Origin: Holophaga sp.
Lineage (GTDB): Bacteria; Acidobacteriota; Holophagae; Holophagales; Holophagaceae
Direction of reading: 5' to 3'
NCBI GenBank assembly: GCA_031292735.1
Contig: JARLGP010000029.1
Span: 1 to 40,879, forward strand
DNA length: 40,879 bases
Made by a program: the position numbers and the translations under genes. The notes under the pieces are model-generated. The model searched no databases and was not told the origin of the DNA. It saw nothing but the letters and a program-made list of their open reading frames with translations. Position 1 is the stretch's first letter. Each line of letters opens with the position of its first letter. Of the stretch, positions 1 to 40,879 are shown piece by piece.

Positions 1-1223
1 AGATCCCCGACGAGTTCAACGAGGGGCTGTCCAACCGCGGCGCCATCTACGTGCCGTTCCCCCAGGCGGTGCCCAACAAGCCGGTGATCGACAAGCTCAA
101 CTGCACCTTCTTCAGGACCGGCAAGTGCAAGGTCTGCGAGAAGATGTGCCCCACCGGGGCGATCCGGTTCGACCAGCAGGACGAGCTGGTCACCCTGGAC
201 GTGGGCGCCATCGTGCTGTCCACCGGGTTCAAGATCATGCGTTCCGACCAGTTCCCCGAGTACGGCTACGGCAAGTACAAGGACGTGCTGGACGGCCTGC
301 AGTTCGAGCGGCTGGCCTCGGCCTCGGGGCCCACCCTGGGCGCCATGAAGCGCCCCAGCGACGGCAAGGTGCCGGAGACCGTGGTGTTCGTGGCCTGTTC
401 CGGATCCCGCGACCGTTCCAAGGGCGTGCCGTACTGCTCCAAGGTGTGCTGCATGTATACCGCCAAGCACGCCATGCTCTACAAGCACAAGAACCATCAC
501 GGCAAGGCCTACGTGTTCTACATGGACATCCGCTCCTCGGGCAAGGACTACGACGAGTTCGTCCGCCGGGCCATCGAGGAGGACGACGTCAGCTACATCC
601 GCGGCCGGGTCTCGCGCATCTACGAAGAGGACGGCCAGCTGGTGGTGATGGGCGCCGACACCCTGCAGAACGGCCGGCCGGTGGAGATCCGGGCGGACAT
701 GGTGGTGCTGGCCACCGCCGTGCAGGCCCAGGACGGCAGCGAGCAGCTGGCCCAGAAGCTGCACGTGAGCTACGACCCCTACCACTTCTTCGCCGAGGCC
801 CACCCCAAGCTCAAGCCCGTGGAGACCAACACCGCCGGCATCTTCCTGGCCGGCGCCTGCCAGGCGCCCCGGGACATTCCCGAGACCGTGGCCCAGGCCA
901 GCGGCGCGGCGGCCAAGGTGGCCGCGCTGTTCAGCAAGGACCAGCTGACCCGGGAGCCGCAGATCGCCGTGGTCAACCGCCTGCCCCCGCCGGTGTTCTC
1001 GTACTGCGTGGGCTGCTTCCTGTGCCAGAGCGCCTGCCCCTACCAGGCCATCGAGCAGGAGGAGATCAAGGGCCGCGACGGATCCGTCATCAAGACCGTC
1101 GCCAAGGTCAACCCCGGCCTGTGCCAGGGCTGCGGCACCTGCGTCGCCACCTGCCGGACCAAGGCCATCGACATCCAGGGCTTCAGCAACGAACAGATCT
1201 TCGCCGAGATCATGACCCTGTGA
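1..1223 (+). CDS. hdrA: HdrA-like heterodisulfide reductase subunit A, 3' part
   Basis: The gene enters from before the window; the reading frame is open from base 3 and ends at TGA 1221-1223, so the N-terminal part with most of the FAD domain is missing. The visible part shows the HdrA-typical PDEFNEGLSNRGAIYVPFPQ stretch, an Fe-S motif (CTFFRTGKCKVCEKMCP), the segment VACSGSRD...YCSKVCCMYTAKHA, and a C-terminal pair of [4Fe-4S] motifs (CVGCFLCQSACP and CQGCGTCVATC). HdrA is the flavin subunit that bifurcates or confurcates electrons in cytoplasmic Hdr complexes. The next gene starts 13 bases downstream and encodes the usual MvhD/FlxD partner. hdrB and hdrC are not in the window; they may lie upstream. 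Family assignment is secure; the physiological substrate is not visible. Confidence 0.93.
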   Translation, partial: IPDEFNEGLSNRGAIYVPFPQAVPNKPVIDKLNCTFFRTGKCKVCEKMCPTGAIRFDQQDELVTLDVGAIVLSTGFKIMRSDQFPEYGYGKYKDVLDGLQFERLASASGPTLGAMKRPSDGKVPETVVFVACSGSRDRSKGVPYCSKVCCMYTAKHAMLYKHKNHHGKAYVFYMDIRSSGKDYDEFVRRAIEEDDVSYIRGRVSRIYEEDGQLVVMGADTLQNGRPVEIRADMVVLATAVQAQDGSEQLAQKLHVSYDPYHFFAEAHPKLKPVETNTAGIFLAGACQAPRDIPETVAQASGAAAKVAALFSKDQLTREPQIAVVNRLPPPVFSYCVGCFLCQSACPYQAIEQEEIKGRDGSVIKTVAKVNPGLCQGCGTCVATCRTKAIDIQGFSNEQIFAEIMTL

Positions 1224-1236
1224 GGGGGAGAATCCG

Positions 1237-1674
1237 ATGACCGAACCCTTCGAACCTAAAATCACCGCCTTCGTCTGCAACTGGTGCACCTACGCCGGCG
1301 CCGACCTCACCGGCACCTCCCGCATCAAGTACCAGTCCAACGTGCGGGTGCTGCGCCTGCCCTGCACCGGGCGGATCGACTTCATGCTGCTGGCCAAGGC
1401 CTTCGCCCGGGGGGCCGACGGCATCATCATCTCCGGCTGCCACCCCAACGACTGCCACTACACCTCGGGCAACTACCACGCCCGGCGGCGCTGGATGATC
1501 TACCGCAACCTGATGGATTTCATGGGCATCGACACCCAGCGGGTGACCTTCTCCTGGGTTTCGGCCGCGGAAGGCGCCAAGTGGGCGGAACTGGTGAACG
1601 AGGTCACCACCGGCATCCGGGCCCTGGGCCCCTACACCGAGTACAAGGAACTGGCCAACGCGGGCGTCGAGTGA
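1237..1674 (+). CDS. flxD: MvhD/FlxD-type [2Fe-2S] electron-transfer subunit
   Basis: This 145-residue protein matches the size and motifs of the MvhD/FlxD family: FVCNWCTYAGADL near the N-terminus, LPCTGRID in the middle, and SGCHPNDCHY. Those cysteines bind the [2Fe-2S] cluster that passes electrons to HdrA. In methanogens MvhD connects a [NiFe] hydrogenase to HdrA; in many anaerobic bacteria the same subunit connects Flx flavoproteins to Hdr. No hydrogenase large or small subunit is nearby and an FNR-type flavoprotein lies three genes on, so the Flx version is preferred. ATG at 1237 follows a GAGGGGGAG ribosome-binding sequence. Confidence 0.9.
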   Translation: MTEPFEPKITAFVCNWCTYAGADLTGTSRIKYQSNVRVLRLPCTGRIDFMLLAKAFARGADGIIISGCHPNDCHYTSGNYHARRRWMIYRNLMDFMGIDTQRVTFSWVSAAEGAKWAELVNEVTTGIRALGPYTEYKELANAGVE

Positions 1675-1681
1675 GGGCGGC

Positions 1682-2482
1682 ATGGAACTGAAAGAGAAAG
1701 CCAAACAGCTGTTGGAATCCGGCGAGGTGAAGGCGGTTGCGGGGTTCGAACCCGGCACCCACGGCACCCGCCGCCCGGCCTTCGCCCGCACCGCGGCCCA
1801 GGCCGAACGCCTGGTGTTCGACCCGGACTGCGTGCAGAACCTGGCCAGCTACGTCACCCGCAAGGAGGTCAAGCGCCTGGGTCGGCTGGCCCTGGTGGCC
1901 GGACCGGACGCGCTGCGGGCCCTGCTCCAGCTCATGGCCGAGCGCCAGATCAAGGAACAGGACGTGCTGCCCCTGGTGGTGGACGCCCAGGGCCAGGTGA
2001 CGGAGCTGGCCGACGCCCAGGCCATCGAGGCGCACCTGGCGCTGTCCGCCAAGGAACTGCCGGCCAAGGACCGCGAACTGCTGGACCGGCTGGGCAAGAT
2101 GAGCCGGGCCGAGCGCTGGGCGTTCTGGCAGGGCGAGCTGTCCCGCTGCATCAAGTGCTACGCCTGCCGCAACAGCTGCCCCATGTGCTATTGCGACCAC
2201 TGCACCATGGACTGCAACCGGCCCCAGTGGGTGCCGGCGCCCAGCCACGCCCTGGGCAACCTGGAGTACCACATGACCCGGGCCATGCACCTGGCGGGGC
2301 GCTGCGTGGAGTGCGGAGACTGCGGCCGGGCCTGCCCGGTGGGCATTCCCATCCACCTGCTCACCTTCAGCGCCGAGGAAAGCGTGCACGCGCAGTTCGG
2401 CCAGCGGGCCGGCGCGTCCTCGAAGCTGGACTATGCGATGTCCAGCTTCCGTCCCGACGACAAAGAGACTTTCATCAGGTAG
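1682..2482 (+). CDS. flxC: Iron-sulfur protein of Flx/Hdr complex (FlxC-like)
   Basis: A 266-residue soluble protein. The N-terminal half (about residues 1-150) has no motif I recognise with certainty; it vaguely resembles the N-terminal part of FrhB/HdrC-associated proteins. The C-terminal half holds an unusual Cys-dense segment, CIKCYACRNSCPMCYCDHC, followed by CVECGDCGRACPVGIP, which should bind two [4Fe-4S] clusters. It starts 7 bases after the flxD stop and ends 6 bases before the next gene, so it is co-transcribed. The likely role is to relay electrons between the NAD(P)H-oxidising flavoprotein and FlxD/HdrA. Assignment to FlxC rests on gene neighbourhood and cluster motifs. Confidence 0.78.
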   Translation: MELKEKAKQLLESGEVKAVAGFEPGTHGTRRPAFARTAAQAERLVFDPDCVQNLASYVTRKEVKRLGRLALVAGPDALRALLQLMAERQIKEQDVLPLVVDAQGQVTELADAQAIEAHLALSAKELPAKDRELLDRLGKMSRAERWAFWQGELSRCIKCYACRNSCPMCYCDHCTMDCNRPQWVPAPSHALGNLEYHMTRAMHLAGRCVECGDCGRACPVGIPIHLLTFSAEESVHAQFGQRAGASSKLDYAMSSFRPDDKETFIR

Positions 2483-2488
2483 GGTGCC

Positions 2489-3502
2489 ATGGCAGACATG
2501 TATCAGCTCTCTTCAGCATCCTTGGACCTCCTGTTCGCGGCCCTCACCGCCGATGGCCGGCGCATCCTCGCCCCCACCGACCGGGACGGCCGGTCCGAGC
2601 TCAACCCGGTCAACACCCCGGCGGACGTGGCCAAGGACTATGTGCAGACCGCCCTGTCGGCCAAGGAGACCGTGTTCCCCAAGGTGGAGCAGCTGCTCAG
2701 CTACAGCCTGAGCCCGGGCCAGGTGGACCTGGTGGACGCCAAGCCCAAGGCCGAGCCCACCGTGGTGTTCGGCATCCGCCCCTGCGAAGCCTCCGCCTTC
2801 AAGGCCCTGGACGCGGTGTTCAACTGGGACTACCGGGACACCTTCTTCAACGCCCGCCTGGAGCAGCTGGCGGTGATCGGCATGAGCTGCACCCGCAAGG
2901 ACGACGCCTGCTTCTGCACCTCGGTGGGCGGCGGGCCCGGGTCGGCCAAGGGCAGCGACATCCTGCTCACCCCCACGGCCTCCGGCTACCTGGCCGAAGT
3001 GCTCACCGACAAGGGCCGGGCCATCCAGGCCCTGGCGCCGGAGCTGTTCCAGCCGGCCGACAGCGCCGACAAGGCCGCCCAGCTGGCGGACCTGCCCGCC
3101 GCCTTCGACCAGCCGGCGCTCAGCGCCAAGCTGCCGGCCATGTTCGACAGCCCCTTGTGGTCCGAGCAGGCCCTGCGCTGCGTGGGCTGCGGCGCCTGCG
3201 CCTTCGTGTGCCCCACCTGCGTCTGCTTCGACATCCAGGAGGAGGCCGACAAGAGCGGCGGCCGCCGGCTGCGCGCCTGGGATTCCTGCGGCTACCACAT
3301 GTTCACCCTGCACGCCTCCGGCCACAACCCGCGGGACACCCAGGGCGCCCGCTGGCGCCAGCGGATCTACCACAAGTTCTCCTACTATCCCGAGCGCTAC
3401 GCCACACTCGGCTGCGTCGGGTGCGGCAAGTGCACCCGCGCCTGCCCGGTGGACATGAACCTCAAAGAGCACCTCGTCGAAGCGTCCCAGGTGAAACCAT
3501 GA
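2489..3502 (+). CDS. flxB: 4Fe-4S dicluster protein, FlxB / sulfhydrogenase beta-like
   Basis: A 337-residue protein of the HydB/AsrA/FlxB group. Visible marks are VFGIRPCEASAFKALD and SCTRKDDACFCTSVGGGPG, typical of sulfhydrogenase beta and anaerobic sulfite reductase A proteins, then CVGCGACAFVCPTCVCFD, the DSCGYHMFTLHASGHNPR segment and a final CVGCGKCTRACPVDMN. It should carry two [4Fe-4S] clusters and act with the FAD subunit encoded next. Its TGA overlaps the ATG of the following gene (ATGA at 3499-3502), which suggests translational coupling and a stoichiometric complex. No Ni-Fe hydrogenase genes are present, so a hydrogenase role is unlikely from what is visible. Confidence 0.85.
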   Translation: MADMYQLSSASLDLLFAALTADGRRILAPTDRDGRSELNPVNTPADVAKDYVQTALSAKETVFPKVEQLLSYSLSPGQVDLVDAKPKAEPTVVFGIRPCEASAFKALDAVFNWDYRDTFFNARLEQLAVIGMSCTRKDDACFCTSVGGGPGSAKGSDILLTPTASGYLAEVLTDKGRAIQALAPELFQPADSADKAAQLADLPAAFDQPALSAKLPAMFDSPLWSEQALRCVGCGACAFVCPTCVCFDIQEEADKSGGRRLRAWDSCGYHMFTLHASGHNPRDTQGARWRQRIYHKFSYYPERYATLGCVGCGKCTRACPVDMNLKEHLVEASQVKP

Positions 3503-4338
3503 GCGAACCGAACATCTACCTGCCCCACCTCATGCGGATCGCGAAGATCACCCAGGAAGCCCCGGGCGTGCGCACCTTCCGGCTGGAATTCGTGGACGAC
3601 GCGGCGGCCCAGGGCTTCTCCTTCCATACCGGCCAGTTCGGCCTGTACAGCGCCTTCGGCGACGGCGAAAGCACCTTCTGCATCGCCAGCAGCCCCACCC
3701 GCAAGGGCTACATCGAGTGCACCTTCCGCGAAGTGGGACGGGTGACGGCGGGCCTGGCCGACAAGGAAGTGGGCGACATCGTCGGTTTCCGCGGCCCGTA
3801 CGGCAACGTGTTCCCCATCGAGGACTGGAAGGGCAAGAACCTGGTGTTCATCGCCGGCGGCATCGCCCTGCCGCCGCTGCGCAGCGTCATCTGGAACTGC
3901 CTGGACCTGCGCGACTGGTTCAAGGACATCACCATCGTCTACGGCGCCCGCGCCGTGGCCGACCTGGTCTACAAGGACGAGCTCAAGGAGTGGGAGCAGC
4001 GGCCGGACGTGAACCTGGTGTGCACCGTGGATCCCGGCGGCGAGACTCCAGAATGGAAGGGTCGGGTGGGCTTCGTGCCGCCGGTGGTGGAAGCGCTGGC
4101 GCCCAGCCCCGAGAACAGCGTCGCCCTGGTGTGCGGCCCGCCGATCATGATCAAGCTGACCCTGCCGGTGCTGGCCAAGCTGGGCTTCACCCCGGAAAGC
4201 ATCTACACCACCCTGGAGAACCGCATGAAGTGCGGACTGGGCAAGTGCGGGCGGTGCAACACCGGCAAGAGCTACGTGTGCAAGGACGGGCCGGTCTACA
4301 CCCTGGCCCAGTTGAACCAGCTGCCGGCGGAATACTAG
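3499..4338 (+). CDS. flxA: FAD/NAD(P)-binding oxidoreductase, FlxA / HydG-like
   Basis: 279 residues. The ATG at 3499 overlaps the previous stop; the frame is open far upstream but that part lies over the preceding genes and is not coding. The protein follows the ferredoxin-NADP reductase fold seen in PyrK, sulfhydrogenase gamma (HydG) and FlxA: an FAD-binding beta barrel with TGQFGLYSAFGDGESTFCIA, a nucleotide-binding half with NLVFIAGGIALPPLRS and ALVCGPPIMIK, and a C-terminal [2Fe-2S] motif beginning MKCGLGKCGRCN, with a last cysteine in YVCKDGPVYT. It should oxidise NAD(P)H and feed electrons to FlxB/FlxC. It is the last gene of the operon; a 395-base gap follows. Confidence 0.9.
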   Translation: MSEPNIYLPHLMRIAKITQEAPGVRTFRLEFVDDAAAQGFSFHTGQFGLYSAFGDGESTFCIASSPTRKGYIECTFREVGRVTAGLADKEVGDIVGFRGPYGNVFPIEDWKGKNLVFIAGGIALPPLRSVIWNCLDLRDWFKDITIVYGARAVADLVYKDELKEWEQRPDVNLVCTVDPGGETPEWKGRVGFVPPVVEALAPSPENSVALVCGPPIMIKLTLPVLAKLGFTPESIYTTLENRMKCGLGKCGRCNTGKSYVCKDGPVYTLAQLNQLPAEY

Positions 4339-4733
4339 TAGTTATCAGCCCTCTTCATCCTCGTCTATCCCCGTCGAACCTGGTGATGGACGGGGATGCA
4401 ACGAGATAACGAAGGCCGTCAGGACTCGCCCGGTCGGCTCCAACTCCTCCAGGTCAGTCAGGCGAAGCATTTCGGGCTTAAAGCCGGTAAGGAACGTTCT
4501 CGACCCTTGCTCTGGGGATCGGCACCTGCCGGAACCCAGGCGCAGGGGAACGTGAGCGGCCGGAGTGCTTTTCCATGGTTGCGTGAATTTATAAATAACA
4601 TATATTTGTTTGAGTTCGAAGTCGACCCTCTGGCATCGCTCCTCCCCATTCAAGCCTCAAGTTTTATTTTGGTTAATCCAATCCTGCCTTTTCCGACTGT
4701 CACCCATCACCCACGGAAACCAGTCTATAAACT
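4339..4733. other. Intergenic region without a supported gene
   Basis: Nothing in these 395 bases has a convincing gene start or family motif. Bases 4367-4397 can fold into a 9-bp hairpin (ATCCCCGTC with GACGGGGAT, 13-base loop) shortly after the flxA stop, perhaps a transcript end although no T run follows. From about 4575 to 4740 the sequence becomes clearly AT-rich, unlike its surroundings, and may hold the promoter of the next gene: TTGCGT, 16 bases, then TATATT is one candidate. Open frames cross the region on both strands but lack a ribosome-binding site and family resemblance. Confidence 0.5.
4367..4397 (+). terminator. Hairpin downstream of the flx operon
   Basis: ATCCCCGTC pairs perfectly with GACGGGGAT across a 13-base loop, 28 bases after the flxA stop codon. 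No U-rich tail follows, so it could be an RNA-stabilising 3' end rather than an intrinsic terminator. Confidence 0.35.
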
Positions 4734-5114
4734 ATGAACAAAACAATAAAGTGGTTGACCCTGGCCTTCGGCCTGCTCGCCGGAGGCCCCCGCGCCATGG
4801 CTTGGGAACCGGCCCCCTGGACCCGGACAGACACCCTGTGGGAGGTCGGCTTCGTCGGCATCGTGGCCGCGGACTGCGCCCAGTCCAGCCAGATCGTGGC
4901 TCTGGGCCGCTACGAACGCAACCCGTTCCTGCCCCGCCATCCGGATCCCAAGACCATGCGCTTCATCTGCCTGGGCAGCGTGACGGGCCACTATGTCATC
5001 TCCCGCATCCTGCCGGTGGAGTGGCGGCGGCGCTGGCAGGTGACCACCTTCGCGCTCGAGGTGGCCACGGTGGCCGACAACTACTTCGAGGCGGGGATCA
5101 GCATCAAGTTCTAG
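4734..5114 (+). CDS. Small conserved membrane protein of unknown function
   Basis: 126 residues. The N-terminus looks like a signal peptide or first membrane helix (KWLTLAFGLLAGGPRAMA), followed by WTRTDTLWEVGFVGIVAADCAQSSQIVA, a YERNPFLPRHPD segment, and two further hydrophobic stretches. The pattern (Asp plus Gln-Thr/Ser after a hydrophobic helix, then a charged residue before NP-L, then an H-P turn) recalls a widespread family of small membrane proteins often annotated only as hypothetical; I know no function for it. An AT-rich region lies upstream. The stop codon overlaps the stop codon of the convergent lgt gene by 4 bases. Confidence 0.7.
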   Translation: MNKTIKWLTLAFGLLAGGPRAMAWEPAPWTRTDTLWEVGFVGIVAADCAQSSQIVALGRYERNPFLPRHPDPKTMRFICLGSVTGHYVISRILPVEWRRRWQVTTFALEVATVADNYFEAGISIKF

Positions 5115-5956
5115 TCGGCGCGCACGTACAGCGCGGCGCTCACCGCCCCGAAGGCCAGCAGCCCCAGCTGGAGCGCGGTCATGCCGGCCCACACGGTGAT
5201 GTCCCGGTCGCCGTGCAGGAACTCCAGACCGAACCGGAACAGGGAATAGCCGCCCAGGAACAGCCAGGTGACCTTCGCCAGATGCGCCTTCCGCGCCCTC
5301 TGGGAGCGCGCCAGCCGGATCACCAGGACGGCCAGGACCAGGTCGCCGGCGGCCTCGTAGAGCTGGGTGGGGTGCAGCGGGACGGTGGCCATGGCGGAGG
5401 GCGACACGAAGCCCTTGTCCACGCACCAGGCCCAGGCGGCGCTGGGCATGGTGTGGTCCGGAACGAAGCTTGGCACGAAGACGCCGAACCGGGGCTCGCG
5501 GACGCCCCAGGGCAGGCTGGTGGGGATGCCGTAGGCGTCCCCGTTGAGGAAGCAGCCCACCCGGCCCACGGCCTGGCCGATGAGCACCGCCGGGCTGAGG
5601 GTGGCGGAATAGGCCCAGAAGTCCACCTTCTGGCGCCGGAAACAGATCAGCGCGCCCAGGGCGCCCCCCGCCAGGCCGCCGGTGATGCTGAGCCCGCCGT
5701 CCCAGATCCGGAGAAAGGTGGCGGGGTCGTCCAGGAAGGACTGCAGGTCCCAGAAGGCGAACTGGAACACCCGGGCGCCCAGGATGGCCCCCAGCAGGAT
5801 CCAGATGAAGCTGTCCTCGAACACCCGGACGTCCAGCCCGGCCCGCTGCAGCCGCTTCCAGGCCACCAGGTAGGCCGTGCCGATGGCCACCAGGAAATAG
5901 AAGCCTTCGTAGTAGTAGAAGACCCGGAAACCGAGATTCAGATGGATGGGAAACAT
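5111..5956 (-). CDS. lgt: Prolipoprotein diacylglyceryl transferase
   Basis: Lgt transfers diacylglycerol from phosphatidylglycerol to the lipobox cysteine of prolipoproteins in the inner membrane. The 281-residue protein is strongly hydrophobic with several membrane helices and carries the family marks WDGGLSITGGLAGG, the signature GRVGCFLNGDAYG and HPTQLYE near the C-terminus. The signature reads GRVGCF where E. coli Lgt has GRxGNF, and the position of the E. coli catalytic-region histidine (HGG) is Thr (TGG); both variants occur in distant Lgt homologues as I recall. ATG 5956 is preceded by GAGGG a few bases upstream. A substrate, the metal-binding lipoprotein at 8736, is encoded nearby. 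Confidence 0.9.
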   Translation of the reverse strand: MFPIHLNLGFRVFYYYEGFYFLVAIGTAYLVAWKRLQRAGLDVRVFEDSFIWILLGAILGARVFQFAFWDLQSFLDDPATFLRIWDGGLSITGGLAGGALGALICFRRQKVDFWAYSATLSPAVLIGQAVGRVGCFLNGDAYGIPTSLPWGVREPRFGVFVPSFVPDHTMPSAAWAWCVDKGFVSPSAMATVPLHPTQLYEAAGDLVLAVLVIRLARSQRARKAHLAKVTWLFLGGYSLFRFGLEFLHGDRDITVWAGMTALQLGLLAFGAVSAALYVRAD

Positions 5957-6070
5957 TCGCCCTCGCTCGGCCGTAACTGGCCCACCCCAAGGTTATACCG
6001 TCATCCGGCGGAGCGCCCCCCAAGCAAAAGGTCCAGATCCTGTTCTTTTCGGGACTGGTATCATGGGTTC

Positions 6071-6553
6071 ATGATCCGGCCGGCCAACCCTTCCGACGCT
6101 GCTGCCATTACCGCCATCTACAACCCCTATGTGGCGGGCACGATCATCTCGTTCGAGACCGACCCGGTGTCGGAGGAGGAGATGGCGGACCGCATCCGGC
6201 GGATCCAGGAAACCTACCCCTGGTACGTGCGCGAGGAGGACGGCGTCATCCTGGGCTACAGCTACGCCAGCCAGTGGAAATCGCGCAAGGCCTACCACTT
6301 CGCGGTGGAAACCACGGTCTACGTGGCCCCGGACCAGGTGCGCAAGGGCGTGGGCGCCAGCCTCTACCGGACCCTGATCCCGGAGCTGCGGGCCCGCGGC
6401 TTCCACACCGCCATGGGCGGCATCTCCCTGCCCAACGCGGCCAGCGTCGCCCTGCACGAGCGTTGTGGATTCAAGTGGGTGGCGACCCTGCCGGAGGTGG
6501 GCTGGAAGCTGGAGCGCTGGGTGGACGTGGGCTACTGGGCGCTGCTGCTCTGA
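6071..6553 (+). CDS. GNAT N-acetyltransferase, phosphinothricin acetyltransferase-like
   Basis: 160 residues starting at ATG 6071 (MIRPANPSDAAAITAIYNPY). The arrangement is that of the Pat/YncA branch of GNAT enzymes: an N-terminal IRPA...D..AI..IYN motif, SFET near residue 30, a central TTVYVAPDQVRKGVGASLY stretch with the acetyl-CoA pyrophosphate loop (QVRKGVGA), and SVALHERCGFKWVATL. Such enzymes acetylate amino groups of amino acid analogues such as phosphinothricin or methionine sulfoximine; the physiological substrate here is unknown. The end of the gene overlaps the end of the convergent amidohydrolase gene by 22 bases. Confidence 0.88.
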   Translation: MIRPANPSDAAAITAIYNPYVAGTIISFETDPVSEEEMADRIRRIQETYPWYVREEDGVILGYSYASQWKSRKAYHFAVETTVYVAPDQVRKGVGASLYRTLIPELRARGFHTAMGGISLPNAASVALHERCGFKWVATLPEVGWKLERWVDVGYWALLL

Positions 6554-7725
6554 AGAAAATCCACCGCCACCTGGGCGAGCCCGCCCATCAGCAGCAGGAG
6601 GTTCCGGTCGTCCCACTGGAAGTGCGGCTGGTGGTGGACCATGGGCTCGCACCCGGGCTTGCCGATGCCCACGAAGGCGAAGGCCGAGGGCACTGCCTTG
6701 GCGAAATAGCCGAAATCCTCGGCCCCCATGCTGGGCGTGCCGGCCGCGTTCACCTGCTCCGCTCCGGCCAGCTTGGCGAAGGCGCCGCGCATCACCTCGG
6801 TCATCCCGGGATCGTTGATGAGGGGCGGGTAGGACTTCCGGTATTCGAAGGTGTAGCTGGCCCCCTGGGACTCGGTGATGCCCTTCAGGATGCTTTCCAT
6901 CTCCATGGGGATGACGTCGCGCAGGGCCTCGTTGAAGGTGCGGATGGTGCCCTGGGCCTCCAGGACGCCTGGAATCACGTTGGTGGTCTCCCCGCTGTGG
7001 ATGGAGGCGATGGTCAGCACCACCGGTTCCAGCGGGTTGATCCGCCGGCTGACGATGCTCTGGAAGAAGGTGATGGCCTGGGCGCCCAGGACGATGGGAT
7101 CCACCGTCAGGTGCGGGTAGGCGCCGTGCCCGCCCTTGCCGAAAATCTTGAACTTGAAGGTGTTCGGCGAAGCCATCATGGGCCCGGGGCAGAGCTGCAC
7201 CTTGCCCTCCTCCACCGGCCCCCAGAGATGGCAGCCGAAAGCCGCGTCCACCTTGGGATTCTCCAGGACCCCCTCTTCGATCATGCGCGAGGCGCCGCCA
7301 TCGGTCTCCTCGGCGGGCTGGAACACCAGCTTCACGTTGCCGTCGAAGCTGTCCCGCAGGCCGTTCAGCACCATGGCCGCGCCCAGCAGGCCCGCCACGT
7401 GGCCGTCATGGCCGCAGGCGTGCATCCGGCCCTTGATCTGGGAACGGAACGGCACGTCCACCTCCTCCTGGATGGGCAGGGCGTCCATGTCGGCCCGCAG
7501 GAGCACCGTCCGGCCCGGTCCCCGGCCCTGGATCAGGCCCACCACCCCGGTTTCGGCCACGCCGGTACGGGTCGGGATGCCCAGGGAACCCAGCACCTCG
7601 GCGATCAGCCGGGAGGTGGCGTGCTCGTCGTAGCCCAGCTCGGGATGCATGTGGATCCGGTGCCTGAGCTCGGCCACGGCCTCGAAATGCTGGTTGGACA
7701 GTGCCTTTATTCTCTCTGTCAGCAA
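6532..7725 (-). CDS. M20D family amidohydrolase (N-acyl-amino acid / hippurate hydrolase type)
   Basis: The enzyme hydrolyses an amide bond in N-acylated amino acids or related compounds using a dinuclear metal site. Visible family features: LRHRIHMHPELG near the N-terminus, RADMDALPIQE, the metal ligand region HACGHDGHVAGLLGA, FQPAEETDGGA with the catalytic glutamate, FGCHLWG, the dimerisation-domain motif GKGGHGAYPH, and a final GTPSMGAEDFGYF. The frame is open further upstream to 7902, but that part is Gly/Pro-rich and lies over the promoter of the opposite gene. I place the start at TTG 7725 (LLTERIKALSNQH), 8 bases after GGAAAGG, giving 397 residues, the usual length. The substrate cannot be told from sequence. 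Confidence 0.88.
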   Translation of the reverse strand: MLTERIKALSNQHFEAVAELRHRIHMHPELGYDEHATSRLIAEVLGSLGIPTRTGVAETGVVGLIQGRGPGRTVLLRADMDALPIQEEVDVPFRSQIKGRMHACGHDGHVAGLLGAAMVLNGLRDSFDGNVKLVFQPAEETDGGASRMIEEGVLENPKVDAAFGCHLWGPVEEGKVQLCPGPMMASPNTFKFKIFGKGGHGAYPHLTVDPIVLGAQAITFFQSIVSRRINPLEPVVLTIASIHSGETTNVIPGVLEAQGTIRTFNEALRDVIPMEMESILKGITESQGASYTFEYRKSYPPLINDPGMTEVMRGAFAKLAGAEQVNAAGTPSMGAEDFGYFAKAVPSAFAFVGIGKPGCEPMVHHQPHFQWDDRNLLLLMGGLAQVAVDFLQSSSAQ

Positions 7726-7837
7726 GGGTTCCGCCTTTCCGGGGACGTCGGAATCTGATCCTACACCGCCGCCGGGGCCCGGGGAAACTTCGGGCCCGGC
7801 CCGGACATCTTGTAGTCGCCAAGACCCGGGGTCCGGG

Positions 7838-8620
7838 CTATCGCTGGAGGGAACCGCCATGATCTGCCTGCTGCTCTTCTTCCCCTTCCTTCTGCTCGCC
7901 ATGAGCTCCGGATTCTGCGACCCCCGGCCGGTCTATTACGTCCCGGTGCACCGGTGCCAGGCGGACGCCCCCGCCCAGGGCCCCGCCGCCCCGCCCTCCG
8001 ACCGGACCATCCGGAAGTAGCGGCGCGCAGCTGAAGAACAGCACCCGGTACTGGTGGCCGGAAACCCAGGCGCCGCGGTGGTGGCGGAAGCCCTCCCGCA
8101 CGGTGGTGGAGGAGGCGTTCTGGGCCCCGGCCTGGATGATCTGGGGCCCGTCGGCGTCCAGTTGGGCCTCGCTCTTGGTGCAGGCCAGCACCAGGGCGGC
8201 ATGGCCCGACCTGGCCGGGTCGGGGCTGGGGTAGAGCACCACCACCACCTGCCCCCGGTTGGCCAGGTCCTGGGCCAGGAACGGCGAGGCCACCGGGCTC
8301 CAGCCGTGCCGGGGCCCCTCCTGCCGCAGCCACTCCGCCTGGGCCGTGGCCAGGTAGTTCTCGCCGTGCTCGGGCGGATGCAGCATGTCCACCCCGATCC
8401 GCTCGCAGGCCGCGGCCAGGAACGCGCTGCAGTGGGTGCTGCCCCGGCGCGGGCTGGGATCCCCGGTGCGCCAGTCGGCCAGGCGATGGCCCGGCAGCCA
8501 GTGGTGCTCCACGTCCATGGCGCAGAACCGCTCGGCCAGCTTGGCCCCGTCCGGGCTCACCTCCCCAGCGAACAGGCTGGCGGCCAGGAGCAAGGGGATG
8601 CAGAAGCGGCGGATCATCAT
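7838..8620 (-). CDS. Exported protein with NlpC/papain-like Cys-His pair
   Basis: 260 residues from ATG 8620, with GGAGG 9 bases upstream (ATG ATG at 8620-8615). The N-terminus is a signal peptide (MMIRRFCIPLLLAASLFAGE). The mature part has THCSAFLAAACERIG around Cys64 and SGHAALVLAC around His140, the spacing and local sequence expected of a papain-like NlpC/CHAP fold; AGAQN further on may supply the third polar residue. I infer a periplasmic or secreted cysteine hydrolase or amidase, not proven. The domain seems to finish near HQYRVLFFSC (about 8030); the last 60 or so residues are Gly/Arg-rich, look non-native and overlap the opposite small gene, so a changed or lost stop codon is possible. 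Confidence 0.65.
   Translation of the reverse strand: MMIRRFCIPLLLAASLFAGEVSPDGAKLAERFCAMDVEHHWLPGHRLADWRTGDPSPRRGSTHCSAFLAAACERIGVDMLHPPEHGENYLATAQAEWLRQEGPRHGWSPVASPFLAQDLANRGQVVVVLYPSPDPARSGHAALVLACTKSEAQLDADGPQIIQAGAQNASSTTVREGFRHHRGAWVSGHQYRVLFFSCAPLLPDGPVGGRGGGALGGGVRLAPVHRDVIDRPGVAESGAHGEQKEGEEEQQADHGGSLQR
7859..8020 (+). CDS. Predicted 53-residue secreted peptide, unknown function
   Basis: A short frame starting at ATG 7859 with a near-ideal ribosome-binding site (GGAGG, 8 bases upstream). It begins with a hydrophobic stretch, MICLLLFFPFLLLAMSSGFC, which resembles a signal peptide or a membrane anchor, followed by a short Pro/Ala-rich tail with VYYVPVHRCQAD. It lies entirely antisense to the 3' end of the exported-protein gene on the minus strand. 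I do not recognise the family. The strong ribosome-binding site and hydrophobic start argue that it is real; the small size and antisense position argue caution. Confidence 0.5.
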   Translation: MICLLLFFPFLLLAMSSGFCDPRPVYYVPVHRCQADAPAQGPAAPPSDRTIRK

Positions 8621-8680
8621 GCGGCGAGGCCTCCACAAGCCATGGTAGCCGGGCCGGAAGCCCTCCCGGTCCAGGTTGTT

Positions 8681-8699
8681 AATGAAAATAGTTTCCATT
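8681..8699. promoter_or_regulatory. Fur/Zur-family-like operator palindrome
   Basis: AATGAAAATAGTTTCCATT is an imperfect 19-bp palindrome (7 of 9 base pairs match about a central A) in the only AT-rich patch between the divergent genes. It lies 37 bases before the start of the metal-binding lipoprotein gene, where a Zur, Mur or Fur repressor site is expected. No regulator gene is in the window to confirm the type. Confidence 0.55.
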
Positions 8700-8735
8700 T
8701 GATGTACGGTTGGAGGTGTCATTGGAGTTGAACGG

Positions 8736-9659
8736 ATGAACTTGAGAACCGGGGCCAGGCTGCTGGCAGCCATGGGAGTGATCGCGCTGCTGGGGGCGTG
8801 TGCCCGGGACCGGCGGCCGGCAGCCCCAGGGAGGCGGACCATCATCACCACCTACTCCGTGCTGGGGGCGGCGGTGAAGGACCTGGCCGGCGACGCCTTC
8901 ACCGTCACGTCGGCCATCCCCAACGGGCTGGACGTGCACGAATGGGAGCCGTCGGCCAAGGACATCGAAGCCCTCACCAAGGCCGACCTCATCGTCGAGA
9001 ACGGGCTGGGGCTGGAAGGCGGCATGGGCAAGGCGCTGGACCAGGCGCGCAAGGCCGGAGTCAAGTTCTTCACCGCTTCCCAGCACATCGCGATCCGCCG
9101 GGTGGGCGCCGGAGAAGGCCTGCCCTCGGGCGACCCGGACCAGGCGGCGGGCGCCGAGGATCCGCACCTGTGGACCGATCCGCTGGCGGTCAAGGCGGTG
9201 GTGGACGCCCTGGCGCTGGACCTCAAACGGCAGTTCGGGGTGGACCTTTCCGCCCGGGCCGCGGACCTGGACCGGCGCCTGGTCGCCCTCAACGCCGAGA
9301 TCCAGACCAAGGTGGACGCCCTGCCGGCAGCGCGGCGGAAACTGGTGACCGGGCACGAGTCGCTCGGCTATTTCGCCCAGCGCTACGGCTTCCGGCTGGT
9401 GGGCGCGGTCATCCCCAGCATGACCACCGAGGCGGAAAGCTCGGCGGCCAGCATGAACGCGCTCAAGAAGCTCATCAGCCAGAACCGGGTCTCGGTGGTG
9501 TTCACCGAGCTGGGCACCCCGCCCCGCACGGTGGAGGCCCTGGCCAAGGAAAGCCGGGTGCGGGCCGTGGTGCTCACCACCCACAACCTGCCCCCGGACG
9601 GAAGCTACTTCAGCTTCGAACGCAACCTGGCCGGCACCATCCTGGACGCCCTCCAATGA
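8736..9659 (+). CDS. Metal (Zn/Mn) ABC transporter substrate-binding lipoprotein
   Basis: 307 residues with a lipoprotein signal peptide ending in the lipobox LLGAC (Cys at about residue 22). The mature part is a cluster A-I (TroA/ZnuA/PsaA) binding protein: IITTYSVLGAAVKDLAGD, NGLDVHEWEP with the first His ligand, EDPHLWTDP with the second, LVTGHESLGYFAQRYGF with the third, and VFTELGTPPRTVE near the end. There is no long His-rich loop of the kind many ZnuA proteins have between the first two ligands, so zinc and manganese cannot be told apart. ATG 8736 has GGAG 8 bases upstream. The permease gene overlaps its stop (ATGA). Confidence 0.92.
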   Translation: MNLRTGARLLAAMGVIALLGACARDRRPAAPGRRTIITTYSVLGAAVKDLAGDAFTVTSAIPNGLDVHEWEPSAKDIEALTKADLIVENGLGLEGGMGKALDQARKAGVKFFTASQHIAIRRVGAGEGLPSGDPDQAAGAEDPHLWTDPLAVKAVVDALALDLKRQFGVDLSARAADLDRRLVALNAEIQTKVDALPAARRKLVTGHESLGYFAQRYGFRLVGAVIPSMTTEAESSAASMNALKKLISQNRVSVVFTELGTPPRTVEALAKESRVRAVVLTTHNLPPDGSYFSFERNLAGTILDALQ

Positions 9660-10495
9660 TCCTCGACTGGCTGATCACTCCGTTCACCGCCAACGCCTTC
9701 ATGCTCAACGCGCTGATGGCGGGGGTGCTGGTATCCATCGCCTGCGGCATCGTCGGAACCTTCGTGGTGCTGCGCGGGCTGGCCTTCATCGGCGACGCCC
9801 TGGCCCACGGCGTGCTGCCCGGCGTGGCCATCGCCATGCTCATGGGCCTGCCGGGCATGCTCGGCGCGGCCGTGGGAGCGCTGGGCATGATCTTCGGCAT
9901 CGGCTTCATCACCCGCCGCTCGAACCTGTCCTCGGACACCGCCATCGGCCTCCTGTTCGTGGGCATGCTGGCCCTGGGGGTGGTCATCGTCTCCCGCTCC
10001 CACGCCTTCTCCGGCGACCTGGTGCGCATCCTGTTCGGCGAGATCCTGGGCATCCGCACCTCCGAACTGGTCACCCAGCTGGCCGCCACCGTGGTGATCG
10101 CGGCCCTGGCCGTGGCCTGCCACCGGCCGTTCCTGCTGCTCTGCTTCAGCCCCGAGCAGGCCCAGGTGTCCGGGTTCCCGCCCCGGCGCTACCATGCCAT
10201 CATGCTGCTGATGATCGCGCTCACCGTGGTGGTCTCGTTCCGCACCGTGGGCACCCTGCTGGTGTTCGGCATGCTGCTGGCGCCGGCGGCGTCGGCCGCG
10301 CTGTTCTCGCGCAAGATCATCACCATGGTGCTCTCCGCCTCGGGCATCGGCGCCGGTTCGGTCTACTCCGGACTGCTGGCCAGCTACCACTTCAACCTCG
10401 CCGCCGGCGCGGCCATCACCCTGTCCGCCTCGGTGGTGTTCTTCCTGCTGCTGGCGCTGCGCCAGCTGCTGCCCGCGCTGGGGGCGGCCAAATGA
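9656..10495 (+). CDS. Metal ABC transporter permease (ZnuB/MntB family)
   Basis: 279 residues from ATG 9656, overlapping the previous TGA by 4 bases. The protein is almost entirely hydrophobic with around eight membrane helices and carries the family features VVLRGLAFIGDALAHGVLPG near the N-terminus and VSFRTVGTLLVFGMLLAPAA in the C-terminal half. It is the inner-membrane channel of the zinc/manganese importer and pairs with the ATPase encoded next, again with an ATGA overlap. The frame is open upstream over the binding-protein gene, but that stretch is not coding. Confidence 0.93.
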   Translation: MILDWLITPFTANAFMLNALMAGVLVSIACGIVGTFVVLRGLAFIGDALAHGVLPGVAIAMLMGLPGMLGAAVGALGMIFGIGFITRRSNLSSDTAIGLLFVGMLALGVVIVSRSHAFSGDLVRILFGEILGIRTSELVTQLAATVVIAALAVACHRPFLLLCFSPEQAQVSGFPPRRYHAIMLLMIALTVVVSFRTVGTLLVFGMLLAPAASAALFSRKIITMVLSASGIGAGSVYSGLLASYHFNLAAGAAITLSASVVFFLLLALRQLLPALGAAK

Positions 10496-11268
10496 GCGCC
10501 TTCGTGGAGGCCCGCGGGCTGGGGGTGGGCTACCAGGGCGAGACGGTGGTGGCGGATATCGATTTCCGCCTGGAGCCGGGCCAGCTGCTGGCCCTGGTGG
10601 GCTCCAACGGCTCCGGCAAGACCACCCTGCTCAAGACCATCGCCGGGCTGCTCCCGCCCACCGCGGGGGCCCTGGACGTGCTGGGCGGCAAGCCCCTGGC
10701 CCGCCCCGCCCGGGTGGCCTACATGGGCCAGTTCCATCCCTCCAGCTTCATGCTGCCGCTGCGGGTGCACGACGTGGTGCGCATGGCCCGGTTCGCCCGG
10801 CACGGCCTGTTCGGCAGGCTCACCGCGGGCGACGAGCAGGCGGTGCGCGAAGCCATGGCCGTCATGGGAGTGGCCCAGCTGGCCGACGCGCCGCTGAACT
10901 CCCTGTCCGGCGGCCAGCGGCAGCGGGTGTTCCTGGCCCAGGCATTCGCCCGGGACGCCGACCTGATCCTGCTGGACGAGCCCGCCGCCAATCTGGACGG
11001 CGCCGCCCGGGCCATCTACCGCAGCCAGCTGCGCAGCCTCACCGCCGCCGGCCGCGCGGTGATCCTGGCCACCCACGACATCGACGAGGCGGCCGAGTGC
11101 GACCACACCATGCTGCTGGCGCACCGGGTGGTGGCCTACGGAATCAGCGCCGAGATCCTCACCCAGAAGGCCATCCTGTCCACTTTCGGGATGGTCGGCA
11201 AGTACCAGGAAGGCGGCATCGTCATCGTCGAGCGCGAGCACGGCCACGAGGATTGCCAGGACCACTAA
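10492..11268 (+). CDS. Metal ABC transporter ATP-binding protein (ZnuC/MntA type)
   Basis: 258 residues. Walker A is GSNGSGKTT, the ABC signature is LSGGQRQRV, Walker B is LILLDEPAANLD, and the switch histidine is in ATHDIDEA; the Q-loop region reads YMGQFHPSSF. Start ATG 10492 overlaps the permease stop (ATGA). It powers metal import by the two preceding proteins. A short His-rich tail (EREHGHEDCQDH) could bind metal, which is an inference. The next gene follows after 77 bases, close enough for the same transcript although a separate promoter in the gap cannot be excluded. Confidence 0.93.
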   Translation: MSAFVEARGLGVGYQGETVVADIDFRLEPGQLLALVGSNGSGKTTLLKTIAGLLPPTAGALDVLGGKPLARPARVAYMGQFHPSSFMLPLRVHDVVRMARFARHGLFGRLTAGDEQAVREAMAVMGVAQLADAPLNSLSGGQRQRVFLAQAFARDADLILLDEPAANLDGAARAIYRSQLRSLTAAGRAVILATHDIDEAAECDHTMLLAHRVVAYGISAEILTQKAILSTFGMVGKYQEGGIVIVEREHGHEDCQDH

Positions 11269-11345
11269 ACCGGACGCCGCCCTGCGGCATCCATTGATTG
11301 TTCCCCAACAGGCCCCCATCTGACCATTCACCCAAGGCGGTGCCC

Positions 11346-12038
11346 ATGGATCCAACTCCAGCCCTCATCATCCGGAATCTGTTCAAGAGCTACCCTGCTC
11401 CCGGCGGGCGGCGGGTGGACGTGCTGCGGATCCCCGCCTTCGAGCTGGGGGCCGGCCGCCAGGTGGCGATCCGGGGCGAAAGCGGGCTGGGCAAGACCAC
11501 GCTGATGCACATCATCGCCGGCATCCTGGAAGCCGATTCCGGGTTCGTTTCGGTGGGCGGCGCCCAGGTCACCGGACTGTCCGAATCCGGCCGGGACCGG
11601 CTGCGGGCCGAACGGCTGGGCTACGTGTTCCAGACCTTCAACCTGCTCCAGGGGCTCACGGCCCTGGAGAACGTGATGCTGGGCCTGGCGTTCGGCAAAG
11701 GCGCCGACCCCAAGGCGGCGCTGGAGGCCCTGGACCGGGTGGGGCTGGCGGAGCGCGCGCACTACCTGCCCCGCCAGCTGAGCACCGGCCAGCAGCAGCG
11801 GGTGGCGGTGGCCCGGGCCCTGGCCAACCGGCCCTGCCTCATCCTGGCCGACGAGCCCACCGGCAACCTGGACGTCGCCCGCGGCCGCAAGATCGTCCAG
11901 CTGCTGCGCGACAGCGCGACGGCGCTGGACTCGGCGCTGCTGGTGGCCAGCCATGACCCGGAGGTGCTCGGTTCGTTCGAGCAGGTGATCGATCTGGCCG
12001 CGCTCAACCAGGTGGCGCCCCACGAGGAGGAAGCCTGA
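11346..12038 (+). CDS. LolD/MacB-type ABC transporter ATP-binding protein
   Basis: 230 residues from ATG 11346, with AAGGCGG just upstream; an upstream in-frame extension to 11298 is possible but has no good start. Walker A is GESGLGKTT, Walker B is CLILADEPTGNLD, and the signature reads LSTGQQQRV instead of LSGGQ. This ATPase type works with FtsX-like permeases in lipoprotein release, macrolide or peptide export and similar mechanotransmission systems, not in bulk import. The permease follows with a one-base overlap (TGATG). Its position downstream of a metal importer suggests control by the same metal-responsive operator. Confidence 0.9.
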   Translation: MDPTPALIIRNLFKSYPAPGGRRVDVLRIPAFELGAGRQVAIRGESGLGKTTLMHIIAGILEADSGFVSVGGAQVTGLSESGRDRLRAERLGYVFQTFNLLQGLTALENVMLGLAFGKGADPKAALEALDRVGLAERAHYLPRQLSTGQQQRVAVARALANRPCLILADEPTGNLDVARGRKIVQLLRDSATALDSALLVASHDPEVLGSFEQVIDLAALNQVAPHEEEA

Positions 12039-13246
12039 TGCTGTTCCTGTTGATCCGGCGGGGCCTCCGCCAGCACCTGGTGTCCACCGCGGTGGCGGTG
12101 CTGCTGGTGGCCCTGGGCATGGGCCTGGTGGTTTCCGTGTTCGTGGTGCGGGCCGAAGCCGAGCAGTCCTTCACCCGTTCCGCCTCGGGCTTCGACGCCG
12201 TGCTGGGCGCCCGGGGCTCCAAGCTCCAGCTGGTGCTCAACGGCCTGTTCCACCAGGAGGCCTCCCCCGGCAACATCACCGCCGAGGACTACCAGCAGGT
12301 GAAGGCCCTGCCCATGGTGGAGCGCGCCATCCCCATCGTGGTGGGCGACAACTTCCGCGGGGTGCGACTGGTGGGGGTGAGCGACGACTTCTTCCAGAAC
12401 CTCGAGTACGCCCCGGACCACGTGTATTCGGTGGAACCCGGAGGCCGGGCGTTCCAGGTGGGCCGCAAGGAGGCCGTGGTGGGCAGCCTGGCGGCGCACC
12501 AGCTGGGCTGGAACCTGGGCACCACCTTCCACCCGTTCCACGGCCTGGACTACAACCCCAACGCCCAGCACGCCGAGAGCTTCACGGTGGTGGGGGTGCT
12601 CGCCCCCACCAACAGCCCGGCCGACCGGGTGATCTGGGTGCCGCTGGAAGGGGTGCAGCGGCTGGGCGGGCACGATCCCGCGGCGTTCACCGATCTCAGC
12701 GCGGTGCTCATCCGCTTCAAGCCCGAGGCCAAGGCCGCCGGGTTCATGCTGGACACCCGCTACAACCGCCAGGGCAAGCGGCTGACCCTGGCCTGGCCGG
12801 TGGCCTCGATCCTGGCCGACCTGTTCGCCAAGTTCTCCTGGTTCGAGTACGCCCTGCAGGCGCTGGCCTACATGGTGGCGGTGGTGGCCGGGGCCTCGGT
12901 GTTCTCGGCGGTGTATTCCTCCATGAACGCCCGCAAGCGCGACCTGGCCATCCTGCGCGCCCTGGGCGCGCACCGGGGCTTCCTGATCGCCGCCGTGCTG
13001 GGCGAATCCGCCGGCATCGGGCTGCTGGGCTGCGCCCTGGGCTTCGGCCTCTACGCGCTGATCGCCTCCATCGTGCAGGAGATCCTGCGCGCCCACATCG
13101 GCGTGCTGCTGGAGCCCTGGGCCTGGAACCCGGTGCTGGTCTGGGGCCCGGTGCTGATGCTCGGCCTCAGCATCGCCGCCGGGGCCCTGCCGGCCTGGCG
13201 CGCCTACCGTCTTTCCGTGGCCGAAGGCCTTTCTCCACTCAGTTGA
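12038..13246 (+). CDS. FtsX/MacB-type ABC transporter permease
   Basis: 402 residues. One N-terminal membrane helix (about residues 13-40, VSTAVAVLLVALGMGLVVSV) is followed by a large periplasmic domain of about 230 residues and three C-terminal helices, the second beginning after the conserved cytoplasmic MNARKRDLAILRALGA segment. This is the LolC/MacB/FtsX architecture, in which ATP hydrolysis drives movement of the periplasmic domain rather than substrate passage through the membrane. It forms a pair with the preceding ATPase. I recall similar ATPase/FtsX pairs in zinc-repressed operons of Proteobacteria (for example zrg genes of Vibrio cholerae); the resemblance is in layout and is not proven here. 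Confidence 0.88.
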   Translation: MLFLLIRRGLRQHLVSTAVAVLLVALGMGLVVSVFVVRAEAEQSFTRSASGFDAVLGARGSKLQLVLNGLFHQEASPGNITAEDYQQVKALPMVERAIPIVVGDNFRGVRLVGVSDDFFQNLEYAPDHVYSVEPGGRAFQVGRKEAVVGSLAAHQLGWNLGTTFHPFHGLDYNPNAQHAESFTVVGVLAPTNSPADRVIWVPLEGVQRLGGHDPAAFTDLSAVLIRFKPEAKAAGFMLDTRYNRQGKRLTLAWPVASILADLFAKFSWFEYALQALAYMVAVVAGASVFSAVYSSMNARKRDLAILRALGAHRGFLIAAVLGESAGIGLLGCALGFGLYALIASIVQEILRAHIGVLLEPWAWNPVLVWGPVLMLGLSIAAGALPAWRAYRLSVAEGLSPLS

Positions 13247-13256
13247 GGATCATGTC

Positions 13257-13763
13257 ATGAACCTGAAGAAGCCGATCGCAGTGGTGGCCGCGCTGGCCCT
13301 GGCAGGAGGCGGCTGGGCCGTGCTCCGCTGGCGGATCCGGGCCGGGGCCGTGGCCGGATCGGCCTTCGACACGGTCAGGCCGCACCACAACCAGCCGCCC
13401 CACGGCGGCACCCCGGTGGTGCTGGGGGACGACCAGTTCCACATGGAGCTGGTGCGGGACCCGGCCGCCGGCCTCCTGCGCGCCTACATCCTCGACGGCG
13501 AGATGGAGGATTTCGTGCGGATCAGCGCCAGGGGCTTCACCATCCTGGTGGACCGGGGTGGCCGCCAGGACACCCTGACCTTCCAGCCGGTGGCGGACTT
13601 GGCCACGGGCGAAACCGTCGGCGACACCTCCCTGTTCCAGGCGCGGGCGGACTGGCTCCGGCAGACCGACCACTTCAAGGGGGTCATCCAGACCCTGCCG
13701 GTCCAGGACCAGACCTTCAAGGCGGTGGCCTTCGGCTTCCCGGAAGGCAGCGGCAAGGACTGA
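13257..13763 (+). CDS. Predicted periplasmic metal-handling protein with PHGG motif
   Basis: 168 residues, start ATG 13257 ten bases after the permease stop. An N-terminal signal anchor (KKPIAVVAALALAGGGWAVL) is followed by a basic segment and then RPHHNQPPHGGTPVVLGDDQFHMELVRD, cited here only by its key residues His-His, His-Gly-Gly and a later His-x-Glu. The HGG...G.....ELV pattern with a following AYILDGEMEDFV recalls metal-binding domains seen beside or at the N-terminus of heavy-metal efflux adaptors. A periplasmic metal chaperone or sensor for the upstream transporters is inferred. It is the last gene before a convergent operon. Confidence 0.7.
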   Translation: MNLKKPIAVVAALALAGGGWAVLRWRIRAGAVAGSAFDTVRPHHNQPPHGGTPVVLGDDQFHMELVRDPAAGLLRAYILDGEMEDFVRISARGFTILVDRGGRQDTLTFQPVADLATGETVGDTSLFQARADWLRQTDHFKGVIQTLPVQDQTFKAVAFGFPEGSGKD

Positions 13764-13809
13764 ACCGTTGTAATGGAATAGCCTTGTCCGTCCCGGGCGG
13801 CCCCTCTAA

Positions 13810-14940
13810 TCAGCGGACGGGGAAATGGATCCGGAAGGTGGTGCCCCGCCCGGCGGCGCTGTCCACCCACAGCCCGGCCCCGTGGTTCTTGAGGATGCCC
13901 AGGGCCGCCGACAGGCCCAGGCCCCGGCCCGGCTTGCGGGTGGTGAAGAAGGGGTCGAAGGCCCGCTCCAGGACTTCCGGGCTCATGCCCGAGCCGTCGT
14001 CCGCCACCGTCAGGCAGATGGCCGCCGCGCCGTCCGGGGGCGGATGGATCCACAGCCCCGGGAGCGTTTCCGCATCGGCCCGGCGCAGCTCGGTGCGCAC
14101 CTGGATCACCCCCGGGCCGCCCAGCGATTCCCGGGCGTTGAGCAGCAGGGCGGTGACCACCTGGGCCAGCTGCTTGCCGTCGCCCTCGAGCTCCGGCAGG
14201 CCCTCCTGGCCGGTGAACTCGATCCGGTGCCCCTCGAGGTCGGTGAACGAACCCAGGCATTCCTGCACCAGGGGGTTCAGGGCCAGCGGTTCGGAGCTGC
14301 GGAAGCTCCGGCCCGAGTAGTCCAGCATGCGCTGGGTGAGCAGGGAGGCCCGTTCCAGGATCCGCATGGCCCGGTCCAGCGGCGCCCGGAGGGTGTCGTC
14401 CGGGGCCCGGAACATGGCCAGCTCCAGGTTGCCCTGGAGCGCCTGGAACAGGTTGTTGAAGTCGTGGGCGATGCCGCCCGCCATGAGGCCCAGGCTCTCC
14501 ATCTTCCGGGCCCGGAGCAGGTCGTCCTCGGCCCGCTGCAGGCTGGCCTGGGCCTCGGCCAGGCGCCGCTCGGTGCGGATGTTGTGCAGCGCCCGGGCCA
14601 CCACCTCGCCCAGGGTGTCCAGGAACATGGCGTCCTTCACCAGGTAGTCCAGGGCGCCCAGCTTCATCATGGCCACGGCCACCCGCTCGTCCCCGGCACC
14701 GGTGGTGACGATGAAATGCTCGATGGGGGCCTGCCCCAGCAGGTCGGCCCCGGTCATGTCCGGCAGGGAATAGTCCAGCAGGGCCAGGGTGGGCTGCTGC
14801 CCGGCCAGCCAGGCCAGGGCCTGCCTGCCGGTGCCGCAGTGGACGCAGGTCCAGCCCCGCTGGGTGAATTCCTCCCGGATGAGCTCGGCCAAGCCCAGAT
14901 CGTCCTCCACCACCAGGATGGTGGCCCCGGCCCCGCTCAT
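13810..14940 (-). CDS. Hybrid receiver-histidine kinase (REC-HisKA-HATPase)
   Basis: 376 residues. Residues 1-120 form a receiver domain with the acidic pair in ILVVEDDLG, the phospho-acceptor Asp in LALLDYSLPDM, Thr in IVTTGAGDE and Lys in DYLVKDA. A short coiled coil leads to a kinase core with the phospho-acceptor His in MAGGIAHDFNNL and an ATP-binding domain with the N-box LLLNARESLGG, the G1 box VADDGSGMS and FFTTRKPGRGLGLSAALG. It is soluble, with the receiver before the kinase, so its activity is probably set by another kinase, most likely the PAS kinase two genes upstream. ATG 14940 overlaps the stop of the preceding response regulator by 4 bases. Confidence 0.92.
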   Translation of the reverse strand: MSGAGATILVVEDDLGLAELIREEFTQRGWTCVHCGTGRQALAWLAGQQPTLALLDYSLPDMTGADLLGQAPIEHFIVTTGAGDERVAVAMMKLGALDYLVKDAMFLDTLGEVVARALHNIRTERRLAEAQASLQRAEDDLLRARKMESLGLMAGGIAHDFNNLFQALQGNLELAMFRAPDDTLRAPLDRAMRILERASLLTQRMLDYSGRSFRSSEPLALNPLVQECLGSFTDLEGHRIEFTGQEGLPELEGDGKQLAQVVTALLLNARESLGGPGVIQVRTELRRADAETLPGLWIHPPPDGAAAICLTVADDGSGMSPEVLERAFDPFFTTRKPGRGLGLSAALGILKNHGAGLWVDSAAGRGTTFRIHFPVR

Positions 14941-15374
14941 GGGCGGACCACCTGCAGCACCTGCAGGAACCGGCCCAGGCGCTCCAGGGTCTCGGCGAAC
15001 GCCTCGAACTCCACCGGCTTGGTGATGTAGAGGTTGCAGCCCAGCTTGTAGCAGGCCGCCACCTCCACCGGGTCGTCGGTGGTGGTGAGCATGATCACCG
15101 GGATGGAGCGGGTGCCCGGGTCGCCCTTGAGCCGCTTGAGCACGGCGATGCCGTCCAGCCGGGGCATGTTGATGTCCAGCAGCAGCACGCAGGGCTGGTC
15201 CCAGCTCCCGCCCCCGGCCGGATGCAGGAAGTCCACCACCTCCTGCCCGTCCCGGAAGCGCCGGATGGGACAGCGCAGCCCGGCATCCTGGAGCTGCTCC
15301 ACCACCAGGTCGGCATGGCCGTCATCATCCTCGGCGATGAGGATGGTGAAGCTCGGTGCCTGGGTCCCCAGCAT
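14937..15374 (-). CDS. Single-domain response regulator (Rcp1-like)
   Basis: 145 residues comprising one receiver domain and no output domain. The acidic cluster is ILIAEDDDGHADL, the phospho-acceptor Asp lies in VLLLDINMPRLDG, Thr in VIMLTTTDDP, and the Lys in YITKPVEF. The sequence style, with CNLYITKPV, matches the Rcp1 group that partners phytochrome-like or PAS kinases. It sits between a PAS kinase (22 bases upstream) and a hybrid kinase (4-base overlap), so a phosphorelay from the first kinase through this protein to the second is plausible. GGAG lies just before the start. Confidence 0.93.
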   Translation of the reverse strand: MLGTQAPSFTILIAEDDDGHADLVVEQLQDAGLRCPIRRFRDGQEVVDFLHPAGGGSWDQPCVLLLDINMPRLDGIAVLKRLKGDPGTRSIPVIMLTTTDDPVEVAACYKLGCNLYITKPVEFEAFAETLERLGRFLQVLQVVRP

Positions 15375-15396
15375 GGTCTCTCCGCCGAAAGTCCCA

Positions 15397-17430
15397 TTAT
15401 ACGGCCGGCAACTCCACGCAGAACCGGCTCCCCGCCCCCGCGGCCGATTCCACCCAGATCCGGCCGCCGTTGCGTTCCACCATCCGCCGCACCAGGGTCA
15501 GCCCCAGCCCTTCGCCCCGGGTCGGCCCCTGGGGGTCCAGGCGCTGGAAGATGTCGAAGATGCGCGCGCGGTGCTCCGTGGAGATGCCGATGCCGTTGTC
15601 CTCCACGCAGTAGACCGCCAGGGCCCCCTGGAGCCGGCCGGAAACCCGGATCACCAGCGGCTGGCCCGGCCGCCGGTACTTGATGGCGTTGTCCAGCAGG
15701 TTGGAGAACACCTGGGCGATCTGCACCGGATCGGCCTGGCAGGGCGGCAGCGGCTCCAGTTGCAGCACGCCCTCCGCCTCCTGCAGCTGGAAGGCCATGG
15801 CGGCCGCGCTGGCCTCCATGATCCGGTTCATGTCCAGCCGCTCCGAGCGCAGCACCATGCGCCCAGCCCGGGACAGCCGCAGCAGGCCGTTGATGATGGC
15901 GTCCATCTTCACCCCGCTGGCCCGGATGTATTCCAGGGCCGCGGGCATCCGCTCCTGGAGCAGGGGCTGGGCGGCGGTCCTCAGGTCGGCCAGGGACTCG
16001 CAGCTGTCCACCTGCCGTTCCAGCTCGTCCAGGCTCTTGCCCAGCCGCTGGCTGAAGCCCTGGATGTTCACCAGCGGCGAGCGCAGGTCGTGGGAGGCCA
16101 CGTAGACCAGGGTCTCCAGCTCCTTGTTCTTCTGTTCCAGTTCCAGCAGCAGCTGCTCCCGTTCCCGCTCGGAGCGCTTGCGCACCGAGATGTCGGTGAC
16201 CAGCACCGGCGAGGCCACGAAGCGGCCCCGGTCGTCCAGGATGGGCGCGATGGAGAGCAGGGCATCCATGACGGTCCCGCCCTTCCGCTTCAGCCGGACC
16301 TCGTAGGTGGCGGTGGCGCCCCGCGGCCGGGCGTGGCGCAGCGCCTCCAGCCGGGCCAGGTCGTCCTCGGCGACGATGAAGCGCCGGTCCATCCCCAGCA
16401 GCTCCTCCACCGTGTAGCCCAGCATGTCGGCCAGCCGGGTGTTGCAGTAGGTGTAGCGCTGGTCGGGGCCGACGATGATCAGCCCCTCGTTGAGCGCCTC
16501 CACCACCACCCGGTAGCGTTCCTGGCTTTCCCGCAGGGCCGCGGCGGCCTGGGCCTGCTCGGTGACATCGGCCAGCATGAGCAGGAGGATCCGCATCCCC
16601 CTCGCCTCGAACGGCACGAAGGTGCAGGCCAGGGACCGTTCCTGGCCGAAGCTGGTGGTCAGGGCGGTTTCCAGCATCTGCTCGGTGCCGGTGACCAGGG
16701 CCGCCTCCGCCGTGGCCAGGAGGCCGGAGGCCGCCCAGACCGGATTGCGGCGGAAATTCTGCCGCAGCAGGTCCTCCACCCGGCCGCCCACGCCCCTGGC
16801 GGCGGCCTGGTTGGCCAGGATGCATTCCCCGCTCTGGGCCCGGTAGAGCAGGATGCCGGTGGGGGAGGCGGCGAACAGCTTCTGGTTCAGCTTCAGGGCG
16901 TCGTCCCGTTCCTGCTGGGCCTCCACCCGGGTCGATACGTCCTCCAGGCACCAGATGGCCCCTTCCTCCGGGCGGCCGGACTCCAGCAGGCTGCCCACCA
17001 GGAGGCCCCAGAACGGGCTGCCGTCCATGCGGCGCAGCCGCACCTCCCCGGAGAACCGCCCCTCCCGTTCGATGGCGGCGTAGCCGGCGTGGCCGAAGGC
17101 TTCAAAGGCCGCCGCGTCCTGGTGGAAGGTGGCCGTGCTGACGCCCACCAGGCTGTCCGCCGACACCCCGAAGATCTCCCCCCACCTGGGATTGGCCCAC
17201 TGGATGCACCGGTCCCTGACGTGGGCGATGCCCAGCCCGCTGTTGGCCAGCACCAGGGTCTGCACATGGAGCGAACGCATCATCTCCCGCCAGGCGCGCT
17301 CGCGCACCTGGCCGGCCTCGCGGTAGCGCCGGTCGCTGCGGGCCCGGCGGAGGAACCGCCCCAGCCACCACCCGCCCGCCCCCACCAGGATCAGGCAGAG
17401 GATCAGCACGAACCAAGGCGCCCCGGCCAT
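15397..17430 (-). CDS. Membrane PAS-domain sensor histidine kinase
   Basis: 677 residues. One N-terminal membrane helix (about residues 4-27, WFVLILCLILVGAGGWWLG) is followed by three PAS domains: near residues 55-170 (ANSGLGIAHVRDRCIQWANP), 185-300 (FAASPTGILLYRAQSGECIL) and 310-425 (EALNEGLIIVGPDQRYTYCN). A coiled coil leads to a HisKA domain with VASHDLRSPLVNIQG and an HATPase domain with SNLLDNAIKYRR, VEDNGIGIS and GEGLGLTLVRRMVERNGG. All catalytic boxes are intact. The start ATG 17430 directly touches the stop of the CAP-domain gene (TGAATG). The signal is unknown; it most likely phosphorylates the response regulator that follows. Confidence 0.92.
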   Translation of the reverse strand: MAGAPWFVLILCLILVGAGGWWLGRFLRRARSDRRYREAGQVRERAWREMMRSLHVQTLVLANSGLGIAHVRDRCIQWANPRWGEIFGVSADSLVGVSTATFHQDAAAFEAFGHAGYAAIEREGRFSGEVRLRRMDGSPFWGLLVGSLLESGRPEEGAIWCLEDVSTRVEAQQERDDALKLNQKLFAASPTGILLYRAQSGECILANQAAARGVGGRVEDLLRQNFRRNPVWAASGLLATAEAALVTGTEQMLETALTTSFGQERSLACTFVPFEARGMRILLLMLADVTEQAQAAAALRESQERYRVVVEALNEGLIIVGPDQRYTYCNTRLADMLGYTVEELLGMDRRFIVAEDDLARLEALRHARPRGATATYEVRLKRKGGTVMDALLSIAPILDDRGRFVASPVLVTDISVRKRSEREREQLLLELEQKNKELETLVYVASHDLRSPLVNIQGFSQRLGKSLDELERQVDSCESLADLRTAAQPLLQERMPAALEYIRASGVKMDAIINGLLRLSRAGRMVLRSERLDMNRIMEASAAAMAFQLQEAEGVLQLEPLPPCQADPVQIAQVFSNLLDNAIKYRRPGQPLVIRVSGRLQGALAVYCVEDNGIGISTEHRARIFDIFQRLDPQGPTRGEGLGLTLVRRMVERNGGRIWVESAAGAGSRFCVELPAV

Positions 17431-18102
17431 TCAGGGCTTCGGCGTGAAGCTGTCCGCCAGGTCCACCACGGTCATGGTGCCGTAACCTTTGTGCTGGCCG
17501 ATGGCCGCGCCCGCGGTGCGGAAATCCGGATTGAAGAGGTTCTTGCGGTGGCCCCGGTCGGGCACGCCGTCGTCGATGACCAGCTGGATGACGGTCATGC
17601 GCGGGGTCTCCCGGCCGTAGTTGATGACCTCCCCGATCAGCGATCCCGGCTCGCCGTAGCGGCGGATCCGCTCGCCGAAGGTGGATCCGGACACTCCCAC
17701 GTGCCCGGTCTGGCCGGAGGGGCCCTGGTCCGCCACGTGCTCCCAGGCGGCCACGTGCAGCCCCTCGGAGAAGATCACCTCGCCGGGGATGGGCTTGACC
17801 TGCTCCAGGAATTCGGCCGCCTCCAGCACCGCCCGGCGGCCTTCGTTGGTGCGGATCGGGATGTGGTCGCGCAGCCGCCACAGGGTGCCCTCGAAGCGGG
17901 TGCCCAGGGCGCGCAGGTACTTGGCGTACTCCCGCGGGAACATGCGGATCTTGGTGATCTCGCGCACTACCGCCTGCTCCTCCGCCGTGCTCCGGGGCGC
18001 GCTGGCCTGGACCGGCTGCTGGGCACAAAGGCTGGTCACCGCCAGGGCGGCGGCGGCCAGGGACCGGATCAGGGTGGTTCGCAAGGTTCGTGATTCAGTC
18101 AT
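17431..18102 (-). CDS. Exported CAP/SCP-domain protein
   Basis: 223 residues from ATG 18102 with AGGAG 7 bases upstream; longer frames upstream run over the opposite glycosyltransferase gene and are not coding. A signal peptide (TLIRSLAAAALAVTSLCAQ) is followed by a CAP (SCP/PR1-like) domain with AAWEHVADQGPSGQTGHVG, IGEVINYG and DRGHRKNLFNPDFRTAGAA. Bacterial CAP proteins are secreted or periplasmic and some bind lipids or act in sporulation or envelope processes; no enzyme activity can be assigned. It is the first gene of a four-gene signalling operon, with zero spacing to a membrane histidine kinase, so a link to the sensed signal is possible. Confidence 0.85.
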   Translation of the reverse strand: MTESRTLRTTLIRSLAAAALAVTSLCAQQPVQASAPRSTAEEQAVVREITKIRMFPREYAKYLRALGTRFEGTLWRLRDHIPIRTNEGRRAVLEAAEFLEQVKPIPGEVIFSEGLHVAAWEHVADQGPSGQTGHVGVSGSTFGERIRRYGEPGSLIGEVINYGRETPRMTVIQLVIDDGVPDRGHRKNLFNPDFRTAGAAIGQHKGYGTMTVVDLADSFTPKP

Positions 18103-18177
18103 GGTCCCGCTCCTGGCCGCATCGCTTGCCCTGATCCTAACTCTTCCCAGGCTAGAATGTAGCAATCGGAGTTCGGA

Positions 18178-19131
18178 ATGGCCCCCTACCTCAGCATCGT
18201 GATTCCCATTTTCAACGAAGAAGCCAACATCGCCAACCTTTGGCAGCGCCTGTCCACGGTCCTTGATGAGCATTTCAATGACCCCCAGCGGCCCTGGGAG
18301 GTGGTCTTCACCGATGACGGGAGCCGGGACGAGAGCCTGGCCATGCTCCAGGACATCGCCGCGCGCGAGCCCAGGGTCTCCGTGGTGGAGTTCAACCGGA
18401 ACTATGGCCAGCACGCGGCCATCTTCGGCGCCTTCGCCGTGGCCCGGGGTTCGGTGGTCGTGACCATGGACGCCGACCTGCAGAACCCGCCGGAGGAGAT
18501 CCCCAAGCTGGTGGCGCGGATCGAGGAGGGCTTCGACGTGGTGGGGGGCTGGCGCCAGGGCCGCATGGACAACGACAGCCTGTTCCGCACCCTGCCTTCC
18601 AAGATCGTCAACATGGTCACCCGCAAGACCACGGGCGTGCAGCTGCACGACTACGGATGCATGCTCCGGGCCTACCGGCGCGAGATCGTCGACGCCATGC
18701 TCCAGTGCAAGGAGCGTTCCAGCTTCATCCCGGCCCTGGCCAACAGCTTCGCCAAGCGGATCAGCGAAGTGCCGGTGAAGCACGCCGAGCGGGCCGCTGG
18801 GGATTCCAAGTACGGGTTCTGGAAGCTGATCAACCTCCAGTTCGACCTGCTCACCAGCTTCTCGCTGCTGCCCCTGCAGATGCTCAGCGTGCTGGGCGTC
18901 ATCATTTCCGCCCTGGGCATCGGCTTCGGCATCATCCTCCTGGGGTACCGGATGTTCCACCCCGAGGGCACCGTCCAGGGCGTGTTCACCTTGTTCGCCG
19001 TGCTGTTCTTCTTCGTGGGCGCGCAGTTCCTGGCCTTCGGCCTGCTGGGCGAGTATATTGGCCGCATCTACCAGGAAGTTCGTGACCGGCCCCGGTACGT
19101 GGTCAAGAAAGTCCACAAATCGGACGAGTGA
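18178..19131 (+). CDS. Family 2 glycosyltransferase, polyprenyl-phosphate type
   Basis: 317 residues resembling the DPM1/ArnC/GtrB group that load a sugar on undecaprenyl phosphate at the inner membrane. The GT-A domain shows LSIVIPIFNEEANIANL, EVVFTDDGSRDES, and the metal-binding motif VTMDADLQNPPEEIPKL; VGGWRQGRMDN and ERSSFIPAL are further family marks. Two C-terminal membrane helices (about 230-260 and 275-300) anchor it. The glycan made and the sugar used cannot be inferred. It is transcribed divergently from the CAP/kinase operon, with 75 bases between starts; GGAG lies 6 bases before ATG 18178. Confidence 0.9.
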   Translation: MAPYLSIVIPIFNEEANIANLWQRLSTVLDEHFNDPQRPWEVVFTDDGSRDESLAMLQDIAAREPRVSVVEFNRNYGQHAAIFGAFAVARGSVVVTMDADLQNPPEEIPKLVARIEEGFDVVGGWRQGRMDNDSLFRTLPSKIVNMVTRKTTGVQLHDYGCMLRAYRREIVDAMLQCKERSSFIPALANSFAKRISEVPVKHAERAAGDSKYGFWKLINLQFDLLTSFSLLPLQMLSVLGVIISALGIGFGIILLGYRMFHPEGTVQGVFTLFAVLFFFVGAQFLAFGLLGEYIGRIYQEVRDRPRYVVKKVHKSDE

Positions 19132-19154
19132 AGCCCCGGGCAAAAGGATGAACC

Positions 19155-20360
19155 ATGGTCGCCAAAGGCAGGATCCTGTTCGTTGATGATGAGCCAAAAG
19201 TCATCGATGATGTGCGACGACAAGCGGCGCTGCTCGGCAACGAGTGGGAGCTCGAGTTTGCCGACAGCGCCGGCAAGGGACTGGAAGCCTTTGCCAGGGA
19301 GCCGTTCAACGTGGTGGTGGCGGATCTGCGCATGCCCGGGATGAACGGGGCCGAGTTCCTGCAGGAGGTCATGGCCCGCTACCCGGCCACCATCCGGATC
19401 CTGGTGGCGGCGGACGCGGACCGGCAGTTGGCCGTGCAGAGCGTGGGGCGCACCCACCAGTTCCTGGCCAAGCCCTGCGACCTGACGGTGCTGAAGTCCA
19501 CCGTGGAGTTCTGCTACCACCATGGCCGGCGGGTGGGCAACGATCACGTGCGCGAGCTGATCGCCCGGATCGGCCAGCTGCCCACGGTGCCGGACCTCTA
19601 CCAGGAGATCACCCACCTGCTGGAATCCGACCGTCGCTCGGTGGACGAGCTGGGAGCGGTGATCGGCCGGGACATCGGCATGACCGCCATGATCCTGAAA
19701 CTGGCCAACTCCGCCTTCTTCAGCCTCAGGCACGCGGTGACCAGCGCCAACGAGGCGGTCTCCTACCTGGGCATCGACCTGCTCAAGGCGCTGGTCCTGG
19801 CCCACGGCCTGTTCGGCCAGGTGGGCGCCTTCCGCATCCCCAGCTTCACCATCCAGCATCTGTGGCAGCACAGCCTCGCGGTGGGCGCGGCGGCCCGGCG
19901 CATCGCCGACGCGGAGGAGCTGGGCTCGCAGCGGGCCAACGAGTTCTTCACCGCGGGGCTGCTGCACGACATCGGCATCCTCATCCTCGCCTCCCGGTTC
20001 CCCGAGGATTACGGCAAGACCCTGGAGATCAACCGGCATTCCGGAGGCGAACTGGAGGCCTCCGAATACCATGTGTTCGGCGCCACCCACTCCGAGGTGG
20101 GGGCCTTCCTGCTGGCGCTCTGGGGCATCCCCGAGCCGGTGGTGCAGGCCGCCGCCTTCCACCACAACATCAGCCACCAGGCGGTCCGCGGCCTTTCCGC
20201 CGCCCTGGCCGTGCATGTGGCCGACACCTTCTACGGCTACAACCCCGAGCACCTGGTCTTTTCCAGGGCCCGGCTGGACGATGGCTACCTGGCCAGCCTC
20301 GGCCTCACCGACCGGATGGTCGGCTGGCTGGCGACGGTGCAGGCCGGGACGACCCGCTAG
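19155..20360 (+). CDS. Response regulator with HDOD output domain
   Basis: 401 residues. The N-terminal receiver (1-125) has FVDDEP, the phospho-acceptor Asp in VVVADLRMPGMNG and Lys in FLAKPCD, but the usual Thr/Ser switch residue is Ala (RILVAADAD). Residues 135-335 form an HDOD domain with IGQLPTVPDLYQEI, IGRDIGMTAMILKLANSAFF, LWQHSLAVGAAARRIA and GLLHDIGILILASRF. HDOD proteins are regulatory relatives of HD phosphohydrolases, often in c-di-GMP or motility control. It follows the glycosyltransferase after 23 bases and may be co-transcribed. Its stop overlaps the stop of the convergent mrp gene. Confidence 0.9.
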   Translation: MVAKGRILFVDDEPKVIDDVRRQAALLGNEWELEFADSAGKGLEAFAREPFNVVVADLRMPGMNGAEFLQEVMARYPATIRILVAADADRQLAVQSVGRTHQFLAKPCDLTVLKSTVEFCYHHGRRVGNDHVRELIARIGQLPTVPDLYQEITHLLESDRRSVDELGAVIGRDIGMTAMILKLANSAFFSLRHAVTSANEAVSYLGIDLLKALVLAHGLFGQVGAFRIPSFTIQHLWQHSLAVGAAARRIADAEELGSQRANEFFTAGLLHDIGILILASRFPEDYGKTLEINRHSGGELEASEYHVFGATHSEVGAFLLALWGIPEPVVQAAAFHHNISHQAVRGLSAALAVHVADTFYGYNPEHLVFSRARLDDGYLASLGLTDRMVGWLATVQAGTTR

Positions 20361-21400
20361 GCCGGGACGCGGACCGCGTCGCGCAGCGCCCGGGCGATCC
20401 GGAGGAAGATCGCCGACTGCGCGCTTTCGGGATGGCCCGCCACCATGGGCACGCCCTCGTCGCTGCCCACCCGGAGTTCCAGGTCGATGGGAATCTCGCC
20501 CAGGAACGGCAGGTCCATGCGCTTGGCGGCCGCCTTCACCCCGCCGTGGCCGAAGATCGGGGTCTCGGCCTGGCAGTGCGGGCAGTGGAAGCTGGACATG
20601 TTCTCGATGACCCCGGCGATGGGCACGTTCACGGTCTGGAACAGGCCAATGGCCTTGCGCGCGTCCAGGAAGGCCACGTCCTGGGGGGTGCTGACGATGA
20701 TGGCGCCCTCCACCTTGGCGTTCTGGATCAGCGAGATCTGGGTGTCGCCGGTGCCTGGGGGCAGGTCGATGAACAGGTAGTCCAGATCGCCCCAGAGCAC
20801 GTCCCCCAGGAACTGGGTGAGCGCCTTGTTGAGCATGGGGCCGCGCCAGATCACCGGCCGGTCCTCGTCGATGAGGAAGGCAATGGACATGAGCTTGATC
20901 CCGAACTTCTCGATGGGGACGATCTTGCCTTCCGGGGTGCCCTCGGGGCCTTCCTTGATGCCGAACATCATGCCCATGCTGGGCCCGTACAGATCGGCGT
21001 CCAGCAGCCCCACCTTCAGCCCCAGGCTGCCCATGGCCACCGCCAGGTTGGCGGCGACGGTGCTCTTGCCCACCCCGCCCTTGCCGGAGCCCACCACCAG
21101 GCAGTGCTTGACCGTGGGCAGCAGGTTCTTGAACTCGGGCTCGGGGGTCCGCTCCCATTCCAGCAGGAGCTCCACCTGCTCCACCCCGGGAACCCGCCCC
21201 ACCGCCTCGGCCACAGCCGCCCGGATGGCCGCCTCCCGGTCCCGGAAGGCGTCCAGCAGGTGCAGTTGCAAGGTTACCTTGGGGTCCGCCACGTCGATGC
21301 CGCGCACCGCCTTCAGCGCCACCAGCGTGGCCTCGGTTCCCGGCACCTGATAGGTATTGAGCGCATCGTAAATTGCGGCGCGACTGATTCTCGTTCCCAT
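20357..21400 (-). CDS. mrp: Mrp/NBP35-type P-loop ATPase, Fe-S cluster carrier
   Basis: 347 residues from ATG 21400 (MGTRISRAAIYDALNTYQVP), with GGAG 6 bases upstream; an in-frame extension to 21427 lacks support. The first 90 residues form a MIP18/DUF59-type domain; the rest is a deviant Walker P-loop ATPase with GSGKGGVGKSTVAANLA, LLDADLYGPSMGMMFG, YLFIDLPPGTGDTQIS and a CxxC near SSFHCPHCQAE that carries the transient Fe-S cluster at the dimer interface. It delivers clusters to apoproteins in the cytoplasm; the Hdr/Flx complex at the start of the window is the kind of client that would need it. A repeated hairpin element lies 40 bases upstream. Confidence 0.92.
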   Translation of the reverse strand: MGTRISRAAIYDALNTYQVPGTEATLVALKAVRGIDVADPKVTLQLHLLDAFRDREAAIRAAVAEAVGRVPGVEQVELLLEWERTPEPEFKNLLPTVKHCLVVGSGKGGVGKSTVAANLAVAMGSLGLKVGLLDADLYGPSMGMMFGIKEGPEGTPEGKIVPIEKFGIKLMSIAFLIDEDRPVIWRGPMLNKALTQFLGDVLWGDLDYLFIDLPPGTGDTQISLIQNAKVEGAIIVSTPQDVAFLDARKAIGLFQTVNVPIAGVIENMSSFHCPHCQAETPIFGHGGVKAAAKRMDLPFLGEIPIDLELRVGSDEGVPMVAGHPESAQSAIFLRIARALRDAVRVPA

Positions 21401-21439
21401 GGCAGTCTCCAAACTATAGCCTGACACAAACCAGGCGGC

Positions 21440-21490
21440 AGGAGCCTGTCTACGTATTCGAAGGCCCCGCGACGACGTCTGGAGGCTCCT
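21440..21490. repeat. Copy 1 of a repeated hairpin element
   Basis: AGGAGCCT at 21440-21447 pairs with AGGCTCCT at 21483-21490. Bases 21440-21465 are the same as 27970-27995 with one mismatch. The element lies between the start of mrp and the end of ppk, and its right arm runs into the ppk stop codon. It may be an intergenic mobile repeat, a terminator for ppk, or both. Confidence 0.6.
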
Positions 21491-23633
21491 ATAGCTCCGG
21501 ATCCCAGCTGTCGGGCAATTTCTGGGTGACCGCCTTGACCCCGCTGGCCATGAGCCCGTGCTCGTAGGTGCGGGACTGGCTGCGCAGGGCCGGCCAGGCC
21601 GGATCCAGGCCCCGGCGCAGCACCCCGCCGTCCGGCCCCAGGACCCGCCCCTTGGTGCTGTCGTGCAGCTGCAGCTCCAGCATTTCCATCACCTGGGCGG
21701 CCACGATGGGATCCACCAGGGGGAACGCCACCTCCACCCGGTGATCCAGGTTGCGCTGCATCAGGTCGCCGGAGGCGAGCAGGGTCTCGGTGTCGCCGTC
21801 GTTGTTGAAGTGGTAGACCCGGGCGTGCTCCAGGAACCGGTCGATGATCGACACGGCCCGGATGTTGTCGGACAGCCCGGGCACCCCGGCCCGCAGGCTG
21901 CAGGAGCCGCGCACCAGCAGGTCGATGGAAACCCCGTCCTGGCTGGCCTCGTACAGCCGCTGGATCATGGCCGGATCCACCAGCGAGTTCATCTTGAGGA
22001 TCATCCGCGCCGGCCTGCCGGCCTTGGCGTGGCCGCGCTCCCGGTCGATGCGGTCGTAGAGGGCCTGGCGGAACTGCTGGGGGGCGATGATCAGCCGGTT
22101 CAGCTTGGGCGGGCGGGTGTAGCCGGTGAGCAGGTTGAACAGGTTGGAAAGGTCCTCGCCGAATTCCGGCCGGGCGGTGAACAGGCCGATGTCGCAGTAC
22201 AGCCGCGAGGTGCGCTCGTTGTAGTTGCCGGTGGAGAGATGGCAGTAGCGCCGGATCCCGCCGGACTCCTGGCGGATCACCAGGCAGACCTTGCCGTGGG
22301 TCTTGAGGTTGGGCATGCCGTAGACCACGTGCACGCCGGCCTTTTCCATGCGCCGGGCCCAGGCGATGTTGGCCTCCTCGTCGAACCGGGCGCGCAGCTC
22401 GACGATGGCCGCCACCTGCTTGCCGCGCTCCGCGGCCCGTTCCAGCGACGCCGCGATGGGGCTGGTGGGGCTGATGCGGTACAGGGTCACCTTGATGGCC
22501 AGCACCTTGGGGTCGTCCGCGGCCTCGCGCACGAAGCGCACCACGCTGTCGTCGAAGCTCTGGTAGGGATGCATGAGCAGGATGTCGTTCTTGGCGATGG
22601 CCTCGAAGATGCTGGTGTGGATGTCCAGCTGCGGCACCGGGAGCGGCGGCAGCGGCGGATCCTTGAGGTGGGGCAAGTCCAGCTGGCTGTAGACCTGCAT
22701 CAGGTCGGAAAAGGCGGCGAAGCCCTCGGTGGGGTAGAGGTCCTCGGGGGCCAGCTCCAGCTCCTCGATGAGCATCTCCAGCAGCACCGGGCTGAGCCCC
22801 TGCTCGTACTGCAGCCGCACCACCGCCCCGCGCCGGCGGCTGCGCAGGTGCTCCTCCACCATCTGCATCAGGTCCTCGCTGGGGTCCTCCTCCACCGGCA
22901 GGTCCGAGTCCCGGGTCACCCGCAGCGCCTGGCAGTTGCGGATGGCGTAGCCCTGGAACACCTGGTCGATGTTCATGCGCACCACGTCCTCCAGCATCAC
23001 GAACATGTGCCCGCCGGTCACCGAGGGCACCCGCAGGAAGCGCGGCGAGCCGGTGGTGGGCACGTGGATGATGGCCAGGGCCGACACCGGGAGGTTCTCC
23101 TCCTCCAGGTACTCCGCCGCGTCCAGTTCGGCCATCAGCACCAGCACCCGGTTGCCCAGGCGGGGAAAGGGGTGCCCGGTGTCCACCGCCAGCGGGGTGA
23201 TCAGCGGCAGCAGGTTGCGCTCGAAATAGTCCCGGGCGAAATCCCGCTGGACCTCGTCCAGGTCCTCGGGCTTCAGGATGAAGATGCCCTCCGCGTTCAG
23301 CCGGGGCTCGATCACCTGGTGGAACGTCCGGTGCTGCCGGGTGGCCAGTTCATGGATGCGCCGGGACAGGACCTCCATCACCTGGCGCGGGGTGCGGCCG
23401 TCGGCCCCCGGCTGGGTGATCCCGGCGTCGATCTGGCGCCAGATTCCCGCCACTCGAACCATGAAAAATTCATCCCAGTTGTTGGAGACGATGGCCAGGA
23501 ACTTCACCCGTTCCAGCAGCGGCACGGAAGGATCCTCGGCCTCCTCCAGAACCCGCTCGTTGAAGTCGAGCCAGCTCAGCTCGCGGTTCAGGTAATTTTC
23601 CGGCTTGGGGAAATTTCGGCTCATGCCCCCCAT
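21489..23633 (-). CDS. ppk1: Polyphosphate kinase 1
   Basis: Ppk1 reversibly makes inorganic polyphosphate from ATP. The protein has 714 residues, the normal length. Marks in order: LNRELSWLDFNERVLEEA, FLAIVSNNWDEFFMVRVAG, the kinase core with LLMHPYQSF, AIKVTLYRIS and VELRARFDEEANI, the catalytic-histidine segment RYCHLSTGNYNERTSRLYCD, and RGSCSLRAGVPGLSDNI near the C-terminus. Start may be ATG 23633 or ATG 23624 (MSRNFPKPENYL); neither has a textbook ribosome-binding site, although a GGGGGG run precedes the second by one base. No exopolyphosphatase gene lies beside it. It is transcribed divergently from the L25 gene. Confidence 0.96.
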   Translation of the reverse strand: MGGMSRNFPKPENYLNRELSWLDFNERVLEEAEDPSVPLLERVKFLAIVSNNWDEFFMVRVAGIWRQIDAGITQPGADGRTPRQVMEVLSRRIHELATRQHRTFHQVIEPRLNAEGIFILKPEDLDEVQRDFARDYFERNLLPLITPLAVDTGHPFPRLGNRVLVLMAELDAAEYLEEENLPVSALAIIHVPTTGSPRFLRVPSVTGGHMFVMLEDVVRMNIDQVFQGYAIRNCQALRVTRDSDLPVEEDPSEDLMQMVEEHLRSRRRGAVVRLQYEQGLSPVLLEMLIEELELAPEDLYPTEGFAAFSDLMQVYSQLDLPHLKDPPLPPLPVPQLDIHTSIFEAIAKNDILLMHPYQSFDDSVVRFVREAADDPKVLAIKVTLYRISPTSPIAASLERAAERGKQVAAIVELRARFDEEANIAWARRMEKAGVHVVYGMPNLKTHGKVCLVIRQESGGIRRYCHLSTGNYNERTSRLYCDIGLFTARPEFGEDLSNLFNLLTGYTRPPKLNRLIIAPQQFRQALYDRIDRERGHAKAGRPARMILKMNSLVDPAMIQRLYEASQDGVSIDLLVRGSCSLRAGVPGLSDNIRAVSIIDRFLEHARVYHFNNDGDTETLLASGDLMQRNLDHRVEVAFPLVDPIVAAQVMEMLELQLHDSTKGRVLGPDGGVLRRGLDPAWPALRSQSRTYEHGLMASGVKAVTQKLPDSWDPEL

Positions 23634-23823
23634 TATGCATCAAGCCTTTTACCCAGACCCGGATGGGCCGTGTAAATTCATTGCTCCCTGCCGGTCATCC
23701 GGAATTCGGATGGCCTTTTAAGGCGATCCGGGATAACCTGGGAGTTCGTCCTTTTCCGGAGCCCGCCACGGGCCCCACATTCCAACGAGAGGGCCGGCAA
23801 TCCCGGCCAGGTAGGAGGCACTC

Positions 23824-24495
23824 ATGACCGAAGAAATCATCCCCGTCGCCAAGCGCGAAACCACAGGCAAGGCGTCCAACAACGCCCTGCGCAATGCCGG
23901 AATGATCCCCGCGGTCATCTATGGCCTGAACGAGCCCCCCGTGGCCATCGCCATCAGCCCCAAGATCGTCGCCCGCATCATCGCCAGCGCCACCGGCCTG
24001 AACTCCATGATCCAGTTCCAGCGCGAAGGCACCGAGATCAAGCGCCACGTCATCATCAAGGACGTGCAGCGCCACCCGGTCACCGGCCGGCTGAGCCATG
24101 TGGACTTCATGCGCGTTGACCCCACCCACAAGGTGCGGGTGAAGGTTCCCATCCGGCTGAAGGGCACCCCCATCGGCGTCAAGGAAGGCGGCATCCTCGA
24201 TTTCACCCACCGCGAGATCGAAGTGGAGTGCCTGCCCTCCTTCATTCCGGCCTTCGTGGAAGCCAGCGTCGACCACCTGAAGGTGGGCGACTCGCTCCGG
24301 CTGGACGAAGTGGTGCTGGACGCCCACCTCACCCTGCAGGGCGACGCCCACAACGTGATCTGCTCCGTGCTGGGCAAGGAGGCCGAGGAAGAGCTGCCTG
24401 AGGCCGCTCCCGCCGCCGACGCCGACGCTCCCGCCGCCGCTGCCGCCCCGGCAGCCGCCGCCGCTCCCGCTCCCGCCGCCAAGGGCAAGAAGTAA
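23824..24495 (+). CDS. rplY: 50S ribosomal protein L25 / general stress protein Ctc
   Basis: 223 residues of the long (Ctc/TL5) form of L25, which binds 5S rRNA. The N-terminal domain runs to about residue 95 (AKRETTGKASNNALRNAG, PAVIYGLNEPPVAI, HVIIKDVQRHPVTGRLSHVD); the C-terminal beta domain follows (VPIRLKGTPIGVKEGGILD). The last 35 residues are a low-complexity Ala/Pro tail ending in GKK, as in several Ctc proteins. ATG 23824 has TAGGAGG 6 bases upstream. The pair L25-Pth is common in bacteria; pth follows here after 72 bases containing a hairpin. Confidence 0.95.
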   Translation: MTEEIIPVAKRETTGKASNNALRNAGMIPAVIYGLNEPPVAIAISPKIVARIIASATGLNSMIQFQREGTEIKRHVIIKDVQRHPVTGRLSHVDFMRVDPTHKVRVKVPIRLKGTPIGVKEGGILDFTHREIEVECLPSFIPAFVEASVDHLKVGDSLRLDEVVLDAHLTLQGDAHNVICSVLGKEAEEELPEAAPAADADAPAAAAAPAAAAAPAPAAKGKK

Positions 24496-24519
24496 CTCCG
24501 GCGCCGGATCCATGCTGTC

Positions 24520-24545
24520 AAGGGCGGGCTCCCGGGCCCGCCCTT
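24520..24545 (+). terminator. GC-rich hairpin between rplY and pth
   Basis: AAGGGCGGGC and GCCCGCCCTT form a perfect 10-bp stem with a 6-base loop, followed by CCTGTTTG. The T run is weak, so partial termination or attenuation between the two genes is as likely as full termination. Confidence 0.55.
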
Positions 24546-24567
24546 CCTGTTTGAGGACGTTTCGACC

Positions 24568-25143
24568 ATGTGGCTGCTGGTTCCCCTCGGCAATCCCGGC
24601 CCCGAATACGCCGACACCCGGCACAACCTCGGCCGGCTGATGCTCATGCGCTGGATGCAGAAGCATGTTCCCGCCCCGCGCGTCCGGCGCAGGCTGGGCT
24701 CCGGCACCCTCTACGACCTGAAACCGCCGTTCCAGGCCCTGGTGCCGTCCACCTACATGAACCTGAGCGGCCTGGCCTGCGCCGAAGCAGCGGCCACCTG
24801 CGACCCGGGCCGGATGATCCTGCTGTACGACGACAAGGACCTGCCCCTGGGCCTGGGCCGGTTCCGGCAGACCGGCAGCGACGGCGGGCACAACGGCCTG
24901 AAATCGGTGTTCGCCGAACTCCAGCGCCAGGACCTGGCCCGGCTCCGGCTGGGCATCGGCCCGTTCCAGCGGCCCCTGGTGGATTTCGTCCTGGGCCGGT
25001 GGAGCGATCCCGAGTGGGCGGCCATCGACGCCATGGACGCCCCCTTCGCCCGGTTCATGGACCTGCTGGGCTCGGCCAGCGACCTGGGCGCCCTGTCCGG
25101 CACGGTAAATCCCGATTCATTCTGGCATCCGCCCTTGCCGTGA
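24568..25143 (+). CDS. pth: Peptidyl-tRNA hydrolase
   Basis: Pth frees tRNA from peptidyl-tRNA that drops off stalled ribosomes. The 191-residue protein is normal length and keeps the catalytic and binding residues: NPGPEYADTRHNLG with the active-site His and an Asn before it, STYMNLSG with the substrate-binding Asn, YDDKDLPLG with the Asp that polarises the His, and DGGHNGLKS with the second Asn. The C-terminal helix region is PLVDFVLGRWSD. ATG 24568 follows TTTGAGGACG. It sits between L25 and S6, a setting typical for translation genes. Confidence 0.95.
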   Translation: MWLLVPLGNPGPEYADTRHNLGRLMLMRWMQKHVPAPRVRRRLGSGTLYDLKPPFQALVPSTYMNLSGLACAEAAATCDPGRMILLYDDKDLPLGLGRFRQTGSDGGHNGLKSVFAELQRQDLARLRLGIGPFQRPLVDFVLGRWSDPEWAAIDAMDAPFARFMDLLGSASDLGALSGTVNPDSFWHPPLP

Positions 25144-25173
25144 CTGGCCAGTCCTGAGATACTGAAGGTTCGC

Positions 25174-25191
25174 GTCCCCAACCTTGGGGAC
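25174..25191 (+). promoter_or_regulatory. Hairpin in the rpsF leader
   Basis: GTCCCCAA and TTGGGGAC form a perfect 8-bp stem with a 2-base loop, 46 bases before the S6 start. rpsF leaders in many bacteria carry an S6:S18-binding autoregulatory RNA motif; a CCGG stretch (about 25200) follows, but I cannot confirm the motif by eye. It could also end the pth transcript. Confidence 0.4.
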
Positions 25192-25237
25192 CTCCTTGCT
25201 CCGGTCGCCCGGGGCTTCACATCCACGAGGAGGAATG

Positions 25238-25627
25238 ATGCGTCGCTATGAGACCATCTTCATCGCCTCCCCGACTTTGACGGACGAACAAGCTGAAGAG
25301 CTGGTCCGGCATTTCGAGGGAATCATTGCCGAGCAGGCTGGCGAGCTGCTCAAGACCGAAAAGTGGGGCCGCAAGAAACTGGCCTACGAAGTGCAGAAGT
25401 TCAGCGAGGGCTACTACACCCTGTTCGACATGAACGCGGGTCCCACCCTCATCGCCGAGCTCGAGCGTCGCTTCCGCAACCACGACTCCGTGATCAAGTA
25501 CATGTCCGTGCGCATGGACGAGCAGACCAAGGCCGCCGAGCGGCAGAAGATCCGCTACGAGCGCGAAGGCCGCCGCAAGGCCCAGGCCGGGATCAAGGAA
25601 CGTTCCCTTGAGGAGGTGATGGGATGA
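25238..25627 (+). CDS. rpsF: 30S ribosomal protein S6
   Basis: 129 residues. ATG 25238 ([15 protein letters not shown]) is preferred to the adjacent ATG 25235 because AGGAGG ends 4 bases before it. Family marks are [28 protein letters not shown] and [22 protein letters not shown]6 binds the central domain of 16S rRNA together with S18, whose gene overlaps this stop by 4 bases (ATGA). The C-terminal 25 residues are charged, as usual. Genes for single-stranded DNA-binding protein or L9, often part of this operon, are absent. Confidence 0.97.
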
Positions 25628-25887
25628 AGCGTAAAGCTGACGCCAAGGGCAAGCCCAAGAAGAAGAAAGTATTCGGCGGACGCCGCTCGAAGTTCTGCAA
25701 GTTCTGCGTGGAGAAGTCCACCTTCATCGACTACAAGGACGTGAAGACCCTCACCGGCTTCACCCCCGAGCGCGGCAAGGTGCTGCCCCGCCGCACCAGC
25801 GGCGTGTGCGCCCTGCACCAGCGGATGCTGGTGGAAGCCATCAAGCGGGCGCGCAACATCGCCCTGCTGCCCTTCGCTGCGGACTAG
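25624..25887 (+). CDS. rpsR: 30S ribosomal protein S18
   Basis: 87 residues. It starts within the rpsF stop (ATGA). The protein has a Lys-rich N-terminus ([14 protein letters not shown]), then [40 protein letters not shown] and [14 protein letters not shown]. Cysteines at KFCKFC and a Cys-x2-His (CALH) supply four possible zinc ligands, so this is the C+ form. S18 pairs with S6 on 16S rRNA. A strong terminator hairpin follows, and no rplI gene is downstream. Confidence 0.97.
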
Positions 25888-25912
25888 GATGTAGCGCATT
25901 TCAAGCTTTCCA

Positions 25913-25939
25913 AATCGGGCGCCGCGACGGCGCCCGATT
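25913..25939 (+). terminator. Terminator hairpin after rpsF-rpsR
   Basis: AATCGGGCGCC and GGCGCCCGATT form a perfect 11-bp stem with a 5-base loop, 26 bases after the S18 stop. Only a short T-containing sequence follows (CGCATTCTG), but the stem strength and place argue for a transcript end. Confidence 0.7.
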
Positions 25940-25963
25940 CGCATTCTGGGTTAAACTGGGGGC

Positions 25964-26479
25964 ATGAGTGAAGCCACGCCCATTCCCCAGCTGCCTCCCC
26001 CGCTCCGGCGCCAGAAGGCCGTGGCCGCGTGCTGGAAGCCGATCCTGCTGAACTGGCTGGTGCCGGGCGCGGGCTACTGGATGATCCGCGAGCGGACCCG
26101 GGCCAAGGCGCTGTTCGGGGTCACCGTGGTGTTCGCCCTGCTGGCCTTCCTGCAACTGACCTACGGCGCGGTGGACGGGGTCAAGGGCGGCGTGTTCGTG
26201 CCGCAGCTCTCCCCGCTCCAGTGGATGCCGACCCTGGGCGCCGCCGCCACCGCCGGGGTGGGCCCCATCTACTCGGTGTTCGCCTGGTGCTTCGGCGGCC
26301 AGGGCACCGAACCGGTGCGCAACCTCACCCAGGAGTACGGGGCCAGCTACATCATGGTGGCCGGCCTGCTGAACTGGCTGTGCCTGATCGATCTGTTCGA
26401 CCGCACCACCGGGCGCTGGGTCTGGCGGCTGCCCAAGGATGAGCAGGAAGCCCTGGTGGCCAAGGCGCCCGGGAAATAG
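25964..26479 (+). CDS. Uncharacterised membrane protein
   Basis: 171 residues with a Pro-rich N-terminus (IPQLPPPLRRQKAVAACWKP) and about three hydrophobic segments: ILLNWLVPGAGYWMI, ALFGVTVVFALLAFLQLTYG and SYIMVAGLLNWLCLIDLFD. The N-LVPGAGY motif followed by a helix resembles small TM2-like or DUF6677-type proteins that I recall from Acidobacteria, always of unknown function. It starts after the S18 terminator and ends 8 bases before an MFS gene, with which it is probably co-transcribed. Confidence 0.75.
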   Translation: MSEATPIPQLPPPLRRQKAVAACWKPILLNWLVPGAGYWMIRERTRAKALFGVTVVFALLAFLQLTYGAVDGVKGGVFVPQLSPLQWMPTLGAAATAGVGPIYSVFAWCFGGQGTEPVRNLTQEYGASYIMVAGLLNWLCLIDLFDRTTGRWVWRLPKDEQEALVAKAPGK

Positions 26480-26487
26480 CGGATCCT

Positions 26488-27675
26488 GTGGCCGAAGCCC
26501 GACTCTGCTCCCGGCATTTCCTGCTGGTCTCCACCATCACCTTCGTCACCTTCTTCGCGGCCTTCCAGCTGTTCCCCACCGCGCCCCTGCAGCTCCGGCA
26601 CCTGGGCGCGGGCCTGGCGGAATCGGGCCGGTTCATGAGCGTGTTCACCGCCGGCTCCGCCCTGGGCGCCCTGGGCACCGGGCCCCTGGGCGACCGCATC
26701 GGCCAGCGGCGCATGGTGGTGGGCTGCGCCGTGGCTTTCGGCCTGCTGCTGGGCGGCTACGGCCTGCTGCCGGTGCGCTGGGCGTTCTACCTGCTGGCCT
26801 TTCCCCACGGCGTGGTGTGGTCGGGTCTGCTCACGGCCACCATGGCCACCCTGGGCCACATCCTGCCGGCCGACCGGCGGGCGGATGGCATTTCCATCTA
26901 CGGGCTGGCCAGCCCGGCGGGGGTGATCTTCGGCCCACTGGTGGGCCTGGCCCTGTTCCAGCGCTGGGGCTTCGCGCCCATGACCTGGAGCCTCGGCCTG
27001 GTGTTCGTGCTCCTGGGCCTGGCCTCCCTCAGCCTGCCCCCCGACCCCGGCCAGCACCAGCCGCGCGCCCCCTTCCAACTGCCCGGCAAGGCCATGCTGG
27101 CCCCGGCCCTGGTGCTGCTGGCCACCGCCCTGGGCTATGGCGCGCTGGGCAGCTACACCGCCCAGGAGGGCCTGGCCCTGGGCTTTCCTTCCCTGGCCGG
27201 CATGCCCACCGAAGCCGCCTTCCTGTCCTGCATGTCCATCGGCATGGTGGGCATCCGCCTGTTCATGATCAAGGCCGGGTTCGGCCCCAACCCCACCCGG
27301 CTGCTCCCGGGCATGCTCTGGACCACCGCGGCCGGGCTGATCCTGCTCACCGTCCTTCCGGGCGGACTGGCGCGCCACGTCGGCTCGGCCCTGCTCTACG
27401 GCGGCGGCTACAGCATGGTGCATACCCTGATCACCGCCCACGTGCTGGAAACCACCCCTCCCGGCCGGCGCGGCGCCGCTTTCGGCGCCACCATGTTCGC
27501 CTTCGACGCGGGCATCGGCGTGGGTTCCCTGGCCATCGGGGCGCTGATCGGCTGGGGCTGCAGCCACCACGGGGTGCACGGGTTCAGACTCGGCTGGGCC
27601 GTGGCCGCGGCCCTGGCACTGGCCGCCGTACCGCTGTCCAGAAGGCTTTTGCGGATGGCTCCGGCCGTGTCATAA
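26488..27675 (+). CDS. MFS transporter
   Basis: 395 residues with about twelve membrane helices. The start is taken as GTG 26488, 8 bases after the previous stop; no strong ribosome-binding site is visible, so coupling to the upstream gene is likely. The major facilitator marker between helices 2 and 3 reads GPLGDRIGQRRMVVG. The rest is hydrophobic with a longer cytoplasmic linker near residues 180-205 (SLPPDPGQHQPRAPFQLPGK). The substrate is not apparent; the sequence has the look of drug or sugar efflux members. Confidence 0.88.
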   Translation: MAEARLCSRHFLLVSTITFVTFFAAFQLFPTAPLQLRHLGAGLAESGRFMSVFTAGSALGALGTGPLGDRIGQRRMVVGCAVAFGLLLGGYGLLPVRWAFYLLAFPHGVVWSGLLTATMATLGHILPADRRADGISIYGLASPAGVIFGPLVGLALFQRWGFAPMTWSLGLVFVLLGLASLSLPPDPGQHQPRAPFQLPGKAMLAPALVLLATALGYGALGSYTAQEGLALGFPSLAGMPTEAAFLSCMSIGMVGIRLFMIKAGFGPNPTRLLPGMLWTTAAGLILLTVLPGGLARHVGSALLYGGGYSMVHTLITAHVLETTPPGRRGAAFGATMFAFDAGIGVGSLAIGALIGWGCSHHGVHGFRLGWAVAAALALAAVPLSRRLLRMAPAVS

Positions 27676-27728
27676 TAGATTGCATTGGGATTAAATAGGC
27701 GCGAAAATAAACCGTATCGAGGTCAGCA

Positions 27729-27971
27729 ATGGATGGAATTCAACCTGGCGCTTGCATGCTCTGGAAGCCTGCGGGGGGAGGTGTCAGCGCGCTGGTAACG
27801 GTGATGGCCCTGGATCTGGACCGGGACAAGGCGCAAGTGCACGTGACCCGCGCCTCCTCCGGCCTCTGCGCCGCGCACTGGGTGGACATGAGCGCCCTTT
27901 CCGAGGCGCCCAAGGAAGCCAAGCCCTGCGCCTGCGCCGCCAAGCACGGCCAGGACGATCACGCGGCGTAG
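27729..27971 (+). CDS. Small cysteine-containing hypothetical protein
   Basis: 80 residues, start ATG 27729 with GAGG about 6 bases upstream and an AT-rich, promoter-like stretch (ATTAAATAGGCGCGAAAATAA, read in two parts around 27690-27710) before it. The sequence begins MDGIQPGACMLWKPAGGG and ends with KPCACAAKHGQDDH, a Cys-x-Cys followed by His that could bind metal. I do not recognise a family. The stop codon TAG is the first part of copy 2 of the repeated hairpin. Confidence 0.6.
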   Translation: MDGIQPGACMLWKPAGGGVSALVTVMALDLDRDKAQVHVTRASSGLCAAHWVDMSALSEAPKEAKPCACAAKHGQDDHAA

Positions 27972-27999
27972 GAGCCTGTCTACGTATTAGAAGGCTCCT
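27970..27999. repeat. Copy 2 of the repeated hairpin element
   Basis: AGGAGCCT at 27970-27977 pairs with AGGCTCCT at 27992-27999 around a 14-base loop. It occupies the space between two convergent stop codons (27969-27971 plus strand; 28002-28004 minus strand), as expected of a bidirectional terminator, and shares 25 of 26 bases with copy 1 at 21440. Confidence 0.65.
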
Positions 28000-28001
28000 G
28001 A

Positions 28002-28535
28002 CTAGCTTTCCTGGAAGGCATCCCAGCTGGCATTCACCCAGTCCGCAATGCGGTCCATCCAGGCGTCGAAATCGTGGGTCCCCTTGGGATCGATGGTCAG
28101 CGGGATGGAATCCGGCAGGACCGCCAGGTTCGGGCCGGAGGGCACGACGGTGTCCTGGTTCCCCTGCAGCACCCGCCATCCGGGCCGGACCGTGGCCTTC
28201 TGGATGGCGTCGGCGGACAGTTCCGCCCACGGGGCGCAGATGGAAAGCCGCAGGGGCGATGGGGCATAGGCCGCCAGCAGGCCCCCGAAACTGAAGCCCA
28301 CGGTGAGGTGGGGCACCCGGGGACCCAGGAAGGCGTTCATCTCGTCCCAGGCCTGGACGAACACCCGCTCCAGGGGCTTGCCCTCGGCGGGCTGGTGCAC
28401 GGCCTGGAGGGTCGGGCGCAGGAACGCGGTGCTGGACCAGCCCCCCGCCTGGAGCCGCTCTTCCAGAAGGCGGACCGAACCCAGACCACTTCCGCCAAGA
28501 CCGTGGAGCAGAAGGATGGAAGAAGGTAACGGCAT
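28002..28535 (-). CDS. Small alpha/beta hydrolase
   Basis: 177 residues from ATG 28535 (MPLPSSILLLHGLGGSG); an in-frame GTG at 28550 would add 5 residues, and neither start has a clear ribosome-binding site. The oxyanion-hole motif LLLHGLGGSG, nucleophile elbow VGFSFGGLLA, acid loop GNQDTVVP and histidine in KGTHDFD give a complete catalytic triad in a compact hydrolase without a lid. This size and style is shared by RBBP9/YdeN-like serine hydrolases and small BioH-like esterases; the substrate is unknown. It lies 76 bases downstream of an SDR gene on the same strand. Confidence 0.85.
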   Translation of the reverse strand: MPLPSSILLLHGLGGSGLGSVRLLEERLQAGGWSSTAFLRPTLQAVHQPAEGKPLERVFVQAWDEMNAFLGPRVPHLTVGFSFGGLLAAYAPSPLRLSICAPWAELSADAIQKATVRPGWRVLQGNQDTVVPSGPNLAVLPDSIPLTIDPKGTHDFDAWMDRIADWVNASWDAFQES

Positions 28536-28611
28536 AAGGGATGATGACACGGGAGCGGGCCGCGGGGCCAGAAAACCCGCGCAAGCCCACAGCCTGTCTG
28601 GAAAAGTGGGA

Positions 28612-29382
28612 CTATTGAACTTTCCGGTGGATCTTGTGCGGACTGGCCTGGTCCCTGGGCTGCACGATGATCTCGTCGATGTTCACGTGGTCGGGCAGGG
28701 TGAGGGCCCAGCGGATGCACTCGGCGATGTCCTCGCCGGTGAGCGCCTCCACGCCCTGGTAGACCGCGTCGGCGCGCTGGCCGTCCTCCAGGCGGACCAT
28801 GGAGAACTCGGTCCTGGCCATGCCGGGGTCGACGCTGGTGATGCGGATGGGTTCGCCGCACAGTTCCAGGCGCAGAACCCGCGCCAGGGCCTTGAGCCCG
28901 TGCTTGCTGGCGCAGTAGGCGGCGCCGCCCTCGTAGAAGTTGTGGCCGGCGGTGGAGCCGATGGTGAAGTAGTGCCCCCAGCCGCTCTTGCGCACGAACG
29001 GAAGGGTGGTCTTGATGGTGCGGATCACCCCTTCGACGTTGGTCTGCAGCATGGCCTGCCAGTCTTCCTCCAGAACGGAATCCAGCTTGGCCACGCCCCG
29101 GGCCAGGCCGGCGTTGGCCACCACCACGTTCAGGCCGCCCAGGGCCTCCACCGCGCCCTGCACGAAGGCCTGGACCGAAGCGGTGCTGCGGGTGTCCACC
29201 CCGCCGGCGTAGGTCTTGATGCCGTGTTCTCCGGCCAACTCCGTCGCCAGGGCCTCCACTCGGCCCACCCGGCGGGCTCCCAGGGCCAGTTGGTAGCCCT
29301 GGGCCGCCAGCAGGCGCGCGGTGGCTTCGCCGAAGCCCGAAGACGCACCGGTGATGAGGACGATGGGATGTTCCGGTCGCAT
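28612..29382 (-). CDS. Short-chain dehydrogenase/reductase (YdfG-like)
   Basis: 256 residues, start ATG 29382 with AAGGAG 5 bases upstream. Classical SDR features are TGASSGFGEATARLLA for NAD(P) binding, VVANAGLARG, the catalytic Ser in TIGSTAGHNFYEGG and the Tyr/Lys pair in AYCASKHGLK, followed by ITSVDPGMARTEF. The basic residues after the Rossmann turn (GARRVGR) favour NADP(H). The C-terminal IIVQPRDQASPHK resembles the YdfG group that reduces 3-hydroxy acids such as L-allo-threonine and malonic semialdehyde; that substrate is an inference. Confidence 0.9.
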   Translation of the reverse strand: MRPEHPIVLITGASSGFGEATARLLAAQGYQLALGARRVGRVEALATELAGEHGIKTYAGGVDTRSTASVQAFVQGAVEALGGLNVVVANAGLARGVAKLDSVLEEDWQAMLQTNVEGVIRTIKTTLPFVRKSGWGHYFTIGSTAGHNFYEGGAAYCASKHGLKALARVLRLELCGEPIRITSVDPGMARTEFSMVRLEDGQRADAVYQGVEALTGEDIAECIRWALTLPDHVNIDEIIVQPRDQASPHKIHRKVQ

Positions 29383-29479
29383 GGATTCTCCTTAACGGAG
29401 ATAGGTTAGCGCGATCACGGCAACAGTAAAGTCGTGAAATATTGAGATTTAAAACATCCAAAGAAATCAAATCTTTTCT

Positions 29480-29507
29480 TTGGGCACTTTTCCTCTTCTT
29501 ATATTAT
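29480..29507 (+). promoter_or_regulatory. Probable promoter of cold-shock gene 1
   Basis: TTGGGC (29480-29485), a 16-base spacer, and TATTAT (29502-29507) in an AT-rich island. It would give a leader of about 120 bases, which contains a hairpin (GACCCC 29576-29581 with GGGGTC 29592-29597). Confidence 0.5.
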
Positions 29508-29637
29508 TCTGTTGGAAATACCCCATTCCTCTTTCCCAAGCCAAAAGTCACCGCGTTGGTGGATTTTGGTGCCATGACCCCCCGCCTGGGAGGGGTCGTG
29601 GCCAAGAACTCTCCAGGCTCATCTCTAGGAAGTTGCT

Positions 29638-29841
29638 ATGGCTCAAGGCACCGTGAAATGGTTCAACGCAGAAAAGGGTTTCGGTTTCATTACGCCCGAT
29701 GAAGGCGGTGCCGATCTTTTCGTCCACCACACCGCTATCCAGGACCGGGGGTTCCGCACCCTCCAGGAAAACCAGCGGGTAAGCTTCGACGTGGCCCAGG
29801 GCCAGAAGGGGCCCCAGGCCACCAACGTCGTCAAGCTGTAG
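29638..29841 (+). CDS. Cold-shock protein, CspA family (copy 1)
   Basis: 67 residues forming a single cold-shock domain that binds single-stranded [24 protein letters not shown] contains RNP1 (KGFGFI) and [10 protein letters not shown] contains RNP2 (LFVHH). AGGAAG lies 7 bases before ATG 29638. The leader is long and AT-rich, as in temperature-controlled csp mRNAs. The product is nearly identical to copy 2 (about 62 of 67 residues by eye), so a recent duplication is likely. Confidence 0.95.
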
Positions 29842-29898
29842 GCCTGCCGCCACCACCGGGCCCAGTTTTTCGGATCGACTGGATCGCTGCTTTTCCCG

Positions 29899-29927
29899 TT
29901 GAATCGGGCCTTGAATCTCGATATATT
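29899..29927 (+). promoter_or_regulatory. Probable promoter of cold-shock gene 2
   Basis: TTGAAT (29899-29904), a 17-base spacer, and TATATT (29922-29927), close to a sigma-70 consensus. The predicted leader is about 130 bases, like that of copy 1. Confidence 0.6.
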
Positions 29928-30066
29928 CCCTCCCATTGATTCCGTGTTCGGGCGGGTCATGTTTCAGCAAAGGGAGTTCTGCTCCCCCTGGCTCCTTGGC
30001 TTGGCAAGGGCCTTGAAACAACAACGCCAAGCAGAGCGGGCACGTCCCCGCAGGGAAGAAGGCACC

Positions 30067-30270
30067 ATGGCTGAAGGCACCGTCAAATGGTTCAACGCTG
30101 AAAAAGGTTTCGGCTTCATCACCCCCGACGGGGGTGGCGCCGACCTGTTCGTCCACCACTCCGCCATCCAGGATCGGGGTTTCCGCACCCTGCTTGAAAA
30201 CCAGCGGGTCAGCTTCGATGTGGCCCAGGGCCAGAAGGGTCCCCAGGCCACCAACGTCGTCAAGCTGTAG
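30067..30270 (+). CDS. Cold-shock protein, CspA family (copy 2)
   Basis: 67 residues, start ATG 30067 with AAGAAGG 5 bases upstream; an in-frame extension to 29899 falls over the promoter and leader and is rejected. The single cold-shock domain has RNP1 KGFGFI and RNP2 LFVHH. It differs from copy 1 at few positions (for example GGG for EGG after TPD, and LLENQ for LQENQ). It has its own promoter-like element upstream and a strong terminator just after the stop, so it appears to be an independent transcription unit. Confidence 0.95.
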
Positions 30271-30277
30271 CCTGGTG

Positions 30278-30323
30278 CTGGCGGGAAACGCCAGGAGCGG
30301 CCCCCAGGGCCGCTCTTTATTAT
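30278..30323 (+). terminator. Tandem hairpins with T-rich tail after cold-shock gene 2
   Basis: CTGGCG/CGCCAG (30278-30294, 5-base loop) is directly followed by a perfect 9-bp stem, GAGCGGCCC/GGGCCGCTC (30295-30315, 3-base loop), then TTTATTAT. This is the clearest intrinsic terminator in the window. Confidence 0.88.
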
Positions 30324-30344
30324 GGGCCCGAGACGCATTCACCA

Positions 30345-30373
30345 TTGAATCCGGACTGCGGCCCCGGTAGCCT
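30345..30373 (+). promoter_or_regulatory. Possible promoter of cold-shock gene 3
   Basis: TTGAAT (30345-30350), 17 bases, then TAGCCT (30368-30373). The -35 element is identical to that of copy 2 with the same spacing, but the -10 is weak. Confidence 0.35.
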
Positions 30374-30429
30374 TGGCGGCAGCGCTCCCCGATGCGCGGG
30401 AGCCGAAGGTCCTGGAAGGGAAGTTGTCC

Positions 30430-30633
30430 ATGTCCGCTGGCATCGTCAAATGGTTCAATGCCGAGAAGGGGTTTGGCTTCATCACGCCCGATGAAGGGGG
30501 TCCCGATATCTTCGTCCACCAGTCCGCGGTCCATGCCGGCGGCCTGCGCACCCTGGAGGAGAAGAGCCGGGTGAAGTTCGATATCGCCCAGGGCCCGAAG
30601 GGCCCGCTGGCCACCAATATCCAGAAGTTGTAG
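30430..30633 (+). CDS. Cold-shock protein, CspA family (copy 3)
   Basis: 67 residues from ATG 30430 with GGAAGGGAAG upstream. It keeps RNP1 (KGFGFI) and RNP2 (IFVHQ), but is more diverged than copies 1 and 2: [20 protein letters not shown] is shared, while HQSAVHAGGLRTLEEKSRVK and the ending NIQKL differ. The shorter, GC-rich leader suggests different control, perhaps constitutive or growth-phase expression. The next gene starts 31 bases downstream. Confidence 0.95.
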   Translation: MSAGIVKWFNAEKGFGFITPDEGGPDIFVHQSAVHAGGLRTLEEKSRVKFDIAQGPKGPLATNIQKL

Positions 30634-30663
30634 CAAGGGTTCCGGTCAACCAAGGCACCGAGA

Positions 30664-32172
30664 TTGAGCGATCAGCTGACCCACAGGCTTTCCCAACTCC
30701 TCTATCGCTGCCTGGAGGATATCGGCAGCACCAAGGCAGCCCTCTACCTGGCCCCGGCGGGATTCGGGCCCTTTCATCTGGTGACCCACTACGGCTGGCC
30801 GCGCGCCACGCCGCCGCCGCAACTGCTGGCTTCCAGCGACCCGCTCATGCGGCTGGCGCACCGGGAACGGCGCTGCTTCGTGCTGAACGATGGCGCGAGC
30901 TATCCCGAACTGCAGGCCTTCAGCCAGGGCAAACAGGACCCACGCTACCTCATCGCCCCCATCTACGATCATGGCGAATGGATCGGCCTGCTGTTGCAGC
31001 GGGACCACAACGGCAGCGAACCCTACAACATGGAACGGCAGGAAGCCCCCACCCAGTTGATCTGCCAGGAGATCGTCCAGGCCATCAAATACTTCAACGC
31101 GCCTGCGGCGCCGGCCGGCGTTCCCGAGCCGCTGCCGGACCGCACCGCGACGCCGATCCGGGTGCCGGCCCCGCCCACTTTTCCCGAACAGCGCAGCTTC
31201 TTCTGGGAAGCCGCCCACCTGCTCTGCCAGGTGATGCCGGCCGCCGCCGTGGCGCTCTGGATCTTCGATCCCATGGAGGACCGCCCGATCCTCGCCTACA
31301 GCGGCATGCCGCTTTCCTCTCCGCTGGAACGGCAGATCATCACCCTGGCCCAGGCCCAGCGCCCGGACCAGCACCCCGTCGATCTGCAGATCCTCACCAA
31401 GGCCGAGCACTACGACCGGAACCCCATCCCCGGCCCGTTCCGCACGCTTCTGCCGATCATGCTGGAGGAGGAGTTCGGCAAGGCGGATCTGCTGATGGTG
31501 TTCCGGGTGGAGGACAACCCGTTCCTGCCCCACGAGCAGGAGTTCATCCGGGGCCTGGCCCGGATGCTGGGCCTGTTCCTGGAGGAAGGCCGGCTGCACG
31601 AGCGCTATCACCAGTCCTTCCTGTCCGTGAGCCATCGCATCCTCGCCTCCGCCGGCACCCAGGTGCCCTACATCCGCGAGCATAGCCTTAACACCGCCGA
31701 GCTCTCCCGGAGCCTGGCCCGGCGCCTGGAGCTGCCATCCCCGGAAGTGGAGGCGGTGACCATCTCCGCCATCCTGCACGACGTGGGCACCCTGCTGCTG
31801 GACCGCAGGATCCTGGACAAACCCACCCTGAGCCCGGAGGACCGCTCCCAGGTGCAGACCCACCCCATCCTGGCCTCCACCTTCCTGAAGGACTTCCATT
31901 TCCCCTTCGACATCCTGCGCATCATCCGCCACCACCACGAGCAGTGGGACGGCCAGGGCTACCCCGACGGCATCGCCGGCGAAGCGATCCCCATCGAAAG
32001 CCGGATCATCCATCTGGTGGAGTCGTTCCAGGTGATGACCACCGGAAGCAACTACCGGGCCGCCAAGTCCATGGCCACCGCCCTGGCCGAGATCCGGCAG
32101 CTTTCGGGGATCCATTTTGATCCGCGCATTGTCGAAGAATTCATCCAAATGCTGGAATCCCGCAAGGGCTGA
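30664..32172 (+). CDS. GAF-like sensor protein with variant HD-GYP domain
   Basis: 502 residues; the start is TTG 30664 with AAGG 8 bases upstream. Two GAF-like regions (about 1-150 and 180-330, separated by a Pro-rich linker) precede a C-terminal HD-GYP domain, the c-di-GMP phosphodiesterase type. The domain has REHSLNTAELSRSLARRL, ISAILHDVGTLLLDRRIL, THPILAS and the HHHEQWDGQGYPDG signature, but HDVGT replaces the usual HDIGK and LVESFQVM has Glu where a metal-binding Asp is normal. Activity is therefore uncertain. It follows cold-shock gene 3 and precedes a pseudopilin-like gene by 38 bases. Confidence 0.88.
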   Translation: MSDQLTHRLSQLLYRCLEDIGSTKAALYLAPAGFGPFHLVTHYGWPRATPPPQLLASSDPLMRLAHRERRCFVLNDGASYPELQAFSQGKQDPRYLIAPIYDHGEWIGLLLQRDHNGSEPYNMERQEAPTQLICQEIVQAIKYFNAPAAPAGVPEPLPDRTATPIRVPAPPTFPEQRSFFWEAAHLLCQVMPAAAVALWIFDPMEDRPILAYSGMPLSSPLERQIITLAQAQRPDQHPVDLQILTKAEHYDRNPIPGPFRTLLPIMLEEEFGKADLLMVFRVEDNPFLPHEQEFIRGLARMLGLFLEEGRLHERYHQSFLSVSHRILASAGTQVPYIREHSLNTAELSRSLARRLELPSPEVEAVTISAILHDVGTLLLDRRILDKPTLSPEDRSQVQTHPILASTFLKDFHFPFDILRIIRHHHEQWDGQGYPDGIAGEAIPIESRIIHLVESFQVMTTGSNYRAAKSMATALAEIRQLSGIHFDPRIVEEFIQMLESRKG

Positions 32173-32210
32173 GCGTTGGCTGTAAACTGGGCCGAGGGGA
32201 TCCGCCACCC

Positions 32211-32936
32211 ATGCCTGAACCAAGCGCCACACCCAACCGGCCGGGAGCCCGAGGCTTCATCCTGGTCATGCTCCTGATCTTCATCACCGCCATGGGCATC
32301 TTCCTGACCGTGGCGATCCCTCCGGTGGCCACCGAGGTCCAGCGGGACCAGGAAGCGGAACTGATCTTCCGGGGCGAGGCGATCGCCAACGCGATCCGCC
32401 TGTACAAGGCCAAGACCGGCGGCTACCCGCTGAACCTGGAGGATCTCGTCAAGATACGCCCGCGCATCATCCGCAAGCTGTACCTGGATCCCATGACCCG
32501 CCGGGGGCCCCACGAAGGGGACTGGGAACTCATCACCTCGGTGCAGCCGGGCGCCTCCGGCGACAAGACCGGCCTGCCCATCGTGGGCGTCAAGAGCACC
32601 TGCCAGAAGGACAGCTTTACCGTGTACCACGAAAAGACGCTCATCAGCGACTGGAGCTTTTCGGCCGCCGACAACCTGCTGGGCATCGCCGGGTCGGCGG
32701 CCGCCACCGCCGCCGTCGGCCTGCTGCAGGGCACCACCGGGCAGACCTCCGGGACCGGAACCGACCAGACCCCCTTGGCTCCGGGCAAGACCGGCGCAGG
32801 CAACGGGGTGGACACCTCGAACATCCCCATGGGGGCCGCGCCGTCCCAGAATCCTCCGCCGTCCCAGAATCCTCCGCCGTCCCAGAATCCTCCGGCGGGC
32901 CAGAATCCTCCGGCGGCCCCGGCGCCGGACAATTAG
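32211..32936 (+). CDS. Pseudopilin-like (type II secretion-like) protein with repeat tail
   Basis: 241 residues. RGFILVMLLIFITAMGIFLTVAIPP is a type IV pilin-like helix described here by its position, residues 14-40; it lacks a clear G-F-T-L-x-E cleavage site because the Glu five residues after the Gly/Phe is absent. After the helix, RDQEAELIFRGEAIANAIRL and KTGGYPLNLEDLVKI resemble GspG-type pseudopilins, with a following PMTRRGPHEGDWELI segment. Residues 211-234 are four PSQNPP-type repeats. No other type II secretion gene is adjacent. Function in assembly of a pilus or secretion machine is inferred only from the fold. Confidence 0.78.
   Translation: MPEPSATPNRPGARGFILVMLLIFITAMGIFLTVAIPPVATEVQRDQEAELIFRGEAIANAIRLYKAKTGGYPLNLEDLVKIRPRIIRKLYLDPMTRRGPHEGDWELITSVQPGASGDKTGLPIVGVKSTCQKDSFTVYHEKTLISDWSFSAADNLLGIAGSAAATAAVGLLQGTTGQTSGTGTDQTPLAPGKTGAGNGVDTSNIPMGAAPSQNPPPSQNPPPSQNPPAGQNPPAAPAPDN
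32841..32912 (+). repeat. Four 18-bp tandem repeats coding PSQNPP
   Basis: CCGTCCCAGAATCCTCCG occurs three times in a row, and a fourth unit differs at its start (GCGGGCCAGAATCCTCCG). The first three copies are identical at DNA level, so copy number may change by slippage without frameshift. Confidence 0.9.
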
Positions 32937-32963
32937 CGCCCCTCCTTTCTTTGAAAGAGAACG

Positions 32964-34097
32964 ATGCTGCGATCCCTCCTTGCCCTTTTCATGCTCGTCG
33001 CCCTGCCTGCCAGAACCGAGGATCTCCAGCACTGGGCGCACCGGATGGAGCTCCGCTCGGTGCGGGATTCGGTGGGGCTGTGGGATCTGGAGACCGGCAA
33101 GATGCTTGAGGGGCACCAGATGGACTTGGCGCTGGTGCCCGCCTCCACCACCAAGGTCATTTCCACCTATGCCATCCTCAAGACCCTGAAGCCCGATTAC
33201 GAGCTGAGCACCGAAGTGTGGGGCGACCTCCATGCCGGCACCGTCAGCGGCGACCTGATCTTCAAGGGCGGCGGCGACCCCGTGCTCACCTCCGAGCGCA
33301 TCTACCTGCTGGCCCATGAGCTCAAGGGCAGGGGCGTGCTGCGGGTCACCGGCCGGATCCGCCTGGACCAGAGCGCCTTCGACAGCCAGCGCTACGGCAA
33401 CGGCTGGGAGCGGACCTCCAGCAACACCACGCCGCCGATCCTGCCCCTGTCGGTGAACTTCAACAAGGAAAGCGGCAGGCTGGTGGGGGATCCCGAGCGC
33501 TACGCCGAGGACACCCTGCAACGGATCCTCACCGAGGCGGGCATCGCCATCCAGGGCGGGGCCCAGGCCGGGTCCACCCCGCAACGGATCCTCAGCTTCC
33601 CGTCGCTGCCGCTGCGCGACCTGGTGTCCCAGGCCAACAAGTTCTCCAACAACTTCATGGTGGAGATGCTGGTGAAGCAGTTCGGCGCCGGCTCCTGGCC
33701 CCAGGGCGTGGCCCGGATCCAGGGATTCTACGCCAGCCTGCTGGGCCTGGGCGCGGACAAGATCGCCATCACCGACGGCTCCGGGCTGAGCAAGGAGAAC
33801 CACCTTTCGGCCCGCACCCTGGCCATCGTGCTGCGCGCGGCCCGCAACGACTTCGAGGTGGGCCCGGAGATGGTGTCCTCCATGAAGATCATCGGCGGCG
33901 AGCCGTGGAAGCTGCACATCAAGGATCCCAACCTGGCCCGCCGGATCCGCTGCAAGACCGGCCACCTGAACGGCGTCACCAGCGTCTGCGGCTACCTCCA
34001 GACCCTCGACGGCAAGCTGCGGGTGTTCGCCATCCTGCTCAACGGCCCCTGTGACGAAGGCGACGCCTGGGAACTGGTGAGCCGCTGGGCCAACTAG
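32964..34097 (+). CDS. dacB: D-alanyl-D-alanine carboxypeptidase/endopeptidase, PBP4 (DacB) family
   Basis: 377 residues with a signal peptide (MLRSLLALFMLVALPARTED). The three penicillin-binding motifs are intact: SxxK in VPASTTKVIST, SxN in NKFSNNFMVEML and KTG in RCKTGHLNGVTS. DGSGLSKENHLS, also typical of class C PBPs, precedes the last. It trims or cleaves peptidoglycan cross-links in the periplasm. The usual insert domains of E. coli PBP4 are shorter here (377 against about 477 residues). It starts 27 bases after the pseudopilin-like gene. A hairpin at its stop codon is described separately. Confidence 0.93.
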   Translation: MLRSLLALFMLVALPARTEDLQHWAHRMELRSVRDSVGLWDLETGKMLEGHQMDLALVPASTTKVISTYAILKTLKPDYELSTEVWGDLHAGTVSGDLIFKGGGDPVLTSERIYLLAHELKGRGVLRVTGRIRLDQSAFDSQRYGNGWERTSSNTTPPILPLSVNFNKESGRLVGDPERYAEDTLQRILTEAGIAIQGGAQAGSTPQRILSFPSLPLRDLVSQANKFSNNFMVEMLVKQFGAGSWPQGVARIQGFYASLLGLGADKIAITDGSGLSKENHLSARTLAIVLRAARNDFEVGPEMVSSMKIIGGEPWKLHIKDPNLARRIRCKTGHLNGVTSVCGYLQTLDGKLRVFAILLNGPCDEGDAWELVSRWAN

Positions 34098-34132
34098 CAG
34101 CCGTAACGGAGCAAGCTCCGTAACGGCTGCTA
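34095..34132. terminator. Bidirectional hairpin over two convergent stop codons
   Basis: An 18-bp stem (17 of 18 pairs match) with a 2-base centre. The left arm starts with the TAG stop of dacB (34095-34097) and the right arm ends with the complement of the TAG stop of the minus-strand fusion gene (34130-34132). No T run follows on either side, so it may end transcripts by structure alone or protect 3' ends. Confidence 0.75.
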
Positions 34133-36466
34133 GCCGACCAGCGCGCCCAGGGATTCCTTCAGTTTCCGGAGGTCGAAGGGCTTGCCCAGGCTGGGCGCCT
34201 GGGTCCGCTCCAGGAAGGCCCGGGTGGTGGGATCGAAGGTGTCGCCGGTGGTGAACAGGATCCGCCCGGTCATCTCCGGCTGGTTGGTCTGCAGCCACTC
34301 GTACAGCTGGATTCCGGTGAGCCCGGGCATGCGGATGTCGGAGACGATGCCGTCGAAATGGCCCGCCTGGAGCATCGGCAAGGCATCGGTGGCCAGGGCG
34401 CAAGGCACCACTTCGCAGCCCCATGAGCCGATGGCGTCCACCAGGCATTCGAGCAGGAACGATTCGTCATCCACCACAAGAACCCGCTTGCCCTGAAGGG
34501 CCGTCGAGGGATTGGGAAGCTCGGCTTCAGCCATGGGCAACTCCACAAGAAACGCATTGCCCAGCCCTTCCTGGCTGCGCACGGAGATTCTTCCCCCATG
34601 CGCCTGGGCGACACCGGCCATGACGCACAAACCCAGGGATTCCATATCCTGGACTTCGGCCAAAGCGAAGGCACGCCTGGCTTCGGGTTCGGTCAGCGCG
34701 CGGCCGGTGTTCTGGCAGACCAGCTGCAGGGTCCTGCCGTTCTGCCGGGTGCCGAGCCGCAGCCGCTTGGCGGCGGAGGCCGCAGACGGGCCGATCCCGC
34801 CGCGCAGCAGGCAGACGATGCCTTCCCGGAGCATGTCCGGGTCCAGCGCGCTGGCCTGCAGGTTGGGGTCCAGGGTGAATTCCAGGGAGACTCCCGCAGC
34901 CACGGCCTCCGCCTCCACCTTCCGGGCGGCCTCCTGGAGCAGGGTGTTGAGATTGGCCGGTTCCAGCCGCGGCACGGCGGGATAAAGCACCATCAGCAGG
35001 GGCCGCATCAGGTCCTGGGCGTTCTCCACGGATTGCAGCAGTTTGCCGATCCGGTCGGGCTCCGCCGAGCCTTCCGCCAGCATGTCCTTCTGCAGCAGGA
35101 TGGGCGTGAGCCGGTTGGCGATGTCGTTGAACAGCTTGGGCATGATCCGGCCGAGACCGGCCGTGGTTTCCAGCTCCTGCAGCTTGTGCTGCAGTTCCTG
35201 CTGCACCCCCAGGTCGCGGATCAGGGCCGAATTGGCCAGCACCCGGTCATCGCTGCCGCGGATGGGCGCGTAGGTGATGCTGGCGGGGAACTCGCTGCCG
35301 TCCTTGCGCAGCCGCGAGGTGACCACGTCGCGGATGGTCTGCCCCTTGCCCACCTGGGCGATGACCTGTTCCAGCTCACCGGCCCGGCTGGGCGGCGTGA
35401 GCTGGTGGAAGGTGCGGCCCACGATTTCCGCGCGGGGATAGCCGAAAATCTGCTCGGCGGCCGCGTTCCAGGTGAGGATCCGGCCGTCGGCGCTGAACGA
35501 GATGATGGCCTCGCCCACGCTCTGGATCAGCCCCTCCAGGTAGCGGCGGGTCTTCAGGTTGTCCTGGTTGGCCCGCTCCAGCTGGGTGTAGATCTGCCGA
35601 AGCTCCTCGTTCTTCTTTTCCAGGGCCTCCTTGACCGTCTTCAGCTCGGAATAGAGCCGGGCCGTCTCCATGTTGGACTTGAGCGCATCCTCGAGCAGGT
35701 CCTGGGCGTCGGCCACCTTGCCTGGAATCAGGTCGGCCACGCTCACGTTCTGCCGGAGCACCATCGATTCCGCCTGCGGGGGTTCCTCGCTGGGCGGAGG
35801 CAGCTCCTGCATGTTGGCCCGGACATTGGACTCGATCAGATTCAACATCTCATCGAAATCCTTGATCTTCTTGTCCAGGTGATACTTCCGGAACGTGGTG
35901 CCCACCGTCTCCCGGGTGATGGCCAGGAACGTGTCCAGCACCCCGTCGCCCCGGCTGGCCACCGACTCGAAATAGGGCACCGAACGGAAATTCAAGCGCC
36001 GGTTCATCACCCCCACCGGCATGGCGTCCGGCAGATCGCGCTTGTTGTACTGCATGACGAAAGGGATCTGCTTGATGTTCAGACGGTTGGCATTGAGGTT
36101 GTGGTAGAGGTTGGAAAGCGAGTCGACATTCTCCTGCATCTGGGCGTCGCTGGAATCCGCCACGAAAACCACGCCGTCCGCACCGCCCAGGACCACCCGC
36201 CGACTGGCGTCATATTGCACCTGCCCGGGAACGGTATATATCTGAAGATGAATGGAATTGCCGTAGATATATCCGAGATTGATGGGCAGCAAGTCGAAGA
36301 AGAGGGTTCGGTCCTCCTGGGTGTTGACCGAAAACATCTCTCCCCGGTTGGATTCCATGCACATGGCGTGCAACGACCGCAAATTGGTCGTCTTGCCCGA
36401 GAGACCCGGGCCGTAATAGACCAATTTCAGCAGTATTTCATTAGCACGCGTGTTGAATTGGACCAT
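34130..36466 (-). CDS. MglA-type GTPase fused to PAS, degenerate histidine kinase and receiver
   Basis: 778 residues. Residues 1-195 are an MglA-family small GTPase: P-loop GPGLSGKTT (19-27), EDRTLFFD with Arg53 and Thr54, switch II VPGQVQYD with Gln82, and QYNKRDLP (139-146). Residues about 255-320 form a coiled coil; 320-435 a PAS domain (GEAIISFSADGRILTWNAAA). The next 210 residues align with HisKA/HATPase domains, but the phospho-acceptor His is missing (MPKLFNDIANRLTPIL where GGIAHDFNN...L is usual) and the N-box Asn and DxGxG are absent. Residues about 658-778 are an intact receiver (VVDDES, VSDIRMPG, FTTG, GKPF). MglA controls polarity and motility in Myxococcus with MglB; no MglB is nearby. 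It is a single-gene unit convergent with dacB. Confidence 0.9.
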   Translation of the reverse strand: MVQFNTRANEILLKLVYYGPGLSGKTTNLRSLHAMCMESNRGEMFSVNTQEDRTLFFDLLPINLGYIYGNSIHLQIYTVPGQVQYDASRRVVLGGADGVVFVADSSDAQMQENVDSLSNLYHNLNANRLNIKQIPFVMQYNKRDLPDAMPVGVMNRRLNFRSVPYFESVASRGDGVLDTFLAITRETVGTTFRKYHLDKKIKDFDEMLNLIESNVRANMQELPPPSEEPPQAESMVLRQNVSVADLIPGKVADAQDLLEDALKSNMETARLYSELKTVKEALEKKNEELRQIYTQLERANQDNLKTRRYLEGLIQSVGEAIISFSADGRILTWNAAAEQIFGYPRAEIVGRTFHQLTPPSRAGELEQVIAQVGKGQTIRDVVTSRLRKDGSEFPASITYAPIRGSDDRVLANSALIRDLGVQQELQHKLQELETTAGLGRIMPKLFNDIANRLTPILLQKDMLAEGSAEPDRIGKLLQSVENAQDLMRPLLMVLYPAVPRLEPANLNTLLQEAARKVEAEAVAAGVSLEFTLDPNLQASALDPDMLREGIVCLLRGGIGPSAASAAKRLRLGTRQNGRTLQLVCQNTGRALTEPEARRAFALAEVQDMESLGLCVMAGVAQAHGGRISVRSQEGLGNAFLVELPMAEAELPNPSTALQGKRVLVVDDESFLLECLVDAIGSWGCEVVPCALATDALPMLQAGHFDGIVSDIRMPGLTGIQLYEWLQTNQPEMTGRILFTTGDTFDPTTRAFLERTQAPSLGKPFDLRKLKESLGALVG

Positions 36467-36751
36467 GGGTATTCATCCAGAGGGAACTCACGTAGGTAGA
36501 TTAGCATTACTTCCGTTTCCTTTTCGGACCGGGGCCTTGGGATTCGCCAGGTATTGCTCACATATCCTCATTGAAGGGACCCGGGTGGGAGCTGGTCTGC
36601 CTCCATGATAGAATTCGCAGCACCCATTGTTCACCCGGGCCGCGCCCGGCGGAAGTTGTTTTCTTTCAAATACAGGAACAGGAGTTGCATCGTTGGCCGG
36701 GCCAGGGCATTCCCAGAAAACACCAGCAGCACCCCGTGGGGTGAGATGGTG

Positions 36752-36778
36752 ATGGCACCGCGCCACGTCGCCATCATC
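36752..36778 (+). pseudogene. Remnant copy of the uppS 5' end (MAPRHVAII)
   Basis: ATG 36752 opens codons for MAPRHVAII, matching residues 3-9 of UppS (VPRHVAII). The 21 bases 36758-36778 match 36865-36885 at 17 positions and all four differences are synonymous third-codon changes. After nine codons the similarity stops at a hairpin. The offset of 107 bp puts it out of frame with uppS. It is most simply a leftover of another uppS allele; chance is unlikely but not excluded. Confidence 0.5.
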
Positions 36779-36780
36779 TT

Positions 36781-36808
36781 CTTGGTATCCGCTGCGCGGA
36801 TACGCAAG
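36781..36808. repeat. Hairpin between remnant and intact uppS starts
   Basis: GTATCCGC/GCGGATAC (8 bp, loop TGC), extended by CTTG/CAAG with one bulged G, directly after the duplicated uppS segment. It has no T tail, so it is not a typical terminator; it could be the end of an inserted or recombined segment. Confidence 0.5.
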
Positions 36809-36855
36809 ACTCCACACCCGGGCCCGCGTGGCCGTGGCTTCGGCGGGGGGGTGAG

Positions 36856-37542
36856 GTGAGCGTTCCCCGCCACGTCGCGATTATTATGGACGGCAACGGC
36901 CGCTGGGCCGCGCAGCGGGGCTGGGCGCGGATCAAGGGGCACAAGGCCGGGGTGCAGGCGGCCCAGGACATCCTGGAAGCGGCATCCGACCTGGGGATCG
37001 AACACCTGACCCTCTATGCCTTCTCCACCGAAAACTGGAAGCGCCCGGGGCTGGAGGTGACCATGATCATGGCCCTCCTGCGCATGTACCTGCGCATGTT
37101 CCTGCCCAAACTGCGGGCCAAGGGCATCCGCTTCCATCACCTGGGGGCGATGGAAGGGCTGCCCCAGGGGATTCGCCAGGATCTGGCCAACCTCGAGGCC
37201 CAGACCGCCGGACACCAGGGCATGGTGTTCCACCTGGCGGTCAACTATGGATCCCGCCTGGAGCTCGCCCAGGCCGCCCGGCGCTGCGTGGAGGACGGGC
37301 TGGCCCCGGCCGAGGTCACCGAGGAGGCCCTGGCCCGGCGCCTGTGGACGGCGGGCGTGCCGGACGTGGACCTGCTGGTCCGCACCTCCGGGGAACTGCG
37401 GATCTCCAATTTCCTGCTCTGGCAGGCCGCCTATGCGGAGTTCTACATGACTGAATGCCTTTGGCCGGATTTCCGGGGCCCCCAGCTGCGCGCGGCGGTG
37501 GACGCCTATGCCCAGCGCGAGCGCCGGTTTGGTGGCATATGA
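36856..37542 (+). CDS. uppS: Isoprenyl transferase (undecaprenyl diphosphate synthase)
   Basis: 228 residues, start GTG 36856 shortly after a GGGGGG run. UppS condenses isopentenyl diphosphate with farnesyl diphosphate to make the C55 lipid carrier for peptidoglycan and other glycans. Family marks are HVAIIMDGNGRWAAQRG (catalytic Asp), GHKAG, LTLYAFSTENWKRP, NYGSRLEL, VDLLVRTSGELRISNFLLWQ and YAEFYMTECLWPDF. The product supplies the glycosyltransferase at 18178 as well as the peptidoglycan pathway. It is followed by cdsA, which may overlap its stop. Confidence 0.96.
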   Translation: MSVPRHVAIIMDGNGRWAAQRGWARIKGHKAGVQAAQDILEAASDLGIEHLTLYAFSTENWKRPGLEVTMIMALLRMYLRMFLPKLRAKGIRFHHLGAMEGLPQGIRQDLANLEAQTAGHQGMVFHLAVNYGSRLELAQAARRCVEDGLAPAEVTEEALARRLWTAGVPDVDLLVRTSGELRISNFLLWQAAYAEFYMTECLWPDFRGPQLRAAVDAYAQRERRFGGI

Positions 37543-37553
37543 ACGGAGCCGCG

Positions 37554-38453
37554 ATGCCAACGCCACCGATCCACCACCCCGGCATGGACAAGAAGAACCT
37601 GGCCGTGCGCGTGGGCACGGCCCTGGTGTTCGCGGTGTTCTTCCTGACCCTGCTCTACCTGGGCGACCATCCGGCGTCCCAGGCGATCTTCACGGTGATG
37701 GTGGCCGGGGGCCTGTTCATGGGCATCCGGGAATTCACCCTCATGGGCCGCAAGCTGGGCCTGAAGCCGTCCCTGTTCGCGGGGGCCACGGCCGGCTGGC
37801 TCATCCTCCTGCACTTCCTGCTGCTGGGCCTCTACCCCACCGACCCGCTGCCGCTCTGGCTGGCCCTGGCCATCGCCGGCGTGGTGATCCATTTCGGCGC
37901 CCTGCTGTTCGAGGACCTGGGCAGCGCCCTGGCCAGCCAGGCCATCACCTGGATGGGCGCGCTCTACCTGGGCCTGGGCTTCGGCTTCCAGCTGAAGCTG
38001 TTCATGTTCACCAACGCCACCCTGCCCAACACCGGCGGCCGGCTGATCCTGGCGCTCTACCTCATCGTCTGGCTGGGCGACACCGCCGCCTACTTCGTCG
38101 GCAGCTTGCTCGGCCGGCACAAGCTGGCACCCAAGGTCAGCCCCAAGAAGACCTGGGAAGGGGCCGGAGGCAACCTCGTGGGCAACCTCGCCGCGGCCAT
38201 CCTCATCAAGGCCACGGCCTGCCCCCAGTGGACCCTGATGGACGCCCTGGCCATCGGCCTGCTCCTGGGCATCGTGGGCCAGCTGGGCGACCTGGTGGAA
38301 AGCACCTGGAAGCGCAGCGCCGGGGTGAAGGACTCCAACATGGGCGGAGTGTCCATCCCTGGCCACGGCGGCCTGCTGGACCGGGTGGACAGCCTGGTCT
38401 TCGCGGCCCCCGCTCTTTATGCCTATGTCCATTTTGTTCACGGATTGAACTGA
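37554..38453 (+). CDS. cdsA: Phosphatidate cytidylyltransferase
   Basis: CdsA makes CDP-diacylglycerol from phosphatidate and CTP in the inner membrane. The start is taken as ATG 37554 (MPTPPIHHPG) because GGAG lies 5 bases before it, giving 299 residues; ATG 37539, which overlaps the uppS stop (ATGA), would add five residues and is a fair alternative. About eight membrane helices are visible, and the C-terminal signature SAGVKDSNMGGVSIPGHGG continues into LLDRVDS. VSPKKTWEGAGGN is another family mark. The order uppS-cdsA-dxr-rseP is conserved in many bacteria. Confidence 0.95.
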   Translation: MPTPPIHHPGMDKKNLAVRVGTALVFAVFFLTLLYLGDHPASQAIFTVMVAGGLFMGIREFTLMGRKLGLKPSLFAGATAGWLILLHFLLLGLYPTDPLPLWLALAIAGVVIHFGALLFEDLGSALASQAITWMGALYLGLGFGFQLKLFMFTNATLPNTGGRLILALYLIVWLGDTAAYFVGSLLGRHKLAPKVSPKKTWEGAGGNLVGNLAAAILIKATACPQWTLMDALAIGLLLGIVGQLGDLVESTWKRSAGVKDSNMGGVSIPGHGGLLDRVDSLVFAAPALYAYVHFVHGLN

Positions 38454-38456
38454 ATC

Positions 38457-39614
38457 ATGCGTCATCTCGCCCTGCTCGGCAGCACCGGTTCCATCGGCAC
38501 CTCCACCCTGGATGTGGTGGCCGCCCATCCTGATCGCCTGGCGGTGTCGGCCATGGCCGCGGGCCGCAACCGGGAGCTGTTCCGGGCCCAGTGCGAGCGG
38601 TTCCGTCCGAATTGCGTATCGCTGGCCCGGGCCGAGGACGCCGCCTGGCTGGCGGCCCAGCTCAGCTACCGGCCGGTGATCCTGCACGGCATGGACGGGC
38701 TCATGGCCTGCGCCCTGGAAGCCGGCGGCGACACGATGGTGGCGGCGGTGGTGGGCGCGGCCGGCCTGGCCAGCGTGGAAGCCGCCCTGCGCAGCGGCCG
38801 GCGGGTCTGCGTGGCCAACAAGGAGAGCCTGGTGGTGGGCGGCGCGCTCATGCGCCAGGCCCTGGCGGACGGCGGCGGCGAGCTGCTGCCCATCGATTCC
38901 GAGCATTGCGCCCTGCACCAGCTGCTGGCCGGCCGGGCTCCGGCGGACGTGCGGGAGATCCGCATCACCGCCAGCGGCGGCCCGTTCCGGGACTGGGACC
39001 TGCAGCGCATCATGGCCGCCACGGTGCAGGAGGCGCTCAACCATCCCACCTGGAAGATGGGCCCCAAGATCACCATCGACTCCGCCACCCTCATGAACAA
39101 GGGGCTGGAGGTGATCGAGGCCTCGGTGCTGTTCGGGCTCCAGGCCGACCAGATCCAGGTGACCGTGCACCCCCAGAGCCAGGTGCACGCCATGGCCGGT
39201 TTCCGGGACGGGACCTACCAGCTGCAGGTGTGCGCCAACGACATGAAGCTGCCCATCCAGTACACCCTGCTCTATCCGGATCGCCTGCCCGGCCCGGTGC
39301 CGCCCTACGATTGGGAAACCACCCGCGCCTGGAGCTTCGCGCCCCCCGATCCGGTGCGGTTCCCGTGCCTGCCGCTGGCCTACGCGGCCCTGCGGGCCGG
39401 CGGGACGGCCCCGGCCATCCTCAACGCCGCCAACGAAGAAGCGGTCGGCGCCTTCCTTGCCGGCACGGCCGGGTTCTGGCAGATCCAGGCCTGCGTTTCC
39501 GAAGTTCTGGCAAGCATTCCGGTTGAACCGGCCCACACTTTAGAGCAGGTTATGGATACGGACCGCCGTGCCCGGGTGGCCGCCAAAGCCTGGATTCGCC
39601 AACACCCGGTTTGA
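38457..39614 (+). CDS. dxr: 1-deoxy-D-xylulose 5-phosphate reductoisomerase
   Basis: Dxr is the NADPH-dependent second enzyme of the methylerythritol phosphate pathway and supplies the isoprenoid units for UppS. The 385-residue protein has LLGSTGSIGTSTLDVV for NADPH binding, ANKESLVVGG, the metal-binding PIDSEHCALHQL (Asp and Glu present, Cys in place of the usual Asn or Ser after His), ITASGGPFRD, the HPTWKMGPKITIDSATLMNK signature and NAANEEAVGAFL. ATG 38457 follows the cdsA stop by 3 bases. Confidence 0.97.
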   Translation: MRHLALLGSTGSIGTSTLDVVAAHPDRLAVSAMAAGRNRELFRAQCERFRPNCVSLARAEDAAWLAAQLSYRPVILHGMDGLMACALEAGGDTMVAAVVGAAGLASVEAALRSGRRVCVANKESLVVGGALMRQALADGGGELLPIDSEHCALHQLLAGRAPADVREIRITASGGPFRDWDLQRIMAATVQEALNHPTWKMGPKITIDSATLMNKGLEVIEASVLFGLQADQIQVTVHPQSQVHAMAGFRDGTYQLQVCANDMKLPIQYTLLYPDRLPGPVPPYDWETTRAWSFAPPDPVRFPCLPLAYAALRAGGTAPAILNAANEEAVGAFLAGTAGFWQIQACVSEVLASIPVEPAHTLEQVMDTDRRARVAAKAWIRQHPV

Positions 39615-39640
39615 AACCCACACCCCAGGCAAGGATCTCA

Positions 39641-40765
39641 ATGAAGCGTCTGCTCTATATCGCCCCAGCCCTCCTGGCCAGCCAGTTCATCCCGGGAGCG
39701 GGGTTCTGGGGCCCCATCGTCCTGCTGGTCGGGCTTATCTTCTTCCACGAACTGGGCCACTTCCTGGTGGCCAAGTGGATGGGCATGCCCGTGGATGTGT
39801 TCTCCCTCGGCTTCGGCACCCGGATCGCCGGGTTCAGCTGGAAGGAGACCGACGTGCGGCTTTCCCTGCTGCCCCTGGGCGGGTACGTGCGGCTGGCCGG
39901 CTACAATCCCGAGGAGCCGGAGGCCCAGGACCCCAACGGGTTCCTGGCCCAGCCCGCCTGGAAGCGGCTGTTCTTCTATTCCGGCGGCATCCTCGCCAAC
40001 ATCCTGATCACCGTGGTGCTTTTCTTCGGCCTCGGCGTGGACCAGGCCCGGATCACCAGCCAGCGCCCCGCCCCGTCGCCCCTGCAGATCATCGAGGTGA
40101 CCCCCGGCAGCGCCGCGGCCGAAGCCGGGCTGCAGTCCGGGGACCAGATCCACAGTTTCGGCGAGCTCTCCTTTCCCGGCAACAAGAGCGAGGACGCCAT
40201 CACCTACATCCAGTCCCGGCCCGGCACCCCGATTCCGGTGACCCTGGAACGGGACGGCGCCACCAGGACCCTCCAGGTGGTGCCCAAGAACGAAGGCGGC
40301 AGGGGCAAGCTGGGCGTCTACTTCGAGGTCTCCAACTGGATCTATGACCGCCGGCCGGTGCAGTTCAAGGATCTCGGCAAGGGCGCCCAGTTCGGGGTGG
40401 TGGCCAGCGCCAAACTGGGCTGGGAGATCTTCGGCAACTTCGGCAAGCTCATCACCCACAAGGTGAGCTTCAAGGAAGTGGGCGGCCCCATCACCATCGT
40501 CCGCGCCGGCAGCCGCGCCGCCAAGGCCGGACTGGCCCAGTTCCTCCTGCTCACCGCCCTGATCTCCATGAACCTGGCCGTGCTCAACGCCCTGCCCATC
40601 CCGTTCCTGGACGGCGGCCACGCCGCCATCCTCATTGTCGAACGGATCCGCGGCAAGGACCTCTCGATCCTGGTGAAGGAACGGATCCTCCAGGGCGGCT
40701 TCTTCTTCCTGGCCTCGCTCATGGCCATGGTCATCGCCCTGGACATCCTGAAGCTGCGGAACTAG
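39641..40765 (+). CDS. rseP: RIP zinc metalloprotease RseP
   Basis: A membrane-embedded site-2 protease that cleaves anti-sigma factors and signal-peptide remnants. The start is ATG 39641 (MKRLLYIAPALLASQFIPG) with AAGGAT 6 bases upstream; a TTG at 39611 overlapping the dxr stop is less likely. The 374-residue protein has the zinc motif HELGH in IFFHELGHFLVAKWMG, one PDZ domain (about 125-205, VTPGSAAAEAGLQSGDQI) and the second metal motif in NALPIPFLDGGH. One PDZ domain, not two as in E. coli RseP, matches its shorter length. Its stop overlaps the stop of the convergent RND gene. Confidence 0.95.
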   Translation: MKRLLYIAPALLASQFIPGAGFWGPIVLLVGLIFFHELGHFLVAKWMGMPVDVFSLGFGTRIAGFSWKETDVRLSLLPLGGYVRLAGYNPEEPEAQDPNGFLAQPAWKRLFFYSGGILANILITVVLFFGLGVDQARITSQRPAPSPLQIIEVTPGSAAAEAGLQSGDQIHSFGELSFPGNKSEDAITYIQSRPGTPIPVTLERDGATRTLQVVPKNEGGRGKLGVYFEVSNWIYDRRPVQFKDLGKGAQFGVVASAKLGWEIFGNFGKLITHKVSFKEVGGPITIVRAGSRAAKAGLAQFLLLTALISMNLAVLNALPIPFLDGGHAAILIVERIRGKDLSILVKERILQGGFFFLASLMAMVIALDILKLRN

Positions 40766-40879
40766 GTGGCTTGGTCCCGGGCCGCGGCGGGGGCGAGCTC
40801 CGAACCCAGCAGCAGGTAGAACGCAGGCACCACGAACAGGGTGAACAGGGTGCCGATGGACAGGCCGGCGAAGATCACC
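40762..40879 (-). CDS. C-terminal end of an RND efflux transporter
   Basis: The gene enters from beyond the window end on the minus strand; only 38 codons are present. GLSIGTLFTLFVVPAFYLLL is the last membrane helix of HAE1-type RND pumps (AcrB/MexB-like), followed by a short charged tail ending in ARDQAT and TAG at 40764-40762. The substrate and operon partners are not visible. Confidence 0.8.
   Translation of the reverse strand, partial: VIFAGLSIGTLFTLFVVPAFYLLLGSELAPAAARDQAT

Follow-up and report, generated by a model that had tools for sequence, protein, structure and literature searches.

MglA in its GTP-bound form is an output switch, and MglB is its GAP. How such a Ras-like switch works when it is built into one polypeptide with a sensor, a histidine kinase fold and a receiver is the question raised by a gene of Holophaga sp. 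(Holophagaceae, Acidobacteriota) on contig JARLGP010000029.1 of assembly GCA_031292735.1, the 40,879 analyzed nucleotides of which are called the window here.

Domain organization of the fusion protein

The preliminary description of this gene, made from the sequence alone, proposed a single chain of MglA, PAS, pseudo-histidine kinase and receiver, and this architecture was borne out by the open reading frame, a Pfam domain search and AlphaFold2 (Table 1). HATPase_c scored 24.5 bits in the window protein, against a Pfam cut-off of 26.4. The AlphaFold2 model, built on a broad 60-row alignment, contains every domain at a mean pLDDT of 85.7, with a pTM of 0.49 and the mutual placement of the domains not fixed. 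The long helix at residues 254-316 is of the coiled-coil type by appearance.

Table 1. Features of the fusion gene and its surroundings (positions in the window; residues in the window protein)
Feature	Position	Strand	Basis
Whole fusion gene	34130..36466	-	ATG start, single 778-residue ORF; same protein in 47 loci
MglA Ras-like GTPase, residues 1-194	35885..36466	-	
Helix and low-confidence linker, residues 195-253	35708..35884	-	AlphaFold2 helix 204-218; pLDDT <50 at 226-253
Long helix, residues 254-316, carrying junction motif LLEDALKSNMETARLYSELK	35519..35707	-	AlphaFold2 helix 254-316
PAS sensor domain, residues 309-420	35207..35542	-	Pfam PAS, E 6.4e-16, 310-418
DHp-like two-helix region without phospho-acceptor His, residues 419-494	34985..35212	-	
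N447 codon, H-box position	35126..35128	-	Alignment with relatives
Degenerate CA (HATPase_c) domain, residues 499-647	34526..34972	-	Pfam match below cut-off, motif sites lost, AlphaFold2
Receiver domain, residues 660-777	34136..34489	-	Pfam Response_reg, E 1.2e-15; D666, D667, D710, T739, K762
D710 codon, predicted phosphorylation site	34337..34339	-	
Promoter-like hexamers 5' of the fusion gene	36605..36633	-	Weak: 1 found vs 0.6 expected (shuffles)
uppS (undecaprenyl diphosphate synthase), divergent neighbor, conserved context	36856..37542	+	Pfam

The GTPase residues named earlier (G21, R53, T54, Q82 and NKRD at 141-144) are all found in the translation, and they are invariant in 46 of the 47 loci described below, the remaining one (L032) being cut there by the contig end. 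The P-loop, NKxD, the intrinsic Arg finger R53 and the catalytic Q82, which are the residues of group 1 MglA, are thus all present, and the solved Myxococcus MglA structure 6h17 aligns to residues 5-186 of the window protein (E 1.1e-55). MglA is also the most constrained domain of the family: in the first 60 rows of each of two sets, with and without the H-box His, its mean pairwise identity is 0.96 and 0.92, respectively, compared with 0.48-0.72 for DHp, 0.58-0.64 for CA and 0.69-0.76 for the receiver. Judged from these residues, the MglA domain of the fusion should cycle GTP. In contrast to the single-domain group 1 MglA of Myxococcus xanthus and Thermus, the window protein adds about 584 residues of PAS, kinase fold and receiver. 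A 2014 survey of prokaryotic small GTPases discarded sequences longer than 240 residues (PMC4316618); the window protein, with 778 aa, lies above its single-domain limit (<240 aa), and MglA fusions would fall outside the survey because of this exclusion.

Distribution and gene neighborhood

A search for the same architecture in other genomes returned 49 loci from genome contigs, 47 of which encode the window protein at a best-segment identity of 61-85%; the other two (L048 and L049) encode other kinases. Forty-six of the 47 carry the titles Holophagaceae, Geothrix or Acidobacteria, six of them as named Geothrix strains (fermentans, rubra, limicola, campi, oryzisoli and fuzhouensis), and one (L007) is titled Deltaproteobacteria; L032 and L039 are contig-cut. 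Database proteins of this kind, among the best 120 of 7624 matches, are titled "PAS domain S-box protein", "response regulator", "histidine kinase" or "hypothetical protein". The fusion gene adjoins uppS in 44 of the 47 loci, and in the three where uppS was not seen (L013, L032 and L037) the sequence on the upstream side of the match is no longer than about 320 bases. Since many relatives share the gene beside uppS, it looks old and vertically inherited. The possibility that an error in assembly or sequencing joined two genes, a refutation that had been set out for the fusion, found no supporting point and has a negligible probability: 47 loci, including the six named Geothrix strains, encode one protein, 44 of them next to uppS.

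On one side, the neighbors of the fusion are uppS, cdsA, dxr and rseP; the conserved neighbors are envelope genes, not motility genes. On the other, downstream side, the window holds genes for a carboxypeptidase, a pilin-like protein and a GAF-HD protein, which recur only in L001-L003 among the family loci. The pilin-like protein (32211-32936, +) has a hydrophobic N-terminus, a repeated SQNPPP tail and no Pfam match. The GAF and HD-GYP-type protein near the fusion (30664-32172, +; HD_5 E 2.1e-34) is possibly related to c-di-GMP. A Receiver-HDOD protein (19155-20360, +) is a second receiver protein within the window.

MglB-type genes and other MglA proteins

No Robl_LC7 domain was found among the 15 window ORFs scanned, including the four flanking neighbors, and the fusion is thus not part of an mglB operon there. 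In nine of the 47 cases the genome of the locus was examined; each of these genomes contains three or four MglA matches, including the fusion, and in all nine a separate MglA lies beside a Robl_LC7 (MglB-type) gene, where the best Robl_LC7 match of the genome sits. The view that MglA normally works as a separate switch is incomplete, as MglA fusions occur frequently among the Acidobacteriota sampled, in the nine genomes alongside the separate MglA. The further MglAs of the nine genomes usually have longer tails. Between two of the genomes (G001 and G007), identity is 93% for the MglA of the fusion, 88% for the mglBA-type MglA, and 84% and 78% for the remaining two. The tails of several MglA paralogues (L069, L073, L059, L106, L118 and L120) are of low complexity, acidic or Pro-rich, and carry at or close to their ends a short strand-like stretch that is alike in several, e.g., VVEVPVVLDRSLFSG...KLYLK in L073. 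The pilT family was above the cut-off in 9/9 relatives' genomes; among 14 control genomes, 13 were matched and 5 were above the cut-off. As this family is broad and widespread, pilT is weak support for pili as a target.

In the conservons (Cvn) of Actinomycetota, an MglA-family GTPase is encoded with histidine-kinase-like and MglB-like proteins (PMC4316618, PMC13343842), and CvnA8 autophosphorylates on H183 (PMC13343842). The window case resembles these systems in the pairing of an MglA-family GTPase with a histidine-kinase-like protein. The conservon components, however, are separate genes, whereas the window protein is one chain that lacks the His at its site and has the MglB-type gene encoded elsewhere. 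The gene order cvnA-cvnB-cvnC-cvnD was not found at the window locus, where the neighbors differ.

The kinase part and its variation in the family

The claimed loss of the phospho-acceptor His, the N-box Asn and DxGxG is correct for the window protein. The H-box position 447 is N, and the N-box positions 552/556 are C/G. G1 has lost its Asp (N586) and reads G588 and A590 at its following sites, and the G2 sites are M-S-G, with two of three glycines lost. The part still has a DHp-CA fold by the predicted model and by fold matches. The structure check thus agrees with its description as degenerate: AlphaFold2 gives the fold, and the His and ATP-site residues are absent in the sequence.

The pseudokinase assignment, which stands for the window protein, does not extend across the family. 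The H-box residue, scored by alignment instead of strict sequence patterns, is His in 31 of the 47 loci, Asn in 10, Asp in three and Thr in two, and unreadable in one; because the His is present in 31 of the 46 readable loci, the kinase fold may still act in relatives. However, in the His-bearing rows whose G2 was inspected (L022, L008, L029, L031 and P0039), no more than one of the three G2 glycines is left, which makes their activity uncertain. A 165-row family set was assembled from the window protein, 45 loci and 119 of 120 database proteins, leaving out L032, L039 and one database row that was short; it is biased in that its database part is the best 120 of 7624 matches (7999 scored candidates). 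The H-box His is present in 85 of these rows and absent in 80. In the family trees, the His state requires two changes. An outgroup-rooted tree nests the His-bearing Geothrix branch in His-less lineages, with weak root support (78) and long branches meeting. The His may have been lost repeatedly, or lost and then regained, and the weak root and long branches separate neither history from the other.

Caulobacter DivL, which is not known to have a GTPase domain, offers a comparison. It is a kinase fold without the His, described as a histidine kinase that has been remodeled into a sensor of a phosphorylated receiver (PMC4211667). The H-box site of DivL is occupied by Tyr (PMC4211667), where the window protein has Asn447, and the likeness, as predicted by the model, would be one of DHp-CA fold only.

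The receiver

The receiver residues D666, D667, D710, T739 and K762 are intact in the window protein, and D710, T739 and K762 are invariant in all 41 loci that cover these sites; one database row (P0029, among the best 120 of 7624 matches) deviates at T739, near its end. In the 165-row set, with its database part limited to those best 120 matches, D710 is present in 85/85 His rows and in 61 of the 80 His-less rows, i.e., in all 61 that cover the site; the other 19 are gapped, 17 being receiver-less and two ending early. That D710 is kept in proteins whose kinase part no longer has its acceptor is consistent with a receiver charged by another kinase, which is plausible on sequence grounds. The 17 receiver-less rows form one branch (support 80), all without the H-box His, and five of the 47 loci have no receiver. 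The existence of this branch disfavors a general need for the receiver. In Myxococcus, MglA is governed by a receiver-domain protein, RomR (PMC10329633); in contrast to the window fusion, RomR is a separate protein, consisting of a receiver, a disordered region and a Glu-rich helix (PMC10329633).

A wider group of sensor-linked MglA proteins

In the phylum of Geothrix fermentans, MglA was matched in at least 111 of 149 genomes, with two of these matched no better than at E 8e-4 to 9e-4, and at least 12 of the 149 contain the window family, at E-values of 2.2e-119 or lower. Other fusions, read from this phylum sample and from a protein search (best 120 of 4122 matches), are MglA-PAS (407-429 aa), MglA-GAF, MglA-PAS-kinase (627-656 aa) and MglA-GAF-kinase. 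A tree was built from 62 selected MglA domains, and in it a branch supported at 97/94 splits 14 standalone or tail-extended proteins from all 48 that are fused to a sensor. MglA-PAS and the window family are joined at 100/99. The branch of the window family itself has low support (82/36), and the GAF-kinase fusions do not form a single clade. A profile of the linker (residues 240-318) scored at least 10 bits in 56 of 135 further MglA proteins, including three window-family members (P0169, P0220 and P0233), and less than 10 bits in 79, including several GAF-kinase fusions. None of 810 controls, which were reversed or block-shuffled sequences and not real unrelated coiled coils, reached 10 bits (best 9.1).

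The sister position of MglA-PAS proteins of 408-429 aa bears on a reading in which MglA, helix and PAS are the functional unit, the PAS alone sets the GTPase, and the kinase and receiver are a decaying add-on. The 17-row receiver-less branch points the same way, as does the DHp mean pairwise identity of 0.48 in the His-less rows vs 0.72 in the His rows (first 60 rows each). We regard this reading as unlikely, because the CA fold and the receiver are open and conserved, with D710, T739 and K762 unchanged wherever the loci reach them.

The kinase parts were compared in an alignment of 111 C-terminal parts (108 distinct) from 92 database proteins, seven genome loci and 12 window-family rows, a sample drawn by MglA similarity and thus no census. 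The N-box Asn, the G1 Asp and the three G2 glycines occur together in 75 distinct parts, 35 with the His and 40 without it, where it is replaced by Ala, Gln, Asp, Glu, Gly, Thr, Ser, Asn, Val or Leu. Kinase parts that keep the ATP site but have no phospho-acceptor are therefore common in this sample; the P0133-type and P0125-type proteins and L105, for example, are MglA-GAF-kinases of this kind. In the MglA-PAS-kinase group the His is missing, and so are two or more of the three G2 glycines. Outside this alignment, an H-box was seen in L100 and L101, and none was recognized in L090 and L112. L090, a 607-aa frame from another genome of the phylum sample, is an MglA with a degenerate kinase-like C-terminus. 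These 40 GAF-type relatives, motif-intact and His-less, suggest that the class may include proteins that bind ATP but phosphorylate no His, which would allow the window protein to remain a kinase by an unusual route, with another acceptor residue or with ATP use without the His. This is highly improbable for a protein that has also lost the N-box Asn, the G1 Asp and two of the three G2 glycines.

In 118 + 118 genomes of two further phyla, those of G158 and G157 (seed loci titled Nitrospirae and Deltaproteobacteria, respectively), all three strong matches with frames longer than 600 residues (L118, L119 and L120, with L120 covered up to residue 902 of 954) proved to be MglA followed by a low-complexity tail, and no kinase motif was found in the tails by eye; this reading covered strong matches with frames of that length, three further long frames having matched weakly (E 5e-5 to 9e-4), and MglA-PAS or MglA-GAF proteins may occur among the shorter frames of these phyla. 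We tentatively suggest, at clearly less than even odds, that sensor-linked MglAs form an undescribed class, with kinase-bearing members read only from Acidobacteriota, in which the kinase was repeatedly stripped of its phospho-acceptor and now serves as a built-in GTPase regulator, i.e., a GEF-, GAP- or effector-gate that responds to ligand, ATP or phosphorylation of the receiver. A described MglA-kinase fusion was not found in the literature searched, which left most subscription papers outside its scope.

Possible mechanism and implications

Our preferred reading, at a probability of about 0.45, is that the sensor-linked MglA acts as a one-protein signaling hub, in which PAS and receiver act via an inert kinase fold on the tethered GTPase. 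The MglA domain would be the output switch and would cycle GTP, with the separate MglB-type protein of the genome as its GAP in trans. The long helix, probably dimerizing, would tie it to PAS, kinase fold and receiver. Some other kinase would charge the receiver, and the kinase fold would serve as a dimer scaffold and docking surface relaying the states of PAS and receiver. The relay may alter the nucleotide state, the effector access or the position of the GTPase in the cell, and the downstream process is likely to be polarity or type IV pili. We infer GTP cycling, dimerization, trans phosphorylation, the direction of signaling and the target of the fusion.

This hub model is supported by the invariant GTPase residues and the strong constraint on MglA, by the retention of D710 where the H-box His is lost, by the Robl_LC7 gene beside a separate MglA in 9/9 relatives' genomes, and by related proteins that join MglA to PAS or GAF and kinase, many with the junction motif. 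The DHp-CA fold kept by the kinase part, as in DivL (PMC4211667), also argues for it. It is weakened by the conserved neighbors, which are envelope and not motility genes, by the His kept in 31/46 readable loci and by the pTM of only 0.49. Neither receiver nor kinase appears essential to the core, because 17/165 rows are receiver-less and the closest outgroup is MglA-PAS alone. The flow could also be reversed, with MglA as a GTP-dependent localization module that brings the PAS-pseudokinase-receiver scaffold to a pole, with partners binding there to the phosphorylated receiver or to the DHp surface. In Myxococcus, the leading pole is reported to be the site of action of GTP-bound MglA (PMC3420945), and the scaffold folds are retained despite the lost catalytic motifs; however, MglA is the most conserved part and scaffold-free MglA-PAS proteins exist, suggesting an output role, and reversed flow seems the less likely direction.

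With switch and sensor fused in one purified protein, any coupling of a receiver or PAS to a Ras-like GTPase should be directly measurable, and Geothrix strains carry the fusion. The wider class provides natural variants in which the receiver is lost, the His is kept or lost, or the ATP site is kept without the His. In Acidobacteriota, G-protein switch and two-component signaling may thus operate as one molecule.
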